A program made the translations under genes and the position numbers. Below, piece by piece: positions 1 to 64,000 of a stretch of DNA of 64,000 nucleotides; the stretch's first letter is position 1, and every line of letters starts with the position of its first letter. The notes beneath the pieces are model-generated. The model saw nothing but the letters and a program-made list of their open reading frames with translations. It ran no database searches and was not told the origin of the DNA. Location of the stretch: the NCBI RefSeq assembly GCF_947503705.1, contig NZ_CANNES010000003.1, positions 248,001-312,000 of the forward strand, given 5' to 3'. The DNA comes from an uncultured Tateyamaria sp. (lineage in GTDB: Bacteria; Pseudomonadota; Alphaproteobacteria; Rhodobacterales; Rhodobacteraceae).

Positions 1-1230
1 ACCTTTCCCCGCCCGGACGCGCCGCGCCCGGTGCACTACAACTGCTGGGAAGCCGTCTATTTCAACCACAATCTGGACGAGCTGAAAGAGATCGCCGAAC
101 GCGCCGTAGCCCTTGGGGCGGAGCGTTTCGTGCTGGATGATGGCTGGTTCGGGAACCGCGATGACGACACGCAGGCGTTGAGCGATTGGGAAGTGGACCC
201 GCGCAAATATCCCGATGGCCTGACGCCCCTGATTGATCACGTCAAATCGCTGGGCATGACGTTCGGCATTTGGTTCGAACCCGAGATGATCAATCCGAAC
301 TCGGATATTTTCCGCGCCCATCCCGATTGGGCTTTGGGGGGTGAGGATCAGATCATGGGGCGGCAGCAAATGGCGCTGAACATGGCGTTACCTGCGGTGC
401 AATCCTTCCTGTTTGCTCGGATCAGCGACATCCTGAGCCGCCACGACATCGACTACATCAAGTGGGATCATAACCGCGTGTTGCCAATGCCGGATGCCGC
501 GCAAACGCGGGGGTCTTACGCCCTGTTGGACCGGCTGCGCCGTGAATTCCCGCATGTTGAAATCGAAAGCTGTGCAAGTGGCGGGGGGCGTATCGATTTT
601 GGCATTATGGAGCGGACCCAGCGGGTTTGGCTGAGCGACAGCAATGACGCGGTGGAGCGCTTGCGCATTCAGCACAATGCGGCGCTGTTTTTGCCGATGG
701 CTGTGACTGGCAGCCATGTGGGGCCGCGCACCAGCCACACCTCTGGCCGGACGCTGGACATTCGGTTTCGCGCCTGGGTCGCGGCGCAGCGGCACATGGG
801 GTTCGAAATGGACCCGCGCGAGTTGACGGACGACGAGGCGACCGTGCTGCGCGATGTGACGGGCTGGTGGAAAGCCAACCGGAACTGGATGCACGGAGCC
901 GATATTCTGCGCCTCGACAGTGCCGACCCGGCGGTGTTCGCCGAGCAGCATCTGGAAGAGGGTGGCGGACAATTTGTCGTTTTTGCGGGCAAGGCCGCGA
1001 CATCCGATCAGATCGCCCCGCGGCCCTTGCGCCTGACCCGCCTTTCGCCTGACGCCAAGTACCGGATCGAGCTGGTGAACCGCGACGAAGTGGGCCATTT
1101 GTCACGCGGCGCAAATGCGCTGAAATCCGGCCCACTTGTGGTGAGTGGCGCCTATCTGATGTATCATGGCCTTACCCTGCCATGGAGTTTTCCTGAACGG
1201 ATGTGGGTGATCAAGGGTGACCTTGCTTGA
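1..1230 (+). CDS. alpha-galactosidase, GH36 family (5' end outside window)
   Basis: C-terminal part of a GH36 alpha-galactosidase that removes terminal alpha-galactose from raffinose/melibiose-type sugars. The reading frame is open from base 1, so the N-terminal beta-sandwich lies outside the window. The visible part is the TIM barrel plus the C-terminal beta domain: a DDGWF motif, the nucleophile motif KWDHNR (Asp), a CASGGGRID motif, and the acid/base Asp in WLSDSNDA. No signal peptide can be judged. It is 32 nt upstream of the SDR gene and reads into the galactose catabolic operon, which supports the galactoside assignment. The fold and residues are seen; exact substrate is inferred. Confidence 0.9.
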   Translation, partial: TFPRPDAPRPVHYNCWEAVYFNHNLDELKEIAERAVALGAERFVLDDGWFGNRDDDTQALSDWEVDPRKYPDGLTPLIDHVKSLGMTFGIWFEPEMINPNSDIFRAHPDWALGGEDQIMGRQQMALNMALPAVQSFLFARISDILSRHDIDYIKWDHNRVLPMPDAAQTRGSYALLDRLRREFPHVEIESCASGGGRIDFGIMERTQRVWLSDSNDAVERLRIQHNAALFLPMAVTGSHVGPRTSHTSGRTLDIRFRAWVAAQRHMGFEMDPRELTDDEATVLRDVTGWWKANRNWMHGADILRLDSADPAVFAEQHLEEGGGQFVVFAGKAATSDQIAPRPLRLTRLSPDAKYRIELVNRDEVGHLSRGANALKSGPLVVSGAYLMYHGLTLPWSFPERMWVIKGDLA

Positions 1231-1262
1231 CCGTAACGCTCCGCAATTCATAGGTTTGAACC

Positions 1263-2033
1263 ATGCACGACACTGCCCAATTTCCTGACCTCAAAGGCGC
1301 TTCCGTTTTCATTACCGGGGGCGGGTCCGGCATCGGCGCGTCCCTGACCGAAGGTTTCATCGAGCAGGGCGCGCGCGTCGCCTTTGTTCAGCGGTCGGAT
1401 GCGACTGCGTTTTGTGACGAGATGGAAGGCAAGCATGGGGTGCGCCCCTTGTTCATTCCGTGCGACATTACGGATGTGGATGCGCTGAAGGCGGCAATTG
1501 ATCAAGCTGCAGAGGCGCATGGGCCGGTCACTTGCCTCGTGAACAACGCGGCCAATGACAAGCGGCACACCACAGCAGAGGTCGACAGCGAATTCTGGGA
1601 CTGGATGATCGCCATCAACTTCAAAGCCTATTTCTTTGCCTGTCAGGCGGTCATTCCGGGCATGCAGGCCGTCGGCGGAGGCTCCATCATCAACTTTTCC
1701 TCGATCAGCTACATGATGGGGAATGCGGGCTATCCTTTGTATACGGGCTCTAATTCCGGGATCAACGGCATGACCCGGTCGCTGGCCCGCGAGTTTGGAC
1801 CCGACAAGATCAGGGTCAACGTGATCGCGCCCGGTTGGGTGTTGACCCAAAAGCAGTTGGACAAGTGGGCGACGCCCGAGGGACTGGCCGCGCATATGGA
1901 TCGGCAGTGCCTCAAAGAACATCTTGAGCCGCGTGACATTGTTGGTGCGACCCTGTTTTTGGCGAGCGATATCAGCCGGATGATGACCGGCCAGTCGATG
2001 GTTGTGGATGGCGGCGTGGTGGTGACGGGCTAA
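1263..2033 (+). CDS. SDR-family dehydrogenase, probable galactose 1-dehydrogenase
   Basis: 256-residue short-chain dehydrogenase/reductase. The N-terminal Rossmann motif TGGGSGIG, the NNAA motif and a catalytic Ser (13 residues before Tyr160) are present. The C-terminus ends in a typical GQSMVVDGGVVVTG strand. Its place between alpha-galactosidase and 2-keto-3-deoxygalactonokinase suggests the first oxidative step, D-galactose to galactonolactone. Oddity: the YxxxK motif reads Y160-T-G-S-N164, so the active-site lysine is Asn. This may be a subfamily trait or may mean altered chemistry. The stop codon overlaps the next start (TAATG), consistent with translational coupling. Substrate is inferred from context only; a different sugar or sugar-acid dehydrogenase is possible. 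Confidence 0.75.
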   Translation: MHDTAQFPDLKGASVFITGGGSGIGASLTEGFIEQGARVAFVQRSDATAFCDEMEGKHGVRPLFIPCDITDVDALKAAIDQAAEAHGPVTCLVNNAANDKRHTTAEVDSEFWDWMIAINFKAYFFACQAVIPGMQAVGGGSIINFSSISYMMGNAGYPLYTGSNSGINGMTRSLAREFGPDKIRVNVIAPGWVLTQKQLDKWATPEGLAAHMDRQCLKEHLEPRDIVGATLFLASDISRMMTGQSMVVDGGVVVTG

Positions 2034-2929
2034 TGGCGGGTGTTGCGTGGGTTGCGGTTGATTGGGGCACCTCGCATCTGCGCGCCTGGCTGATGGATGC
2101 GCGCGGGGCCATCGTGGATGCACGCGCGTCGGGCCATGGCATGGGCGTGTTGGAACCTGCCGGGTTTGAACCTGCTTTGGTTGATTTATGTGGGGACGTT
2201 TTGCCCGTGCCGGTGCTGGCCTGCGGCATGGTCGGATCGCGGCAGGGCTGGGCCGAGGCGCCATACACTGCCGTCCCTTGTGCACCACCCGGTGCGGATG
2301 CGGCCAGCTTTGCGCCGGTGAAAATGCCGGGGCTGAGTGTGCGGATTTTACCGGGTGTCAAACAGGTGCGTCCGGCGGATGTGATGCGCGGCGAGGAAAC
2401 ACAAATCGCGGGTTACCTGGCGATGAATCCGGGTTTTGATGGCGTGATTTGCCTGCCCGGAACGCATACGAAGTGGGCCCATATCAGTGCGGGCGAGATT
2501 GTGAGTTTCCGCACCGCGATGACGGGCGAGATGTTTGCGTTGTTGTCCAAGCAATCGGTGCTGCGCCATTCAGTGGGCGGCGGTTGGCACGAGGCGAGCT
2601 TTGATGCCGGGGTGGATCAGGCAATCTCGCGGCCCGAAGCCTTGGCCGCATCGTTGTTTTCCTTGCGGGCCGAAGGGTTGCTGGACGGGTTGGACCCCGA
2701 TGCGGCGCGTGCGCGCTTGTCAGGCTTGTTGATCGGGGCGGAACTGGCGTCGATGCGCCCGTATTGGTTGGGCCAGCAGGTGGCTATCATTGGTGCGGAT
2801 GCCCTGAGCGCCGCTTATGCCAAGGCCCTGAAAACTCAAGGGGTTCCTGTGGCCGAGGCCCGTGCCGAAGAGATGACACTGGCGGGCCTCACGGCCGCCT
2901 ACACCGAGCTATATGGAGAGGCCGCATGA
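2033..2929 (+). CDS. dgoK: 2-dehydro-3-deoxygalactonokinase
   Basis: 298-residue DgoK-family sugar-acid kinase, ATP-dependent phosphorylation of 2-keto-3-deoxygalactonate to the 6-phosphate. The N-terminal phosphate-binding motif [11 protein letters not shown] is diagnostic of the family; a second glycine-rich region (CLPGTHTKW) and the length match. It overlaps the SDR stop by 1 nt and the next gene's start by 4 nt (ATGA). Cytoplasmic. Together with the aldolase downstream it forms the lower half of the De Ley-Doudoroff pathway. Confidence 0.92.
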
Positions 2930-3528
2930 GCCGCGAAATCATTGCCATCCTGCGCGGGATCACTCCTGCGGAGGCTGTTCCCGTGGCCAAAAAACTGGTG
3001 GCCGCAGGCATCACCCGGATCGAAGTGCCGCTGAATTCGCCGGAGCCCTTTGACAGCATTGCCGCGATGCTGGAGGCGGTGGGCGACAAGGCTATGATCG
3101 GGGCGGGCACGGTTTTGGAGGTCGCCGCAGTGGAACGCCTCGCCGAAATGGGCGCGCATATGGTTGTTTCGCCGGATGCCAACGCGATGGTCATCGTCGC
3201 CACGAAACAGGCGGGCATGATGTCTTATCCGGGTGTGATGACGCCGTCGGAATGCTTTGCAGCGCTCCATGCGGGGGCGGATGGGCTCAAGCTTTTTCCG
3301 GCGTCTCTGCTGGGTATTGGCGGCCTGAAGGCCATTGGCGCGGTTCTGCCTGCGGGCACCAAGACTTATGCCGTGGGTGGTGTGGGCCCAGAAGACTTTG
3401 CCGATTGGCTGGCGGCTGGGATCACTGGTTTTGGGATCGGCTCGGCCCTCTATAAACCCGGCATGTCGGCGGATGAGGTGGGCACGCGGGCTGACGCGAT
3501 GGTTGTAGCCTATGACGCCGCGATATGA
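2926..3528 (+). CDS. dgoA: 2-dehydro-3-deoxy-6-phosphogalactonate aldolase
   Basis: 200-residue class I KDPG/KDPGal aldolase. It cleaves KDPGal to pyruvate and glyceraldehyde-3-phosphate. Visible motifs: [16 protein letters not shown], and GLKLFPAS with the Schiff-base lysine at Lys122. The ATG at 2926 overlaps the dgoK stop (ATGA), so longer in-frame starts upstream are rejected. The [11 protein letters not shown] form is what I expect for the KDPGal rather than the KDPG enzyme, and the neighbouring dgoK supports that. Ends in ATATGATG, overlapping the lactonase start. Confidence 0.92.
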
Positions 3529-4361
3529 TGGACGTCCATAGCGACACGGCTTGCGAACTGGGCGAGGGCCCATTGTGGCATCCTCAGCGCAATACATTGT
3601 TTTGGTTTGATATTCTGGGCAGTACTCTTTTTTGCAAAGGCGAGACCGAGGAGGCGTGGGGCTTTGACGAACATGTCTCTGCAGCCGGATGGGTGGATCA
3701 GGACACACTGTTGATTGCGTCCGAAACCGGCCTGTGGACCTTTGATATTCCGACGGGAGAGCAGGAATTCCTGGCGGGTCTGGAAAGTGACACTTCTGCG
3801 ACTCGTTCCAATGATGGGCGCGCGGACCCGTATGGTGGGTTCTGGATTGGGACCATGGGCAAAGAGGCCGAGGCCTATGCCGGTGCGATCTATCGTTATT
3901 ACCGGGGCGAGGTGCGCCGGTTGTTTGATCGGATCACGATACCCAATTCGATCTGTTTTGCCCCGGATGGGCGCAGGGCCTATTACGCTGATACCGTGTC
4001 GCGACGTATCAAATCCGTGGCGCTGGATGACGAGGGCTGGCCCACAGGCAAACCGTCGATCTTTGTTGATTTACGGGAGCCAGAATTGAACCCGGATGGG
4101 TCCGTTGTGGACGCGGAAGGCAACCTTTGGAATGCGCAGTGGGGGGCAGGTCGTGTTGCGTGCTATGCGCCCGATGGTACGTTTCTCAAGGCAATTGACG
4201 TGCCCGCAAGCCAGACCACTTGCCCGGCCTTTGGCGGTGCGGATCTTGCGACAATGTTTGTGACCTCAGCCGCCCAAGGCGTGGATGAAACGCAAGGCGG
4301 CATGACCTTTGCGGCGCAGATCGGCGTGACCGGGCAACGCGAGCATCAGGTGATCTTATGA
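3525..4361 (+). CDS. SMP-30/gluconolactonase-family sugar lactonase, probable galactonolactonase
   Basis: 278-residue six-bladed beta-propeller of the SMP-30/LRE family. Metal-ligand positions are recognisable: Glu in [11 protein letters not shown] near the N-terminus, Asn in [19 protein letters not shown], Asn in [11 protein letters not shown], and Asp in [19 protein letters not shown]. It would hydrolyse the sugar lactone made by the upstream dehydrogenase. Two adjacent ATGs (3525, 3528) are possible starts. Overlaps both neighbours by 4 nt, so it is firmly within the operon. The galactonolactone substrate is inferred from context; the family also includes glucono- and arabinolactonases. 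Confidence 0.87.
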
Positions 4362-6304
4362 AGCGGACTTTAGGCGTTTGTTATTATCCCGAGCACTGGC
4401 CCGAAGCCCAATGGGCCGAAGATGCCGCCCGCATGGCGGCCCTGGGCCTCACTTGGGTACGGATCGGTGAATTTGCGTGGAAACGGATGGAGCCGTCTGA
4501 GGGGAACTACCGCTGGGACTGGCTCGACCGTGCGATTGAGGTGCTGGGGGCTGCGGGCCTGCGTGTGGTTCTGGGCACGCCGACCGCCACCCCGCCTGCA
4601 TGGGTCGTGGCCAAACATCCTGATATGTTTGCGGTGGACGAGAATGGCCATACGCGTGGATACGGATCGCGGCGGCATTACTGTTTTTCCCATCAGGGGT
4701 ATATTGGCGAATGCCGCAAGATCGTGACGGCCATGGCCAAACGCTATGGCGGCAACCCGCATGTGGCAGCCTGGCAGACGGACAATGAATACGGCTGCCA
4801 CGACACCACGATCAGCTATTCGGAGGCCGCCCGCGTGGCGTTTCGCGACTGGTTGCGGGCGCAGTTTCCGGGGGCGGGCAATGACGGCGACATTGATGCG
4901 CTGAATGCGGCGTGGGGCAATGTGTTCTGGTCGATGGACTATGATGATTTTGATCAGATCGGGCTGCCCAACCTGACGGTGACAGAACCGAACCCGGCCC
5001 ATGTGCACGCGTTTCGCCGCTTTGCCAGTGACCAGGTGGTGGCCTTCAACCGCGTGCAGACAGACATCATTCGCGCCCATTCGGATGCGCCGGTCGCCCA
5101 TAATTATATGGGCCGGATCACGGATTTTGACCATTTTGCGGTTGGCGCGGACCTCGATATTGCGAGCTGGGACAGCTATCCGCTTGGATTTTTGGAAGAT
5201 CGCGTGGGTGCATCGTCTGAACGCCAGTGTGCTTATGCGCAGCAGGGCGACCCGGATTTTCAGGCCTTTCACCATGACCTTTATCGCGCCGTTGGCGCGG
5301 CCCGTGGCGCGCATCAAAAGGGTGGCGGTCGCTGGTGGGTGATGGAGCAACAACCGGGCCCGGTGAACTGGGCGCCTTATAACCCGGCACCGCTGCCGGG
5401 GATGGTGCGGCTTTGGACCTGGGAAGCCTTTGCCCATGGGGCGGAGGCCGTGTGCTATTTTCGCTGGCGCCAAGCGCCCATTGCACAAGAGCAGATGCAT
5501 GCGGGGCTTTTGCGGCCTGATTCCGTCGTTGCGGAGGCGTATGGAGAGGCCGAAACAGTGATGGCCGAACTGGCGAATGCACCGGAGGTTACTGTGGCGC
5601 AGGCTCCTGTTGCGCTGATCTTTGACTATGACGCGGATGCCGCCTGGGCGGTGCAGCCGCATGGGGCGGGGCTCAGCTATTTTGGGCTGGTCTTTGACTG
5701 GTATAGGGCGCTGCGCAAACTGGGGCTGTCGGTGGATATTGTGCCGGGTACGGCGCGGGACTTTGCGGGCTATGCGCTGGTTTTGGCGCCGGGGCTGATG
5801 CATATGGCGGATGACCTGAAGGCGGCACTGGCTGCGGCACCCGGCCAGGTCATTGTCGGGCCCCGGTCGGGGGCGCGGGACGACAATTTCAACATCCCCA
5901 CGACTCCTATGCCACCCGATTGGCCGGGCAGTGATCTGGTTGTTGAGCGGGTCCAATCCATGCGCCCCGACATGCGCATTGCATTGAGTGGCTCGGGCAC
6001 AGTGCACAGCTATCTGGAGCAAATCGCAGGCCGCGGCGCGGTTGTGCTTGAGACCGAGGATGGCGCTCCGGTGGCGGTGACATGCGGACCGAATGCCACC
6101 TATATGGCGGGCTGGGGTGATGACGCGGCGCACATGCGGCTGATCCAAACTGTGGCGCCTCAGCTTGACGTCGAGGAAATGCCGGAAGGCGTACGGCGCA
6201 GACAGACAGGGGCGGAGACGTTCTGGTTCAATTACGGGCGCAGTGAGGCGCGGGTTGCGGGGCAAACGATCCCGCCAGCGGGTGTGCTGCGGCAGGCGAC
6301 CTGA
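4358..6304 (+). CDS. beta-galactosidase, GH42 family
   Basis: 648-residue GH42 glycosidase with no signal peptide, so intracellular. The acid/base is Glu144 (QTDNEYGCHDT) and the nucleophile Glu330 (WWVMEQQPGP). The order is barrel, then a trimerisation domain around residues 390-590, then a short C-terminal beta domain. It starts within the lactonase stop (ATGA) and ends the operon. With the alpha-galactosidase upstream, the operon can release galactose from both alpha- and beta-galactosides and feed it into the De Ley-Doudoroff route. Confidence 0.93.
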   Translation: MKRTLGVCYYPEHWPEAQWAEDAARMAALGLTWVRIGEFAWKRMEPSEGNYRWDWLDRAIEVLGAAGLRVVLGTPTATPPAWVVAKHPDMFAVDENGHTRGYGSRRHYCFSHQGYIGECRKIVTAMAKRYGGNPHVAAWQTDNEYGCHDTTISYSEAARVAFRDWLRAQFPGAGNDGDIDALNAAWGNVFWSMDYDDFDQIGLPNLTVTEPNPAHVHAFRRFASDQVVAFNRVQTDIIRAHSDAPVAHNYMGRITDFDHFAVGADLDIASWDSYPLGFLEDRVGASSERQCAYAQQGDPDFQAFHHDLYRAVGAARGAHQKGGGRWWVMEQQPGPVNWAPYNPAPLPGMVRLWTWEAFAHGAEAVCYFRWRQAPIAQEQMHAGLLRPDSVVAEAYGEAETVMAELANAPEVTVAQAPVALIFDYDADAAWAVQPHGAGLSYFGLVFDWYRALRKLGLSVDIVPGTARDFAGYALVLAPGLMHMADDLKAALAAAPGQVIVGPRSGARDDNFNIPTTPMPPDWPGSDLVVERVQSMRPDMRIALSGSGTVHSYLEQIAGRGAVVLETEDGAPVAVTCGPNATYMAGWGDDAAHMRLIQTVAPQLDVEEMPEGVRRRQTGAETFWFNYGRSEARVAGQTIPPAGVLRQAT

Positions 6305-6446
6305 GCCTTTACTGTTTTTGAAGTAATCTCAACAGGGTTAGGCCAGTGGCGCAGGCCTTTCCATCATCACGAAATATCCTATCCAGCGACGTTGCCTGAA
6401 AAACCGCCACCTATGGCCATAAGACATACCTGTCGGTTGCTTCTGT

Positions 6447-6465
6447 CCCGGCCAAGACGGGAACA
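6447..6465 (-). terminator. possible terminator after the Anbu operon
   Basis: Downstream of the proteasome-like gene on the minus strand, TCCCG and CGGGA arms flank a 7-nt loop. The stem is short and there is no strong T run, so this is only a weak candidate. The rest of 6305-6473 holds no gene that I can see. Confidence 0.3.
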
Positions 6466-6473
6466 CCCTTGCC

Positions 6474-7229
6474 CTAGGAGGATGCGTCGCTGTCGCGATC
6501 AAATGAGAATGGCGGCAATTGGTCAAAGGCGAGTTTCAGCGCCTCGCCCCAGCCATTGGACACCATCTGGAAATAGGGATCGTCCGCTTCGATCCGTTCC
6601 TGATGCGTGATCCGCATGCTGTCGGCCTCATAGGTCACGTAATCCAAGGGTAGGCCGACGGACAGGTTCGATTTGATCGTGGAATCAAAGCTCACAAACA
6701 AGAGCTTGAGCGCGTCTTCAAAGCTCATCTCCTGATCATGTGCACGTACCAAAATGGGCTTGCCGTATTTGGCCTCGCCGATCTGGAAAAACGGTGTGTC
6801 GTCAGAGGCTTCGATGAAGTTGCCCGCAGGATAGACCAGGAACAACCGGGGACCGGAGCCCGCGATTTGTCCGCCCACGATCATGGAGGCACCAAAGGTG
6901 GCTTCGGCCTTTGGCCCGCTGGGATCGTTGGACTGGATTACCTCGCGCAGCGTGCTGCCCACCTCGCGCGCGATCTGGAACATTGAGGGCGCTTCGAGGA
7001 TCGAGGGGTTGCGGTCTTCGGGGGCCTTGCTGCGTTCGTCCAGCAGGCTGATCACCGATTGCGTCGTGGCCAGATTGCCCGCCGTCATGATCACGATGGA
7101 TCGCTCGCCCGGAACCTCCCAGGTGTGCATTTTCTTGACGGTCGAGATGTTGTCCATACCCGCATTTGTGCGGGTGTCGGACATAAAGATCAGACCGGCA
7201 TTCAGGCGCATGCCGACGCAATATGTCAT
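6474..7229 (-). CDS. proteasome-type protease (Anbu / bacterial proteasome homologue)
   Basis: 251-residue Ntn-hydrolase of the Anbu (BPH) family, related to HslV and 20S beta subunits. Met-Thr start: removal of Met1 would expose the nucleophile Thr2 (MTYCVG). The SDTRTNAG segment and VKKMHTW, with the lysine expected near position 33, follow HslV-like spacing. It is the last gene of a four-gene minus-strand operon with a CP-ATP-grasp protein, an alpha-E protein and a transglutaminase-like protein. That is the classical Anbu neighbourhood. Its physiological substrate is not established for the family; a peptide tag or linkage made by the other three proteins is a published idea, not something the sequence proves. 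Confidence 0.9.
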   Translation of the reverse strand: MTYCVGMRLNAGLIFMSDTRTNAGMDNISTVKKMHTWEVPGERSIVIMTAGNLATTQSVISLLDERSKAPEDRNPSILEAPSMFQIAREVGSTLREVIQSNDPSGPKAEATFGASMIVGGQIAGSGPRLFLVYPAGNFIEASDDTPFFQIGEAKYGKPILVRAHDQEMSFEDALKLLFVSFDSTIKSNLSVGLPLDYVTYEADSMRITHQERIEADDPYFQMVSNGWGEALKLAFDQLPPFSFDRDSDASS

Positions 7230-7268
7230 GATCTGGTGGCCTTTGTTTTGATTCGTGCCAAATCTGGC

Positions 7269-8069
7269 CTATTGCTGCTGCACCTGCAAGGACACAGTCA
7301 TGTCCTCGGCCGCATTGCCGTAACGCATGCCGGAAATGGGGGCAGCGCCTCTGTAGTCAAGCCCTGTGGCCACCCGCACATAGCGGGCATCGGGCGAAAT
7401 GCCGTTCGAGATGTCAAAGCCCACCCAGCCCAGCGTCGGCACGTGGGCCTCGGCCCAGGCGTGGCTGGCGTTCTGGTCCACCCGGTCGTCCATCATCAGG
7501 TATCCCGACACATAGCGTGCAGGGTATCCCATCGCCCGGGCTGCGGTGATGAACACATGGGCGTGGTCCTGGCAAACGCCGTGCCCTGCTTTCAATACGT
7601 CCTCGGCCGTGAGGTCTGCGGCCGCCTGATCGGTGGAATAGGGCACGTGGTCGAGGATTTGTGCCGACAGCGCGTGCAGCGTGTCGAGGTCATCGGCGCC
7701 GCGTGTAACCTTGTCCAGTAATGCTTGCATCAATGGCCCAGCCTTGGTCAGTGCCGTGCTGCGTTGAAACAGCCACATGGGAACGTATCCGCCTTGATGT
7801 CCGACGACCCCGGCCTTGTCCTCGACCTCGACCGTGCCGCGGCAGGTGATCTCGATCTCGGTCTGGCCGGGTGCAAAGCTGACCAGATCGACGGTGTTGG
7901 CGTGTTCGTCCTCAAAGCTGACCTCGACCTGGCCGCCGGCCACGTCGATATTCCAGTCCTCGACCAGTTGGCCTGGTCGCGATTTGGGCCGCAGACGGAT
8001 CTGTTGCAATCCGTAGGGCACGGGGGCGTCATAGGCGTAGTGGGTGCGGTGGGAAACGGTCAAGCGCAT
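7269..8069 (-). CDS. transglutaminase-like cysteine peptidase (bacterial transglutaminase-like N-terminal + core)
   Basis: 266-residue protein. Residues 1-85 form the beta-sandwich that typically precedes bacterial transglutaminase cores (MRLTVSHRTHYAYD). The core has the catalytic triad Cys166 (GHGVCQDHAH), His203 (ASHAWAEA) and Asp219 (VGFDISNG). The start at 8069 is chosen because homologues begin MRLxVxHxTxYxYD and it lies 4 nt after the alpha-E stop; a longer in-frame extension exists but lacks family sequence. Predicted to hydrolyse or form isopeptide/amide bonds in concert with the ATP-grasp partner. Cytoplasmic, no signal peptide. Confidence 0.9.
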   Translation of the reverse strand: MRLTVSHRTHYAYDAPVPYGLQQIRLRPKSRPGQLVEDWNIDVAGGQVEVSFEDEHANTVDLVSFAPGQTEIEITCRGTVEVEDKAGVVGHQGGYVPMWLFQRSTALTKAGPLMQALLDKVTRGADDLDTLHALSAQILDHVPYSTDQAAADLTAEDVLKAGHGVCQDHAHVFITAARAMGYPARYVSGYLMMDDRVDQNASHAWAEAHVPTLGWVGFDISNGISPDARYVRVATGLDYRGAAPISGMRYGNAAEDMTVSLQVQQQ

Positions 8070-8073
8070 GGGA

Positions 8074-9018
8074 TCACTCAATAAACCTATAATCAATTTC
8101 GATCTGGCGGCCCAATGCCGCGCTGTCGCGCAGGAAGTCGGCGATAAATTCGTGCAGGCCGTAGTCAAAGATGGCGTTCATGTCATGTGCCCTGAACCGG
8201 GCGCAAATGCTGTCCACCAGGGCATGGCTGGTCGAGCGTTCGCCATATTCCTGTTCGATATAGCCGAGGTTCTCGGCGATCTTGCCATAGCAGAACTTGA
8301 GGCTGCGGGGCAGTCGCCCGTCCAGCATCAGGAATTGCGCGATGGCCTTTGGGTCGTTTTCGCCCTCATGCAGGGTCTGATAGGCTCGCGTCGCCGATGT
8401 CGCCCGCAGGATCGTTTCCCATTGCACATTGTCCGAGGCAGAGCCCACCAGCCGGACCGATGGCAGCAGGATATAGTATTTTTGGTCGAGGATGCGCGCG
8501 GTATTGTCCGCCCGTTCAAAGAACGTGCCGATCCGCGAAAAGTTGTACATGTCGTTGCGCACCATCGTGCCATGCGACGCACCACGCACAAAGGCGCTGC
8601 GTTGCCGGACGACCTGGAGAACGCGGGGCAGATCACGATCCTCAATTGGGTTGGCCAGCACCTTTTTCAGCACCATGTAGCATTCGTTCACGGCCTCCCA
8701 GACCTCGCGGGTCAGCGCGGTCCGTACGAGCCTGGCGTTTTCGCGCGCAGCCTCGATGCCCGCCAGAATACTGCCCGGGTTGGACGGATCCCGCAAAAGA
8801 AAGTCGATGATCCTTGGCCCGTCATAGGACCGGCCATAATTGGCCTCGTACGCGCCGCGCAGCCCCGTCGAGGACAGGATCGAGGTCCATTCGCTTTCGG
8901 CGGCGCTGGACCGTGTCAGCGAAATGCGCAGCCCTGCGTCGATCATCCGTGCGGTGTTTTCGGCGCGTTCAAGATAGCGGAACATCCAGAACAGTCCGCC
9001 TGCGGTTTTGCCCAGCAT
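8074..9018 (-). CDS. alpha-E domain protein (DUF403)
   Basis: 314-residue all-alpha protein starting MLGKTAGGLFWMFRYLERAENTA, the signature N-terminus of the alpha-E family. The start at 9018 is 4 nt after the ATP-grasp stop; the alternative upstream start would overlap that gene by 38 nt and adds residues that do not fit the family. No catalytic motif is recognised. Alpha-E proteins occur almost always with a circularly permuted ATP-grasp partner, either adjacent or fused, and are thought to assist its ligase reaction. Function unproven. Confidence 0.9.
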   Translation of the reverse strand: MLGKTAGGLFWMFRYLERAENTARMIDAGLRISLTRSSAAESEWTSILSSTGLRGAYEANYGRSYDGPRIIDFLLRDPSNPGSILAGIEAARENARLVRTALTREVWEAVNECYMVLKKVLANPIEDRDLPRVLQVVRQRSAFVRGASHGTMVRNDMYNFSRIGTFFERADNTARILDQKYYILLPSVRLVGSASDNVQWETILRATSATRAYQTLHEGENDPKAIAQFLMLDGRLPRSLKFCYGKIAENLGYIEQEYGERSTSHALVDSICARFRAHDMNAIFDYGLHEFIADFLRDSAALGRQIEIDYRFIE

Positions 9019-9022
9019 TGCG

Positions 9023-10450
9023 TTACTCCTCCAGAACCCAGGTGTCTTTTGTGCCGCCACCTTGTGACGAGTTCACCACCAGTGATCCTTCGCTCAGCGC
9101 CACGCGGGTTAGCCCGCCGGGCGTGATTTCGATCCCCTGGGGGGAGACCAGAACGAAAGGTCGCAGGTCCACATGGCGCGGGGCCAATCCCGCGTCGGTC
9201 AGGATTGGAACCGTAGACAACGCCAAGGTCGGCTGTGCGATGTAGTTGCCGGGGTTTGCCTCAAGCTTGATCCGGAACGCCGCGATCTCCTTTTTGGACG
9301 CCGCAGGCCCCACCAGCATTCCGTAACCACCCGATCCGTGCACCTCTTTGACCACCAGGTCAGCGAGGTTATCGAGCACGTATTTCAGTGCCTCGGGGTC
9401 CGAGCAGCGATGGGTCGGCACGTTGTTCAGGATTGCCTTTTCACCCGTATAGAATTCAACGATATCAGGCATGTAACTATAGATCGCCTTGTCGTCCGCA
9501 ATCCCTGTGCCGGGTGCGTTGGCGATGGTGATCCCGCCCGCGCGGTAGACATCCATGATGCCGGGCACGCCCAACATGCTGTCGGGATTGAAGGTCAGCG
9601 GATCAAGGAAATCGTCATCCACCCGGCGGTAGAGCACGTCAATGGGCTTGTAGCCCCGCGTTGTGCGCATCGCCACGCGCCCGTCCACCACGCGCAGGTC
9701 GTGGCCCTCGACAAGTTCGGCACTCATCTGGTCGGCGAGGAATGCGTGCTCGTAGTAGGCCGAGTTGTGGATGCCCGGCGTCAGTACCGCCAGCGTCGGG
9801 CGGCCGGAGCAGGCATTGGGCGCGCAGGCCATGAGCGAGCGGCGCAGGCTTTGCGGGTATTGGCTGACCGGTTGGACTTTGATCTTACTGAACAGTTCGG
9901 GGAACATGTGCAGCATCGTCTCGCGGTTTTCGAGCATATAGCTCACGCCCGACGGGGTCCTAGCGTTGTCCTCAAGCACATAGAATTCGTTGTCGTCGGT
10001 GCGCACCAAGTCGGTGCCCACGATATGGGTGTAGATGTCGCCCGGCGGGGTTACCCCGATCATCTCGGGCAGAAAAGCGTCGTTGCGTGCCAGCATTTCG
10101 GCGGGCAGGCGGCCCGCGCGCACGATCTCTTGCCGGTGGTAGATGTCGTGCAAGAAGGCGTTGAGCGCGCGCACGCGCTGTTCGATCCCCTTGGACACCT
10201 TGGCCCACTCGCGGGCGGCAATAATGCGCGGCACAAGATCAAAGGGGATCAACCGTTCGGCGGCATCGGGGTCACCGTAGACGTTGAACGTCACGCCGAT
10301 CAGGCGGAACAGGGCCTCCGCTTCGGCAGATTTTTCCAGCAGGCGGGCGTTGTTTTCGCCGTCAAACCATTTGGCGTAGTCTTCAAAAGGAGCGCGCGGC
10401 GTCGAGCCGCGGCCATACATCTCGTCAAAGTAATCAGGTTTCTTGGCCAT
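9023..10450 (-). CDS. circularly permuted ATP-grasp type 2 protein (DUF404/DUF407)
   Basis: 475-residue predicted ATP-dependent carboxylate-amine ligase of the circularly permuted ATP-grasp group. Recognisable segments: the N-terminal YFDEMYG, IPFDLVPRII near residue 80, VLEDNARTPSGVSYMLENR, TPGIHNSAYYEHAFLA, and VVKEVHGSGGYGM near residue 365. First gene of the Anbu operon. The start at 10450 (MAKKPDYFDEMYG) is favoured over one five codons upstream because it matches the family N-terminus. It probably builds a small peptide or peptide conjugate that the transglutaminase and the Ntn-hydrolase then act on; this role is inferred from family-level comparative genomics. Confidence 0.88.
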   Translation of the reverse strand: MAKKPDYFDEMYGRGSTPRAPFEDYAKWFDGENNARLLEKSAEAEALFRLIGVTFNVYGDPDAAERLIPFDLVPRIIAAREWAKVSKGIEQRVRALNAFLHDIYHRQEIVRAGRLPAEMLARNDAFLPEMIGVTPPGDIYTHIVGTDLVRTDDNEFYVLEDNARTPSGVSYMLENRETMLHMFPELFSKIKVQPVSQYPQSLRRSLMACAPNACSGRPTLAVLTPGIHNSAYYEHAFLADQMSAELVEGHDLRVVDGRVAMRTTRGYKPIDVLYRRVDDDFLDPLTFNPDSMLGVPGIMDVYRAGGITIANAPGTGIADDKAIYSYMPDIVEFYTGEKAILNNVPTHRCSDPEALKYVLDNLADLVVKEVHGSGGYGMLVGPAASKKEIAAFRIKLEANPGNYIAQPTLALSTVPILTDAGLAPRHVDLRPFVLVSPQGIEITPGGLTRVALSEGSLVVNSSQGGGTKDTWVLEE

Positions 10451-10676
10451 CCCTTTAGCCTGCACATTCCGGCGCGTGCCGCAACCAATTGGCGTGTCGA
10501 CGGGGCTCTTGTCACAGATTTTGCCTGTATTTCAGGCGGTTGGAAGTGGGTGACGTAGGGGCAAAGCGATTGCTGTTTATGGTTGCGTCCCCAGTTACCC
10601 CACGCGATTTGCGTGCCATCAGGTGGACAGTCGCGCCAATTGCCGCCACGCTGCGCATAACGAGGGAGGACACCGA

Positions 10677-11927
10677 ATGGACAAGAGCTTTATGGATCTC
10701 AGCTTTGGCATGCGCGCAGATAATGCGGAGCTTTTGGCGCGCGTGGCGACTATGATCCGCGACGATATCATGCCGCTTGAGGAAGAATATGCCGCCGAAG
10801 TCGGCAAGGGGGATCGCTGGCAATATACCGACCGGCAGACCGAGATTCTGGAAGGGCTGAAGTCCAAGGCCAAGGCTGAGGGATTGTGGAATTTCTGGCT
10901 GACCGACAGCGACAAGGGTTTTGGCTTGTCGACGGTCGAATATGCGCATTTTGCCGAAGAGATGGGCAAAACGCCTTTGGGGGCGGAGACCTTTAACTGT
11001 TCGGCCCCGGATACCGGAAATATGGAGGTGTTCGAGCGCTATGGCACCGACGCGATGAAGGCCGATTGGCTGGCGCCGTTGCTGGAGGGCAAAATCCGCT
11101 CGGCCTATTTGATGACGGAACCGGATGTTGCTTCCAGCGATGCGACAAACATTTCCATGTCGTGCGTTCGTGACGGCGAAGACTACGTCTTGAATGGTGA
11201 GAAATACTGGGCCTCGGGCGCGGGTGATCCGCGCTGCAAGGTCTATATCGTGATGGTCAAAACGGGCGGCGATGATCTGCCCAAGCACAAGCGGCAGTCA
11301 ATGATTGTGGTCCCTGCGGGGTCGCCCGGGATCGAAGTGCTGCGCCCCATGCTGGTTTACGGCCATGATGACGCGCCACACGGGCATATGCATATCCGGT
11401 TCACGGATGTACGGGTGCCTGCGGAGAATCTCCTCTTGGGGGAAGGCCGGGGGTTTGAGATTTCGCAAGGCCGTCTTGGACCTGGCCGCATTCACCATTG
11501 TATGCGCGCGATTGGGCAGGCGGAAGCGGCGTTGGAGCTGATGTGTCGGCGGTCGCTGTCCAAGGAAGCCTTTGGCAAGCCTCTGGCGCAGTTGGGTGCC
11601 AATTACGACATCATCGCGGAGTGCCGGATGGAGATCGAGATGGCGCGGCTGTTGTGCCTCAAGGCCGCATGGATGATGGATCAGGGCGATGCGCGGGCGG
11701 CGGCCCCCTGGATCAGCCAGATCAAGGTTGTTGCTCCGCGTGTGTCACTGAAAGTGATTGACGAAGCGGTGCAGATGCATGGTGGGCAGGGGATTTCCCA
11801 AGACACGCCGCTGGCCCATGCCTGGACCCATCAGCGAACCTTGCGCCTGGCCGATGGACCGGATGCGGTGCACCGGCGGCAAGTGGCGCGCGCCGAGTTG
11901 AAAAAGTACACTCAGCGACCGATGTAA
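10677..11927 (+). CDS. acyl-CoA dehydrogenase, ACAD10/11-like
   Basis: 416-residue FAD-dependent acyl-CoA dehydrogenase. An N-terminal helical domain is followed by the substrate/FAD signature (YLMTEPDVASSDATN, then GEKYWASGAGDPRCKVYIVM) and a C-terminal MHGGQGISQDTPLAHAW...RLADGPD block typical of ACAD10/11-type enzymes. The ATG at 10677 has a GGGAGGA Shine-Dalgarno 6 nt upstream, so longer frames are rejected. Divergent from the Anbu operon. The acyl chain cannot be read from sequence; relatives act on branched, long or 4-hydroxyacyl substrates. A five-hairpin array follows the stop codon directly. Confidence 0.9.
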   Translation: MDKSFMDLSFGMRADNAELLARVATMIRDDIMPLEEEYAAEVGKGDRWQYTDRQTEILEGLKSKAKAEGLWNFWLTDSDKGFGLSTVEYAHFAEEMGKTPLGAETFNCSAPDTGNMEVFERYGTDAMKADWLAPLLEGKIRSAYLMTEPDVASSDATNISMSCVRDGEDYVLNGEKYWASGAGDPRCKVYIVMVKTGGDDLPKHKRQSMIVVPAGSPGIEVLRPMLVYGHDDAPHGHMHIRFTDVRVPAENLLLGEGRGFEISQGRLGPGRIHHCMRAIGQAEAALELMCRRSLSKEAFGKPLAQLGANYDIIAECRMEIEMARLLCLKAAWMMDQGDARAAAPWISQIKVVAPRVSLKVIDEAVQMHGGQGISQDTPLAHAWTHQRTLRLADGPDAVHRRQVARAELKKYTQRPM

Positions 11928-11928
11928 C

Positions 11929-12043
11929 GGAAACCGACGCGGTTTCCGGCCGGTTTCTGACGCAGAAACCGGGCCCGGACCGATCAGTCGCGCGCTGATT
12001 GGAAAGCGCGTCGCTTTCCAGCCGTTTTTCGCGTCGAAAAACG
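11929..12043. repeat. array of five successive hairpins with ACG/CGT loops
   Basis: Five perfect inverted repeats lie almost end to end: 11929-11947 (arms GGAAACC/GGTTTCC, loop GACGC); 11952-11970 (GGTTTCTG/CAGAAACC, loop ACG); 11983-11999 (ATCAG/CTGAT, loop TCGCGCG); 12001-12019 (GGAAAGCG/CGCTTTCC, loop CGT); 12023-12043 (CGTTTTTCG/CGAAAAACG, loop CGT). A 10-bp palindrome CCGGGCCCGG at 11969-11978 overlaps the end of the second. The stems differ in sequence but share size and loop, and loops 1-2 (ACG) are the complement of loops 4-5 (CGT), so the whole array is roughly mirror-symmetric. It begins 1 nt after the acyl-CoA dehydrogenase stop. It may act as termination or mRNA-stability structure; function unknown. 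Confidence 0.85.
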
Positions 12044-12080
12044 CTTGCATCGGTCGCGTCAAGCGCGGCTTACTGTATCT

Positions 12081-13724
12081 ATGAAAGACCTTGCTGATCA
12101 TAGCATGCCGTTGCGCCCGCCGGGCGACGTGATGCGTCTTGCGCGCATGGGGGCCATGATGCCCACGCGGCTCAGTTTTCTGCGTGTCTTGCTGCGCAGG
12201 TTGTGCGCCGAGCGGGCGCAAATCACGCGTCCTGTCTGGTCCATGACCGCCGCGGGACATGGTCACGCGGTCTACAGCCTTGATCTTAGTGGGCATACCT
12301 ACTCGCTGGTGGCCATCTCGACCGACCTTCCTGCGGATCAGCGCAGCGACCGCGTGATCGCCACAGCCTGGGATGCGGCTTTTGTTCTATTTGATGGCGT
12401 TCCGAGCCCCGACGACATCGCCCGGATTGCCGAAAACGCACCCAGACAAGAGGCGGGTCGCTTCAGCCCTCGCGATCTGGTTCTCAGCCGTGCCAACAAA
12501 TCCGTGCGCATGTGGAATGCCACCGTCGACGCCTTGCGCGCAGGAGGCCAACCCGACGCGACCATGATCCGCGACATCGGCTATCTGATGCGCACGACGG
12601 CCGTTTACGGCAACGGCAAATTCGGCATCGCCGACCGCCACGTTATTGCCGGCCGCCCGGGCCTTGATGGCCCTTTTGCCGCCGAGATGCTGACCGTCTA
12701 CCTGATCCGTCATTTCACCCTCGATCTGGTACAGCATGTGGGGCAGGGGCGGCTTGAACCCGGGCTTGCCCGGCATTTGGGCATCGGGAATGCCACGGGT
12801 CTCGGGATGGCCCCGTTTCTGGTCAACCATCCGGTTTTGCTCAACAATTGGATGGTAGCGCGGGAGACCGCGTTGGGGCGCGTCAGATCCATCGAAAGGT
12901 TGACGGACCCAGAGCAGGCCCAATTCCACGCGCTCCATGTTCGGGCGGCCCGGCACCTGTCAGAGTGGCACGTGCCCGCACCCGATCACAATCAGGTCCT
13001 GCGCGACCTGGAAGCGGAGTGGCAGGCCTTTCAGCCCCATTTTGATGCGCTGGACGGACCGCACCCTTTGGAGAAATTGTGGCAGGCTGCCCAAGCCCAA
13101 TCGGTTCCCTGCCAGGAACTGGTCGTCGCACTGATGCTGGAGCCCTTTGGTGACCTGATCGACGGGTTGGCCGAGTGTATGGGCGACCCGTTTGGCCCGC
13201 TGGCTGCGCCGTTCTGCGGCACCGACGCCTTGCGTCAGGCGATTGAGGCAGATTGGGCATGGGCCTTGACGGCGGATTACACACAGGCGGACGCCTGCCG
13301 CCGCTTTTGGTATGTGAGCGCGGCCAAGCTTGAACCGCGTTTGGGTGACCGCTTCGCCGAGCCGGGGGCGGAGTTGGAAACGCCGCTGGATATCGCCCGC
13401 CGTGTGGCTGCCCTTTACCGCGATTTACCTGCAGGTGATGGCCCGGTGTCTGATTTTCTCGCGCAATATCCTGATCACGCCTTGGCCGCGTTCCGTGTCT
13501 GTGTGTTGTCGCGCTATCCCTATGCCGATATCCGCGACAATCTGATCGCGGCGACGTGCAAGCCCATCGACATGCTCCGCTGCAAGCTCAGCTTTTTCGG
13601 GGCCACGAAATTTGATCCCAAGTCCGACCTCTGGACCCGGATCACGTTGGCCCAAGGCGCGCCGCTGGGCGATGAACTGACCCCTGAAAATGATGACTGG
13701 TGGTTGCCGGTGCTGGCCCATTGA
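12081..13724 (+). CDS. uncharacterised 547-residue protein
   Basis: I do not recognise this family. The start at 12081 (MKDLADHSMPLRPPGD) is chosen because an earlier possible TTG start lies directly beside the last hairpin of the upstream array. The protein is soluble, without signal peptide or membrane segments. Notable segments: LVLSRANKSVRMWNATVDAL, DIGYLMRTTAVYGNGKFGIADR, and RHLGIGNATGLGMAPFLVNHP. The last two look like conserved functional loops (G-N-G-K-F-G; G-I-G-N-A-T-G-L-G). The next gene starts at its stop codon (TTGA overlap), so the two are translationally coupled. It follows an acyl-CoA dehydrogenase but no functional link is proven. Confidence 0.8.
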   Translation: MKDLADHSMPLRPPGDVMRLARMGAMMPTRLSFLRVLLRRLCAERAQITRPVWSMTAAGHGHAVYSLDLSGHTYSLVAISTDLPADQRSDRVIATAWDAAFVLFDGVPSPDDIARIAENAPRQEAGRFSPRDLVLSRANKSVRMWNATVDALRAGGQPDATMIRDIGYLMRTTAVYGNGKFGIADRHVIAGRPGLDGPFAAEMLTVYLIRHFTLDLVQHVGQGRLEPGLARHLGIGNATGLGMAPFLVNHPVLLNNWMVARETALGRVRSIERLTDPEQAQFHALHVRAARHLSEWHVPAPDHNQVLRDLEAEWQAFQPHFDALDGPHPLEKLWQAAQAQSVPCQELVVALMLEPFGDLIDGLAECMGDPFGPLAAPFCGTDALRQAIEADWAWALTADYTQADACRRFWYVSAAKLEPRLGDRFAEPGAELETPLDIARRVAALYRDLPAGDGPVSDFLAQYPDHALAAFRVCVLSRYPYADIRDNLIAATCKPIDMLRCKLSFFGATKFDPKSDLWTRITLAQGAPLGDELTPENDDWWLPVLAH

Positions 13725-14221
13725 CCCATTCCTGGACCGAAGTGCAGGCGTTGGGCGTCAAGGCGGCAAGCGGTGCGGGTGTCCCTCCAGCACAGGCTTT
13801 GGCCTTTGGGGCGATGGTGGCGCGGCACCTCGCGGACGGGGGGGCAGAGACCCCGATTGCAGCCGCATTGCGCGCCCCTGACAGCATTGTTGCGCTGGCA
13901 TTGCGAGTTGAAAAGGTGATTGAAGGGGCGTCAATGAATGCAAGTGCGGTGACTGTACGCGAGGCAGATGCTGGCGCGCGCGCCTTGCTGTTCAGCTGGC
14001 TCTCGGGACTGCCTTGTCAGACCGCTTTGACGCTGGCCGATGACACAATCATCGCCTCCCTGAACCTGGCGGCACCGAGTGATCGGTCCCGCCCGGATCG
14101 CGTGCCGCTTGGCCCGGAATTGCAGGAACAGATGCAGGAACTTGCCGCCAAAACCTATGTGCCTGACAGCGATGCATCGCGCAGTGCGGGCGCGGGTGCC
14201 GGGTTGATGGACCTCGACTGA
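13721..14221 (+). CDS. DUF3726-like protein
   Basis: 166-residue protein whose N-terminus (HSWTEVQALGVKAASGAGVPPAQA) resembles the DUF3726 pattern of an LNEVEAL-like stretch followed by KAARGAG, a family I know mainly from Rhodobacteraceae. The TTG at 13721 overlaps the preceding stop (TTGA); a GTG at 13700 is the alternative start. The C-terminal half (about residues 85-140) is beta/alpha-like with no motif I know. Clearly the partner of the 547-residue gene. Function unknown; the family call is tentative. Confidence 0.6.
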   Translation: MTHSWTEVQALGVKAASGAGVPPAQALAFGAMVARHLADGGAETPIAAALRAPDSIVALALRVEKVIEGASMNASAVTVREADAGARALLFSWLSGLPCQTALTLADDTIIASLNLAAPSDRSRPDRVPLGPELQEQMQELAAKTYVPDSDASRSAGAGAGLMDLD

Positions 14222-14224
14222 GGG

Positions 14225-14992
14225 TCAGCCAAACGGGTCCTGCGGGTACACTACGCTGGCCATGTAAAGCCCTTGAGGAGGGCAAACCGGGCCGCAAGCT
14301 GCGCGGTCGCGGGCCTGCAGCGCCGTTTTCACATCCTGCGGTGCCCACGACCCCGCCCCGACCCGCTCCAGCGTGCCCACAAAGCTGCGCACCTGATTGT
14401 GCAGAAACGACCGCGCGCGGACGTCGAATTGCGCCTCTGGCCCGTTGGGCCCATCAACGGCGCGGATATCCAGCGTATTCAGTGTTTTGACGGGGCTTTC
14501 TGCCTGGCAGATGGTTGACCGGAACGTGGTAAAGTCATGCTTGCCGATCAAATGGGCAGCACCTGCGCGCATGGCGTCGATGTCGAGCGGGTTTTTGACT
14601 TGCCACACCAGCCCTTTGAGGTGGGTGGCAGGCGCTCGGCGCATCAGCAATCGAAACAGGTATCGCCGTTCCAGCGCGGTAAATCGTGCGTGCCAGTCAT
14701 CGGCCACAAGCGCGCAATCGAGGATCGCAATCTGATCGTTGCGCAGATGGTAGTTCAGTGCTTCTGACAAGCGAAACGGGTCCCAATCGCGCGTCATGTC
14801 GCAGTGCGCCACTTGCCCCAGCCCGTGTACGCCGGCATCCGTCCGGCCTGCTGCAGCAATGGTGTGGTCACGCGGTTCCAACCGTGCCAGGGCCGCCTCG
14901 ATCGTGCCTTGCACGGATCGGTGGTTTGTCTGGCGTTGCCAGCCGACAAAGCCCCCCCCGTGATATTCAACTTTGAGCGCATAACGTGGCAT
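14225..14992 (-). CDS. truA: tRNA pseudouridine(38-40) synthase TruA
   Basis: 255-residue pseudouridine synthase acting on tRNA anticodon-arm uridines 38-40. The catalytic Asp is Asp52 in [12 protein letters not shown]; the [11 protein letters not shown] segment near the C-terminus is also typical. Convergent with the DUF3726-like gene, with only 3 nt between the stop codons, and divergent from ycjX. Length is normal for the family. Confidence 0.96.
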
Positions 14993-15177
14993 GGGCGTGC
15001 GATAGCGTCAAAAACCATAACAGGCAACGGCCCCCTTAATGGCGCTTGGGTCCGCTGCTTCTGTGTTCCAGGAAATCCCCGCCGAAAGCGCCCGCAGCGC
15101 CCAACCGTGCCGCCACCACTGGCGAAGCGCTGCGCTGCCGCCTATGTTGCCCTGCATAGCGTGAAGGAGAGTACCGC

Positions 15178-16590
15178 GTGGTTCTGACGACGATTGCCGA
15201 CGGGGTGCTGGATTTGGCGCAAGGGGTCTATGACACCGGCGCGGGGTTGATTGGCACGCCGACGATCCGCTTGGGCGTCACGGGGCTGGCCCGCTCTGGC
15301 AAGACTGTGTTTATCACCTCACTGGTGGCCAATCTGCTGGATCGGGGGCGGATGCCGCATCTGTTGGCGGCGAATGAGGGGCGCATCACGGCGGCTTATT
15401 TGCAGCCGCAGCCAGATGACACCGTGCCTCGGTTCGATTACGAGACCCACATGGGTGCGCTGACTGGCACACCGCCGCAATGGCCCGACAGCACGCGCGC
15501 GGTCAGCGAATTGCGCGTGTCGCTGCGCATTAAGCCCAATGGGCTGTTGGCGGGGTTGCAAAGCCCGCGCACCGTGCATCTCGATATCATCGACTATCCG
15601 GGCGAGTGGCTTTTGGACCTGGGGTTGATGGATCAGAGTTACGACACTTGGTCTGCCTCTGCATTGGCCCGCGTGGAACAACGCGAAAGTGGCGCGGCCT
15701 ACGGAGCGCTGGTGGCCGAAACCGATGGGGCAGAACAGCTGGATGAGGTTCGCGCTAAGGCGCTTGCTGCCACTTACACGGACTACCTGGCGCAGGCTCG
15801 GGTCGCGGGATTCTACGATTGCACCCCGGGCCGTTTCCTGTTGCCCGGTGATCTTGCGGGCTCGCCCGTTCTGACCTTTGCGCCCTTGCCCAAGGGCAAG
15901 GCCCCGCGCCGGTCCCTGCGCCGCGAGATGGTCCGCCGGTTCGAGGCCTATAAATCCCAGGTGGTCCGCCCGTTTTTTCGCGATCACTTTGCCCGCATTG
16001 ACCGTCAGGTTGTGCTGGTCGATGCCCTCGGGGCCATACATTCCGGCCCGCCTGCGGTCGAGGATATGCGCAGCGCCATGACCGATATTCTGGCTGCCTT
16101 CCAGCCGGGGCAGAACGGCTTTCTGACGCAGTTGATCCGTGGCAAGCGGGTGGAAAAGATCCTCTTTGCCGCGACCAAGGCTGACCACTTGCATCACAGC
16201 CAACATGCCCGCCTGACCGCGATCATGGAGGCGCTGACCCGCGACGCGCGGGACCGGGCCCGTTTTGCGGGAGCCGAGACACAGGCGTTGGCGCTGGCCG
16301 CGCTGCGCGCCACGACCGAAGACACCGTGACCCATGACGCCGCGCCGCTGGATGTCGTGCGGGGAACCTTGCTCGATACCGGCAAGCGAGCCGCGTTTTA
16401 TCCTGGCGCGCTGCCAGATGATCCGGGCCATATCCTGAACCCCGCGCAATCTGGGGCCGCGGCGTGGCTGGACGGGGATTATCAGGTGATGCGCTTTGCG
16501 CCAGCCCCCCTGACCCTGCGCCCGGGCGACGGGCCGCCCCATATCAGGATGGACCGCGCAGCGCAGTTTCTGATCGGGGACCGGTTGTGA
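15178..16590 (+). CDS. ycjX: YcjX-family GTP-binding protein (DUF463)
   Basis: 470-residue P-loop protein of the YcjX family. Walker A is GLARSGKT (residues 36-43), followed by the family-typical VFITSLVANLLDRGRMPHL. A second family block reads IIDYPGEWLLDLGLM. The GTG at 15178 has AAGGAG about 9 nt upstream. In gammaproteobacteria ycjX-ycjF are stress genes linked to the phage-shock response. Here the two are separated by a small GNAT gene. Molecular role remains unclear for the family. Confidence 0.92.
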   Translation: MVLTTIADGVLDLAQGVYDTGAGLIGTPTIRLGVTGLARSGKTVFITSLVANLLDRGRMPHLLAANEGRITAAYLQPQPDDTVPRFDYETHMGALTGTPPQWPDSTRAVSELRVSLRIKPNGLLAGLQSPRTVHLDIIDYPGEWLLDLGLMDQSYDTWSASALARVEQRESGAAYGALVAETDGAEQLDEVRAKALAATYTDYLAQARVAGFYDCTPGRFLLPGDLAGSPVLTFAPLPKGKAPRRSLRREMVRRFEAYKSQVVRPFFRDHFARIDRQVVLVDALGAIHSGPPAVEDMRSAMTDILAAFQPGQNGFLTQLIRGKRVEKILFAATKADHLHHSQHARLTAIMEALTRDARDRARFAGAETQALALAALRATTEDTVTHDAAPLDVVRGTLLDTGKRAAFYPGALPDDPGHILNPAQSGAAAWLDGDYQVMRFAPAPLTLRPGDGPPHIRMDRAAQFLIGDRL

Positions 16591-17036
16591 GCCCGCCCGT
16601 TCTGCGCGCCGCGCGCAGCACGGATGCGGGGGCGGTGGGCGCGATCCTGTCAGCCTTCATCGACGATACTGCCTGGATGCCGCGCGTGTACACACGGGCC
16701 GAGGATCTGAGCTTTGCCGGTGATATGATCGACAGAGGCTGGGTGACGGTGGCCGAAGCAAACGCCCGCGTCGCAGGTTTTGCCGCGCGAGACGGGGCAG
16801 AGGTTCACGCGCTTTACCTCGCAGCCGGGGCCAGGCGTCAGGGCATCGGCTCTGCGCTTTTGCGCGCGATGCAGGCGCAGGTGGATGCGCTGAACCTGTG
16901 GACCTTTCAGGCCAATCGGGGGGCTCAGGCTTTTTATGCCGCCCATGGATTTGTGCCGGCCGAGACCACTGATGGTGCGGGCAATGACCAAGGATTGCCA
17001 GACCTGCGTATGACCTGGAAAAGGGAGGCCGCGTGA
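16587..17036 (+). CDS. GNAT-family N-acetyltransferase
   Basis: 149-residue acetyltransferase. The acetyl-CoA loop reads LAAGARRQGIGSALLRAM (motif A, R-x-x-G-x-G), followed by LWTFQANRGAQAFYAAHGF (motif B). Starts at GTG 16587 overlapping the ycjX stop (GTGA) and ends 1 nt into the ycjF start, so it is co-translated with both. The acceptor substrate cannot be told. Its position between ycjX and ycjF is unusual compared with the gammaproteobacterial arrangement. Confidence 0.9.
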   Translation: MSPPVLRAARSTDAGAVGAILSAFIDDTAWMPRVYTRAEDLSFAGDMIDRGWVTVAEANARVAGFAARDGAEVHALYLAAGARRQGIGSALLRAMQAQVDALNLWTFQANRGAQAFYAAHGFVPAETTDGAGNDQGLPDLRMTWKREAA

Positions 17037-18049
17037 TGGCCAAGGGGCCCGTTCTGATCGAGATCGAAGACAGCGATGCCGTGCCACAGGTGGCAGACGC
17101 GCCGCCTGTGCCCGATGGGCCAGTGGCGGTGCCCCAGGGGGCGGCGATGCAATCGGCGGCTCGTATCGCCGGGCGTAAACCGTCCCGGCTGTCGCAGCTT
17201 TTCTGGTCGCTGCTGGGTGCGATCCTGACCGCTGTGCTGAGCATGGCGGCATGGGATTTCGTCAATGGCTGGATTGTGCGGGCGCCCATTCTTGGCTGGG
17301 TTTTTGCCGGGCTGATGGGGGCCTTTGTGCTGGTCCTGCTGGTCGTGGCGCTGCGCGAATTGGCGGCGCTGCGCCGTCTGGCGCGGATCGACGGGTTGCG
17401 CCATGCAGCCTCGGACGCGTTGGAGCGGGATGATTTGGCCGCCGCGCGAGCGGTGACAGACAGGCTCGACAGCATGTATGCCGCCCGCCCCGAAACGCAG
17501 TGGGGTCGGACGCGACTGGCGGAATTGCGGGGCGATCAGATGGATGCAGCGGGCCTGTTGGCCCTGGCCGAGGTTGAGTTGATCACGCCGTTGGATCAGG
17601 CGGCGGAGCGCGAGGTCGAGGCCGCCGCCCGCCAGGTGGCGACGGTCACGGCCCTCGTACCATTGGCCCTGGCCGATGTGGTGGCGGCGTTGACCGCGAA
17701 CCTGCGGATGATCCGTCGCATTGCCGAGGTTTACGGCGGGCGCGGCGGCGTTGTGGGGTCGTGGCGGTTGACGCGGGCGGTGATGACCCATCTTGTGGCC
17801 ACAGGCGCAGTGGCCGTGGGCGACGATATGCTGGAGCCGATCCTGGGCGGTTCGATCCTTGGCAAATTGTCCCGCAGATTTGGCGAGGGGCTGGTCAACG
17901 GGGCGCTGACCGCGCGCGTGGGCGTGGCCGCGATGGAGGTCTGCCGTCCCTTGGCCTATGATCCCCAAAATCGCCCTCGTGCCCGGCGCCTGGTGAAACA
18001 GGCTTTGGGCGGGCTATTTCAAACACAACGCCTGGAAAATCGGGACTGA
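17036..18049 (+). CDS. ycjF: YcjF-family membrane protein (DUF697, TIGR01620-like)
   Basis: 337-residue inner-membrane protein. A proline- and acid-rich N-terminal segment of about 55 residues is followed by two transmembrane helices (roughly residues 60-80 and 85-110) and then an alpha-helical C-terminal domain. The last part holds the DUF697-like region (GGVVGSWRLTRAVMTHLVATGAVAVGDD). Either ATG 17036 or GTG 17033 may be used; both touch the GNAT stop. Partner of YcjX. Function not established; envelope-stress role inferred from the family. Confidence 0.88.
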   Translation: MAKGPVLIEIEDSDAVPQVADAPPVPDGPVAVPQGAAMQSAARIAGRKPSRLSQLFWSLLGAILTAVLSMAAWDFVNGWIVRAPILGWVFAGLMGAFVLVLLVVALRELAALRRLARIDGLRHAASDALERDDLAAARAVTDRLDSMYAARPETQWGRTRLAELRGDQMDAAGLLALAEVELITPLDQAAEREVEAAARQVATVTALVPLALADVVAALTANLRMIRRIAEVYGGRGGVVGSWRLTRAVMTHLVATGAVAVGDDMLEPILGGSILGKLSRRFGEGLVNGALTARVGVAAMEVCRPLAYDPQNRPRARRLVKQALGGLFQTQRLENRD

Positions 18050-18053
18050 GACT

Positions 18054-19670
18054 ATGGAAAGCTTTGCTGCTGACTTGAATACGATGGTGCGCACACCGTT
18101 GACGCCCGAACACGTGTCGGCCCTGCGCCGCGTCGGGACGGTGATTGATGTGGCCGCTGGCGAGTGGTTCCAAAAGGTTGGTGAACGTATTGATACTTTT
18201 CACTATTTGCTGGACGGGGAGACCGAGGCCGTGAATTCGGCCACTGGCAAACGCTATGGCAACGCGACCCTGAAGGCCGGGCAGTTTTTTGGCGAATTGG
18301 CGTTTTTGAACGGCGGACGCGCCTTTATGGGGGGGCGCGCGGTGCAGGATACCAAGCTGCTTTGTGTGCGCCGCGACGAGATGCTGAAGCTGATGTCGGA
18401 CATGCCCGAAATGTCAGATATTATCATCACCGTTTATGCCGCGCGCCGTCGCCGGATGGTTGACCTCTCGGAAGGGGGGCTGACCCTGATTGGGGGCGAA
18501 GTGGACCGGGACGTGCGCCGTATTGCGAGCTTTGCTGCGCGCAATCGCATTCCGTTTCAGGAGGTCGAGATCGACTCTGAAGAGGGCGACGATCTGGCCG
18601 CTCAATGCCGCATTGATCGGGCCCATCCGGCGGTTGTCTTTGCCAAGCATCAGGTCATTGATCCGCCCACTCCGCGCGGCGTCGCCGAGGCCCTCGGCCT
18701 CGATATCGCGCTGCGCAAGGAAGACGTTTATGACGTGGCAATCGTGGGCGGTGGACCGGCTGGTGTTGCGGCCGGCGTTTATGCGGGGGCAGAGGGCCTG
18801 TGCGCCATCGTGCTGGAGGATCTGGCTATTGGTGGTCAGGCGGGCACATCCAGTCGGATCGAGAATTACATGGGCTTTCCCACCGGCATATCGGGCGGCG
18901 ATCTGGTCGGCCGGGGCGAGGTGCAGGCGATGAAGTTTGGCACCCGCTTTGCCATGCCTGTGCGTGCGACGGAGTTGGAGCAATGTTCGAAAAAGCTCTT
19001 TCATATCAAATTGGACAGTGGCGATTGGGTCTCGGCCAAGGCGCTGATCGTGGCCACTGGCGTGCAGTATCGCCGCTTGCCCATTGAAGGGCTGGAGCGC
19101 CTGGAGGGCAGTGGAGTTTACTACGCAGCCACGGATGTCGAGGCGCGGTATTGCAAAGGCACAGAAGTGGCCATTGTGGGCGGTGGCAATTCCGCCGGTC
19201 AGGCGGCAATGTTCCTGGCACGGGGCGCCAAACATGTGCATGTGCTGGTGCGTGGCCAATCGCTCGCTTCGTCCATGTCGGATTACCTGTTGCAGCGCTT
19301 GGAGAGCCACCCCGGCATCACCATTCACACGCAAACCCAGGTCGCCGCCCTGAAAGGCGAAGATGTGCTGGAAGCGATCACCATCCGGGATCGCGCGTCC
19401 GGGATGGATTGGGAACTGAACACCAAGGCCTTGTTTGTCATGGTCGGTGCCGCCCCCAACACTGCGTGGTTGTCGGGCCTCGTCGATCTGGATCCCCGCG
19501 GTTTTGTGGTGACCGGCGTGGAAGAGGGTACCAGCAGCGCTTACGAGACGTCATGCCCTGGCATCTTTGCTGTAGGAGATGTGCGCGCGGGTTCGGTCAA
19601 GCGGGTGGCCAGCGCGGTGGGCGAGGGCTCGGTGGTGATGTCTGCGGTCTGGTCCCATATCAACGACTGA
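18054..19670 (+). CDS. cyclic-nucleotide-binding / thioredoxin-like / thioredoxin-reductase-like fusion flavoprotein
   Basis: 538-residue three-part protein. Residues 1-140 are a cNMP-binding (Crp-type) beta-roll with the GQFFGELAFLNGGRAF phosphate-binding cassette. Residues about 150-225 look like a thioredoxin-like fold without a CxxC. Residues 225-538 are a thioredoxin-reductase-like FAD/NAD(P)H module: FAD site VAIVGGGPAGVAAG, GGQAGTSSRIENYMGFP, NAD(P) site VAIVGGGNSAGQAA, and the C-terminal FAD motif GIFAVGDVRAGSVKR. The CxxC dithiol of true thioredoxin reductases is absent, since VYYAATDVEARYC holds only one Cys. It begins 4 nt after ycjF. Probably a ligand-regulated NAD(P)H oxidoreductase; the electron acceptor is unknown. 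Confidence 0.88.
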   Translation: MESFAADLNTMVRTPLTPEHVSALRRVGTVIDVAAGEWFQKVGERIDTFHYLLDGETEAVNSATGKRYGNATLKAGQFFGELAFLNGGRAFMGGRAVQDTKLLCVRRDEMLKLMSDMPEMSDIIITVYAARRRRMVDLSEGGLTLIGGEVDRDVRRIASFAARNRIPFQEVEIDSEEGDDLAAQCRIDRAHPAVVFAKHQVIDPPTPRGVAEALGLDIALRKEDVYDVAIVGGGPAGVAAGVYAGAEGLCAIVLEDLAIGGQAGTSSRIENYMGFPTGISGGDLVGRGEVQAMKFGTRFAMPVRATELEQCSKKLFHIKLDSGDWVSAKALIVATGVQYRRLPIEGLERLEGSGVYYAATDVEARYCKGTEVAIVGGGNSAGQAAMFLARGAKHVHVLVRGQSLASSMSDYLLQRLESHPGITIHTQTQVAALKGEDVLEAITIRDRASGMDWELNTKALFVMVGAAPNTAWLSGLVDLDPRGFVVTGVEEGTSSAYETSCPGIFAVGDVRAGSVKRVASAVGEGSVVMSAVWSHIND

Positions 19671-19719
19671 TCCAAAGGACGCTTGCGCGACAGTATTCTA
19701 TTTGCGTTGACACGCGGTC

Positions 19720-19764
19720 TTGGGGCGCTGCCCCAAACCCCGGAGTATTTTTGAAGAAGAGAAG
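19720..19764 (+). terminator. hairpin plus CGGAGTATTT element, probable terminator
   Basis: Perfect stem TTGGGGC/GCCCCAA with loop GCT (19720-19736), followed after a few bases by GGAGTATTTTTGAAG and an A/G-rich tail (19742-19764). The tail differs by one base from the copy after ruvB at 37138-37160. Position 50 nt after the flavoprotein stop fits termination. Confidence 0.6.
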
Positions 19765-19803
19765 ACGGAGGGTTGCGCCCGGCACAACGGCGTGAAGTGG
19801 GTC

Positions 19804-19832
19804 TTGTGAGCCTTGTTTCTGCTGCCTATAAG
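19804..19832 (+). promoter_or_regulatory. candidate sigma-70-type promoter for ileS
   Basis: TTGTGA (19804-19809) and TATAAG (19827-19832) are separated by 17 bp. This would give a leader of about 140 nt before the ileS ATG. Motif match only. Confidence 0.4.
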
Positions 19833-19979
19833 ACGCCCATGATGTGTTTGATCTGCATTCTGCGAATTATATCCCCGGCGCTCTGATCTTTATCCCTTGA
19901 GCTGCCGGGTCAAGGCGCTTGGACCAACGCGCCGCACCATGCCATTCCAAATCTGAACGACCGACAAAGGACGCCACCC

Positions 19980-22898
19980 ATGTGCGCCGATACGCCTGAA
20001 TACAAACACAGCCTGAATTTGCCCCGCACCGATTTCCCGATGCGCGCGGGCCTGCCCAAGCGCGAGCCCGAGTGGCTGGCCCGTTGGGAGAAGATCGGTA
20101 TTTATGATCGCCTGCGCGACAAGGCGCTGGCCGCGGAGGGCCGGGCGCCCTTTACCCTGCATGACGGCCCGCCCTATGCCAACGGCCATCTGCATATCGG
20201 CCACGCCCTGAACAAGACCATCAAGGACATGATTGTCCGCTCTCACCAGATGATGGGTCGCGATGCCCGTTATATCCCTGGCTGGGACTGCCACGGTTTG
20301 CCCATCGAGTGGAAAATCGAGGAACAGTACCGCAAGAAGGGTCGTGACAAGGACCAGGTGCCGATCAACGAATTTCGTGCCGAGTGCCGGGATTTTGCCG
20401 CCGGTTGGGTCGATGTGCAGCGCGAGGAGTTCAAGCGGCTGGGCATCACTGGCAACTGGGATGAGCCCTATCTGACGATGGATTTCCATGCCGAGCGGGT
20501 GATTGCCGAAGAGTTCATGAAATTCCTGATGAACGGGACGCTTTATCAGGGCTCCAAGCCTGTAATGTGGTCGCCGGTGGAGCAGACCGCCCTGGCCGAG
20601 GCAGAGGTCGAATACCACGACAAGGACAGTTTTACGATCTGGGTGAAGTTCAATGTTGTGGGTACGGGCGATGCCACCCTCGACAGCGCGCAGGTCGTGA
20701 TCTGGACCACAACCCCCTGGACCATGCCGTCAAACAAGGCTGTCGTTTATGGCCCCGACATTTCTTATGGCCTCTATGAGGTGATCGGCCGACCCGAAGA
20801 GTGCTGGGCGACTATCGGAGATCGCTATATCCTCGCGGATAACCTGGCCGCTGATGTGCTGGGGCGTGCCCGCCTGGACGAGACGATGTATCGCCGGTTG
20901 TGCGACATCAGCCAGGACGATCTGGCCAAAATTTCACTTTCCCACCCGCTGGCCGGTGCAGAAGGTGGCGAGGGCGAATGGGATGACATCCGTGACTTCC
21001 GTGCCGCTGACTTCGTCACCGACACCGAAGGCACAGGGTTCGTGCACTGCGCGCCGTCCCACGGGATGGAGGAGTACGAGCTTTACCGCGAACTGGGCAT
21101 GCTCGAACAGGTCATCACCTACAACGTGAACCCCGACGGGCGCTTCCGCGACGACCTGCCGTTCTTTGGCGGCAAGGCGATCCTGAAACCCAACGGGAAA
21201 GAGGGCAACGCCAACGCCGCTGTTATCGACAAGCTGGCCGAAGTGGGCGGGCTGCTGGCGCGGGGCAAGATCAAGCACAGCTATCCGCATTCCTGGCGGT
21301 CCAAGGCGCCGGTGATCTACCGCAACACGCCGCAGTGGTTTGCCGCCATCGATAAGCCGGTGGGCGACGGGCAGGACACGCACGGCACCACGATCCGGCA
21401 GCGCGCGCTGACCGAGATCGACAACGTGAACTGGACACCGCAATCGGGCCGCAACCGCCTGCATTCGATGATGGAGGCGCGCCCCGACTGGGTGCTGTCG
21501 CGTCAGCGTGCCTGGGGCGTGCCGCTGACCTGCTTTACCAAGAAGGGCGCGCTGCCCACGGATGAAGATTTCCTGCTGCGCAACCCTCAGGTCAACCGCC
21601 GCATCACCTCGGCCTTCGAGGCGGAAGGGGCTGACGCATGGTATGACGAGGATGCTAAGCAGCGCTTCCTTGAAGGGATTGTGAACCCCGACGATTACGA
21701 ACAGGTCACCGACATTCTGGACGTGTGGTTCGACAGTGGCTCCACCCACGCCTTTGTTCTGCGCGACCGTGCGGACGGGTCCGAAGATGGTGTGGCTGAC
21801 GTTTATATGGAAGGCACCGACCAACACCGTGGCTGGTTCCATTCGTCGCTCTTGCAATCTGTGGGCACTACGGGGCGCGCGCCCTATCGCAATGTGGTGA
21901 CCCATGGGATGACGCTGGACGAGAAGGGCTTCAAGATGTCGAAGTCCATCGGCAATACCATCGTACCCGACGAGGTGATCCGGCAATATGGGGCGGATAT
22001 CCTGCGGCTTTGGGTGGCGCAGACGGATTATACCGCCGACCAGCGGATCGGGCCCGAGATCCTGAAGGGCGTGGCCGACAGCTATCGTCGGTTGCGCAAC
22101 ACGATGCGGTTCATGCTGGGGTCTCTGGCTGACTTTACGGAAGAGGACCGCACGGGCCCGACCGATATGCCGGAATTGGAACGTTGGGTCCTGCACCGTT
22201 TGGCGGAGTTGGATCAGGTCGTACGCGAGGGCTATGCGTCTTTTGACTTCCAGCGGGTGTTTTCGGCGGTGTTTACCTTTGCCACTGTGGACCTGTCGGC
22301 CTTCTATTTCGACATCCGCAAGGATGCGCTTTATTGCGACGGCGACACGCCGGAACGGCGGGCGGCGCGGACGGTGCTGGACCTGCTTTATCGCCGGCTG
22401 ACGACATGGCTCGCGCCGATCCTGGTGTTCACCATGGAAGAGGTCTGGCTGGAGCGGAACCCGGGCGAGGACAGTTCGGTTCACCTGGTAGACATCCCCG
22501 AGACGCCTGCGGCGTGGCGCGATGCGGCCTTGGCAGCGAAGTGGGCGGGTATCCGTTCGGCGCGCCGTGCAGTGACAGCGGCGTTGGAAATCCAGCGGAC
22601 GGACAAGGTGATCGGGGCCTCGTTGGAGGCTGCGCCGGTGGTGCATGTGGAGGACGCGGAGTTGGCGGCGACGCTTGGGGCGCTGCCCTTCGCCGATATC
22701 TGCATCACTTCGCAGATCAGTGTGACCAACGATCCTTGCCCGGCAGAAGCATTCCGGTTGCCCGAAGTGCCCGGCATTGGGGTCGTGTTTGAAAAGGCGG
22801 ATGGCGAGAAATGCGCACGCTGCTGGAAGGTGTTGCCCGATGTGGGTCAGCACAGCCACGTCGGTGTCTGTGGTCGCTGTGACGCGGCGCTTGGGTGA
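19980..22898 (+). CDS. ileS: isoleucyl-tRNA synthetase
   Basis: 972-residue class Ia aminoacyl-tRNA synthetase charging tRNA-Ile. HIGH motif at residues 72-75 (GHLHIGH), KMSKS at 652-656, and a C-terminal zinc site (KCARCWK ... GVCGRC). The CP1 editing domain lies between, with the WTTTPWTMPSN block. The ATG at 19980 has AAAGGA 8 nt upstream. Somewhat longer than the roughly 940-residue E. coli enzyme, as usual in alphaproteobacteria. Convergent with priA. Confidence 0.97.
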   Translation: MCADTPEYKHSLNLPRTDFPMRAGLPKREPEWLARWEKIGIYDRLRDKALAAEGRAPFTLHDGPPYANGHLHIGHALNKTIKDMIVRSHQMMGRDARYIPGWDCHGLPIEWKIEEQYRKKGRDKDQVPINEFRAECRDFAAGWVDVQREEFKRLGITGNWDEPYLTMDFHAERVIAEEFMKFLMNGTLYQGSKPVMWSPVEQTALAEAEVEYHDKDSFTIWVKFNVVGTGDATLDSAQVVIWTTTPWTMPSNKAVVYGPDISYGLYEVIGRPEECWATIGDRYILADNLAADVLGRARLDETMYRRLCDISQDDLAKISLSHPLAGAEGGEGEWDDIRDFRAADFVTDTEGTGFVHCAPSHGMEEYELYRELGMLEQVITYNVNPDGRFRDDLPFFGGKAILKPNGKEGNANAAVIDKLAEVGGLLARGKIKHSYPHSWRSKAPVIYRNTPQWFAAIDKPVGDGQDTHGTTIRQRALTEIDNVNWTPQSGRNRLHSMMEARPDWVLSRQRAWGVPLTCFTKKGALPTDEDFLLRNPQVNRRITSAFEAEGADAWYDEDAKQRFLEGIVNPDDYEQVTDILDVWFDSGSTHAFVLRDRADGSEDGVADVYMEGTDQHRGWFHSSLLQSVGTTGRAPYRNVVTHGMTLDEKGFKMSKSIGNTIVPDEVIRQYGADILRLWVAQTDYTADQRIGPEILKGVADSYRRLRNTMRFMLGSLADFTEEDRTGPTDMPELERWVLHRLAELDQVVREGYASFDFQRVFSAVFTFATVDLSAFYFDIRKDALYCDGDTPERRAARTVLDLLYRRLTTWLAPILVFTMEEVWLERNPGEDSSVHLVDIPETPAAWRDAALAAKWAGIRSARRAVTAALEIQRTDKVIGASLEAAPVVHVEDAELAATLGALPFADICITSQISVTNDPCPAEAFRLPEVPGIGVVFEKADGEKCARCWKVLPDVGQHSHVGVCGRCDAALG

Positions 22899-22909
22899 CA
22901 CCGGCAATG

Positions 22910-22983
22910 GCGGATGACGCCTCCGCCTTATGGGGATCCGTTTGATCTCATCCCCGTAAGGCGTGGCCGTTGGTACGCCATGG
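22910..22983. repeat. paired hairpin-CTTAYGGGG element, bidirectional terminator candidate
   Basis: Between the convergent ileS and priA genes. The central 14-bp stem has arms at 22924-22937 and 22950-22963 (CGCCTTATGGGGAT against ATCCCCGTAAGGCG, one G-T pair) with a 12-nt loop. Each outer flank has its own short inverted repeat: GGCGGA/TCCGCC on the left, GGCGT/ACGCC on the right. The same hairpin-then-CTTACGGG design recurs at four other loci in the window. Confidence 0.65.
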
Positions 22984-22987
22984 ACGG

Positions 22988-25180
22988 TCAGTAAAAGCTC
23001 TGTGGGTCGATATCGACAGCGAGCCGCAAGTCGCCTTTGAGCCTGAGTTGCCCGATCCACTGTGCGATGGCACCTTGCAGTGCCACGCCTTTGCCTGCCT
23101 TGACCAGCAGTCGCACCCGGTGCCGTCCTCTGATCCGTGCAATGGGTGCCGGGGCTGGGCCAAACACTTGCGCGCCGACCTGGGCCAAAGCGCGATTATT
23201 CCGCGCCAACATGTTGGCGGCGTCAAAAACTTGCGCGACGTCCGGCCCGCTCAGGATGATGCCAGCCATCCGCCCATAAGGCGGCACGCCTGCTTGTTCC
23301 CGTTCAGCTGCCTCGGCCCGCCAGAACCCTTCCTCGTCCCCCGCCAGAATGGCCCGAATTAAGGGGTGTTCGGGTTGATACGTCTGGAGCATGGCCGTGC
23401 CCGGTTTTTCCGCGCGGCCCGCACGCCCCGCCACTTGCCGCATCAGTTGGAAGGTGCGTTCGGCGGCCCGCAAGTCCGAGCCTTGCAGGCCCAGATCGGC
23501 ATCAATCACCCCCACAAGGGTCAGGTTCGGGAAATTGTGCCCCTTGGCGACCAGTTGTGTGCCGATGATCACATCGGCTCCGCCTGCGGCGATCCCCTCG
23601 ATCTCGGCCTTGAGCGCACGGGCAGAGCCGTACATGTCCGAACTCAGCACCGCTACGCGAGCCTCCGGGAATAGTTTCACGGCCTCTTCACCCAGTCGCT
23701 CGACGCCTGGGCCCACCGGAGCCATCCGCCCTTCGGCATCACAGGAGGGACACTTTTCTGGCATCGGCTTCGTCTCGCCGCATTGGTGGCACATCAGGCG
23801 TTTGAGGAAGCGGTGTTCGACCATGCGGGCATCACATTGGTCGCAGCCCACCTGGTGCCCGCAGGCGCGGCAGAGCGTGATCGGGGCATATCCCCGCCGG
23901 TTCAAAAACAGCATGGCTTGTTCGCCTGCTGCCAGCCGCACATCCACCGCCCGTTTCAACGCATCTGACACCCAGCGGTCGGACGGCAGCTTTTCACTCC
24001 GCATATCAATGGTTTGCATGGTGGGCATGACCGCAGGTCCAAAACGTGCCTCAAGATCCACGCGGCTGTATTTGCCGCTTTGTGCGTTGGCCCAGCTTTC
24101 CAACGATGGGGTGGCCGAGGCCAGGATGACTTGCGCCCCCACCAGCGAAGCGCGCAGCACGGCCATGTCGCGCGCGTTGTAAAGCACGCCATCCTCTTGC
24201 TTGTAAGACGTGTCGTGTTCCTCATCGACGACGATCAACCCGAGGTTCTGATAGGGGAGAAACAGGGCCGAGCGCGCGCCAATCACCAGTTGTGCCTGCC
24301 CCTGGCCGACCATGCGCCAGATCCGCCGACGTTCCGTCATCGTCGCGCCAGAATGCCATTCGGCAGGGCGCGCGCCAAAGCGTTCTTCGACCCGTTTGAG
24401 GAACTCGGCGGTCAAGGCGATCTCGGGCAACAGCACCAGCGCCTGACGGCCTGCGCGCAAGGCGGCGGCGACGGCCTCAAGATAGACTTCGGTTTTGCCC
24501 GATCCGGTCACGCCGCGCAGCAACGTTGTACCATAGTCCCCCGCCTTGACTGCGGCGCTGATCTGGCTCGCCGCGGTGGCCTGGTCGGGCGTGAGGTCTT
24601 TGCTGGGGCGTTCGGGGTCCATGTGAGGGAAGGGCAGGTCGCGTGGGCTGTCTTCTTCGGCCACGGCCTCTAGGGCGACAAGCCCCTTGATGACCGAAGA
24701 CGTGACGCCCGAAAGCTCGGCCAGTTCCTTCAATGTGAACGACAAATCCCCGTAATCGCTGAGAAACTCCAGAACCCGGCGACGCGCGTCGGTCATCCTG
24801 TCGGGATCAGATGTGCCTCGCCGGTAAATCTTGCGCATCGACGGCGGGTCGCCCAGACCCGGCGCGCGGGTGGCCAGCCGCAGCATTGCGGGCATGGGCG
24901 TGAGGGTATAGGCGGCCGCCTTGGTCAGGAAATCACGCATTTCCTGGCGCATGGGTGCCGCGTCCAGCACCCGAATGACGGACCGGATCTTGGCATAGTC
25001 ATAATCGCCCTTGCCCGGCCCCCAAACAACGCCAATGACTTTGCGCGGACCCAGGGGCACTTCGACAAAGGCGCCAAGGTGACAGCCCCCCTCGGGCGCT
25101 TTGTAATCCAGCGCACGGTCCAGCGGTTGCGTGGTCAAAACGGCCACAAGCGCGCCTTCGTCAAAGAAGGATTGCGTCAT
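22988..25180 (-). CDS. priA: primosomal replication restart helicase PriA
   Basis: 730-residue PriA (N'), the 3'-to-5' helicase that restarts stalled forks. Domain order: N-terminal 3'-DNA-binding domain (residues 1-105), winged helix, helicase lobe 1 with Walker A GVTGSGKT (223-230) and Walker B VVDEEHDTSYKQ, a zinc-binding insertion with cysteine pairs CRACG, CDQCD, CHQCG and CPSC, helicase lobe 2, and a C-terminal domain. Divergent from fsa. Length is typical. Confidence 0.97.
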   Translation of the reverse strand: MTQSFFDEGALVAVLTTQPLDRALDYKAPEGGCHLGAFVEVPLGPRKVIGVVWGPGKGDYDYAKIRSVIRVLDAAPMRQEMRDFLTKAAAYTLTPMPAMLRLATRAPGLGDPPSMRKIYRRGTSDPDRMTDARRRVLEFLSDYGDLSFTLKELAELSGVTSSVIKGLVALEAVAEEDSPRDLPFPHMDPERPSKDLTPDQATAASQISAAVKAGDYGTTLLRGVTGSGKTEVYLEAVAAALRAGRQALVLLPEIALTAEFLKRVEERFGARPAEWHSGATMTERRRIWRMVGQGQAQLVIGARSALFLPYQNLGLIVVDEEHDTSYKQEDGVLYNARDMAVLRASLVGAQVILASATPSLESWANAQSGKYSRVDLEARFGPAVMPTMQTIDMRSEKLPSDRWVSDALKRAVDVRLAAGEQAMLFLNRRGYAPITLCRACGHQVGCDQCDARMVEHRFLKRLMCHQCGETKPMPEKCPSCDAEGRMAPVGPGVERLGEEAVKLFPEARVAVLSSDMYGSARALKAEIEGIAAGGADVIIGTQLVAKGHNFPNLTLVGVIDADLGLQGSDLRAAERTFQLMRQVAGRAGRAEKPGTAMLQTYQPEHPLIRAILAGDEEGFWRAEAAEREQAGVPPYGRMAGIILSGPDVAQVFDAANMLARNNRALAQVGAQVFGPAPAPIARIRGRHRVRLLVKAGKGVALQGAIAQWIGQLRLKGDLRLAVDIDPQSFY

Positions 25181-25270
25181 GTTAGCGCCAACATATGAGG
25201 GGTTTAAGCATCACCCCGCATGAGGTAAACGCTGATCAAGCAAACGCCAAGCCATCAAGAGGACCCGTGC

Positions 25271-25924
25271 ATGAAATTCTTTGTTGATACCGCCGAGATT
25301 GACGCCATTGCCGAACTGAACGACCTGGGGATGGTCGATGGGGTCACTACAAACCCGTCGCTGATCCTGAAATCCGGTCGCGACATCATGGAAGTGACCA
25401 AGGAAATCTGTGATCTGGTTGACGGTCCGGTCAGCGCAGAGGTTGTCGCTCTTGAGTCAGATGCCATGATCGCCGAAGGGCGCGAATTAGCCAAGATTGC
25501 CGACAACATCACCATCAAGCTGCCCCTGACCTGGGACGGCCTGAAGGCTTGCAAGGTTCTCTCGGGCGAGGGGCGCATGGTCAACGTGACCTTGTGCTTC
25601 TCGGCCAATCAGGCGCTTTTGGCGGCCAAGGCGGGGGCGTCGTTCATCTCGCCCTTTATCGGACGGCTGGACGATATCCACATCGACGGCATGGACCTGA
25701 TCGAGGACATCCGCACCATTTACGACAATTACGGGTTCGAGACGGAGATTCTGGCCGCCTCTATCCGCAGTGTCGGCCACATCCAGCAATGCGCCATGAT
25801 CGGTGCCGACGTGATCACCGCGCCACCAGAGGTCATCAAAAAGCTGGCAGGTCACCCACTGACCAATGCAGGCCTCGAACAATTTATGAAGGATTGGGCC
25901 AAGACGGGCCAGAAGATCCTGTAA
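25271..25924 (+). CDS. fsa: fructose-6-phosphate aldolase / transaldolase-like protein
   Basis: 217-residue small transaldolase-family protein (TalC/FSA type). The Schiff-base lysine is Lys83 in [12 protein letters not shown]; the N-terminal MKFFVDTA and GVTTNPSL motifs are diagnostic. Proteins of this size are annotated either as fructose-6-phosphate aldolase or as small transaldolase; sequence alone does not settle which. An A/G-rich Shine-Dalgarno (AAGAGGA) precedes the ATG. Cytoplasmic sugar-phosphate metabolism. Confidence 0.93.
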
Positions 25925-26206
25925 ATTCAGGCGCTTCCAGCCCGTCTTAGCATCACCCGCAAGGCTTCGGGCCCGAGAGGGAAAATCGAGGGCGCCGGTC
26001 CGTGAGTGGTTGCTTGGGGTGTCTGTGTCATGACGCTGATATGACAGCACGGCGCGTGCCCTTCACGGGGAGAAGGTTGCGCGCCTTCCCCCTTGGCTGA
26101 CGCGGGGCTGCAACACCGATCAGAACCGCGCAGTTTTATCGAAGTTCGGGGCAGATTTTGCTCTGCCCCCATGCTATAGACCCTCAAAATAAAATTTGAG
26201 TACGGT
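25925..26206 (+). other. 282-nt intergenic region between fsa and the DUF484 gene
   Basis: The only structure I see is an imperfect stem around 26076-26099 (GGGGAGAAGG against CCTTCCCCC with one bulge), which could terminate fsa transcription. No T run follows. No convincing gene lies here; reading frames on both strands look like chance. Confidence 0.45.
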
Positions 26207-26914
26207 ATGAGCAGCCAACCCAAGATTGAAGACGCCCTGCGCGAGGCGATTATCTCGCGTCCTGATGTGATTCTGGACGACAAGGATTTGATGCATGCCC
26301 TGATTGCCGCGAATGAGCGTGCGATGGGCGGCAATATTGTCGATTTGCGTGGCCTCGCGATGGAACGGCTTGAGGCGCGCCTTGATCGCCTTGAGGACAC
26401 CCACCGTTCCGTCATCGCGGCGGCCTATGAAAACCTTGCAGGCACCAACCAGATTCACCGCGCTATCCTACGGATGCTGGACCCGCTGGAGTTTGAGCCT
26501 TTCCTGCGCGATCTCGGCGGTGAAGTGGCTGAAATCCTCCGGGTTTATGCGGTCAAACTGGTGCTGGAGTCGGTCCAGAACGACAATGACCCCGCCGTTC
26601 AGCGTCTTGGCGATGTGCTAAGCGTGGCAGAGCCCGGTTTTATCGACAATTACCTGACTTATGGGCGTGGTGGCACAGTTCGTCAGGTGACCCTTCGCCA
26701 GGTTCAGGATGCCGACGACGTCATCTATGGCGACAAAAGCGATTGGGTCCGTTCCGAGGCGTGCCTGAAGCTCGACTTTGGCGATGGCCGTCTGCCCGGC
26801 CTTTTGGTGTTGGGCGCGGATGATCCGCATATGTTTGGCCCGCAACAAGGCACCGATTTGCTTGCCTTTTTCACCGGTGTGTTTGAGCGGGCCATGCGCC
26901 GCTGGCTGGGATGA
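26207..26914 (+). CDS. DUF484 family protein
   Basis: 235-residue DUF484 protein: a helical N-terminus (residues 1-80, with the heptad-like LEARLDRLEDTH segment) and then a GAF-like domain. It ends 4 nt into the xerC start (ATGA). DUF484 genes commonly precede xerC in proteobacteria, as here, but the family's role is not known. A GAF-like sensory or recombination-associated role is inference. Confidence 0.88.
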   Translation: MSSQPKIEDALREAIISRPDVILDDKDLMHALIAANERAMGGNIVDLRGLAMERLEARLDRLEDTHRSVIAAAYENLAGTNQIHRAILRMLDPLEFEPFLRDLGGEVAEILRVYAVKLVLESVQNDNDPAVQRLGDVLSVAEPGFIDNYLTYGRGGTVRQVTLRQVQDADDVIYGDKSDWVRSEACLKLDFGDGRLPGLLVLGADDPHMFGPQQGTDLLAFFTGVFERAMRRWLG

Positions 26915-27831
26915 GCCTGATCTCGCCCGCCGCTCGGGATGCGCTAGAAAGCTTTCTGGCGCACCAACGCAGCATTCAGGGCGCGGCGGAAAACACGATC
27001 ACCGCCTATACAGGTGATATCACTGAATTTCTGAGTTTCATGACGGTGCATTCGGGTCAGTCCCAAGGCCTGGGCGCTTTGGCGCGGATCACCACGCAGG
27101 ACATGCGCGCCTGGATGGCCCGCACACGCTCGGGCGAGGTCGGGCCGCGGTCACTGGCCCGCAAACTGTCGGCAGTGAAGGCATTCTACAAATGGCTTGC
27201 TGCGCGAGAGGGGTTCGAACCCACAGCAGTCTTGTCCACCCGTGCGCCGAAATTCACCAAGAAACTGCCGCGCCCCTTGGCCGTTGATGCCGCCCAGAGT
27301 CTGTTGGACATTGCGTCATTGCAATCAGACAAACCTTGGGTCGGTGCGCGCGACACCGCCGTGCTGACGCTGCTTTGGGGGTGCGGGCTGCGGATTTCGG
27401 AGGCGTTGGGGCTGACGGCCGCTGACGCGCCCTTGCCAACCGTGCTGCGCATCACCGGCAAAGGGGGCAAGGAACGGATCGTGCCAGTGCTGGACGCGGC
27501 GCGCGATGCGGTGGACGCTTATGTGGCCGCAAGCCCCTTTGATCTGCCGGATGCTGGGCCGTTGTTTCGCGGGGTGCGCGGTGGCGCCTTGGGCCCGGGG
27601 GCGATCCAGAAAACCATGGCGCGCGCCCGGATGCAGCTGGGCCTGCCCGCTAGTGCCACACCGCATGCGATGCGTCACAGCTTTGCCACGCATCTGCTGA
27701 ACGCGGGCGGCGATCTGCGCTCGATTCAGGAGTTGCTGGGCCACGCGTCGCTGTCCACGACGCAGGCCTATACGGCGGTGGATACTGCGCGGCTGATGGA
27801 CGTCTATGCGCGGGCGCATCCCAAGGCCTGA
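26911..27831 (+). CDS. xerC: tyrosine recombinase XerC
   Basis: 306-residue tyrosine recombinase that resolves chromosome dimers at dif with XerD. An N-terminal SAM-like core-binding domain (residues 1-95) is followed by the catalytic domain: Arg in LLWGCGLRISEAL, Lys in ITGKGGKERIVP, HAMRHSFATHLL, GHASLSTTQ, and nucleophile Tyr287 (QAYTAVD). Coupled to DUF484 and not flanked by integron, phage or att-like sequences, so this is the housekeeping recombinase. Confidence 0.94.
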   Translation: MSLISPAARDALESFLAHQRSIQGAAENTITAYTGDITEFLSFMTVHSGQSQGLGALARITTQDMRAWMARTRSGEVGPRSLARKLSAVKAFYKWLAAREGFEPTAVLSTRAPKFTKKLPRPLAVDAAQSLLDIASLQSDKPWVGARDTAVLTLLWGCGLRISEALGLTAADAPLPTVLRITGKGGKERIVPVLDAARDAVDAYVAASPFDLPDAGPLFRGVRGGALGPGAIQKTMARARMQLGLPASATPHAMRHSFATHLLNAGGDLRSIQELLGHASLSTTQAYTAVDTARLMDVYARAHPKA

Positions 27832-27944
27832 TCCCTCACACAAACGTGCGCAAATGGTGATCACAACGTGATTACGATCCATGCAAGGTTCGGTGCGCGG
27901 CATACCGTCGCATACAGTACACCAAGCCCGAAGGGGGACATCCC

Positions 27945-28526
27945 ATGTTTCGCAAATTTGCAATTGCCGCTGCGTTGACCTGTGTCGCGGGGGCTGCGAG
28001 CGCGCAGGACTGCGCCGCCATCGCTGTAGAAGACGCCTTTGACCTCGACCCGGCTGCAATTGATGCACTCTATGAGTGTCTAGAGGAAAAGATGGCCGCC
28101 GGTTACGCCAAGGAGGGGGACCCGATCGGGTCGGAGTTCCGAAGCTGGGCCGTCACGGCTACAGCGCCCGGTGTGGCGGGCGTGCATGGCAACCGCCTCT
28201 TGATGACCTTTGCCAATGACATCGCCGCCGAACAGTACCTGAAGTTCGAAGAAGAAGGCGTTGAAATGCCTATCGGTTCGGTGTTGGCCAAGGAATCCAT
28301 CAGCCTCTCGATCAAGAAACAAAAAGCGCGCCCCGGCCCCTTGTTCATCATGACCAAAGTCGGCGTGGATGCGGCGCCTGAGGCGGATGGCTGGCTCTAT
28401 TCCGGTCTGCAACCCAATGGCAAGGTGATGAAGGTCAAGCAATCCTTTTGCCACGATTGCCATGCCGCTTGGGAAGATCAGGACGCTTTGGCCTACCCAC
28501 TTGAAGAGCTGCGCGTAAGTCAATGA
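27945..28526 (+). CDS. secreted cytochrome P460-like haem protein
   Basis: 193-residue periplasmic protein. A signal peptide is clear (MFRKFAIAAALTCVAGAASA, cleavage before Gln21). A single CxxCH haem-attachment motif, C169-H-D-C-H173, sits near the C-terminus and is preceded by GKVMKVKQSF, as in cytochrome P460-family proteins. P460 enzymes oxidise hydroxylamine or other small nitrogen compounds, but many family members have no known role. No nitrogen-oxidation genes are nearby. A strong Rho-independent terminator follows. Confidence 0.8.
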   Translation: MFRKFAIAAALTCVAGAASAQDCAAIAVEDAFDLDPAAIDALYECLEEKMAAGYAKEGDPIGSEFRSWAVTATAPGVAGVHGNRLLMTFANDIAAEQYLKFEEEGVEMPIGSVLAKESISLSIKKQKARPGPLFIMTKVGVDAAPEADGWLYSGLQPNGKVMKVKQSFCHDCHAAWEDQDALAYPLEELRVSQ

Positions 28527-28553
28527 TACCATTGATCCTTTAAAGCGATAAGT

Positions 28554-28582
28554 AAACCGTGCCGCATGCCCGGCACGGTTTT
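28554..28582 (+). terminator. Rho-independent terminator after the P460-like gene
   Basis: Perfect 10-bp stem AAACCGTGCC/GGCACGGTTT with an 8-nt loop, ending in TTTT. It lies 27 nt after the stop codon. Confidence 0.85.
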
Positions 28583-28621
28583 ACGTTTGCATCGCGTCGC
28601 GACTTGCAGCATGACAAGCGG

Positions 28622-29314
28622 ATGACTGCGAAAACCCGTGCTTTATCTGTTCATTTGCTCACTGCGTCCGGGGCCGTTTTCGCCATGCTGGCCATGCTGG
28701 CGGCGGTCGATGCCAAGTGGGACCTGATGTTTTTGTGGCTCGTCGTGGCCTTTTTTGTGGACGGCATCGACGGGCCCTTGGCGCGCAAATATGATGTCAA
28801 AACCAACGCGCCCGAATTTGACGGCGTCCTTCTCGACCTGATCATCGACTACCTGACTTATGTGTTTATCCCGGCCTTTGCGCTTTTCAAATCCGGGCTC
28901 ATGGACGGATGGACGGGATGGGTGGCAATTATCCTGATCACCTTTGCGTCCGCCATGTATTTTGCCGACAACCGCATGAAGACAAAGGATAATTCATTCA
29001 GCGGCTTTCCTGGATGCTGGAACATGCTTGTGCTGGTGATCTTTGCGCTGCACCCAAGTTTTTGGGTATGTCTGGCCATGGTGACGACACTGGCCATTGC
29101 GATGTTTCTGCCGGTCAAATTCATCCACCCGGTGCGTACGGAGCGTTGGCGGATGGTCAGCCTGCCGATGGCGCTGGCGTGGACATTCTTTGCAGGCTGG
29201 GCGGCCTGGGTCGATTTTTATCCCGACAGCTGGGCGCATTGGGGGCTGATTGTGACATCGGTCTATCTGGTCTTTGCGGGGATGGTGCAGCAGTTGATCC
29301 CGCAACGCGACTGA
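28622..29314 (+). CDS. pcs: phosphatidylcholine synthase
   Basis: 230-residue integral membrane CDP-alcohol phosphotransferase. It condenses choline with CDP-diacylglycerol to give phosphatidylcholine in one step. The catalytic motif is DGIDGPLAR followed by GVLLDLIID (residues 45-75); six to eight hydrophobic helices follow. The start at 28622 (MTAKTRAL) sits after the upstream terminator and matches the family N-terminus; earlier frames include terminator sequence. Pcs is common in alphaproteobacteria that use host or marine choline. Confidence 0.93.
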   Translation: MTAKTRALSVHLLTASGAVFAMLAMLAAVDAKWDLMFLWLVVAFFVDGIDGPLARKYDVKTNAPEFDGVLLDLIIDYLTYVFIPAFALFKSGLMDGWTGWVAIILITFASAMYFADNRMKTKDNSFSGFPGCWNMLVLVIFALHPSFWVCLAMVTTLAIAMFLPVKFIHPVRTERWRMVSLPMALAWTFFAGWAAWVDFYPDSWAHWGLIVTSVYLVFAGMVQQLIPQRD

Positions 29315-29583
29315 GGCAGCGCACGCTGTGTTAACGCAGGCCCATCGCCGCAGGACAGCCAGACCAGTGTGATCAGAACTGAGCAGTTTGGCCGCTGGAA
29401 TGTACGTTTTCGCCCCCTCGGCTCAGGCGGTTTCAGACGGGTCACACTTAAAACGTACAGTTTGCCCGGCCTTTCGTACGTTTTGCGCAGCACCCCGGAG
29501 AATCGGGGTTAACGCCACCGCATTTCACCCGAAAATAAACTAAGGTCCGGACAGCACGCACCGACCTGGTCCCTGCAAGACCG
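29315..29583. other. intergenic region with three GTACGTTTT motifs
   Basis: 269 nt between convergent pcs and ogt. GTACGTTTT occurs at 29402-29410 and 29476-29484, and its inverse AAAACGTAC at 29450-29458, so the first and second could pair in a 9-bp stem. A short CCCCG/CGGGG hairpin near 29493-29508 may be a terminator. No reading frame looks coding. Purpose unknown; a regulatory or small-RNA locus is possible. Confidence 0.45.
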
Positions 29584-30039
29584 TCAGATCAGGAACCCGC
29601 CAGCGCCTTCATGTTTGAGCAAGGCCACCTTGGTTTCAACCCCGCCTGCGCCCGAAAACCCGGTCAAACCTTTTGCCCCCATGACCCGGTGACAGGGGAT
29701 GATGATCGGGATTGGATTGCCGCCGCAGGCCTGCCCAATGGCTTGCGCGGGCACGCCCAGATCGCGAGCAATGTCGCCATAGGTCACCGTATAGCCAAAG
29801 GGGATCGCGGACATGGCGGCACAGACATCGCGCTGCAACGCCGATCCGCGCACCGACAATGGCAGATCAAACCCCATCCGCGTGCCCGCGTCATATTCGG
29901 CCAATTGCGCGGCCGCCGCATCCAGCACATCCGACCGGTCGGCACAGCCCGATGTACCCCAGGACAGGCGAATGATCGCGCCGTCATCCTCGGTCAGGAT
30001 CAGTGCGCCAAATTGAGTTTGAACATCACGTTGCAGCAT
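29584..30039 (-). CDS. ogt: methylated-DNA--protein-cysteine methyltransferase
   Basis: 151-residue suicide DNA repair protein that removes alkyl groups from O6-alkylguanine. The acceptor cysteine is Cys116 in PCHRVMG, preceded by the helix-turn-helix (TVTYGDIARDLGVPAQAIGQACGGNP) that carries the arginine-finger-like region. The start at 30039 (MLQRDVQTQFG) gives the usual Ogt length; an in-frame start 17 codons upstream is less likely. Convergent with pcs. Confidence 0.92.
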   Translation of the reverse strand: MLQRDVQTQFGALILTEDDGAIIRLSWGTSGCADRSDVLDAAAAQLAEYDAGTRMGFDLPLSVRGSALQRDVCAAMSAIPFGYTVTYGDIARDLGVPAQAIGQACGGNPIPIIIPCHRVMGAKGLTGFSGAGGVETKVALLKHEGAGGFLI

Positions 30040-30098
30040 GAGGCGAGTATCGCGGAGAGGGCCCGGACGACACAACCCGAATCCTGACACAATCCCCG

Positions 30099-30120
30099 CT
30101 TCATTGTTTCAAAAATACTC
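30099..30120 (-). repeat. GAGTATTTTTGAA element, minus-strand copy
   Basis: On the minus strand this reads GAGTATTTTTGAA followed by ACAATGAAG. It shares its first 12-13 bases with the copies after the flavoprotein gene and ruvB, and its ACAATGAAG tail with the copy at 58739-58760. It lies upstream of ogt rather than at a gene end, so a terminator role is less obvious here. Confidence 0.55.
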
Positions 30121-30218
30121 ATTCAAAAAGCCGGGCAAACACGCATCGCCACCCATATGCGCATCACCGCACGAAACAGCCTCTCGCCCGCCCAGCAAAA
30201 AAGGCGTAAGGCGGTTTT

Positions 30219-31451
30219 ATGGCCCGCCTTGTCCCCCTGTCTGACGCGCACACGCTGCCCTTTTGGCGGCGGCCGACGTCCCTGCTGTTTCTGATGGCCT
30301 TTGCCATGCCAATCGGATTTTCCGTCTGGCTGGCGCTGCTCAACAACTTTGTGGTGGAGGCGGCGGACTTCGACGGGGCCGATATTGGTCTGTTGCATGC
30401 GATCCGCGAGATCCCCGGCTTTTTGGCTGTGGGGGTGATCCTAGTCATCATGTTCATGCGCGAGCAGGTGTTGGGCTTGTCCTCGCTTGTCCTGCTGGGT
30501 GTGACCACGGCGATGACGGCGCAGTTTCCGCAGCTTCAGGGCATCCTGATCCTGACCTTTCTCAGTTCGGTCGGCTTTCACTATTACGAGACGGTGAACC
30601 AATCGCTGCAACTGCAATGGTTGCCCAAGGATCGCGCGCCGCAGACGTTGGGATGGCTGATGGCGGCGGGGTCTGTTGCGACGTTCCTTGTCTATTTCGT
30701 GATCATGATCCTGTGGGAGCCTTTGGGCCTGACCTACAACACCGTTTATATGGTGGGTGGCGGTCTGACGGCGGCCATCGCGCTGTTTGCCATGTTCGCT
30801 TATCCGCAGTTCGAGGCCCCGCATCCGCAGCTGAAAAAGATGATCCTGCGCCGTCGCTATTGGCTGTATTATGCGCTGCAATTCATGTCGGGCGCTCGGC
30901 GGCAGATCTTTATGGTTTTTGCGGGCTTTATGATGGTCGAGAAATTCGGCTTTGAAGTGCACGAGCTGACCGCCCTGTATCTGATCAACCTGATGGTCAA
31001 TATCATCGTGGCCCCGCTTCTGGGCAAGATCGTCGCGGTGTATGGCGAACGCAAGGCGTTGGTTTTTGAATATAGCGGTCTGGTGATCGTGTTCCTGTCT
31101 TATGGCGGGGTCTATTTCCTGGGCTGGGGCCTGTTCATTGCCTCTGCTCTTTATGTGATCGATCACATCTTTTTCGGGCTGGCCCTCGCGCTGAAAACTT
31201 ATTTTCAGAAGATCGCTGATCCCGGCGATATCGCGCCCACGGCGGCGGTCGCCTTTACCATCAACCATATTGCGGCTGTGGGCCTGCCCGTGCCCTTGGG
31301 CCTGCTGTGGCTGGCCTCGCCCGGTTCGGTATTTTTGCTGGCGGCGGGCATGGCCGCGACGTCGCTGATGCTGGCGCTGTTGATCCCGCGCCATCCGGTG
31401 CCGGGATACGAGACCCGTCTGGTGCGCCCCGCACCTGCCCCAGCCGAATAG
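30219..31451 (+). CDS. major facilitator superfamily transporter
   Basis: 410-residue membrane protein with about twelve hydrophobic helices and the central loop of MFS carriers (FEAPHPQLKKMILRRRYW, residues 200-217). No substrate-specific motif is recognised. It is 1 nt upstream of the MATE gene, so the two transporters and prmA form one transcription unit. The substrate is unknown; efflux is a guess from the neighbour. Confidence 0.85.
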   Translation: MARLVPLSDAHTLPFWRRPTSLLFLMAFAMPIGFSVWLALLNNFVVEAADFDGADIGLLHAIREIPGFLAVGVILVIMFMREQVLGLSSLVLLGVTTAMTAQFPQLQGILILTFLSSVGFHYYETVNQSLQLQWLPKDRAPQTLGWLMAAGSVATFLVYFVIMILWEPLGLTYNTVYMVGGGLTAAIALFAMFAYPQFEAPHPQLKKMILRRRYWLYYALQFMSGARRQIFMVFAGFMMVEKFGFEVHELTALYLINLMVNIIVAPLLGKIVAVYGERKALVFEYSGLVIVFLSYGGVYFLGWGLFIASALYVIDHIFFGLALALKTYFQKIADPGDIAPTAAVAFTINHIAAVGLPVPLGLLWLASPGSVFLLAAGMAATSLMLALLIPRHPVPGYETRLVRPAPAPAE

Positions 31452-31452
31452 G

Positions 31453-32838
31453 ATGGCAGAGGGGCGATTTCTGAGCGGCTCCACCATGGGCCATGTGGTG
31501 CGCATGACGGCCACGGGCGCCTTTGGCATTACCTTTGTTTTTCTGGTAGATGCGGCGAACCTGCTGTGGATTTCGCAATTGGGAGAGCCGCAACTGGTCG
31601 CGGCCATCGGCTTTGCCTATGCCATCCAGTTCTTTTCTGTCTCGTCCGGCGTGGGTTTGATGATCGCCAGCACCGCCCTTGTGTCGCGCCGCATCGGCGA
31701 AGGGGACCGGGCGGCGGCGCGGGCCCAGGCGGGGGCGTCGGCGGCCACGGCCACCGCAATCCAGGCGGCCCTTGCCTTGATCGTGATCCTGTTGCGCCAC
31801 GAACTGGTCCGCATGGCCGGGGCCACGGGCGAAACGGCGGTTCTGGCGGCGCGCTATTTGTTGTGGACCATGCCGTCGCTGGTGCCCATGGCCGTGGCAT
31901 TGACCGTGTCGGCGACCTTGCGCGCCGAAGGTCTGGGCGCCAAGGCGATGTATGTGACGCTGTTTTCCGGTGCGTTCCTCATGGTCGTGGACCCGATCTT
32001 GATCGTTTATCTGGGCCTTGGTCTGGACGGGGCGGCCCTTGGGCTGATCCTCTTTCGCTTTTGTCTGATGGGCTTGGCCCTGTTTTTTGCGGTCTACCAG
32101 CATGATCTGGTGGCCCGGCCCACCTGGGCCTCGGTCAAGGCGAACTGGACGCCCTATATGGCTGTGGCCGTGCCGGGGATCGCCACGCAGATGGCCACCC
32201 CTGCGGGCAACTATTTCCTGACCATCGTGATGGCCCCTTTTGGGGACGATGCGGTGGCGGCCTGGGCCGTGGTGGGCCGCCTAACGGTTTTGGCCTTTGG
32301 CGGCATCTTTGCGCTGTCGGCATCCATCGGGGGCATTTTTGGCCAGAACTTTGGCGCAGGGCATTATGACCGGGTGCGCAGTACGTATCGCGACGCCCTG
32401 ATCTTTTGCCTGATCTATACGCTGGTGACCTGGGCGCTGTTGGTGGCGGTCACGCCGCTGATCATCGACGCCTTTGGTCTGACGGGGCAGGGGGCAGGGG
32501 TCTTGCACGCCTTCACATACGTGGGCGTGGGCGGCTTTGTCTTTGTGGGGGCGCTCTTTGTGTCCAACTCTGCCTTCAACAATCTGGGCAAACCAAGCCG
32601 GTCCACCTTGCTCAACTGGCTCAAGGACGGGGCGCTGAGTTGGCCTGCTGCCGCCCTTTTGGCCGTGCCTTTTGGGGCGGCGGGCGTGATTTATGGCCAG
32701 GCTGTGGCCGGTGTGATCATGGGCGGGGTTGCGGCGGTCTGGGGCTGGCACTATGTGGCGCGCCTGGGACCGGACAGCAAAGTGACACCCGCACCCCCGC
32801 GCCCCTGGCCCAACATCGACAGATACCGGAGACGATAA
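31453..32838 (+). CDS. MATE-family efflux transporter
   Basis: 461-residue Na+- or H+-coupled multidrug/toxin extrusion protein with twelve predicted helices and the internal two-fold MATE repeat (AANLLWISQLGEPQLVAAIGFA in the first half; GGIFALSASIGGIFGQNFGAG in the second). Its stop shares a base with the prmA ATG (TAATG). Substrate not predictable. Confidence 0.9.
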   Translation: MAEGRFLSGSTMGHVVRMTATGAFGITFVFLVDAANLLWISQLGEPQLVAAIGFAYAIQFFSVSSGVGLMIASTALVSRRIGEGDRAAARAQAGASAATATAIQAALALIVILLRHELVRMAGATGETAVLAARYLLWTMPSLVPMAVALTVSATLRAEGLGAKAMYVTLFSGAFLMVVDPILIVYLGLGLDGAALGLILFRFCLMGLALFFAVYQHDLVARPTWASVKANWTPYMAVAVPGIATQMATPAGNYFLTIVMAPFGDDAVAAWAVVGRLTVLAFGGIFALSASIGGIFGQNFGAGHYDRVRSTYRDALIFCLIYTLVTWALLVAVTPLIIDAFGLTGQGAGVLHAFTYVGVGGFVFVGALFVSNSAFNNLGKPSRSTLLNWLKDGALSWPAAALLAVPFGAAGVIYGQAVAGVIMGGVAAVWGWHYVARLGPDSKVTPAPPRPWPNIDRYRRR

Positions 32839-33704
32839 TGCCCACATGGACCGCCCTGACGACCTTGACCGGCAAAGCCGCCGCGACCGCCCTGGGCGAC
32901 GCATTGGAGCGGATGGCGCCTGAGCCCACTGGTGTGGGCGTGTTCGAGGTCGAGGACGGATCGGGCCTGTGGGAAGTGGGCGCCTATTTCACCGAAAGCC
33001 CTGACGAGACGGCCCTGCTGATCCTGTCCACGGCGATGGGAGCCAAGCCCTTTACATTATCCGAGTTGCCTGAAACCGATTGGGTTGCCCATGTGCGCCG
33101 CGAATTGTCCCCCGTCGAGGCGGGCCGCTTTTTTGTCTATGGCAGCCACGATGCGGACAAGGTGCCCGAGGATAAAATTGCCCTGCTGATCGAGGCGGCA
33201 ATGGCCTTTGGCACCGGGCACCACGGCACGACCCTGGGCTGTTTGCAGGCACTGGACCGATTGGCCGAACAGGGGTTTCATGGCAAGCGGGTCGTCGATA
33301 TCGGGTGTGGCACGGCGGTACTGGCGATGGCGGCTGCGGCCATCTGGCCCGAAAAGGCGCTGGCCAGCGATATCGACATTCAGGCGGTTGAGGTGGCCGA
33401 AGCCAACCTGCGCGCCAACGACATGCAAGGCCGGGTGCGCGTGGTCGAGGCGGCCGGATTTGACCATCCGGAGCTGGCCGGACCCTTTGATCTGATCTTT
33501 GCCAACATTTTGAAAGGTCCCCTTGTGGCGCTGGCACCGGATCTGACGGCGCGGCTGGATGCCGGGGGCTATGCGATTCTCTCGGGCATTCTGAACGAAC
33601 AGGCCGATGATGTGATCGCGGTTTATGCACAAGCTGGAAACAGTCTGGTGCATCGGGGCGAGATTGGTGAATGGACCACCCTCACGCTCCAGAAAACGCC
33701 GTAA
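32838..33704 (+). CDS. prmA: ribosomal protein L11 methyltransferase
   Basis: 288-residue SAM-dependent methyltransferase that trimethylates ribosomal protein L11. An N-terminal L11-binding domain (residues 1-120) is followed by the AFGTGHHGTTLGCL linker, motif I (VVDIGCGTAVLAM) and the FANILKGPL post-motif typical of PrmA. The ATG at 32838 overlaps the MATE stop; a longer frame upstream only reads out-of-frame MATE sequence. Confidence 0.93.
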   Translation: MPTWTALTTLTGKAAATALGDALERMAPEPTGVGVFEVEDGSGLWEVGAYFTESPDETALLILSTAMGAKPFTLSELPETDWVAHVRRELSPVEAGRFFVYGSHDADKVPEDKIALLIEAAMAFGTGHHGTTLGCLQALDRLAEQGFHGKRVVDIGCGTAVLAMAAAAIWPEKALASDIDIQAVEVAEANLRANDMQGRVRVVEAAGFDHPELAGPFDLIFANILKGPLVALAPDLTARLDAGGYAILSGILNEQADDVIAVYAQAGNSLVHRGEIGEWTTLTLQKTP

Positions 33705-33817
33705 TTAACCACGGTTTTTAAGGGCATTTGAACGGTTTGCCCAGATTTTGCCACAATTGGAGCGCACATTCAGCCTATCGAACGGTGGGGGCCTGTTTCG
33801 AAGTTAACGAGGCTGCC

Positions 33818-34168
33818 ATGGTTGAGACTGAAGCTCACTTTCAAAAGCGCCTTTCGACGTTGGGCCGCAAACATGCGGCTATGGCGAAGGGCTATGACAT
33901 GCAAATGCGCCGCGACGGTTTGGTCGTGGTCAAGGCCAAGCGCGGCGGCGCCGGCCGGTTCTTCCCCCTCAAGGGTTTGGTATTGTTGGTTCTGGGGTTC
34001 TTTGTGTTCAAGGGCTTCATGCTCGCCTCGCTGGGCGACATCACTTATAACGAACGGGTCGCAAAACTGAACCAGGGCACGTCTCTGGAACAGGTGGGCG
34101 CGCAGGTGATGGCGATTGATCCGGCCACGGCGTTTCTGGCAGGCATTATCGCGCCGGTGATCCGCTAA
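33818..34168 (+). CDS. small membrane protein of unknown function
   Basis: 116-residue protein: a basic, cytoplasmic N-terminal part (residues 1-49), one transmembrane helix (about 50-71, FPLKGLVLLVLGFFVFKGFM), and a short C-terminal tail. No family recognised. The start at 33818 (MVETEAHF) is preferred because the upstream extension lacks coding character. It stands alone, with a terminator directly after it. Confidence 0.7.
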   Translation: MVETEAHFQKRLSTLGRKHAAMAKGYDMQMRRDGLVVVKAKRGGAGRFFPLKGLVLLVLGFFVFKGFMLASLGDITYNERVAKLNQGTSLEQVGAQVMAIDPATAFLAGIIAPVIR

Positions 34169-34180
34169 ACGACATGCCGG

Positions 34181-34210
34181 AACGGGTGGGCTGCTGCTGG
34201 CCCGTTTTTT
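34181..34210 (+). terminator. Rho-independent terminator after the small membrane protein gene
   Basis: AACGGG pairs with CCCGTT across a G/C-rich 14-nt loop and is followed by a run of T (34205-34210). Confidence 0.65.
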
Positions 34211-34227
34211 CCGCCCTTTCAGACATG

Positions 34228-34263
34228 AAAAAGCCGCGGACCCGTCTTGGGTCACGCGGCTTT
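34228..34263 (-). terminator. Rho-independent terminator of the DUF1127 gene
   Basis: On the minus strand: AAAGCCGCG and CGCGGCTTT arms with inner ACCC/GGGT pairing, followed by TTTTT. It lies about 40 nt past the DUF1127 stop. Confidence 0.8.
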
Positions 34264-34302
34264 GCCTTTGCAGGCCTGTCCGACGGGGAGGGCGTCAGAC
34301 GT

Positions 34303-34512
34303 TCAGCGGCCGTTTGCCACGTCGTCGATGTCGCCACGGACCAGACCGATATCGTCCAGCTCGCGGTCGGTCAGACCGGACAGTGTGTTGCGGGTCACGC
34401 GGGCGTCGTTCCAGGCCACGAATGTCGCGATCATGGCGGTGAAGAATCCGGTGATTTGGCCTGCAACGGGGGCAGCGCCATAAGTAGAGCGGGTGGTGTC
34501 GAAAGCAGCCAT
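34303..34512 (-). CDS. DUF1127 family small protein
   Basis: 69-residue protein. Its C-terminal half carries the DUF1127 motif WNDARVTRNTLSGLTDRELDDIG, preceded by a hydrophobic stretch. The start at 34512 has AAAGGA 9 nt upstream. DUF1127 proteins are typical of alpha- and gammaproteobacteria; in Agrobacterium small DUF1127 proteins affect phosphate, carbon and RNA metabolism. The gene has its own promoter and terminator candidates. Confidence 0.9.
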   Translation of the reverse strand: MAAFDTTRSTYGAAPVAGQITGFFTAMIATFVAWNDARVTRNTLSGLTDRELDDIGLVRGDIDDVANGR

Positions 34513-34566
34513 TGCAGCAGTCCTTTTATCTAGTGTCAGTGCCGAACCATTCGGCCTTGTGCTGCG

Positions 34567-34595
34567 CATTTAGGCAGAGTGAGAACATCCGACAA
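34567..34595 (-). promoter_or_regulatory. candidate sigma-70-type promoter of the DUF1127 gene
   Basis: On the minus strand, TTGTCG and TAAATG are separated by 17 bp, about 55 nt before the start codon. Motif match only. Confidence 0.4.
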
Positions 34596-34798
34596 GTCGT
34601 GAAATTTCATACGTGCCATGCGTTTTTTGCATGACGTCTTTTTTTGGTTAACCCACCGTAACATAATGCAAAATCCCGTGTCTTTGCGCGTCGGTTTTCG
34701 ACATGCAGATGGCGAATTTGACCCTTCTTTGCAGGCCCTTGTCGCAACTGGAACGGCCGATGTCGAAAATGGCTGGTGACTGTTAACCCTTGGCGGAT

Positions 34799-34813
34799 GT
34801 TCGCCTTTCGTGC
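34799..34813 (+). promoter_or_regulatory. degenerate LexA-box-like site upstream of ruvCAB
   Basis: GTTC-N7-GTGC differs by one base from the alphaproteobacterial SOS operator GTTC-N7-GTTC. It lies 58 nt before the ruvC ATG. The ruv operon is a known SOS target in many bacteria, so the position is sensible. Confidence 0.35.
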
Positions 34814-34870
34814 TACTGCGTTAAAAAAGCCACCAAAAGGGCTTGAACGGGCACAGGGCGGGCAAGTGAC

Positions 34871-35371
34871 ATGCGTATTTTGGGAATTGATCCGGGCTTG
34901 CGCCACATGGGGTGGGGTGTCATCGACGCCGATGGCCCCCGGTTGCGCCATGTGGCCAATGGTGTTTGCCACTCGACGGGCGATGATTTGCCGCTGCGCC
35001 TGCTGAGCCTGTTTGAACAACTGACATCCGTCATCATCGCCCATGCGCCCGATGCCTCGGCGATTGAGCAGACCTTTGTGAACAAAGACGGGGCCGGGAC
35101 ACTGAAGCTGGGCCAGGCCCGCGGGGTCGCCATGCTGGCACTGGCCCGCGCGGGGTTGAGCGTAGGCGAATACGCCCCGAATGCCGTCAAGAAAACGGTT
35201 GTGGGCGTGGGTCATGCGGACAAGCGACAGGTGGCGCATATGGTCCGCGTACAGTTACCGGGTGTGCAATTGCTGGGGCCTGACGCGGCGGACGCGTTGG
35301 CCATTGCCATCTGTCATTCCCATCAGGCGGGCGGGGCGCTGGCCGCTGCCGTGGCAAAGGTGCGCGCATGA
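34871..35371 (+). CDS. ruvC: Holliday junction endonuclease RuvC
   Basis: 166-residue Mg-dependent nuclease that cuts Holliday junctions. Catalytic Asp7 (ILGIDPGL), Glu in [10 protein letters not shown] and the C-terminal acidic pair in [10 protein letters not shown] are visible. First gene of ruvC-ruvA-ruvB; its stop overlaps the ruvA ATG (ATGA). Confidence 0.97.
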
Positions 35372-36018
35372 TTGGCAAGATCACGGGCCGTATTGATTAC
35401 CGCGCCACCGATCACGTTTTGATCGATGTGCGCGGCGTTGGTTATATTGTTTATTGTTCCGAGCGCACGATGGCGTCCTTGCCCGGTGTCGGTCAGGTTT
35501 GTGCGTTGTTTACCGACCTGGTGGTACGTGAGGATCTGTTGCAGCTTTTTGGGTTTCCCACTTTGGCTGAAAAGGAATGGCACCGTTTGCTCACCTCTGT
35601 GCAGGGCGTCGGGGCCAAGGCGTCGCTGGCCATTCTGGGCACGCTTGGCACTGATGGGGTGAGCCGTGCGATTGCCTTGGGCGATTGGAATGCCGTCAAG
35701 GCGGCCAAGGGCATCGGCCCCAAGATTGCGCAGCGTGTCGTGCTGGACCTGAAGGACAAGGCCCCGTCGGTGATGGCAATGGGCGGTACGGTGGCCCAAG
35801 CGATGGGCGATGCCGAGGCAGAGGTGATCGAGCCGGTTGTTGTGACGGCGGCGCCCGCCTCAACTGCGCAGGCGGATGCGCTGTCGGCCCTGGGCAATCT
35901 GGGCTATGGCCCGTCTGATGCGGCGGCTGCCGTGGCGCAGGCCGCCGGTGAGGCCCCGGATGCGGATACGCCTGCGCTGATCCGCGCAGCATTGAAACTG
36001 TTGGCCCCCAAGGGCTAG
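35368..36018 (+). CDS. ruvA: Holliday junction branch migration protein RuvA
   Basis: 216-residue RuvA, the junction-recognition tetramer that loads RuvB. Domain I OB fold ([26 protein letters not shown]), domain II with two HhH motifs ([31 protein letters not shown]), an acidic flexible linker around residues 140-165, and the C-terminal domain III ([15 protein letters not shown]) that binds RuvB. Coupled to ruvC. Confidence 0.97.
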
Positions 36019-36023
36019 GGATA

Positions 36024-36050
36024 GCGCACAACGCGTGCGCCTTACGAGGG
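36024..36050 (+). repeat. hairpin-CTTACGAGGG element holding the ruvB ribosome binding site
   Basis: GCGCAC/GTGCGC stem with loop AACGC (36024-36040), directly followed by CTTACGAGGG (36041-36050). The GAGGG is spaced 7 nt from the ruvB ATG, so the repeat element supplies the Shine-Dalgarno sequence. A hairpin just upstream could influence ruvB translation. Confidence 0.6.
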
Positions 36051-36057
36051 AAAGTGA

Positions 36058-37080
36058 ATGTCTGACGCCCCTGATCCCACAATGCGCCCGGCCCCCTTGC
36101 CCGAGGATCATGACCGCGCCTTGCGCCCTCAGACCCTCGAGGATTTCGTAGGTCAGGCCGAGGCCCGCGCGAACCTGCGTGTCTTTATTCAATCTGCCCG
36201 CCAACGTGGCGAGGCGATGGATCACACTCTGTTTCACGGCCCCCCCGGTCTGGGCAAGACCACCCTGGCCCAGATCATGGCCCGCGAGTTGGGCGTGAAT
36301 TTCCGCATGACCTCGGGCCCGGTTCTGGCCCGTGCGGGTGACCTGGCCGCGATCCTGACCAATCTGGAGGCCCGCGATGTCCTTTTTATCGATGAAATCC
36401 ATCGCCTGAACCCTGTGGTTGAAGAGGTGCTTTATCCCGCTTTGGAGGATTTCGAGCTGGATCTGGTCATTGGCGAGGGCCCGGCCGCCCGGACCGTGCG
36501 CATCGAATTGCAGCCCTTTACCCTTGTTGGTGCCACGACCCGGATGGGGTTGTTGACCACGCCCCTGCGTGACCGCTTTGGTATTCCGACGCGGTTGCAG
36601 TTTTATACTGAGGATGAACTGTTCACCATCGTGGAGCGTAATGCCCGCAAGCTCGGCGCCCCTGCGGACGAAGGCGGCGCGCGCGAGATTGCCCGCCGTG
36701 CGCGCGGCACGCCCCGGATTGCGGGTCGGTTGCTGCGCCGGGTTGTGGATTTTGCCATTGTCGATGGCGATGGCCGGGTGACGCAGGAACTGGCGGACAG
36801 TGCGTTGACCCGGTTGGGTGTGGACCATCTGGGGCTGGACGGGGCGGATCGCCGCTATCTTGGCCTGATGGCCGAGCATTATGGTGGCGGGCCGGTTGGC
36901 GTCGAGACGCTGTCGGCCGCCTTGTCCGAAAGCCGCGATGCGTTGGAAGAGGTGATCGAGCCGTACCTTTTGCAGCAGGGGCTGATCCAGCGCACTCCAA
37001 GGGGCCGGATGCTGGCGCCCCGGGCCTGGCGGCATCTGGGTCTGGATGCGCCACGTGTTGCGGGCGATTTGTTTGAGTGA
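36058..37080 (+). CDS. ruvB: Holliday junction branch migration helicase RuvB
   Basis: 340-residue AAA+ motor. Walker [10 protein letters not shown] (residues 61-69), Walker [10 protein letters not shown], sensor 1 LVGATTR with the [14 protein letters not shown] arginine-finger region, and a C-terminal winged helix. Cotranscribed with ruvCA; the 39-nt gap to ruvA holds a hairpin element. Confidence 0.97.
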
Positions 37081-37112
37081 ATCTATGGTTTGCGCCTGCG
37101 GCGGGCGTTGGC

Positions 37113-37160
37113 GGGGGGCCAGCCCCCCACACCCCCCGGAGTATTTTTGAAGAAAAGAAG
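37113..37160 (+). terminator. hairpin plus CGGAGTATTT element after ruvB
   Basis: GGGGGG/CCCCCC stem with a tight CCAG loop (37113-37128), then GGAGTATTTTTGAAG and an A/G tail (37138-37160). One base differs from the tail at 19742-19764. It could end ruvCAB transcription, while the next gene begins only about 20 nt later. Confidence 0.6.
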
Positions 37161-37177
37161 ATGTGGAATTAGGGCGG

Positions 37178-37801
37178 ATGACGGCTGATGAGATCGAGGC
37201 GCTGTTTCGGCGCGAGAGCGGGGATTATACCTTTGCCCGCTGGGGGCGCCCTTTGGCGCCGGTGGTGTTTGGGGTGCAAGAGCAGACCCTGGGCACTGTG
37301 AAAGGCGCCATTGAGGCGGTGTGCCAATTGGCCGGGCACGAGATGGCCGAGACGGACCCGGAGCTTGGCGCAAATTTCATGTGGTTTTTCTTTGATGATT
37401 GGGCGGAGTTGCCGCAGGTGCCGGGCCTGGATCGTTTGGTGCCTGACCTGGAGCCTTTGGTGGCACGCTTGGAAGCCGCGGAGGCGAACCAGTACCGCGT
37501 CTTTCGCTTTGACCCGGCGGGGGCCATTCAGGCCTGTTTCGTGTTTCTGCGCATGGACCGGCATTTGAGCGCAGTTCCCGCCGAGACGCTTGCCTTGTCA
37601 CAGGTTGTCCAGTCGATGCTGCTTTGGTCTGATCTGGCGTTTCGCGATCGCTCGCCCTTGGCCGTGGCCGGAGAGACGACGGTTTTGCGTCCCGATATCG
37701 CGGCCCTGATCCGCGCCGCTTATGATCCGGTGATGCCTGTCGCGGCGGATGATGCCAGTCACGCGCTGCGCCTGTCGGCGCGGATGATGCGTGCCAGCTG
37801 A
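37178..37801 (+). CDS. uncharacterised protein
   Basis: 207-residue soluble protein of no family that I recognise. It has an acidic, aromatic-rich central part (ANFMWFFFDDWAELPQVPGLDRLVP) and no signal peptide or membrane helix. Start uncertain: ATG 37178 (MTADEIEALFRRES) or GTG 37163. It overlaps the methyltransferase gene downstream by 11 nt, so the two are probably co-expressed. Confidence 0.75.
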   Translation: MTADEIEALFRRESGDYTFARWGRPLAPVVFGVQEQTLGTVKGAIEAVCQLAGHEMAETDPELGANFMWFFFDDWAELPQVPGLDRLVPDLEPLVARLEAAEANQYRVFRFDPAGAIQACFVFLRMDRHLSAVPAETLALSQVVQSMLLWSDLAFRDRSPLAVAGETTVLRPDIAALIRAAYDPVMPVAADDASHALRLSARMMRAS

Positions 37802-38348
37802 GTCGCGCGGCATCCGCTGGGCCGCAATTGACCCTGCGCGCATTTGGTCTGGTTTTACGCACTGGTTTCCACCGCCGCCGGCCCGGGTTCTGGACGTGGG
37901 CGCGGGGACGGGGCGGGATGCGGCGTGGTTTGCAAGCCTTGGATATGATGTGGATTGTGTTGAACCCGACCGGTCCCTGTGGCCCGATGGAGCCGCATGG
38001 GGGCAGGGCGCATTGCCTGATCTGGAAGGTGTTACCGGCCCCTATGACCTGATCACAATCTGTGCGGTCTGGCATTTGGTGCCTGAACCCGCCTGGCGGG
38101 CCGCCTTTGCGCGCTTGGGGCATTTGGCATCATCCGAGGGGCGGTTGATCCTGTCCCTGCGCTGCCCGCCGATCAGGGATGCGGGTCAGGTCATTGCCAC
38201 CGCTGCAGCCGCAGGCTGGCATCCGGCCCATCACCAGCGCCGCGCGTCGGTTCAGCCGGGCAACCGCGACGCGGGTGTCATGTGGGATTGGTGCGTCTTT
38301 AGCCGGGTTGCACAAGGCCACGGGCCGCGTAAATTGGCCGTGACCTGA
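37791..38348 (+). CDS. class I SAM-dependent methyltransferase
   Basis: 185-residue methyltransferase. Motif I is VLDVGAGTGRDAAWFA (residues 33-48), the acidic motif-II Glu follows in VDCVEPDRSLW, and an ITICAVWHLVPEPAWR block sits in the middle. GTG start at 37791 inside the end of the preceding gene. The substrate is unknown. Confidence 0.8.
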   Translation: MPAESRGIRWAAIDPARIWSGFTHWFPPPPARVLDVGAGTGRDAAWFASLGYDVDCVEPDRSLWPDGAAWGQGALPDLEGVTGPYDLITICAVWHLVPEPAWRAAFARLGHLASSEGRLILSLRCPPIRDAGQVIATAAAAGWHPAHHQRRASVQPGNRDAGVMWDWCVFSRVAQGHGPRKLAVT

Positions 38349-38365
38349 TCAAGGAGGCCCGCGCC

Positions 38366-38755
38366 ATGGCCCATCGCTTTCCCATCACCGTCTTTTACGA
38401 AGACACCGACATGGCGGGCATTGTCTATTACGCCAATTACCTGCGCTATATCGAGCGCGCCCGCTCTACCATCGTGGAAGAGATGGGGGTGGACCAAAAC
38501 GCCATGCGCGCAAATGGCATCGTCTTTGCCATCACCCGGGTCGAGGCGGACTATATCGGGGCGGCCCGTCTGGGGGACCGTTTGGATGTGGTCACCACCC
38601 ACCAAGCCGCTAGCCCGGCCCGCTGGACCTTTGATCAAGAGGTGCGCCGGGGTGACGATCTGATCTTTCGTGCCCATGTGGTGGCGGTGTGCATGACCAC
38701 AGCCGGAAAACCCACGCGCCTGCCTGCGGAAATCCGCGCAATGATTGGCAAATAG
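38366..38755 (+). CDS. ybgC: YbgC-family acyl-CoA thioesterase (Tol-Pal associated)
   Basis: 129-residue hotdog-fold 4-hydroxybenzoyl-CoA-type thioesterase. The N-terminal FYEDTDMAGIVYYANYL holds the catalytic Asp15. Shine-Dalgarno AAGGAGG precedes the ATG. First gene of the classical ybgC-tolQRAB-pal-cpoB cluster; it is thought to act in phospholipid or envelope metabolism at the inner membrane. Confidence 0.94.
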   Translation: MAHRFPITVFYEDTDMAGIVYYANYLRYIERARSTIVEEMGVDQNAMRANGIVFAITRVEADYIGAARLGDRLDVVTTHQAASPARWTFDQEVRRGDDLIFRAHVVAVCMTTAGKPTRLPAEIRAMIGK

Positions 38756-38855
38756 GGTCGTTCTGACGCCGAAGTGATAGCTTTCCCCTTGGCCGTGGGC
38801 TATGCTGGGCTGCAATAAGGGCCGCAAATGAGCCCACCGAGCAAAGAGCAGGCAA

Positions 38856-39551
38856 ATGGAAGCAGACACCCTTGCCCTGGCGCATGAGATTGATTTCTCC
38901 ATGTGGGGGCTTTTCATGCGCGCAACCCTGACCGTGAAGCTGGTGATGATCATGTTGATCCTCGCCTCGTTCTGGTCCTGGGCCATCATCGTGCAAAAAC
39001 ACATCCTTTTTCGCAAAGCACGAACCGAGGCCGCCCGTTTTGACCGGGCCTTCTGGTCGGGGGAGCCGCTGGACGGCTTGTTTGAACAGATCGGGCCGGA
39101 ACCGGACGGGGCCGCCGAAAAGGTCTTTGCCGCTGGCATGGTCGAATGGCAACGCTCGCACCGAGACGATGGGGGCCTGATTGCCGGGGCCACGGCCCGG
39201 ATTGACCGCAGCATGGACGTGGCCATCAGCAAGCAGAGCGAAAAGCTGCAAAACGGTTTGACCATTTTGGCCACTGTGGGCTCTTCAGCGCCCTTCATTG
39301 GCCTGTTTGGCACCGTGATCGGCATCATGAACGCATTTATCGAGATTGCAGAGCAACAAAATACCAACCTTGCCGTTGTGGCCCCCGGCATTGCCGAAGC
39401 GCTTTTGGCCACGGGTTTGGGCCTGTTGGCGGCGATCCCGGCTGTTATTTTCTACAACAAGCTGAGCGCGGACAGCGACGCGATCACGTCCGGTTACGAG
39501 GCCTTTGCCGACGAATTTGCCACCATCCTCAGCCGCCAGTTGGACAGCTGA
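38856..39551 (+). CDS. tolQ: Tol-Pal system proton channel protein TolQ
   Basis: 231-residue MotA/TolQ/ExbB protein, inner membrane, three transmembrane helices (about residues 16-38, 135-158 and 168-192). It couples proton flow to TolA during cell division. The conserved block VGSSAPFIGLFGTVIGIMNAF marks helix 2. A 100-nt gap precedes it, enough for an internal promoter; the gap to tolR is 3 nt. Confidence 0.95.
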   Translation: MEADTLALAHEIDFSMWGLFMRATLTVKLVMIMLILASFWSWAIIVQKHILFRKARTEAARFDRAFWSGEPLDGLFEQIGPEPDGAAEKVFAAGMVEWQRSHRDDGGLIAGATARIDRSMDVAISKQSEKLQNGLTILATVGSSAPFIGLFGTVIGIMNAFIEIAEQQNTNLAVVAPGIAEALLATGLGLLAAIPAVIFYNKLSADSDAITSGYEAFADEFATILSRQLDS

Positions 39552-39554
39552 GCC

Positions 39555-40037
39555 GTGGGCGCCGGGACCATAGACAAGGACGAGGGTGGGGGCCGCAGAC
39601 GGCGTCGCCGCCGGTCCAAGCCGATGTCCGAGATCAACGTGACCCCGTTTGTCGATGTCATGTTGGTGCTGTTGATCATCTTTATGGTCGCCGCCCCCTT
39701 GTTGACGGTGGGCGTGCCGGTCGAGTTGCCGCGCACGGCGGCCGGTGCCTTGGCCGTAGACCAGGAAGAGCCGTTGACCATCACGATGACCGCTGAGGGC
39801 AGTGTGCAGATCCAGACCACCGAAGTGGACCGCAGTGATCTTGTGCCGCGTCTGCGCGCCATTGCCGCCGAACGGACCAGTGACCGCGTGTTTCTGCGGG
39901 CCGATGGCGCGGTGCCTTATGCGCAGGTGATGCAGGTGATGGGTGCGCTGAACGCGGGTGGTTTTGCCAATATCGGGCTGGTGACGGATATCGGCGGCCC
40001 GGCTTTGGATGGATCGCTGGACGGCGACGGGCAATAG
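39555..40037 (+). CDS. tolR: Tol-Pal system protein TolR
   Basis: 160-residue ExbD/TolR protein with one transmembrane helix (about residues 33-55, FVDVMLVLLIIFMVAA) containing the functional Asp, preceded by a strongly basic cytoplasmic segment (RRRRRRRSK). The rest is periplasmic. Starts at GTG 39555. Confidence 0.94.
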   Translation: MGAGTIDKDEGGGRRRRRRRSKPMSEINVTPFVDVMLVLLIIFMVAAPLLTVGVPVELPRTAAGALAVDQEEPLTITMTAEGSVQIQTTEVDRSDLVPRLRAIAAERTSDRVFLRADGAVPYAQVMQVMGALNAGGFANIGLVTDIGGPALDGSLDGDGQ

Positions 40038-40058
40038 GCCGATGTGGGGCTGCAAGCG

Positions 40059-41141
40059 GTGAACACGGGTCAGGTCATATCAGGAATTGGCCATGCGGGG
40101 CTGATTGGCTGGGTCCTGTTTGGCGGGGCCTTTCAGGCCGAGCCGTTGCCCTTTGAGGCAACCGACGTGTCTGTCATTTCTTCCGAGGCCTTTGAGGCGC
40201 TTTTGACCACGGGCCCGCAGCCTGATACCGCCACCGATGTGGCCTTGCCCGTGGCGCCAGAGGTTGATCCTGATCCCGTCGCCACGCCGACCCCTGATCC
40301 GGTCGTCGAGGCCGAGCCCCCCCAGATTGCCCCACAGCCTGAGCCCGAAACCGTGCCTGACACGCCCGAGCCCCTGGTTCAGCCGGTGCCCGAGATCGTC
40401 GAGACCGCCCCCGTCCCCCCGCAGCCACCCGAGATTGCGGCCCTGGTGCCTGAGATTGCGCCCCGTCCCGTGCCGCGCCCGTCCGACCGCGTCGCCCCGG
40501 AGGCGGTGGCCCCGCCGGAGCCGGAGGCGGCCCCTGATCCGGTTGAACAGGATGCGGTGAGTGCCGACGAGGGCACCGAAATCCCCGCTGAAGAGCAAGA
40601 GGCGACCGCCCCCGAAGAGGCTGCCACCGAGATTGTGACTGAGGCCGAGGAACCCGCAGGCGCCCCCACCACATCGCTGAGACCGCCAAGCCGCAGGCCG
40701 ACGCCGCCCGCGACGCAGACGGCTGAGACGCCCGCGCCCAGTGACACCACGGCGACGGCTGTGAATGACGCTTTGCGCGAGGCGCTGAGCGGCGGTGAAG
40801 ATGACATTCCGGCAGGCCCGCCCCTGTCTGCCGGGGAGAAGGACGCGTTGCGTGTGGCGGTGTCCAGTTGCTGGAATGTGGGGTCCTTGTCGTCGGAGGC
40901 GTTGCTGACCACCGTTGTGGTGGGCTTTGACATGACCCGCGAGGGACGCCCTGTTGGCCCTTCGATGCGCATGGTCTCAAGCACGGGCGGGTCGGCCAGC
41001 GCAGCCAATCAGGCCTATGAGGCCGCCCGGCGCGCAATCATCCGCTGCACCGGCGACGGATATCCATTGCCCATTGAAAAATACGGTCAATGGAGGGAAA
41101 TCGAGATCACGTTCAATCCCGAAAGGATGCGTATCAAATGA
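40059..41141 (+). CDS. tolA: TolA-like energy-transducing envelope protein
   Basis: About 360 residues. An N-terminal membrane anchor ([21 protein letters not shown]) is followed by a very long Pro/Glu/Val/Ala-rich stalk (about residues 50-235) in place of the Ala/Lys-rich helix of E. coli TolA, and a C-terminal TolA/TonB-like domain ([24 protein letters not shown] and following). Start uncertain: GTG 40059 or GTG 40044. The stop overlaps tolB (ATGA). The unusual stalk composition is normal for alphaproteobacteria. Confidence 0.88.
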
Positions 41142-42454
41142 TGGTTCGAGTACTTTGTTTCTTGCTGATGGTTTTTGGTGCTGCCCCTGTGTTGGCGCAA
41201 AACGGACCTTTGCGGATCGAGATCACCGAAGGGGTGATTGAACCCTTGCCTTTTGCGGTGCCTGATCTGGTGCCCGAAACTGCGGGCAGCGCTGAGATGG
41301 GTGCCCAACTGGCCCGTGTCATCGCCGCGGACCTGACCGGCACGGGGCTGTTTCGCGAATTGCCTGCCAGCGCCTTTATCAGTCAGGTCAGCGACTTTGG
41401 CGCGCCGGTGCAATATGCCGATTGGAAGGCGATCAACGCCCAGGCCCTCGTGACGGGGGCCGTGAGTGTGCAGGGCAATCAGGTCACCGTGAAATTCCGC
41501 CTTTATGACGTGTTTTCAGGCACGGAACTGGGCGACGGTCTGCAATTTGCGGGCACGACGGATGGCTGGCGCCGCATTGCCCATAAGGTGGCCGATGCCG
41601 TCTATAGCCGGATCACGGGCGAGGGCGGGTATTTTGACAGCCGTGTGGTGTTTGTCTCGGAAACCGGCCCCAAGGCCGAGCGCCGCAAGCGCCTGGCTAT
41701 CATGGATTATGACGGGGCCAATGTGCAGTATCTGACAGGTTCCGAGGCCATTGTGCTTGCGCCGCGCTTTTCCGCCAATGGCGACCGGGTCCTGTATACC
41801 AGCTATGAAACCGGCTTTCCGCGCATCTATGTGCTGGATGTGGGATCGGTCCAGCGTCGGGTATTGGAAAGCCAGCAGGGCACGATGAGCTTTGCGCCCC
41901 GTTTTGCCCCCGATGGCCAAACGGTCGTCTATTCGGTGAGCCAGGGCAGCAACACCGACATCTATTCGATGCGTGTATCGACTGGGCAGGCCACCCGCCT
42001 GACCAATGCGCCCTCGATTGAAACGGCCCCCAGTTTTAGCCCCGATGGCAGTCAGATCGTCTTTGAAAGCGACCGGTCGGGCAGTCAGCAGCTTTATGTG
42101 ATGCCCGCCAGCGGAGGCGAGGCGCGCCGCATCTCCTTTGGCGAGGGTCGCTATGGCACGCCTGTCTGGTCGCCGCGTGGGGACCTCATTGCCTTTACCA
42201 AGCAGTCAAAAGGCCGGTTTCATATCGGTGTGATGCGGAATGATGGCAGCGAAGAGCGTCTTTTGACCGCCTCCTTCCTCGACGAGGGGCCCACGTGGTC
42301 CCCCAACGGCCGCGTGATCATGTTTGCCCGCGAAACCCAAGGCGCGGCTGGGCGGTCGAGCCTGTATTCGGTGGACATCACGGGCCGCAACCTGCGCCCG
42401 GTGCGCACGCCCGAAGGCGGCTCTGACCCTAGCTGGGGACCGCTGCAACCATAG
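41138..42454 (+). CDS. tolB: Tol-Pal system beta-propeller protein TolB
   Basis: 438-residue periplasmic protein. Signal peptide residues 1-20 (cleavage after VLA), N-terminal alpha/beta domain, then a six-bladed propeller with repeated SPDG/APDG-type blade motifs ([17 protein letters not shown] and others). It binds Pal and TolA. The ATG at 41138 overlaps the tolA stop. Confidence 0.96.
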
Positions 42455-42531
42455 CGTCCGTTCCCTTGGGCGCGTGTTCGTGGTACACATGAAAAAAAGA
42501 AAAATAATCGAGACAAAAAGAGGCATAGGCC

Positions 42532-43050
42532 ATGAAACTTAAGACATCTGCTTTGATGCTTTGCGCGGCTCTGGCTGTGGCGGCATGTACCAACCCCAAC
42601 CGATTTGACAATCCTGCCGGTGGGGCCGGGGTGACCGATCCCTTCGCCAGTGACGTCGTGCCGGGCAGCGCATCTGACCCCGCATCGCCCGCCTATTTCC
42701 AACAGGCTGTAGGTGACCGGGTTCTGTTTGCAGTGGATCAATCCACGCTAACGCCCGAAGGGCGTGCGACACTGGATGGGCAGGCCGTCTGGCTCTTGTC
42801 CAATGGTGACTACACCGCCGTGATCGAAGGGCATGCGGACGAGCAAGGCACCCGTGAATATAACCTTGCCCTTGGCGCGCGCCGTGCCGATGCGGCCCGG
42901 TCCTATCTGGTGAGCCAAGGTGTGCCCGCAAGCCGTTTGCAGGTTGTCAGCTATGGCAAGGAACGCCCCATCGAAGTGTGCAGCGACGAGACATGCTATG
43001 CCAAGAACCGCCGTGCTGTTACAGTGCTGGCTGGCGGTTTGACGGGGTAA
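42532..43050 (+). CDS. pal: peptidoglycan-associated lipoprotein Pal
   Basis: 172-residue outer-membrane lipoprotein. Lipobox AVAAC with lipidated Cys19; C-terminal OmpA-like peptidoglycan-binding domain (FAVDQSTLTPEGRATL; VIEGHADEQGTREYNLALGARRA). A 77-nt gap with an A-rich leader precedes it, so separate expression is possible. Confidence 0.97.
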   Translation: MKLKTSALMLCAALAVAACTNPNRFDNPAGGAGVTDPFASDVVPGSASDPASPAYFQQAVGDRVLFAVDQSTLTPEGRATLDGQAVWLLSNGDYTAVIEGHADEQGTREYNLALGARRADAARSYLVSQGVPASRLQVVSYGKERPIEVCSDETCYAKNRRAVTVLAGGLTG

Positions 43051-43056
43051 AGGGCG

Positions 43057-43878
43057 ATGCCAATGATCCGATTTCTGGCAGCAGGTGCCGTGGCACTGGC
43101 CCTTGTGGGACCAGGTGCGGCGGTAGCACAGGATCAGACCCTGGCCGATATTCGGCAGGAACTGACGGTTCTGAACGTGGAAGTCCAAAAGCTGCGCCGC
43201 GAGTTGTCCACCACGGGAACCGTCAACACGTCGCTTGGCGGCGGCGATACGCTGGCCCGTCTTGACGCGATCGAGCTGGAATTGCGCCGGCTGACCGGCA
43301 AGACCGAAGAGCTGGAATTTCGGATCGACGTGATCGTGCGGGACGGGACCAACAGGATCGGTGATCTGGAGTTTCGTCTGGTAGAGCTGGAAGGCGGCGA
43401 CGTGACGCAGCTTGGCCAGACCTCGACACTGGGTGGGGGGGCGGCCCCCGAGACGGCGGCTGTTGCACCCGCCCCGCAAGCTGAAACGCAATTGGCCGAA
43501 CAGGAAAAGGCGGATTTCGAGCGGGCGCAGGAGGCGCTCGCCGCCCGTGACTTTCGCGCCGCCGCAGACCAGTTTGCGGCCTTTAATGAGACCTATCCGG
43601 GCGGCCCCCTTGCAATAGAGGTTGAGTTGCGTCGCGGTCAGGCCCTGGAAGGGCTGGGCGATGTGCGCGAGGCCGCGCGCGCCTACTTGAGCGCCTTTAC
43701 ATTGGGTCAGCAAAGCACGCAGGCGCCTGAGGCGTTGTATCGCCTTGGGGCGGCCCTGGGCCGGTTGGGCCAAAGCCAGGAGGCCTGTGTGACGCTTTCG
43801 GAAGTGGCCGTGCGCTATCCCACGACCCCCTTTATTGCGGATGCCGAAGCGGCCCGCCAGAACATCGGTTGTTCCTGA
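43057..43878 (+). CDS. cpoB: Tol-Pal associated periplasmic protein CpoB (YbgF)
   Basis: 273-residue periplasmic protein: signal peptide (residues 1-25), a coiled-coil segment (about 28-115) and TPR repeats in the C-terminal half (DFERAQEALAARDFRAAADQF, then two more). CpoB coordinates peptidoglycan synthesis with outer-membrane constriction. Starts 6 nt after pal; an ATG two codons later is the alternative. Confidence 0.92.
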   Translation: MPMIRFLAAGAVALALVGPGAAVAQDQTLADIRQELTVLNVEVQKLRRELSTTGTVNTSLGGGDTLARLDAIELELRRLTGKTEELEFRIDVIVRDGTNRIGDLEFRLVELEGGDVTQLGQTSTLGGGAAPETAAVAPAPQAETQLAEQEKADFERAQEALAARDFRAAADQFAAFNETYPGGPLAIEVELRRGQALEGLGDVREAARAYLSAFTLGQQSTQAPEALYRLGAALGRLGQSQEACVTLSEVAVRYPTTPFIADAEAARQNIGCS

Positions 43879-43881
43879 GCC

Positions 43882-45129
43882 ATGTGCGCCGCGCTTATCG
43901 ACAGCGTGGCCGCCGTGCTGGGGGAAACGCCTCCGAAACGTCTGGGTGTCGCGGTGTCGGGCGGCGGGGACTCCGTGGCCCTTCTTGCCGTCCTGGTGGC
44001 CTATGCCAAGGATCATGAGATTGAGCTGCATGTGGTCAGTGTCGATCATGGCGTGCGCCCCGAGGCAAAGCAGGAAATCTCTTTTGTAACAGACCTTTGC
44101 GCCCGCTGGGACCTGCCGCATCACGTGGAATACTGGACCGGATGGAACGGGCAGGGCAACTTTCAGGCCAATGCCCGCGACGCTCGCTATGCGCTGATGG
44201 CCGACTGGGCCTATGCCAACGACATCGGCCATATCGCGCTGGGTCACACCGCTGACGATCAGGCTGAAACATTTGTCATGCGCCTGGCGCGCGGGGCCGG
44301 TGTGGACGGGTTGAGCGCTATGGCTCCGCGCCGTGTCACACATGGGATCACCTGGATCAGGCCGTTCTTGCATGTGGAGCGGGCCGCCCTGCGCACCTAT
44401 TTGCAAGCCGCGCGCATCAGCTGGTGCGAGGACCCCAGCAATGAAAACCGCGATTATGAACGGATAAAGGTGCGCGATGCGCTGACGGTATTGGGCACGC
44501 TGGGCATCACCATTGACGGGTTGGTGCAAGTGTCCCACCACATGACCAAGGCCCGTGAGGCGCTGGATTGGCAGACCTTTTTGGCGGCCCGCGATGTGGC
44601 CACCATCCAGCATGGGGTCGTGGCCCTCGACAAGCGTCGGTTTTTCACGAACCCGGACGAGATCACCCGCAGGCTTTTGGTTCATTCGGTGACGTGGGTG
44701 TCAGGCAGCGGCTATGCCCCGCGTGGGGCGGCGGTGACCCGTGCGCTGACGGCCGTGCGGGCAGGGCAGACAACCACGTTGGACGGGTGTCAGATCGAGG
44801 TTGATGGCCCGGCGGTCTGGGTGTTTCGCGAACACAACGCCGTGCGCGACACAGTGTGCGAGGTGGGCGAGACCTGGGACGATCGCTGGCTGATTGACGG
44901 GCCGGAGGATGACCCCGACCTTGAGGTCCGTGCCTTGGGATTTGAGGCGCTGGCGCACATTGACGGGTGGCGCGACATCGGCTTGCCCCGTGCGGCCCTC
45001 GCGGCCTCTCCGTCGGTGTGGTATGATGCCACTCTGGTCGCCGCCCCCATCGCCCAGCCGGACGAGGATTGGGCGGCCCATCTGGATGGTGGGGCAGATG
45101 CCTATTTTGCCGCGCTATTATCGCATTGA
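43882..45129 (+). CDS. tilS: tRNA(Ile)-lysidine synthetase
   Basis: 415-residue ATP-dependent N-type PP-loop enzyme that converts C34 of tRNA-Ile(CAU) to lysidine. The PP-loop motif SGGGDS is at residues 26-31, followed by VSVDHGVRPEAKQE and the GHTADDQAETFVMRLARG block. Starts 3 nt after cpoB and is followed by ftsH, the usual gene order. Confidence 0.95.
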   Translation: MCAALIDSVAAVLGETPPKRLGVAVSGGGDSVALLAVLVAYAKDHEIELHVVSVDHGVRPEAKQEISFVTDLCARWDLPHHVEYWTGWNGQGNFQANARDARYALMADWAYANDIGHIALGHTADDQAETFVMRLARGAGVDGLSAMAPRRVTHGITWIRPFLHVERAALRTYLQAARISWCEDPSNENRDYERIKVRDALTVLGTLGITIDGLVQVSHHMTKAREALDWQTFLAARDVATIQHGVVALDKRRFFTNPDEITRRLLVHSVTWVSGSGYAPRGAAVTRALTAVRAGQTTTLDGCQIEVDGPAVWVFREHNAVRDTVCEVGETWDDRWLIDGPEDDPDLEVRALGFEALAHIDGWRDIGLPRAALAASPSVWYDATLVAAPIAQPDEDWAAHLDGGADAYFAALLSH

Positions 45130-45207
45130 ACTGAGCGCACTACTCTCTATCTTATAGACAACACTGCACGTGATGCGTCGCAGTCTGAACTTATCGGGAG
45201 AATTTCC

Positions 45208-47127
45208 TTGGGAAATGCACGCAATATCGCCTTTTGGGTCGTTCTGTTTCTACTGATCCTGGCGCTGTTCAACCTGTTTGGCGGCTCTGGCAATACGATG
45301 CAAAGCCGCGAAATCAGCTATTCTGAGTTTGTGGACGCGGTTGAGGACGGTTCTGTCAGCAATGTCACGCTGGATGGCGAGCAAGTGCGCTTTCGCCGGG
45401 GCACCGAAGACTTCGTGACCATCAAGCCCGAAGACGCCGAAGTCACCGACCTCTTGATCGCCAATGACATCCCCGTGCGGGCCGAACAGCAACAGCAATC
45501 CGGGTTCCAGACTTTCCTGGTGTCGCTGCTTCCTTTCCTGCTGCTTATCGGCGTCTGGGTCTATTTCATGAACCGGATGCAGGGTGGCGGCAAAGGTGGC
45601 GCCATGGGCTTTGGCAAATCAAAGGCCAAGATGCTGACCGAAAAGCATGGCCGGGTGACATTTGACGACGTGGCGGGCATTGACGAGGCCAAGGATGAGC
45701 TGGACGAGATTGTCGAGTTCCTGCGCAACCCGCAGAAATTCTCGCGCCTTGGCGGCAAAATTCCCAAGGGCGCGTTGCTTGTGGGCCCTCCGGGCACGGG
45801 TAAAACGTTGCTGGCCCGTGCTGTGGCCGGTGAGGCTGGTGTGCCGTTCTTCACCATCTCCGGCTCTGATTTCGTCGAGATGTTTGTTGGTGTGGGTGCC
45901 TCCCGTGTCCGTGACATGTTTGAGCAGGCCAAGAAAAACGCGCCTTGCATCGTTTTCATCGACGAGATTGACGCGGTCGGTCGCCATCGTGGTGCCGGCT
46001 ATGGCGGCGGCAATGACGAGCGTGAACAGACCCTCAACCAGCTGCTGGTCGAGATGGACGGTTTTGAAGCGAACGAAGGCGTGATCATCATTGCGGCCAC
46101 CAACCGCAAGGACGTGTTGGACCCTGCGCTGCTGCGTCCGGGCCGCTTTGACCGTCAGGTCACCGTGGGCAATCCCGACATCAAGGGCCGCGAAAAGATC
46201 CTTGGCGTCCATGCCCGCAAGACCCCGCTGGGCCCTGACGTTGACCTGCGCATCATCGCGCGCGGCACGCCTGGTTTCTCGGGTGCGGACCTCGCCAACC
46301 TGGTGAACGAAGCTGCCTTGACCGCGGCGCGGATCGGACGTCGGTTCGTGACAATGGTTGATTTTGAGGCGGCCAAGGACAAGGTCATGATGGGACCAGA
46401 GCGCCGCAGCATGGTCATGACGCCCGAACAAAAGGAAATGACGGCCTATCACGAGGCGGGTCACGCCCTGGTCGGTCACCTGCTGCCCAAATGTGATCCG
46501 GTCTATAAGGCCACGATCATTCCACGTGGTGGTGCATTGGGTATGGTGATGAGCCTGCCCGAGATGGATCGCCTCAACATGTTCAAGGATGAATGCCACC
46601 AGCGTCTGGCGATGACCATGGCGGGCAAGGCGGCTGAAATCCACAAATACGGGCCGGATTCGGTGTCCAACGGGCCGGCAGGCGACATCCAGCAAGCTTC
46701 GGCCCTGGCCCGTGCCATGGTTCTGCAATGGGGCATGTCGGACAAGGTCGGCAACATCGACTATTCCGAAGCGGCTCAAGGCTATACTGGCAACACCGGC
46801 GGTTTCTCGGTTTCGGCCAACACCAAGGAATTGGTGGAGCAGGAAGTGCAGCGGTTCATTCAGGACGGCTATGATTGGGCGTTGAAGGTCATTCAGGAGA
46901 ATGAGCAGGAGTTTGAGCGTCTGGCCCAAGGCCTGCTGGAATATGAGACCTTGACCGGCGAAGAGATCGAGCGCGTTATGCGCGGCGAGCCGCCCCACGC
47001 GCCCGATGATGAGGATGGCGGATCGAAGGTCGAAGAGAAGAAACCGAGCCTGACCGCGATCCCGAAAGCCAAGAAGAAGTCCGATCCTTCGGGCGATGGC
47101 GGGATGGAGCCTGAACCTTCTACCTGA
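45208..47127 (+). CDS. ftsH: ATP-dependent zinc metalloprotease FtsH
   Basis: 639-residue membrane AAA+ protease. Two N-terminal transmembrane helices (about residues 8-25 and 100-120) flank a periplasmic domain. The AAA module has Walker A GPPGTGKT (193-200), Walker [12 protein letters not shown] and the second region of homology. The zinc site is HEAGH at 415-419. The start is a TTG at 45208 with GGGAG 8 nt upstream, so initiation may be weaker than from ATG. Charged C-terminal tail. Confidence 0.96.
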
Positions 47128-47149
47128 GGATTGGCACGCAAAATTCGGA

Positions 47150-47176
47150 AAAACCCGCCATATCGGCGGGTTTTTT
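47150..47176 (+). terminator. Rho-independent terminator after ftsH
   Basis: AAACCCGCC/GGCGGGTTT stem with loop ATATC and a run of six T. Confidence 0.88.
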
Positions 47177-47307
47177 CATTTCTGCACCAGAGGGCTGCGC
47201 GTGTTGTGGCTTACATCACAGGGTTTGAAACCTCGGCCACGATTTGTCATTGGAACTCATGGGCTTGGACGCGATATAGAGCGGTGAAACCGCAGGAGAA
47301 CCGCCCG

Positions 47308-47904
47308 ATGCCCGCCCTTAAACCCACGTCATTCTCCGCCCGTATCATCTGGTTGGGCCACGTGCCGGATCGTGGCGCCAGCCTGCGCGCGGTGCCTGTG
47401 GATGCGGTTGAAGCGACGTTGGACGGGTTTCCAAACGAGGATCACGGTGGTGCAACCCGCCTGTCCTGTTCGCGGGTGAAATCGCAATATCCCAAAGGGT
47501 CGGTCATTCGAAACACGCGGCAGCTGAGCATTGTCAGCGCCGAAGAACTGGCCGAAACGGCGGCAGAAATGGGGATGTCGGCGATTGACCCGGTGCTGAT
47601 CGGGGCCTCGATGGTGTTAGAAGGCTTGCCTGATTTCACCCATGTGCCACCGTCGTCGCGGCTGCTGGCGCCCTCTGGCGCGGCCTTGACCATTGATATG
47701 GAGAACCGCCCCTGTACCTTGCCCGCCCGCGAGATCGAGCGAGAAGCGGCAGGTTTCGGCAATCGCTACAAGGCGGCGGCCAAGGGACGGCGGGGCGTGA
47801 CCGCCTGGGTCGAGCGGGCAGGGCGCTTTGCCGTGGGGGATGTTCTGAGCCTGCACGTGCCGGATCAGCGGCCTTGGGCACAACTGGATGCCGCCCGGCG
47901 GTGA
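47308..47904 (+). CDS. MOSC domain-containing protein
   Basis: 198-residue MOSC-domain protein. MOSC domains occur in molybdenum cofactor sulfurases and related proteins and often bind sulfur at a conserved Cys; here ENRPC (near residue 136) fits that position. A Shine-Dalgarno AGGAGA precedes the ATG at 47308; a longer frame reaching back into the ftsH terminator is rejected. Its substrate is unknown, and no molybdopterin genes are close. Confidence 0.82.
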   Translation: MPALKPTSFSARIIWLGHVPDRGASLRAVPVDAVEATLDGFPNEDHGGATRLSCSRVKSQYPKGSVIRNTRQLSIVSAEELAETAAEMGMSAIDPVLIGASMVLEGLPDFTHVPPSSRLLAPSGAALTIDMENRPCTLPAREIEREAAGFGNRYKAAAKGRRGVTAWVERAGRFAVGDVLSLHVPDQRPWAQLDAARR

Positions 47905-47919
47905 TGCTGCGCCGCGGGG

Positions 47920-48008
47920 GCGCACCAATAGGTGCGCCTTACGGGGATGCTTTCAGGGTTTTTCGCAACAGATACGGCTGCGCCCGTAAGGCGGAGGTGT
48001 CCTCCGCC
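47920..48008. repeat. facing pair of hairpin-CTTACGGG half-sites
   Basis: Between the convergent MOSC and DUF6151 genes. Left unit: GCGCACC/GGTGCGC hairpin with AATA loop (47920-47937), then CTTACGGG (47938-47945). Right unit, inverted: CCCGTAAG (47983-47990), then the GGCGGAGG/CCTCCGCC hairpin with TGT loop (47990-48008). The units face each other across 37 nt and could also pair with each other. Same architecture as at 22910-22983. Confidence 0.7.
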
Positions 48009-48019
48009 ATCGTTGGGCG

Positions 48020-48604
48020 CTAGCGCTTGGGCAGATCAAGTGCTGCGCGCTCGGCCGCGCTGACCACATAGACCTCGCGCACGGGCGTGCCGGTCTGGAG
48101 GTCAAAAAACGGCGTCTTTTTCCATCGTCCTGTGATCAGCGCAGGACCTGCGTTTGACACCAGGCCAAGCAGGGAGCGCCCAAACCCCTCGTGCCCGCGT
48201 TTGCCGTTGGCTTTGCGCACAAAGGCGCGGGTGACGACCGGTCCCAGGGGGCTGTCATCGCTCAAACGATCGGTGCGAAAGGCGGCAAATGCGATCTTGG
48301 GTCGGCGTAAGGTGTTGAAAAGCGTTGCCCCACAGCATTGCGCCTGCCAGCGCAAAATCCCGGTTTCCGAGAAGGAAAAGACGGCGAGTTGGTCGAGCCC
48401 GGCGTCGAAGCGCACGCGGTCTGGCGTTGTTTGAAATATCCCAACTGGCCCGGGTGCTGGATCCGGTTGGCCTGCAAAAACCTCGGCGGACCGGCAATCG
48501 TGGCAGTAACAGTCGGTGCGGTTGCCGTTGCGCGGGCTGACATCCAACAGGGTGCCGCGCAAAACATTGCAATCGCAGGCGAAGGGGAGATCAACGCCTG
48601 CCAT
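48020..48604 (-). CDS. DUF6151 family protein (GFA-like zinc/cysteine protein)
   Basis: 194-residue protein resembling glutathione-dependent formaldehyde-activating (GFA) proteins. Cysteine sites: FACDCNVLRG near the N-terminus, DCYCHDC around residue 35, and QAQCCGATLFNT in the middle. The start at 48604 (MAGVDLPFACDC) is 5 nt after the phaZ stop, so it is probably co-transcribed with phaZ. Function unknown. Confidence 0.75.
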   Translation of the reverse strand: MAGVDLPFACDCNVLRGTLLDVSPRNGNRTDCYCHDCRSAEVFAGQPDPAPGPVGIFQTTPDRVRFDAGLDQLAVFSFSETGILRWQAQCCGATLFNTLRRPKIAFAAFRTDRLSDDSPLGPVVTRAFVRKANGKRGHEGFGRSLLGLVSNAGPALITGRWKKTPFFDLQTGTPVREVYVVSAAERAALDLPKR

Positions 48605-48609
48605 AACGC

Positions 48610-49881
48610 CTAGGCGGCCTTGTTTTTGTTGGCCGCTTTCTTGGTGGATTTGGGCGAATTGGCGTCGATGAATTCCAGCACCAGAGGCCGGATATTGTTG
48701 CGCCAGCTTTTGCCCGCAAAGATGCCGTAGTGACCCGCACCGGGTTCCACATGGCTTGCCTTTTTCTCGTCCGGCAGGCCGGTGCAGAGGTCCAGGGCCG
48801 CGATGCACTGGCCGGGAGCAGAGATGTCATCAGCCCCGCCTTCGACGGTCTTGACCGCCACGGTCGTGATCTTGCCGATATCAACGGGTTTGCCTGCGAC
48901 CGTGAACTGGTTTTTGGCAATTTCGGCATCCTTGAAGATGCGTTCGACGGTGGAGAGGTAGAATTCCGCCGTCATGTCCATGACGGCCAGATATTCGTCG
49001 TAGAATTTGTTGTGTTTGTCATGATCACCCGCCACACCCCGCGCCACGGCGCTGATCTGGTCGGTAAACGCCTTCGAGTGTTTCTCGGCATTCATCGACA
49101 TGAAGGATTGCAGCTGTAAAAGGCCCGGATAGACCATCCGCCCCACGCCCGGATATTTGAAGCCCACCCGCTGGATCATCATTTCCTCAAGCTGGCCCAT
49201 TGTCACCCGGCGGCCAAAGTCGGTCACGTCGGTGGCATTGGCATCCGGGTCGATGGGCCCGCCGATCAGGGTCAGGGACCGCGGCTGCGCCTTGGGGTCT
49301 TCTGCGGCCAGATAGGCGGTTGCGGCCAGCGTCAGGGGGGCCGGTTGGCACACGGCGATCACGTGGGTGTCGGGGCCCATGTGGCGCATGAAATCCACCA
49401 GATAGAGCGTGTAATCTTCGACATCGAATTTGCCGGCGCTGACGGGGATGTCGCGGGCGTTGTGCCAGTCGGTGATGTAGACCTCGCAATCGGGCAAGAG
49501 CGACATGACGGTCGAGCGTAGCAGCGTCGCATAGTGGCCTGACATGGGGGCCACCAGCAGAACCTTGCGTTTGCGTTCCTCGCGACCGGCGACCTTGAAG
49601 TGGATGAGGTCGCCAAAGGCGCCGGGCACTTCGATCTCGACGCTTACCAGATGGTCCTTGCCATCCTCGCCCGTGACCGAGGGGATGCCCCAGTCAGGCT
49701 TGACCACCATGCGCTGGAAGGTACGCTCGGTCACTTCACCCCAGGCGCTCATCCATTGCAGGCCGGGGTTGGGCATCATGGCAAAGGCGGGATAGGATCC
49801 GATGGCCTGGGCCGTTGCCCCGAGCCACTGGTTCGTGGTGCGCATCGTTTCCATCAAGTCGTAGCTGATCATAAACCGCAT
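48610..49881 (-). CDS. phaZ: intracellular polyhydroxyalkanoate depolymerase
   Basis: 423-residue intracellular PHB depolymerase. The nucleophile is Cys178 in VIAVCQPAP, the cysteine-type active site of intracellular depolymerases rather than the serine lipase box of secreted ones. The family C-terminal region ends with HVEPGAGHYGIFAGKSWRNNIRP (containing the His). Divergent from phaC, as usual in Rhodobacteraceae. It mobilises stored PHB to 3-hydroxybutyrate. Confidence 0.95.
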   Translation of the reverse strand: MRFMISYDLMETMRTTNQWLGATAQAIGSYPAFAMMPNPGLQWMSAWGEVTERTFQRMVVKPDWGIPSVTGEDGKDHLVSVEIEVPGAFGDLIHFKVAGREERKRKVLLVAPMSGHYATLLRSTVMSLLPDCEVYITDWHNARDIPVSAGKFDVEDYTLYLVDFMRHMGPDTHVIAVCQPAPLTLAATAYLAAEDPKAQPRSLTLIGGPIDPDANATDVTDFGRRVTMGQLEEMMIQRVGFKYPGVGRMVYPGLLQLQSFMSMNAEKHSKAFTDQISAVARGVAGDHDKHNKFYDEYLAVMDMTAEFYLSTVERIFKDAEIAKNQFTVAGKPVDIGKITTVAVKTVEGGADDISAPGQCIAALDLCTGLPDEKKASHVEPGAGHYGIFAGKSWRNNIRPLVLEFIDANSPKSTKKAANKNKAA

Positions 49882-49983
49882 CGTACATTCCTTCGTACCC
49901 TAGGGGCCCGGAATGCGCGGCACCCCGGACGGTTTGTCGCTTTGCCCCCTGAAACATGCGACCATATACGCAAGTCATCCGGA

Positions 49984-50006
49984 CTGCGTCGGATGCTGCA
50001 TGTGCA
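49984..50006. promoter_or_regulatory. TGC-rich segment in the phaZ-phaC intergenic region, weak PhaR-site candidate
   Basis: CTGC, then CTGCATGTGCA within 23 nt. It resembles but does not match the CTGC-N3-GCAG operator seen upstream of phaP and phaR. Confidence 0.3.
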
Positions 50007-50029
50007 AACACTACGAGGAAGACGTTAAT

Positions 50030-51835
50030 ATGACAACCAATGACACCACCGATGGTGCTGTGACGGGCGAAAACCTCGACAAATTGAACACAAATCTCCG
50101 TAAAGTTGAGGACCTGACCCAGCGACTCACTCAGGTTTTGACGCACCGCAGCACGCATAATGCCGCCCTGGATGGCCCGAATCAGGAGCTGTTTGCCAAG
50201 GCGGCCAGCGCCTACTGGTCCGAAGCACTGCGCGACCCGGCCAAGGTGCTGGAGCATCAGTTGCAGTTCTGGTCCAAGTCCGTCACCCACTTTGTCGACG
50301 CCCAAAAGGCGCTGGCCAGTGGCAAGTTGCAGGCCCCCGCAGATCCGGGCCCCAAGGACCGCCGCTTTGCCAATCCGCTCTGGGACAGCCACCCCTATTT
50401 CAACTATGTCAAACAGCAGTATCTGATCAACGCCGACGCCATCACCAAGGCCGTCGAGAACGTGTCGGATATGGACGACAAGGAAAAGCAGCGTCTGGCC
50501 TATTTCTCGCGCCAGATCGTGGACATGATGAGCCCGACCAACTTTCTGGCCACCAACCCCGATGCGCTGGAAAAGGCGGTGGCGACCGAAGGGCAGTCCC
50601 TGATCAAGGGGCTCGAGAACCTGATCGCGGATCTGGAATCCAACAATGGCGAGTTGATCGTCAAACTGGCCGACGAAAGTGCGTTTGAGTTGGGCGGCAA
50701 CATCGCCACCACGCCCGGCAAGGTCATCTATCGCAACCGTATGATGGAGCTGATCCAGTACACGCCCACCACGGAGACGGTGCACAAGACGCCTATCGTC
50801 CTGTTCCCGCCGTGGATCAACAAGTTCTATATCCTCGACCTGAAACAGCAAAACAGCATGGTCAAATGGCTGGTCGATCAGGGCCACACGCTCTTTGTTG
50901 TGTCCTGGGTGAACCCTGACGGCGCCTATGCCGATGTGGGGATGGAGGACTATATCGAAGATGGCTATCTGGCTGCCATCCGCGAGGCCAAGGCCATCAC
51001 CGGCGAAAAACAGGTCAATGCCATTGGCTACTGTATTGCCGGCACCACCCTGACCCTGACGCTGAGCCTGCTCAAGCAGCGCGGCGACAAATCGGTGAAA
51101 TCGGCCACCTTCTTTACGGCTCTGACGGATTTCGGGGATCAGGGCGAATTTGCCCCCTTCCTTACGGATGACTTTATCGACGGGATTGAGGCGGAATGTG
51201 CAGACAAGGGCATCTTGCCTTCCGTCATCATGGCGCGGACGTTTACGTTTTTGCGCTCGAACGACCTTGTTTATACGCCGGCCATCAAAAGCTATATGAT
51301 GGGCGAAACGCCGCCCGCCTTTGACCTTTTGTATTGGAACGGGGATGGGGCGAACCTGCCTGCCAAGATGGCGATGCAATATCTGCGCGGTCTGTGTCAG
51401 CGCAATGAACTGGCCGAGGACGGCTTCAACCTGTTGGGCCATACTCTCCGCATCAGCGACGTCGAGGTGCCCGTCTGTGCCATCGCCTGCGAGACCGATC
51501 ACATCGCTCCTTGGAAAGACAGCTATCGCGGCGTGCAGCAGATGGGGTCCAAGGACAAGACGTTCATCATGACTCAATCGGGTCACATCGCGGGCATCGT
51601 CAATCCGCCGACAAAAAACAAATACGGCCACTATACCAACCCCGATCTGAACCTCGACTACAAGGACTGGGCAGAGGCGGCCGACTTTACCGAAGGGTCG
51701 TGGTGGCCGCGCTGGGGCAAGTGGCTGAAAAAGCGGGCAGGAGCCCAGGTACCTGCGCGTATTCCGGGTGATTCTGCGCATCCTGTGCTGTGTGATGCGC
51801 CTGGCACGTATGTCGAGGTTAAGGCAAAGCCCTGA
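50030..51835 (+). CDS. phaC: class I polyhydroxyalkanoate synthase
   Basis: 601-residue PHA synthase that polymerises 3-hydroxyacyl-CoA. The catalytic cysteine is Cys335 in AIGYCIAGTT (lipase-like box); downstream His and Asp residues lie in the GHIAG and CETDHIAPW segments. The N-terminal 100 residues are a less conserved region typical of class I. Starts ATG 50030 with GAGGAAG upstream; a longer frame to 49913 is not supported. Phasin follows 144 nt downstream. Confidence 0.96.
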   Translation: MTTNDTTDGAVTGENLDKLNTNLRKVEDLTQRLTQVLTHRSTHNAALDGPNQELFAKAASAYWSEALRDPAKVLEHQLQFWSKSVTHFVDAQKALASGKLQAPADPGPKDRRFANPLWDSHPYFNYVKQQYLINADAITKAVENVSDMDDKEKQRLAYFSRQIVDMMSPTNFLATNPDALEKAVATEGQSLIKGLENLIADLESNNGELIVKLADESAFELGGNIATTPGKVIYRNRMMELIQYTPTTETVHKTPIVLFPPWINKFYILDLKQQNSMVKWLVDQGHTLFVVSWVNPDGAYADVGMEDYIEDGYLAAIREAKAITGEKQVNAIGYCIAGTTLTLTLSLLKQRGDKSVKSATFFTALTDFGDQGEFAPFLTDDFIDGIEAECADKGILPSVIMARTFTFLRSNDLVYTPAIKSYMMGETPPAFDLLYWNGDGANLPAKMAMQYLRGLCQRNELAEDGFNLLGHTLRISDVEVPVCAIACETDHIAPWKDSYRGVQQMGSKDKTFIMTQSGHIAGIVNPPTKNKYGHYTNPDLNLDYKDWAEAADFTEGSWWPRWGKWLKKRAGAQVPARIPGDSAHPVLCDAPGTYVEVKAKP

Positions 51836-51851
51836 TTTTCGGGCCGTTTTT

Positions 51852-51910
51852 CTGCAGCTGCACAATTTCATGCTGCGATGCAGAAAAAAGCTTGCAATGC
51901 TGCGGTGCAG
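51852..51910 (+). promoter_or_regulatory. phaP promoter with PhaR operators
   Basis: Two exact CTGC-N3-GCAG palindromes at 51873-51883 (GAT) and 51900-51910 (GGT), plus a related TGC-rich site at 51852-51862. This matches the TGC-rich operator described for PhaR of Paracoccus. A candidate promoter TTGCAA (51892-51897) and TATGTA (51915-51920) with a 17-bp spacer places the second palindrome between -35 and -10, well suited for repression. Confidence 0.7.
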
Positions 51911-51979
51911 CATCTATGTATTGTTTCAGACGCAATAAACGCGGGGATCGGCCCGCAGCGAACACAAAGGAACGATACA

Positions 51980-52423
51980 ATGGCTAAGACACCTGACATG
52001 ACAGCAATGTTCAAAGACGTTATGGGGTCTTTCCCCGTGGACACAGCGTCGATGGAAGACGCGTTCAAAACAGCGTCCACGCTGAACGAAAAACTGAGCC
52101 ACGTGGCGATCGACGCCGCTGAGAAATCCACCGAGATTTCCTCCAAGTGGACCAAAGAAACTCTGGCGAAACTGGGCGACATGTCCAAAGCAAAAGCCGA
52201 GCCTGCCGACTATGCCAAAGCGATGACCGATTTCGCGTCGTCCTATGCTGAAGTCACAGCCGAGCACATGGCCGCCTTCGCCGAAGTTGCGAAAAAAGTG
52301 CAGATGGACACCGTTGAGCTGATGATGGCCGCTGGCAAAGACATGAGCGAAGACGCTCAGGCTGTTGTCAAGAAAGCCACAGGCGACATGACCGCTGCTG
52401 CGAAAAAAGCCGCTGCCAAGTAA
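51980..52423 (+). CDS. phaP: phasin (PHB granule-associated protein)
   Basis: 147-residue helical, Ala/Lys-rich protein with no cysteine and amphipathic helices, a typical phasin that coats PHB granules. The start at 51980 (MAKTPDMTAMF) has AAAGGA upstream. Directly downstream of phaC and preceded by PhaR sites; an alternative start at 51878 would run through the operator and is rejected. Ends with a strong terminator. Confidence 0.9.
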   Translation: MAKTPDMTAMFKDVMGSFPVDTASMEDAFKTASTLNEKLSHVAIDAAEKSTEISSKWTKETLAKLGDMSKAKAEPADYAKAMTDFASSYAEVTAEHMAAFAEVAKKVQMDTVELMMAAGKDMSEDAQAVVKKATGDMTAAAKKAAAK

Positions 52424-52477
52424 GCGCATCCAGATTATCGCACCGCCTTTCCTCCCTGAATTGGTGCGATGACTGTC

Positions 52478-52506
52478 GGCGGGTCCCATGTGGGCCCGCC
52501 TTTTTT
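52478..52506 (+). terminator. Rho-independent terminator after phaP
   Basis: GGCGGG/CCCGCC and inner CCC/GGG pairing (one bulge) with ATGT loop, followed by TTTTTT. The end of the convergent LysR gene overlaps the T run. Confidence 0.8.
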
Positions 52507-53383
52507 ACGTTTGGATCAGGTTTTCTGCCAGCCAGTCGTAAACACGGCGCACCCGTGCGCTGCTGCGCAACTCGGCATGAGCGGTGAGCCAAATCGGCAG
52601 GCTTGCCACCGGCGCATTGCCTGAGACGCGTTTGACCCGAGGGTCTGGATCGCCCATGAGGAATTGCCCGAACCCAATGCCGCACCCCGCCAGTGTCATG
52701 TTCCAGCAGACGACCTGATCATCACACCGAAACGCAAAGCTGTCGCGCGTCACATCCAGCCCAGCAGCCCGCATGCCGTCGATGATCAAGGTGCTGCGGT
52801 CATAGCCGATCAAATCGTGGCCTGCGAAATCCTGGACCGTTTCGGGCATGCCGCGCCGTGCGATGTAATCGTGGGCCGCGTAAGCGCCGATGGCTGTATC
52901 CCCGATATGTTTTGAAATGACGTCCAATTGCGTGGGCCGGTACATGCGCAGCGCGATGTCCGCCTCGCGCCGCAACAGGTTCTCGGACAGGTCGGAGGCG
53001 ACCACCTCAATTGCGATGCCGGGATGGGCCTGACGCAGTGCGGGCAGGACCTGTGGCAAGAGATAGCAGGCCACGATCTGGCTGGCCGTGATCCGCACGG
53101 TGCCGTGCACATCGACATCATGGCCGTCACGGCTGAGCTCAAACCGGGCAGCGGCATCTGCCATCTGGGTGGCATGGGCAACCAGATCGTGGCCGGCCTG
53201 CGTCAACGCCATGCCGCCACGTCCGCGATCAAAAAGCCGCGTGCCGATCACCTCTTCGAGGTTGGCGATATGACGGCTGAGCGTTGGTTGGCTACTGCCA
53301 AGCGCGCGTGCGGCAGCGGAAAGGGATCCGTGTTCGGCCACAGCCGCAAAGGATTGCACGAAGGACCAGTCGAGAGAGGGCAT
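52505..53383 (-). CDS. LysR-family transcriptional regulator
   Basis: 292-residue LysR regulator: N-terminal winged helix-turn-helix (residues 1-60, SFAAVAEHGSLSAAARALGSSQPTLSRHIANLEE) and a periplasmic-binding-protein-like effector domain. Divergent from a NAD(P)-binding epimerase-like gene, which it probably controls; the effector is unknown. The pair sits between phaP and phaR. Confidence 0.93.
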   Translation of the reverse strand: MPSLDWSFVQSFAAVAEHGSLSAAARALGSSQPTLSRHIANLEEVIGTRLFDRGRGGMALTQAGHDLVAHATQMADAAARFELSRDGHDVDVHGTVRITASQIVACYLLPQVLPALRQAHPGIAIEVVASDLSENLLRREADIALRMYRPTQLDVISKHIGDTAIGAYAAHDYIARRGMPETVQDFAGHDLIGYDRSTLIIDGMRAAGLDVTRDSFAFRCDDQVVCWNMTLAGCGIGFGQFLMGDPDPRVKRVSGNAPVASLPIWLTAHAELRSSARVRRVYDWLAENLIQT

Positions 53384-53426
53384 GAGGTATCCATTTTTGG
53401 AATGAATTATCTGATTTTGGCGGAAT

Positions 53427-53451
53427 GATATTTGATTTTAGATAGAATATC
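53427..53451. promoter_or_regulatory. candidate LysR operator
   Basis: Inverted repeat GATATT-N13-AATATC in an AT-rich stretch between the divergent LysR gene and the epimerase-like gene. Such symmetry is typical of LysR targets; assignment is by position. Confidence 0.4.
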
Positions 53452-53485
53452 TATGCTTCACCACATCAGAGCGAGAGGAAAGCAG

Positions 53486-54436
53486 ATGCCATCGGTGATC
53501 ATTCTAGGGGCCAAGGGCCGGTTTGGGCGCGCGGTTGCGACCGCATTCAAGGCGGCAGGCTGGACCGTGACAGAGCAGGCCCGCCATTGGCCTGACGCCG
53601 ACCGGGCGGCGCACCGCGTTGCACTGTCATGTGACGATGCCTCGGCCCTGACCCAGGCTGTGATGGGCCATGACGTGATTGTCAACGCGCTGAACCCGCC
53701 CTATCCGGAATGGTCTGTGCAGGTTCCGCGCCTGACCGATGCAGTTCTGGAGGCTGCGCGCGTCAGCGGTGCGACGGTGATGATCCCGGGCAATGTGTAC
53801 AACTACGGGGCCGATATGCCGCCTGTCCTGTCTGAGACGACGCCCTGGCGTGCGCAAACCCGAAAGGGGCGCATCCGTATTCGTATGGAGACGGCCTATC
53901 GCGAGAGTGGGGTTCAGACGATTGTGCTGCGGGGCGGCGATTTTCTGGAGGCAGAGCGGACGGGCAACTGGTTTGACAGCCATATCGCGGCAAAGGCCTG
54001 GACCGGCAAGCTGACCTATCCAGGCGCGCGCGGTGTGGTGCATACGTGGGCGTATCTTCCTGATATGGCGCGGGCGATGGTGGAACTGGCCGACATCCGA
54101 TCCAGTCTGGGTCAGTTCGAAGAGTTTGGTTTTGGCGGTTATGCCGTGGACGGTGACACGCTGATTGCAGCGGTCGAGGCGGTCACGGGCAAACGTATGC
54201 GCGTTGCGTCCATGCCGTGGTCTGTGATGCGCCTCATGGGGCTGTTTTCCCCGCTTGTTCGAGAGGTTATGGAGATGCGCTATCTTTGGGACGTGCCGCA
54301 CCGCGTGGATCAATCCAAGCTTGAAGCGGCGCTGCCCGCCTTTCAATCGACGCCCTTCGAAACGGCCATTGCCGCCTGTCTGGCACCGCATGCACCGGGG
54401 GCAACTTCGGCCTTGGCACACCGTCACCTGGCCTAA
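53486..54436 (+). CDS. NAD(P)-dependent epimerase/reductase-like protein (atypical SDR)
   Basis: 316-residue extended/atypical SDR. N-terminal nucleotide-binding motif VIILGAKGRFGRAVATAF, then the NVYNYG segment that corresponds to the catalytic strand of NAD(P)H-binding epimerases. Divergent from the LysR gene and probably its target. The start at 53486 is preferred (GAGAGGAAAG upstream). Substrate unknown; no link to PHB is evident. Confidence 0.82.
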   Translation: MPSVIILGAKGRFGRAVATAFKAAGWTVTEQARHWPDADRAAHRVALSCDDASALTQAVMGHDVIVNALNPPYPEWSVQVPRLTDAVLEAARVSGATVMIPGNVYNYGADMPPVLSETTPWRAQTRKGRIRIRMETAYRESGVQTIVLRGGDFLEAERTGNWFDSHIAAKAWTGKLTYPGARGVVHTWAYLPDMARAMVELADIRSSLGQFEEFGFGGYAVDGDTLIAAVEAVTGKRMRVASMPWSVMRLMGLFSPLVREVMEMRYLWDVPHRVDQSKLEAALPAFQSTPFETAIAACLAPHAPGATSALAHRHLA

Positions 54437-54487
54437 TTCCCGGCGCCTTGTGCACCACGCTTTCTTTTTCGATCGGCTGCGCCTAAG

Positions 54488-54498
54488 CTGCAACGCAG
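54488..54498 (+). promoter_or_regulatory. PhaR operator upstream of phaR
   Basis: Exact CTGC-AAC-GCAG palindrome 24 nt before the phaR start codon, the same pattern as in the phaP promoter. It suggests autoregulation. Confidence 0.65.
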
Positions 54499-54522
54499 CA
54501 CGCCGTATCGGGGAGAAGGCAC

Positions 54523-55083
54523 GTGACAGAAAAACCAGCACCTTTGTTGATCAAACGCTATGCCAGTCGCCGCCTCTACAACACCGAGACCAGCGATTAT
54601 GTGACGCTTGAGGACATCTCGGGCTTTATCAGGGATGGTCGCGAGGTGCAGATTGTTGACCTGAAAACCGGGGACGACCTGACCCGGCAGTATCTGCTGC
54701 AGATCATTGCCGAACATGAGAGCCGGGGCGAAAGCGTTCTGCCTGTGGATGTGCTGAACGATCTGGTGCGCAGCTATATGGGAGGCGGGGCAAGCGTTGT
54801 GCCCCAATTCCTGCAAGCCTCGTTTGACATGCTGCGCGATGGGCAAAGCAAGATGATCGAAGGTATGGGGGCCATCAACCCGATGACAAAAATGCCGGGT
54901 TTTGAGGCCATGCAGGCCCAGCAACAAGCCTTTATGAAGGCTATGACCGGTGGTTTGGGTCAGTGGTCTGGCCCGTCATCTGAGGCGGAACCTGCCGCGG
55001 ATGCCAAAGACGGTGGCGAGGATTTGGACGCCATCAAGAAGCAATTGGCGGAATTGCAGGACAAGCTGTCCAAACTGTCCTGA
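54523..55083 (+). CDS. phaR: polyhydroxyalkanoate synthesis repressor PhaR
   Basis: 186-residue PhaR. N-terminal DNA-binding PHB accumulation regulator domain (IKRYASRRLYNTETSDYVTLEDI), a central PHB-accumulation domain, and an acidic C-terminus ending in a coiled-coil-like KKQLAELQDKLSKLS. It represses phaP (and itself) and is released by binding nascent PHB. GTG start with GGGGAGAAGG upstream. Separated from phaP by the LysR/epimerase pair. Confidence 0.95.
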   Translation: MTEKPAPLLIKRYASRRLYNTETSDYVTLEDISGFIRDGREVQIVDLKTGDDLTRQYLLQIIAEHESRGESVLPVDVLNDLVRSYMGGGASVVPQFLQASFDMLRDGQSKMIEGMGAINPMTKMPGFEAMQAQQQAFMKAMTGGLGQWSGPSSEAEPAADAKDGGEDLDAIKKQLAELQDKLSKLS

Positions 55084-55120
55084 GCGGCAGCGACGGCACG
55101 GGTGGTGCACCGCCAGCTAC

Positions 55121-55130
55121 GCCTTACGGG
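55121..55130 (+). repeat. CTTACGGG element, single half-site
   Basis: GCCTTACGGG overlapping the 3' end of the aminotransferase gene, 37 nt after phaR, with a small GGTG/CACC hairpin nearby at 55101-55111. Weaker than the other copies; it sits between convergent genes. Confidence 0.4.
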
Positions 55131-56026
55131 TGCTGCACAGCCGTGCGGAATTTGTCCTGCCCGATCCAGTTGAAATAGCGTTTCCGCAAGGCAAGCGCGG
55201 TGGGCCCGGCGCGCCCGTTGGAGAAGAACCGATCATCGACCCGCGCAACCGGGATCACCCCGCCGCCCGAAGAAGACAGGAACACCTCGTCCGCTTCCAG
55301 CAACTCGGCGAGGGGTAGGGCTCTTGTCTCGGTGGCAAGCCCGGTCGCATCGCACATCTCAAGCACGGTTTGCCGGGTGATCCCGTGCAAGACCCCGTGA
55401 TCCGAGGTGACCACCGTATTCCCGAACACCGCAAAGACGTTAAACCCCGGCCCTTCGGTCACGTTGCCCGCATGGTCCAGCAGCATCGTCGTCTCGAACC
55501 CGTTATCCTTGGCCTCAAACAGGCCAGATGTGAAATCGCCCCAATGGTAGTTCTTGACCCTTGGGTTCACGCTGTCTTGCGGGATGCGCCGCACGGATTT
55601 CGCAATCCAGACGGAAGTGCCAGTTTCGGCGGCTTTGGGCGAAACGATATGCACGTAAGGGACGCACCAGGCATAGAAATGGTTGATGCAGTCGCGGGGA
55701 TCGCGGCTGCCTGGGACGGGGTTGCGCCCGCGCGCAGCCACCATCGCAACATAGGCATCGGCCATTCCGGTCGCCGCCACCATCTGGTGCAAGGCGGTTA
55801 TGATGCCGGACCGATCGCGCCCCACATCCATGCGCGCTGCGGCCATCGAGGCCTCAAACCGGTCGACATAGTCCTCCAGCCGAAAGAACGCGCCCTGCCA
55901 GACCGGCACCACGTCATAGGCAATGTCGGAATGGGTCAGCCCCCAATCGGTCAGGGGCAGGCCCGCGTCGGCCAAGGGCACGACCCGGCCGTCGAAGAAG
56001 GCGGCGCCATTCGCGAAGTCTGTCAT
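55124..56026 (-). CDS. class IV aminotransferase (D-amino acid / branched-chain type)
   Basis: 300-residue fold-type IV PLP enzyme. The PLP lysine is Lys158 (NPRVKNYHWGDF); TEGPGFNVFAVFG and the C-terminal EVFLSSSGGGVIPVARVD are family motifs. Relatives include D-amino acid aminotransferase, branched-chain aminotransferase and ADC lyase; the sequence does not clearly separate them. Convergent with phaR. Confidence 0.88.
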   Translation of the reverse strand: MTDFANGAAFFDGRVVPLADAGLPLTDWGLTHSDIAYDVVPVWQGAFFRLEDYVDRFEASMAAARMDVGRDRSGIITALHQMVAATGMADAYVAMVAARGRNPVPGSRDPRDCINHFYAWCVPYVHIVSPKAAETGTSVWIAKSVRRIPQDSVNPRVKNYHWGDFTSGLFEAKDNGFETTMLLDHAGNVTEGPGFNVFAVFGNTVVTSDHGVLHGITRQTVLEMCDATGLATETRALPLAELLEADEVFLSSSGGGVIPVARVDDRFFSNGRAGPTALALRKRYFNWIGQDKFRTAVQHP

Positions 56027-56078
56027 CTGTACAGCCTAGGACGACGGCCCTCAAAAGGGAACAATCACGTGAGTTGCG

Positions 56079-56100
56079 CCGGTAAGGCTGGGGTGTCCCC
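56079..56100 (-). repeat. CTTACCGG half-site plus GGGG-TGT-CCCC hairpin
   Basis: On the plus strand CCGGTAAGG (56079-56087) is followed by GGGG/CCCC with TGT loop (56090-56100). Same layout as the right half of the element at 47983-48008, including the TGT loop. It lies in the 85-nt gap between two minus-strand aminotransferase genes. Confidence 0.5.
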
Positions 56101-56111
56101 CGCGATGCCTC

Positions 56112-57299
56112 TCAGGTGCCAAAGGCGCGCGTTGGCGTTGTAGCGTCTGCGACAGCATCCAGGATCACATCCGCCACCGCATCCAACATATCCACCGGTA
56201 AATGCACCGGCAGCCGCACATCGCAGGCCCGCATCAGCATCGCGCGCGTGCGCGGCAGTTCGGGCAGATCAGGGATGAACTGCCAATTCCAGAAGGCGCG
56301 CGCGTTGTCGTCGCTCAACCCGAAAACCTGCACCTTTACGCCTGCCGCACCTGCTGCCGCAACAAAGCGGTGCACCTCGTCATCGTTCATGCCTACAAGG
56401 TTGAACTGAATGGAATCCGGTGCCCGAACCTCGCCCGGCAAAGGGTCCGGAACGGAGATAAAGGGGCTGTTCGCCAGCAAATCGGCCACATGGTCGTGAT
56501 TGCGCCGCCCGTCGATCACCCGTTGTGCCAGATGCGGAATTTGGGGCCGGATCACGGCCGCTGACAGGTTCGACAGACGCAGGTTATAGAGGGGCAGTCT
56601 GTTTTGGTGCGTGGCAAAGGCATTCTGCAACACCGGGTGCTTTTTCCAGTTATGCTCGTATGCGCCCGACATGATGATCGCGCGGGCCACCAGATCGGCG
56701 TCATTCGTGATCATGATCCCGCCTTCGCCGGCGTTGATCATCTTGTAGGACTGAAACGAAAAACAGCCCACGCGGCCCATCGTGCCGATCTTGGCGCCAT
56801 TCCAGGTAGTGCCAAGTGAATGGGCGGCATCCTCGATCATGGGCACATCGGCAGCCTCGCAAAGCGCGATGATGGCATCCATGTCTGAGGTATGGCCCCG
56901 CATGTGGCTGACGATCACGGCGTGCACACCGGGCAGTTTGGCGGCGAAATCGTCGATGTCGATGCGGTAATTCTCGCCTACTTCACACAAAACGGGGCGG
57001 CAATCGGCGTGGATCACGGCCGAGGGCACGGCGGCAAAGGTGAAACCGGGTATCAACACGCGCGCATCACGGGGCAGATCCAGCGCCTTGAGCGACAAGA
57101 ACAGCGCAGCGGAGCAGGACGAGACCGCAAGGGCAAAGCGGCTGCCCATGAGCTCTGCGAATTCTGCCTCTAGCAGGGCCACGGGTGCATCTGACGGCGC
57201 GGTGTAGCGAAACAGGTCCCCCGACTGCAAAAGCCTGTCGATCTCGACCCGTGCGGTGGGCGGAATGGGTTCTGCGCTGTGCATGTCTGGCAAAGTCAT
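56112..57299 (-). CDS. DegT/DnrJ/EryC1/StrS-family aminotransferase
   Basis: 395-residue PLP-dependent sugar aminotransferase family. The PLP lysine is Lys186 (FSFQSYKMINAGEGG); the EDAAHSLG motif at 156-163 is typical. Members usually aminate nucleotide-linked ketosugars, but no sugar-nucleotide or polysaccharide genes are adjacent, so its product is open. Possible partners lie outside the window or the enzyme acts on another keto substrate. Confidence 0.88.
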   Translation of the reverse strand: MTLPDMHSAEPIPPTARVEIDRLLQSGDLFRYTAPSDAPVALLEAEFAELMGSRFALAVSSCSAALFLSLKALDLPRDARVLIPGFTFAAVPSAVIHADCRPVLCEVGENYRIDIDDFAAKLPGVHAVIVSHMRGHTSDMDAIIALCEAADVPMIEDAAHSLGTTWNGAKIGTMGRVGCFSFQSYKMINAGEGGIMITNDADLVARAIIMSGAYEHNWKKHPVLQNAFATHQNRLPLYNLRLSNLSAAVIRPQIPHLAQRVIDGRRNHDHVADLLANSPFISVPDPLPGEVRAPDSIQFNLVGMNDDEVHRFVAAAGAAGVKVQVFGLSDDNARAFWNWQFIPDLPELPRTRAMLMRACDVRLPVHLPVDMLDAVADVILDAVADATTPTRAFGT

Positions 57300-57423
57300 A
57301 TTTAGGTTTCCTTATGCTTTACTGTCGCTTTCCTTAAATGAGGGGCCGTATAAATCAAGCCACTTTCTGCGCCGCGCCTGTAAAACGCAGGACAGATGGG
57401 CCGTTTGAAGCCTGAAAAAGCAG

Positions 57424-58725
57424 TTAGATGCCGATACGGTCGCGCAGGCTGTACCAGGTCATGGCCAGCGCAAGCAGCGGGCTGCGCATGCGCGGACCGC
57501 CGGGGAACGGCACGGTCGGGATGGCCGCCATCGTGTCAAAACCATCGCTGTCACCAGCGATCGCATCCGCCATCAGCTTGCCCGCATGGGTGGCCGTGCC
57601 GACCCCGTGACCGGAATAGCCCGAAGCCGACAGGGCATTGGGCGCCACCCGCACCAGATAGGGCAAGCGTTTCATCGTGATGGCAAGCGTGCCGCCCCAG
57701 GCGTAATCCAGCGGCACATCCGCCAGATGCGGGAAAATCTGCAACATGGGTTTGCGGATGACCGTCCGGATGTCGCTTGGGAAGCGGTAGCCATAACTTT
57801 CGCCGCCACCAAAGAGCAGGCGGCCATCATGGCTGAGCCGAAAGTAATTCACCACAAAGCGCCCGTCCGAAACAGCAATATCCCGCGTCAGAACGCGAGC
57901 GGCCTCGTCCCCCAAAGGGGCGGTTGCAGCGACAAAGTTGTTGATGGGCATCACCCGAGCAGCCACGCGGCCATCCAGCCCGCCAAGGTAGCCGTTGCAG
58001 GCAAAGATCACCTGGTCGGCCACAAGTGTGCCGTCCTGCGTTCGGATGGTTGCGGGTGTGCCGTGATCCACGTGGGCGACGGCGCTGTTTTCATGGATGA
58101 CACCGCCTGCCGCCTCAACGGCCTGGGCAAGGCCCAGAGCGTAGCGCAACGGGTGCAAATGCCCCGCGTCCCAATCCACGACCCCGCCTTTGTAAGCAGG
58201 CGACGGGCACAATGCGGCAAAGTCCTCGGACGACAGCACATCGACCGGATAGTCATAGTGCATGCCCATGTGGTCGGCATAGCGATGCAAATCGTCAACG
58301 TCGCTTGCGCTTTCGGCAGTCCAGGCTATGCCGGGTTTCAGGTAGCAGCCGATCTCGTGATCCGCGATCAAGGCCTTGACCAGAGCCTTGGCGTCTTGCC
58401 CCAGGTCCCACAGTTTTCGGGCGTCCTCCTGGCCCAGCATTGCCTCCAGATGGGGCTGTTCGACCCGCTGGCCCGAGCCAAGTTGCCCGCCATTGCGCCC
58501 TGAGGCGCCAAAGCCCACGCGCTGCGCCTCGACAACCACGACCCGTCGTCCGGCCTTGGCCAGATGGAGCGCCGCCGACAACCCGGTATAGCCCGCACCG
58601 ATGACACAGACATCGGCACGCACATCCCCCCGCAAGGCGGCGCGCGGCGGCGCCAAGGGGGTAGTGGCGGCATACCAGCTGTCCGGATAGGACCCGGCCG
58701 TATCGTTGGCATAAAGCAGGTTCAC
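57424..58725 (-). CDS. puuB: FAD-dependent oxidoreductase, gamma-glutamylputrescine oxidase-like
   Basis: 433-residue DAO-family flavoenzyme. N-terminal dinucleotide motif CVIGAGYTGLSAALHLAKAG (about residues 40-59), the SGRNGGQLGSGQR FAD-contact segment, and the C-terminal GYSGHGVGTATHAGKLMA loop match PuuB-type oxidases. It would oxidise gamma-glutamylputrescine or a related gamma-glutamylated amine. Neighbouring glutamine-synthetase-like genes support this. It is separated from them by a terminator-like element and may be a separate unit. Confidence 0.82.
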   Translation of the reverse strand: MNLLYANDTAGSYPDSWYAATTPLAPPRAALRGDVRADVCVIGAGYTGLSAALHLAKAGRRVVVVEAQRVGFGASGRNGGQLGSGQRVEQPHLEAMLGQEDARKLWDLGQDAKALVKALIADHEIGCYLKPGIAWTAESASDVDDLHRYADHMGMHYDYPVDVLSSEDFAALCPSPAYKGGVVDWDAGHLHPLRYALGLAQAVEAAGGVIHENSAVAHVDHGTPATIRTQDGTLVADQVIFACNGYLGGLDGRVAARVMPINNFVAATAPLGDEAARVLTRDIAVSDGRFVVNYFRLSHDGRLLFGGGESYGYRFPSDIRTVIRKPMLQIFPHLADVPLDYAWGGTLAITMKRLPYLVRVAPNALSASGYSGHGVGTATHAGKLMADAIAGDSDGFDTMAAIPTVPFPGGPRMRSPLLALAMTWYSLRDRIGI

Positions 58726-58738
58726 GCGCGCCCTTTCG

Positions 58739-58760
58739 CTTCATTGTTCCTATAAATACT
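58739..58760 (-). repeat. AGTATTTATAGGAA element, minus strand
   Basis: Minus strand: a GC-rich GGCCCTCC/GGGGGG stretch, then AGTATTTATAGG and ACAATGAAG. It is a variant of the GAGTATTTTTGAA element. Directly after the glutamine-synthetase-like gene and 14 nt before the puuB start, so a terminator role is plausible. Confidence 0.5.
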
Positions 58761-58785
58761 GCCCCCCGGAGGGCCGATAAGCCGC

Positions 58786-60144
58786 TTAGACGTTCAGCAG
58801 CAGATGCTCGCGCTCCCAGGGCGAAATCACCTGCAGGAACTCGTCATATTCGGCCCGTTTAACGATGGAATAGACCCGGGCAAAATCGGGGCCCAGCACC
58901 GCGTGCAGGGCTTCGGTTTCGTCAAAGAGCGCGAGGGCCGAGCCCAGCACGCGTGGAATATCGCCGTCCCCTTCATAGGCGTCGCCCTTGAACTCGGGCG
59001 AGGGGCGCTTGCCCTCCATCAGGCCCAGATAGCCGCAGGCGAGGGAGGCAGCGATGCCGAGGTAGGGGTTGCAATCCATGCCTGCGATCCGGTTTTCCAC
59101 GCGCCGCGCGTTCGGCTGCGACAGGGGCACGCGGATGCCCGTTGTGCGGTTGTCGCGGCCCCAGGCGAGGTTGATCGGGGCAGCGTGATCTTTGACATAA
59201 CGGCGATAGCTGTTGACATAGGGCGCCATGACGGCCAGCGCCGCTGGCAGGTGGTTCTGCAAGCCTGCGATGAAATGAAAAAAGGCATCTGTCTCGCCGC
59301 CTTGTGGCCCGGCAAAGATGTTGGTGCCATCTTTGATGTCCAGGATCGAGTGGTGAATATGCATGGCACTGCCCGGCTCATCCTCGATCGGTTTGGCCAT
59401 GAAGGTGGCAAAGCAATCGTGCCGCAGCGCCGCCTCGCGGATCAGCCGTTTGAAGTAAAACACCTCATCCGCCAGTTTCAGCGGATCGCCGTGTTGCAGG
59501 TTGATCTCAAGCTGACCGGCCCCGCCTTCCTGGGTGATGCCATCGATCTCGAACCCCTGGGCTTCGGCAAAGTCATAGATGTCGTCGATGACCGGCCCAA
59601 ACTCGTCCACCGCGGTCATGGAATAGGCCTGACGCGCTGCCGCAGGGCGGCCAGAGCGGCCCGTCATGGGCTGGATTTCTTGCGCCGGATCAAGGTTGCG
59701 GGCGATCAGGAAGAACTCCATTTCCGGGGCCACCACAGGCTCCCACCCTTGATCGCGATAAAGCTGGACCACCCGTTTCAACACGTTGCGCGGGGAAAAG
59801 GGCACCGGCGTGCCATCGCGGTCATAGGCGTCATGGATCACCTGCAAGGTCCAATCGCCCGTCCAGGGGGCGGCCGTTGCGGTGCTCATGTCCGGTTTCA
59901 GGATCATGTCCTTTTCAATGAACCCGTCATCGCCTGCGGCCTCGCCCCAATCCCCGGTGATGGTCTGGTAAAAGATGCTGTCAGGCAGGTGAAAATAGTC
60001 CTGGCGGGCAAATTTAGACGCAGGCACCGCCTTGCCGCGCGCAATGCCGGGCAGGTCGGAAATGATGCACTCGACCTCGTCCAGCCGCCGTTGTTCAAGG
60101 TAGGCGCGCGCATGCGGCGGCAGTGTTTCCATCCAGTCGCTCAT
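58786..60144 (-). CDS. glutamine synthetase family protein, gamma-glutamylamine ligase-like
   Basis: 452-residue GS-fold ATP-dependent ligase resembling PuuA (gamma-glutamylputrescine synthetase). The GS catalytic domain has GGAGQLEINLQHGDP, SAMHIHHSI and NRTTGIRVPLSQPNARRVENRIAG. It would attach glutamate to putrescine or another amine using ATP. Starts overlapping the amidotransferase gene by 4 nt (ATGA). A paralogue is 0.7 kb upstream. Confidence 0.88.
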   Translation of the reverse strand: MSDWMETLPPHARAYLEQRRLDEVECIISDLPGIARGKAVPASKFARQDYFHLPDSIFYQTITGDWGEAAGDDGFIEKDMILKPDMSTATAAPWTGDWTLQVIHDAYDRDGTPVPFSPRNVLKRVVQLYRDQGWEPVVAPEMEFFLIARNLDPAQEIQPMTGRSGRPAAARQAYSMTAVDEFGPVIDDIYDFAEAQGFEIDGITQEGGAGQLEINLQHGDPLKLADEVFYFKRLIREAALRHDCFATFMAKPIEDEPGSAMHIHHSILDIKDGTNIFAGPQGGETDAFFHFIAGLQNHLPAALAVMAPYVNSYRRYVKDHAAPINLAWGRDNRTTGIRVPLSQPNARRVENRIAGMDCNPYLGIAASLACGYLGLMEGKRPSPEFKGDAYEGDGDIPRVLGSALALFDETEALHAVLGPDFARVYSIVKRAEYDEFLQVISPWEREHLLLNV

Positions 60145-60824
60145 GCGATCCTCTTTTCCTTGAAAAACAGCGCAAACATGTCCGCAAGGCGAGCACTGTC
60201 GGTGGGGGTGTCCAACTGGTCCATGGCGTCCTGACGCAAGGGTTCGGGCACCACACCGGGGGCCCGCACATCCAAAAGGCCCTGCAAATAGGCGCGGTCA
60301 ATCTCGGGATGTGGCTGGATGGTAAATACCTTGTCGCCATATACCAGCGCCGCATTCTCGCAAAACGCAGTGGACGAGACGACAGTGGCGTCGGCGGGGC
60401 GCTCAACCACCTGATCCTGGTGCCAGGCATTGAGCGTCACATCCTCGCCGTTCAATTGGTAAGCCTGTGCTCCGACAGACCATCCGCCGCTGAACTTTTC
60501 GACCCTTCCGCCCAGGGCCTGGGCGATGATCTGATGGCCAAAACAGACACCGATCATCGGGCGGTCGGTGGCGTAAATCTCGCGGATGAGATCCTCTAAC
60601 GGGGCAATCCAGGGCAAATCTTCGTAAGCGCCGAATTTTGATCCTGTGATCAGCCACCCGTCGGCGGCATCGGGACCGGTAGGGAAGTCGCCATCAACCA
60701 CGGCGTAGTTATCAAATTCCAATCCCTGACTGTCCAGAAAACGAGCAAAGATTTCAGGGTAGTTGCCATTGTCGGGGATCAACTCCTCCGCCACATGGCC
60801 GGTTTGCAAGATGCCGATTTTCAT
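60141..60824 (-). CDS. class I glutamine amidotransferase-like hydrolase
   Basis: 227-residue GATase-1 domain. Catalytic triad: Cys94 (GVCFGHQI), His172 and Glu174 (QPHPE). Located between two glutamine-synthetase-like genes, it could hydrolyse gamma-glutamyl intermediates as PuuD does, though it is a GMP-synthase-type domain, not the PuuD peptidase C26 family. A free glutaminase subunit is the alternative. Confidence 0.85.
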   Translation of the reverse strand: MKIGILQTGHVAEELIPDNGNYPEIFARFLDSQGLEFDNYAVVDGDFPTGPDAADGWLITGSKFGAYEDLPWIAPLEDLIREIYATDRPMIGVCFGHQIIAQALGGRVEKFSGGWSVGAQAYQLNGEDVTLNAWHQDQVVERPADATVVSSTAFCENAALVYGDKVFTIQPHPEIDRAYLQGLLDVRAPGVVPEPLRQDAMDQLDTPTDSARLADMFALFFKEKRIA

Positions 60825-60863
60825 GGATCACCTGAGGGTTATGGCAACAAGGTAAAGCGCGGT

Positions 60864-62198
60864 TCAGACAGAGTCGAGGTAGATTTCGGTCTGCTCCTCG
60901 GGTGTGAGCTCTGCCATCTCGCGGGCCTCTTGGCGCTTGGTCAGCAGCATGTTGCGCACCAGTTCGGCATAAAAGATGCGGGCAACCTCGGCGCTGCTCT
61001 CAAAGGCGCTGATCGCGTCGGCCCACGTGCTTGGCACCTGCGGCAGGTCCTGGGCATAGGCATTGCCGGTGATCGGGGCGGGCGGTGCGATGCCGTCCTC
61101 GATCCCATTGAGTGCCGCCCCCAGCACAGCGGCAATCGACAGGTAAGGGTTCACGTCGCCGCCTGCCAAGCGATGTTCGATCCGCCGCGCAGCCGGTGGG
61201 CCAGAGGGGATGCGAATGGCTGCGGTCCGGTTCTCATAGGCCCAGGCGATGCCGGTGGGTGCATGGGCTCCGGGCACCAGTCGCGCATAGGAATTGGCAT
61301 GGGGCGCAAAGATCAGCATCGACCCGGGCATTGCCGCCAAACAGCCCTGCACCGCATGGCGCAGCATGTCACTGCCCGCGTCCGTTCCGTTGTCGAATAC
61401 GTTGTTGCCGTCCTGGTCCAGCACCGAGAAATGCATGTGCAGTCCGGAACCTGCGTAATCCTCGTAAGGTTTGGCCATGAAGGAGGCGGCAAAGCCATGT
61501 TTGCGCGCAAGCCCCTTGACCAGCATCTTGAACAGCCAAGCATCGTCAGCCGCCTTTAGCGCATCCGCCTGGTGCATCAGATTGATCTCGAACTGGCCCA
61601 GCCCGCTTTCGGAAATGGCCGTGTCGGCAGGAATGTCCATGGCCTCGCAGGCGTCATATAGCTCGGTGAAAAAGTCGTCGAATTGATCGAGGGCTCGCAA
61701 GGACAGGATCTCGCCCGCCACCCGCCGTTTGCCGGACCGGGGCGAGGGCGGCACGCGCAGACGGCCCCCCGCATCGTCGATCAGGAAGAATTCAAGCTCT
61801 ACCGCAACTACGGGGGTCAACCCTTTGGCTTTCAAACGATTTTGTACGGACGCCAAGGCATGGCGTGGGTCCCCCATAAAAGGTCGTCCATCTTCGTGAT
61901 ACATCCAGATCGGCAACAGCCCCGTGGGCGTGGTCAGCCAAGGCATCGGCATGAATCCCCGCTCGGTGGGGCGCAAGACGCCGTCGCGGTCGCCGCTTTC
62001 CATGACCAGGGGGCTGTCTTCGATATCCTCGCCCCAGATGTCCAGGTTCAGCACGGACATGGGAAAGCGGGTGCCATCGGTTGCCACCTTGTCGGCAAAG
62101 CGCACCGGCATCCGTTTGCCTCGCGCCACGCCGTTCAGATCAGACGCTGCGACGCGTACTGCACGGATTTCGGGATTATCAGCAAGCCAGTCATGCAT
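60864..62198 (-). CDS. glutamine synthetase family protein, second gamma-glutamylamine ligase-like paralogue
   Basis: 444-residue GS-fold ligase, paralogous to the 452-residue gene downstream. Motifs: ESGLGQFEINLMHQADAL, LHMHFSVLDQDG, and NRTAAIRIPSGPPAARRIEHRLAGGDVNPY. It may act on a different amine from the first paralogue. 39 nt from the amidotransferase gene and 54 nt after the permease gene. Confidence 0.87.
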   Translation of the reverse strand: MHDWLADNPEIRAVRVAASDLNGVARGKRMPVRFADKVATDGTRFPMSVLNLDIWGEDIEDSPLVMESGDRDGVLRPTERGFMPMPWLTTPTGLLPIWMYHEDGRPFMGDPRHALASVQNRLKAKGLTPVVAVELEFFLIDDAGGRLRVPPSPRSGKRRVAGEILSLRALDQFDDFFTELYDACEAMDIPADTAISESGLGQFEINLMHQADALKAADDAWLFKMLVKGLARKHGFAASFMAKPYEDYAGSGLHMHFSVLDQDGNNVFDNGTDAGSDMLRHAVQGCLAAMPGSMLIFAPHANSYARLVPGAHAPTGIAWAYENRTAAIRIPSGPPAARRIEHRLAGGDVNPYLSIAAVLGAALNGIEDGIAPPAPITGNAYAQDLPQVPSTWADAISAFESSAEVARIFYAELVRNMLLTKRQEAREMAELTPEEQTEIYLDSV

Positions 62199-62252
62199 GG
62201 GTCTTATCTTCTCTGTTCCAAAATCTCCGCCGGAGGCATTAAGTTCTTTGGC

Positions 62253-63059
62253 CTATCGGATCAGATTGGGTCGAACCTTCAAACGGGTGCGCGTATTGGC
62301 CGGAAGGTGCCGGTTCAGACGCCGATTGACCAGCCCGAATATGCCAATGATCACAAGCGTCAGCAGGATGAAATACATCGCGAGGATGGGGTAGGGCACA
62401 AAGGGATTAAAGGTCTTGTCCGCGAAGTAGCTCGCGTAATAAAGTGCATCGCCCCGTTGCTGCCAGGCCGGAAAGCCCGAGAAATAGACCAGTGTGGTCG
62501 CGTGAAATAGGAAGATCGCCTCGTTCGTGTAGCCGGGCCAGGCCAAGCGCAGCATTGTGGGCCACACGATCCGGCGAAAGCGGGACCAGCCCGATAGCCC
62601 GTACGCATCCGCCGCCTCAACCTCGCCCTTTGGGATGGATTGGAGCGCGCCATAAAAAATCTCGGCCGAATAGGCGGCGGTGTTCAGGAACAGCACGATC
62701 AACGCGCCCAGCCAGGCGGCGGTGAACGGATCAAAAATCGGGTGCACACCCTTGAGGCTCAGAAACAGGAAGTAGGCAAAGAAGAACTGGATAAAGAGCG
62801 GCGAGCCCCGGAAGAGGAAGATGAACCATTCCGCAGGCTTGCGAAGCCATGGGTTGGGCAGACCCTTGGCCACCGCGATGGCCGTCGCCAGAAAGAACCC
62901 TGTGGCGAGCGCCATAATCCCGAAATAGACGTTCCAGATCATGCCCGACCCGATCAGGGTGAACTGTTCGCACAAGGTGAAATCGCTGCGCGGCAGCAGT
63001 CGATCACCAATGCCGATGGAGCGCAGGGCGTAGGATTGGATGGTCTCGATGCAGCTCAT
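62253..63059 (-). CDS. polar amino acid-type ABC transporter permease
   Basis: 268-residue inner-membrane permease of the His/Glu/Gln/Arg/opine family. About five helices; the EAA loop reads AADAYGLSGWSRFRRIVWPTMLRLAWPG (residues 170-197). The start at 63059 overlaps the other permease stop by 4 nt, forming a heterodimer-type pair. Substrate probably an amine or amino acid used by the downstream pathway. Confidence 0.87.
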   Translation of the reverse strand: MSCIETIQSYALRSIGIGDRLLPRSDFTLCEQFTLIGSGMIWNVYFGIMALATGFFLATAIAVAKGLPNPWLRKPAEWFIFLFRGSPLFIQFFFAYFLFLSLKGVHPIFDPFTAAWLGALIVLFLNTAAYSAEIFYGALQSIPKGEVEAADAYGLSGWSRFRRIVWPTMLRLAWPGYTNEAIFLFHATTLVYFSGFPAWQQRGDALYYASYFADKTFNPFVPYPILAMYFILLTLVIIGIFGLVNRRLNRHLPANTRTRLKVRPNLIR

Positions 63060-63865
63060 GCCGCCACCCCTTTGCGCTGGGCTTCGCCGCCTGTGGTGGC
63101 CTGCCCGCGGGTGAGGCGTTTCATCAACCGTTTGAGGATCTTTTCCGACCCCCAGGTCATGAAGAGGTAAAAGACCAGCAGCGCCAGGAAGTACCACATC
63201 CGCCAGTCCCCATGCGGGTATGACGTAAAGCGCGGCGTCTTAGTCCCGCCCAGTTCGCGGGCCCAGTAGACGACATCCTCGATGCCCAACAGGAACAAGA
63301 GCGGCGTTGCCTTGATCAGAACCTGCCACAGGTTCGAGAGACCCGGCAGGGCAAAGACCCACATTTGCGGCACCAGAATGCGCCAGAAGGTCTGACGCGG
63401 GGACATGCCGTAAGCCTCGGCTGTCTCAAGTTGAGCTTTGGGCACAGCCCGCATGGCGCCAAAGATCACGTTGGCGGCAAAAGCCCCAAAGACCAGCGCA
63501 AAGGTAATGACCGCCAAGCCAAAGGCATAGAGCTGATGCACGGTTTGCGGCGCGGTTCCAAGAGGCAGCTTGGCCCGCGGACAGACCAGGAAATCATTGC
63601 CCTGACGAATGGGGTCAGTCCAATCGGGGCAGAGCGCCTGGTGGCGCAGCCATTCAAACCCCTGATCGAGCGCGATGACGAAAAAGAGGAAGAAGGCGAT
63701 GTCAGGCACGCCCCGCACGATGGCGATGTAGCCCTTGCCAAAGATCGACAGGGGCAACAGGCGCGACCGGGCGGCCATGGCCCCGCCAAATCCAAAGGCC
63801 AGCGCCACAGGGGCCGTAACTGCCAGAATGCCCAACACCTTGAGAAAGCTGATATAGAAGGACAT
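63056..63865 (-). CDS. polar amino acid-type ABC transporter permease
   Basis: 269-residue permease, partner of the gene downstream. EAA loop AEAYGMSPRQTFWRILVPQMWVFALPG. The start at 63865 (MSFYISFLKVLG) has CAGGTG upstream and gives a normal first helix; an ATG 10 codons earlier is possible. The substrate-binding and ATPase genes are not in the window and are expected beyond the right edge. Confidence 0.85.
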   Translation of the reverse strand: MSFYISFLKVLGILAVTAPVALAFGFGGAMAARSRLLPLSIFGKGYIAIVRGVPDIAFFLFFVIALDQGFEWLRHQALCPDWTDPIRQGNDFLVCPRAKLPLGTAPQTVHQLYAFGLAVITFALVFGAFAANVIFGAMRAVPKAQLETAEAYGMSPRQTFWRILVPQMWVFALPGLSNLWQVLIKATPLLFLLGIEDVVYWARELGGTKTPRFTSYPHGDWRMWYFLALLVFYLFMTWGSEKILKRLMKRLTRGQATTGGEAQRKGVAA

Positions 63866-64000
63866 GTGCACACCTGTCGTCAGGTAACACGCCATCCAAG
63901 GGGCAGTCGTGAGTAGGTCGGGGTCTGTGCAAAAACTAAAGATCTGAGGCCCCTTTCACCACTTTTGACCGGCTGAACAGTCCTGAGCAATGACAGATGC

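Follow-up and report, generated by a model that had tools for sequence, protein, structure and literature searches.

Dispersed REP-like palindromic arrays with polar triloops at gene ends in Rhodobacteraceae

Within a 64,000-nucleotide stretch of DNA from an uncultured Tateyamaria sp. (the whole stretch is called the window here), we found that a hairpin array lying directly behind an acyl-CoA dehydrogenase gene belongs to a REP-like palindromic repeat that is dispersed in Rhodobacteraceae genomes, and represents a single copy of it. The array spans 11928-12043 and consists of four perfect hairpins of 9-10 bp with the loops ACG, ACG, CGT, and CGT. The first-pass annotation had described five perfect hairpins; four of them were borne out, while the middle one proved to be weak and specific to this locus. 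Its description of an array that starts directly after a stop codon, is not a simple tandem repeat, and has mirror-symmetric loops agrees with our results. The features are as follows.

10623 to 11927, + strand: acyl-CoA dehydrogenase gene, TAA stop at 11925-11927 directly adjoining the array
11915 to 11924, + strand: left arm of a 10-bp outer stem, within the last codons, locus-specific, pairs with 12048-12057
11928 to 11948, + strand: hairpin 1 (A-type, GGAAACC arm), perfect, 9 bp, loop ACG
11950 to 11972, + strand: hairpin 2 (B-type), perfect, 10 bp, loop ACG
11973 to 11999, + strand: 27-nt spacer holding the weak, locus-specific central hairpin (11983-11999)
12000 to 12020, + strand: hairpin 4 (A-type), perfect, 9 bp, loop CGT
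12023 to 12043, + strand: hairpin 5 (B-type), perfect, 9 bp, loop CGT
12044 to 12048, + strand: CTTGC right behind the last hairpin, spotted by eye
12048 to 12057, + strand: right arm of the 10-bp outer stem, locus-specific, pairs with 11915-11924
12084 to 13724, + strand: downstream gene, 546 aa from its ATG, without a Pfam match

The 146-nt stretch with the array had folding z-scores of -7.10 (+ strand) and -5.79 (- strand), and 0 of 200 shuffles folded as well on either strand. A scan of the 64-kb window with loops of 3-5 nt gave no perfect triloop stems of at least 9 bp besides the four array hairpins. The central hairpin has Watson-Crick pairs only in ATCAG/CTGAT (11983-11987 with 11995-11999, loop of 7 nt) and reaches 9 bp in the + strand fold once G.U pairs are allowed. 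It was rejected as a general part of the arrays: of 34 arrays with four or five hairpins, 32 had a spacer of foldable length, and in these the mean z was -0.27 (+) and -0.46 (-); the orthologues L211, L229, and L237 alone had a z lower than -2 for both strands. The outer closing stem was rejected in the same way, with a mean longest helix of 3.81 versus 3.71 in shuffled flanks over 108 arrays and a flanking helix of at least 7 bp in 4 of the 108.

Forty nucleotides separate the last hairpin from the ATG of the downstream gene, whose 546-aa product was matched in 20/20 genus genomes, in two of them only by a 48-51% relative. A 173-aa ORF (13700-14221) without a Pfam match lies 3' of this gene. 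By eye, most orthologous loci have CTTGC at a similar spacing to the gene that follows, whether the array is present or absent, and we would guess that it is a -35 element of the downstream gene. Elsewhere in the window, a classical bidirectional terminator-like hairpin, AAAAACCCGCC...GGCGGGTTTTT, was seen at 47149-47175; hairpins of the ordinary terminator-like sort are thus present alongside the arrays.

The source genome comprises 31 contigs totalling 4.43 Mb, and a DNA search of it with the array stretch returned dispersed matches, two of them about 115 nt long. For the two-hairpin unit we built a covariance model, R1, from 20 units, with row L007 excluded from the alignment; it found at least 46 units in the source genome at E < 1e-7 among the best 150 of 2919 candidates, which gave 34 loci after merging by eye. 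The common unit runs from an A hairpin (GGAAACC arm) over a GC/GGC-like linker to a B hairpin (GTTTTCC arm), the hairpin centres being 23-25 nt apart. Of 33 source-genome arrays measured, 12 have four hairpins like the window array (quads) and 21 have two. The pattern GGAAACC-G-NNN-C-GGTTTCC occurs at 16 sites of the source genome (15 exact, one with one mismatch), and all are within R1 units, so that solitary copies can be rejected for this commonest A-type stem.

In the genus, which is Tateyamaria judging by the closest named relatives, R1 matched at least 13 of 20 genomes, the source included, and the other seven were without a unit (E 0.01, best 150 candidates per genome). In the family, at least 39 of 295 genomes, about one per genus, had matches at 1e-5 (best 21 candidates per genome), and in the class at least one of 385, the source genome itself (best 16 candidates per genome); these two surveys had stricter filters and low sensitivity, and weak or few-copy repeats may be missed. 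Doubtful family matches include one inside a gene, one between divergent genes, and six that lack a perfect triloop pair. Quads built in the same way are present in two other genera (L122, ACG ACG CGT CGT; L124, ACG ACG CGT GGT), and the remaining other-genus matches are mostly two-hairpin arrays with freer loops. The annotation had proposed a search for similar arrays in Rhodobacteraceae and had named the lack of such arrays and of compensatory changes as the sign of a chance cluster; the outcome was against chance, which is ruled out by the fold z-scores, the dispersed genome copies, and the R1 matches within the genus.

For comparison across species, we combined the source genome with G002, G003, G004, G005, and G007, taking part of the matches listed for the latter (80 loci). 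Of 114 loci tried (34 from the source, 80 from the others), 108 were kept, and L090, L177, L191, L193, L194, and L205 were dropped.

The arrays usually lie at the ends of genes. By a codon-usage script, the 34 source loci comprise 17 convergent, 15 tandem, and 0 divergent gaps, one locus overlapping a called ORF, and one at a contig end, and a second version of the script gave 16 convergent and 17 tandem. Over the six species, rough gene calls placed 46 of the 108 arrays between convergent genes, 62 between tandem genes, and none between divergent genes, with a facing stop codon at -11 to 18 nt from the array in 96. Counting one array per ortholog group (n = 46), 20 are convergent and 26 tandem, and 44 have a facing stop no more than 18 nt away. 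Control gaps of at least 40 nt at the array loci were 31 tandem, 22 divergent, and 4 convergent (n = 57, rough gene calls), and gaps of this size in the window were 19 tandem, 7 convergent, and 6 divergent (n = 32). The 28 loci in other genera were 16 tandem, 11 convergent, and 1 divergent.

Most arrays also occupy places shared with other species. With a rule of 900 aligned nt, 93 of the 108 arrays fall into 31 ortholog groups with cross-species flank alignment, including 24 of 33 source arrays; in a few groups the alignment covered a single side. Through a neighbouring protein, and so regardless of hairpins, we retrieved four loci. The window locus was compared in 18 genomes, two genus genomes being excluded as too distant: three have whole quads (G000, G005, and G004 with one weak stem), six have a unit, a decayed array, or a single hairpin (G002, G003, G007, G008, G015, G016), and nine have no recognised array. 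Unit 2 of this locus, aligned over eight genomes, carries double-sided changes at three stem positions; its inner pairs are broken in G004, G008, and G015, and its foot pairs are mismatched in four genomes.

At the hydantoinase-like locus, seven of 20 genomes have a perfect pair of hairpins, two have apparent remnants (G008, G018), and 11 have none. By eye, seven of the 11 array-less species show a tight GTGA stop/start junction, and five of the seven carriers have the array and its flanks between two copies of GTGA. Across the seven intact species, the stems of hairpin 1 do not vary. Hairpin 2 occurs with three distinct inner stems, each of them perfect, and shows double-sided changes at 5/9 pairs and zero broken (the two decayed remnants excluded).

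The 3' end of ntrX holds an intact array in two of 20 genomes, a decayed array in three, an unrelated hairpin in ten, and no strong hairpin in five; 3-5 T follow four of the ten unrelated hairpins. A loopless palindrome, TCTGTCCCCGCGGGGACAGA, is found at this end in six genus genomes (L248, L250, L251, L257, L258, L260), and in L252 further from the ntrX stop; perhaps it is another gene-end repeat family. In L253, L255, L256, and L259, a single GTCCCA-type hairpin is followed by 3-5 T and is a possible intrinsic terminator. The left gene of L055 has whole or partial arrays in five of 20 genomes (G000, G002, G004, G005, G007), other 8-bp hairpins in six, and weak or no hairpins in nine. At another orthologous 3' end, L287, L288, L292, and L301 carry a TTTTGGCCnnnGGCCAAAA hairpin followed by a GGCGCCC-like sequence, and L289 and L297 its variant TTTTGAGC, a possible third hairpin type. 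In a single-protein genus tree, the high-copy genomes do not all share one clade (3 changes), so that gain and loss of arrays are both likely.

Covariation of the stems, which had been suggested as a check, is present both at hydantoinase hairpin 2 and among the 20 units of the model, chosen as good hairpins, where 13 of 18 pairs are altered on both sides and 98.1% of cells are paired. Between the orthologous arrays L199 and L209, whose flanks are about 91% similar, a block of stem pairs in one hairpin is swapped on both arms. Among hairpins preselected at 7 or more of 9 paired positions, mismatches amount to 9 G.U, 9 A.C, and 10 others per 2304 cells. A sense-strand G.U bias was thus rejected; the equal counts give no sign of selection on one RNA strand and suggest a constraint on both strands or on the DNA itself.

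The triloops have a polarity. In the 32 quads, loops of the first half are RCR in 57/64 and YGY in 0/64, and loops of the second half are YGY in 52/64 and RCR in 0/64; 19 of the 128 are neither, and no reversal occurs. Taking one quad per ortholog group (n = 18), we counted RCR in 35/36 first-half and YGY in 31/36 second-half loops, again with zero reversals. The 74 two-hairpin arrays follow a weaker trend (22 RCR-YGY, 17 RCR-other, 14 other-YGY), the rest being 7 YGY-YGY, 6 RCR-RCR, 4 other-other, 3 YGY-other, and 1 other-RCR. The polarity stays symmetric even between tandem genes. A-rich and T-rich arms alternate in 22 of 32 quads, and avoidance of mispairing between neighbouring arms was not seen over 146 adjacent pairs (3.1 matches to the 5' arm of the following hairpin versus 2.6 to its 3' arm). 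The proposal that loops could kiss across the array finds support at the level of the RCR and YGY classes, but exact complementarity exceeds shuffles for loops 2-3 only (uncorrected p 0.01 in one of five tests), as compared to p 0.27 for loops 1-4, 0.65 for 1-3, 0.12 for 2-4, and 1.0 for two-hairpin arrays; these tests are limited to arrays with RCR and YGY at the respective two places.

Position makes the suggested mRNA stability cassette or terminator plausible, but a U-tract behind the complete array, defined as 5 or more T among 6 positions inside the next 10 nt, was found in 0/108 cases forward and 0/46 on the reverse strand of convergent loci. Inside the arrays, TTTT within 9 nt after a stem follows 49 of 288 hairpins on one strand and 56 on the other, about one in six, and TTTTT follows 4 and 2. 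A terminator scan flags hairpin 4 of the window array, its T run being formed by the arm of hairpin 5; the scan gave 2 sites in 2 kb versus 1.7 in shuffles. Against Rfam 15, the window gave 0 matches at gathering score and 10 array loci gave 0 at E 1, and a known RNA family was rejected on this basis. The Y1/REP transposase family PF01797 had 0 matches in the source genome at E 1, for which reason a RAYT-driven REP was rejected. Over the genus it passed the cut-off in three of 20 genomes, the many-unit carriers G004 and G015 and the unit-less G006, and was absent from the array-bearing G003, G005, and G007. REPs of the GTAG and CGTC super-families have a conserved, unpaired tetranucleotide at one foot of the stem; at the edges of the 108 arrays we found no such conserved tetranucleotide, a bias to G alone being visible (best column G in 63/108).

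The structure, family, position, orthologous conservation, and double-sided stem changes of the arrays are established here; that they are transcribed, that they act at mRNA ends, and by what mechanism, we infer. We give about an even chance to the reading that the array is a bidirectional gene-3'-end element, serving as an exonuclease barrier and/or a termination aid; the likelihoods attached to this and the three following readings may overlap. A role at gene ends in both directions is favoured because of the position, the strand symmetry, and the other hairpins that replace arrays. A transcript from either side would meet stable hairpins a few nt past the stop codon, and by halting 3'-5' exonucleases these would fix where the mRNA ends; Rho-dependent or other termination probably acts alongside, and the array would insulate the neighbouring gene. 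Insertion or copying probably dispersed the arrays, and each locus afterwards retained, altered, or lost its own. The lack of a U-tract behind the array counts against a plain intrinsic terminator, a less fitting role to which the T runs inside arrays still leave some room. In E. coli, REPs and Rho-dependent 3' ends offer the precedent of an exonuclease barrier after Rho-type termination, and by analogy such a barrier would fit the arrays better. Against a 3'-end role stand the missing U-tract, the equal G.U and A.C counts, the symmetric polarity even between tandem genes, for which a single transcript ought to be enough, the 7/20 unit-less genomes, the decayed arrays, and the 5/20 ntrX ends that show no strong hairpin.

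It is possible, though we doubt it, that the array is a selfish, non-autonomous REP/MITE-like repeat moved by an unknown enzyme, its stop-codon sites being merely tolerated. Selfish repeats likewise settle at 3' ends, where they are least harmful. The two-hairpin source arrays C1:753732, C3:65988, and C18:17702 differ from one another by a loop base and, by eye, lie in unlike flanks; the GTGA junctions of the hydantoinase-like gene and the patchy presence within genus and family point the same way. However, most arrays stand at a place common to another species, many are perfect despite sequence change, the source genome is without a Y1_Tnp match, and the complete absence from divergent gaps seems stricter than tolerance alone needs.

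A DNA-level site is unlikely. Here extruded cruciforms or single-strand hairpins would expose triloops to be read by a nucleoid protein, gyrase, or a recombinase, and the palindromes would stay perfect through template switching or conversion between copies. Near-perfect stems with G.U not above A.C, stem blocks swapped on both arms between orthologues (L199 versus L209, hydantoinase hairpin 2), and a loop polarity symmetric on both strands are consistent with this; but closeness to stop codons points to transcripts, an RNA role on both strands would likewise exclude G.U, and no binding protein was identified. Kissing of RCR and YGY loops into a compact 3'-end RNA fold is very improbable, since the unreversed polarity of the quads is offset by the weakness of a three-base contact, exact complementarity at loops 2-3 only, and the RCR-RCR and YGY-YGY arrays among those with two hairpins.

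We tentatively put forward a further and rather doubtful proposal, namely that the arrays form a strand-symmetric gene-end class in which hairpins are read by their orientation, the triloop (RCR versus YGY) is the sole mark of it, and stems pass between copies as entire modules that stay perfect; if true, a dedicated Rhodobacteraceae factor would recognise the loops of gene-end hairpins on either strand. As candidate 3'-end elements the arrays of this family can be counted, and orthologous sites with and without an array occur naturally, which makes the old question of selfish versus mRNA-end function directly testable for REP-like palindromes. Among the literature matches listed, which cover few subscription journals, we found no description of the repeat, and as far as searched, neither loop polarity nor stem swapping at one locus without imperfect intermediates is described there; both need a mechanism.

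Like intrinsic bidirectional terminators, the arrays place strong hairpins between convergent genes or right behind a stop, a likeness to which the internal runs of four T in some arrays may add; they differ in having two or four hairpins instead of one, a shared repeat sequence, and no U-tract behind the array. MITEs are small, non-coding, dispersed elements, and the arrays resemble them in these features and in having copies in unlike flanks, but beyond the hairpins we found no terminal inverted repeat common to them, nor a matching transposase. A possible target duplication, GTGA, is seen at one locus (the five hydantoinase-like carriers) and is confounded by stop and start codons.

The REPs described with RepRanger are extragenic, multicopy stem-loops with a consensus and without a T-rich tail (Murashko et al. 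2025, PMC12306157), a paper whose main text does not contain the words Rhodobacter or Roseobacter by word count. The arrays share these properties, the missing T-rich tail included, and differ by their loop polarity, which the accessible text of that paper does not describe. REP/BIME palindromes, according to the available part of Di Nocera et al. (2013, PMC3733652), are short and multicopy, often form dimers of opposite orientation, lie mostly downstream of genes between co-directional or convergent ORFs, and belong to the GTAG and CGTC super-families, the frequency of their G.T pairs being taken as a sign of transcription. Compared with that description, the arrays are likewise short multicopy palindromes, non-divergent in 108/108 cases by rough gene calls; they differ in their four-hairpin form with fixed loop polarity, in the near absence of G.T pairs, and in having no fixed edge tetranucleotide, orientation being carried by the triloops. 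They also differ from a REPtron (RAYT plus REP), in which the repeat flanks a RAYT/Y1 transposase, as no Y1 transposase was found in the source genome. By its presumed workings and its placement, the array repeat is of the REP-like kind as this is portrayed in those parts of the literature, yet without tag and RAYT; since the tests for these two failed, we class it as a variant of the REP-like kind.
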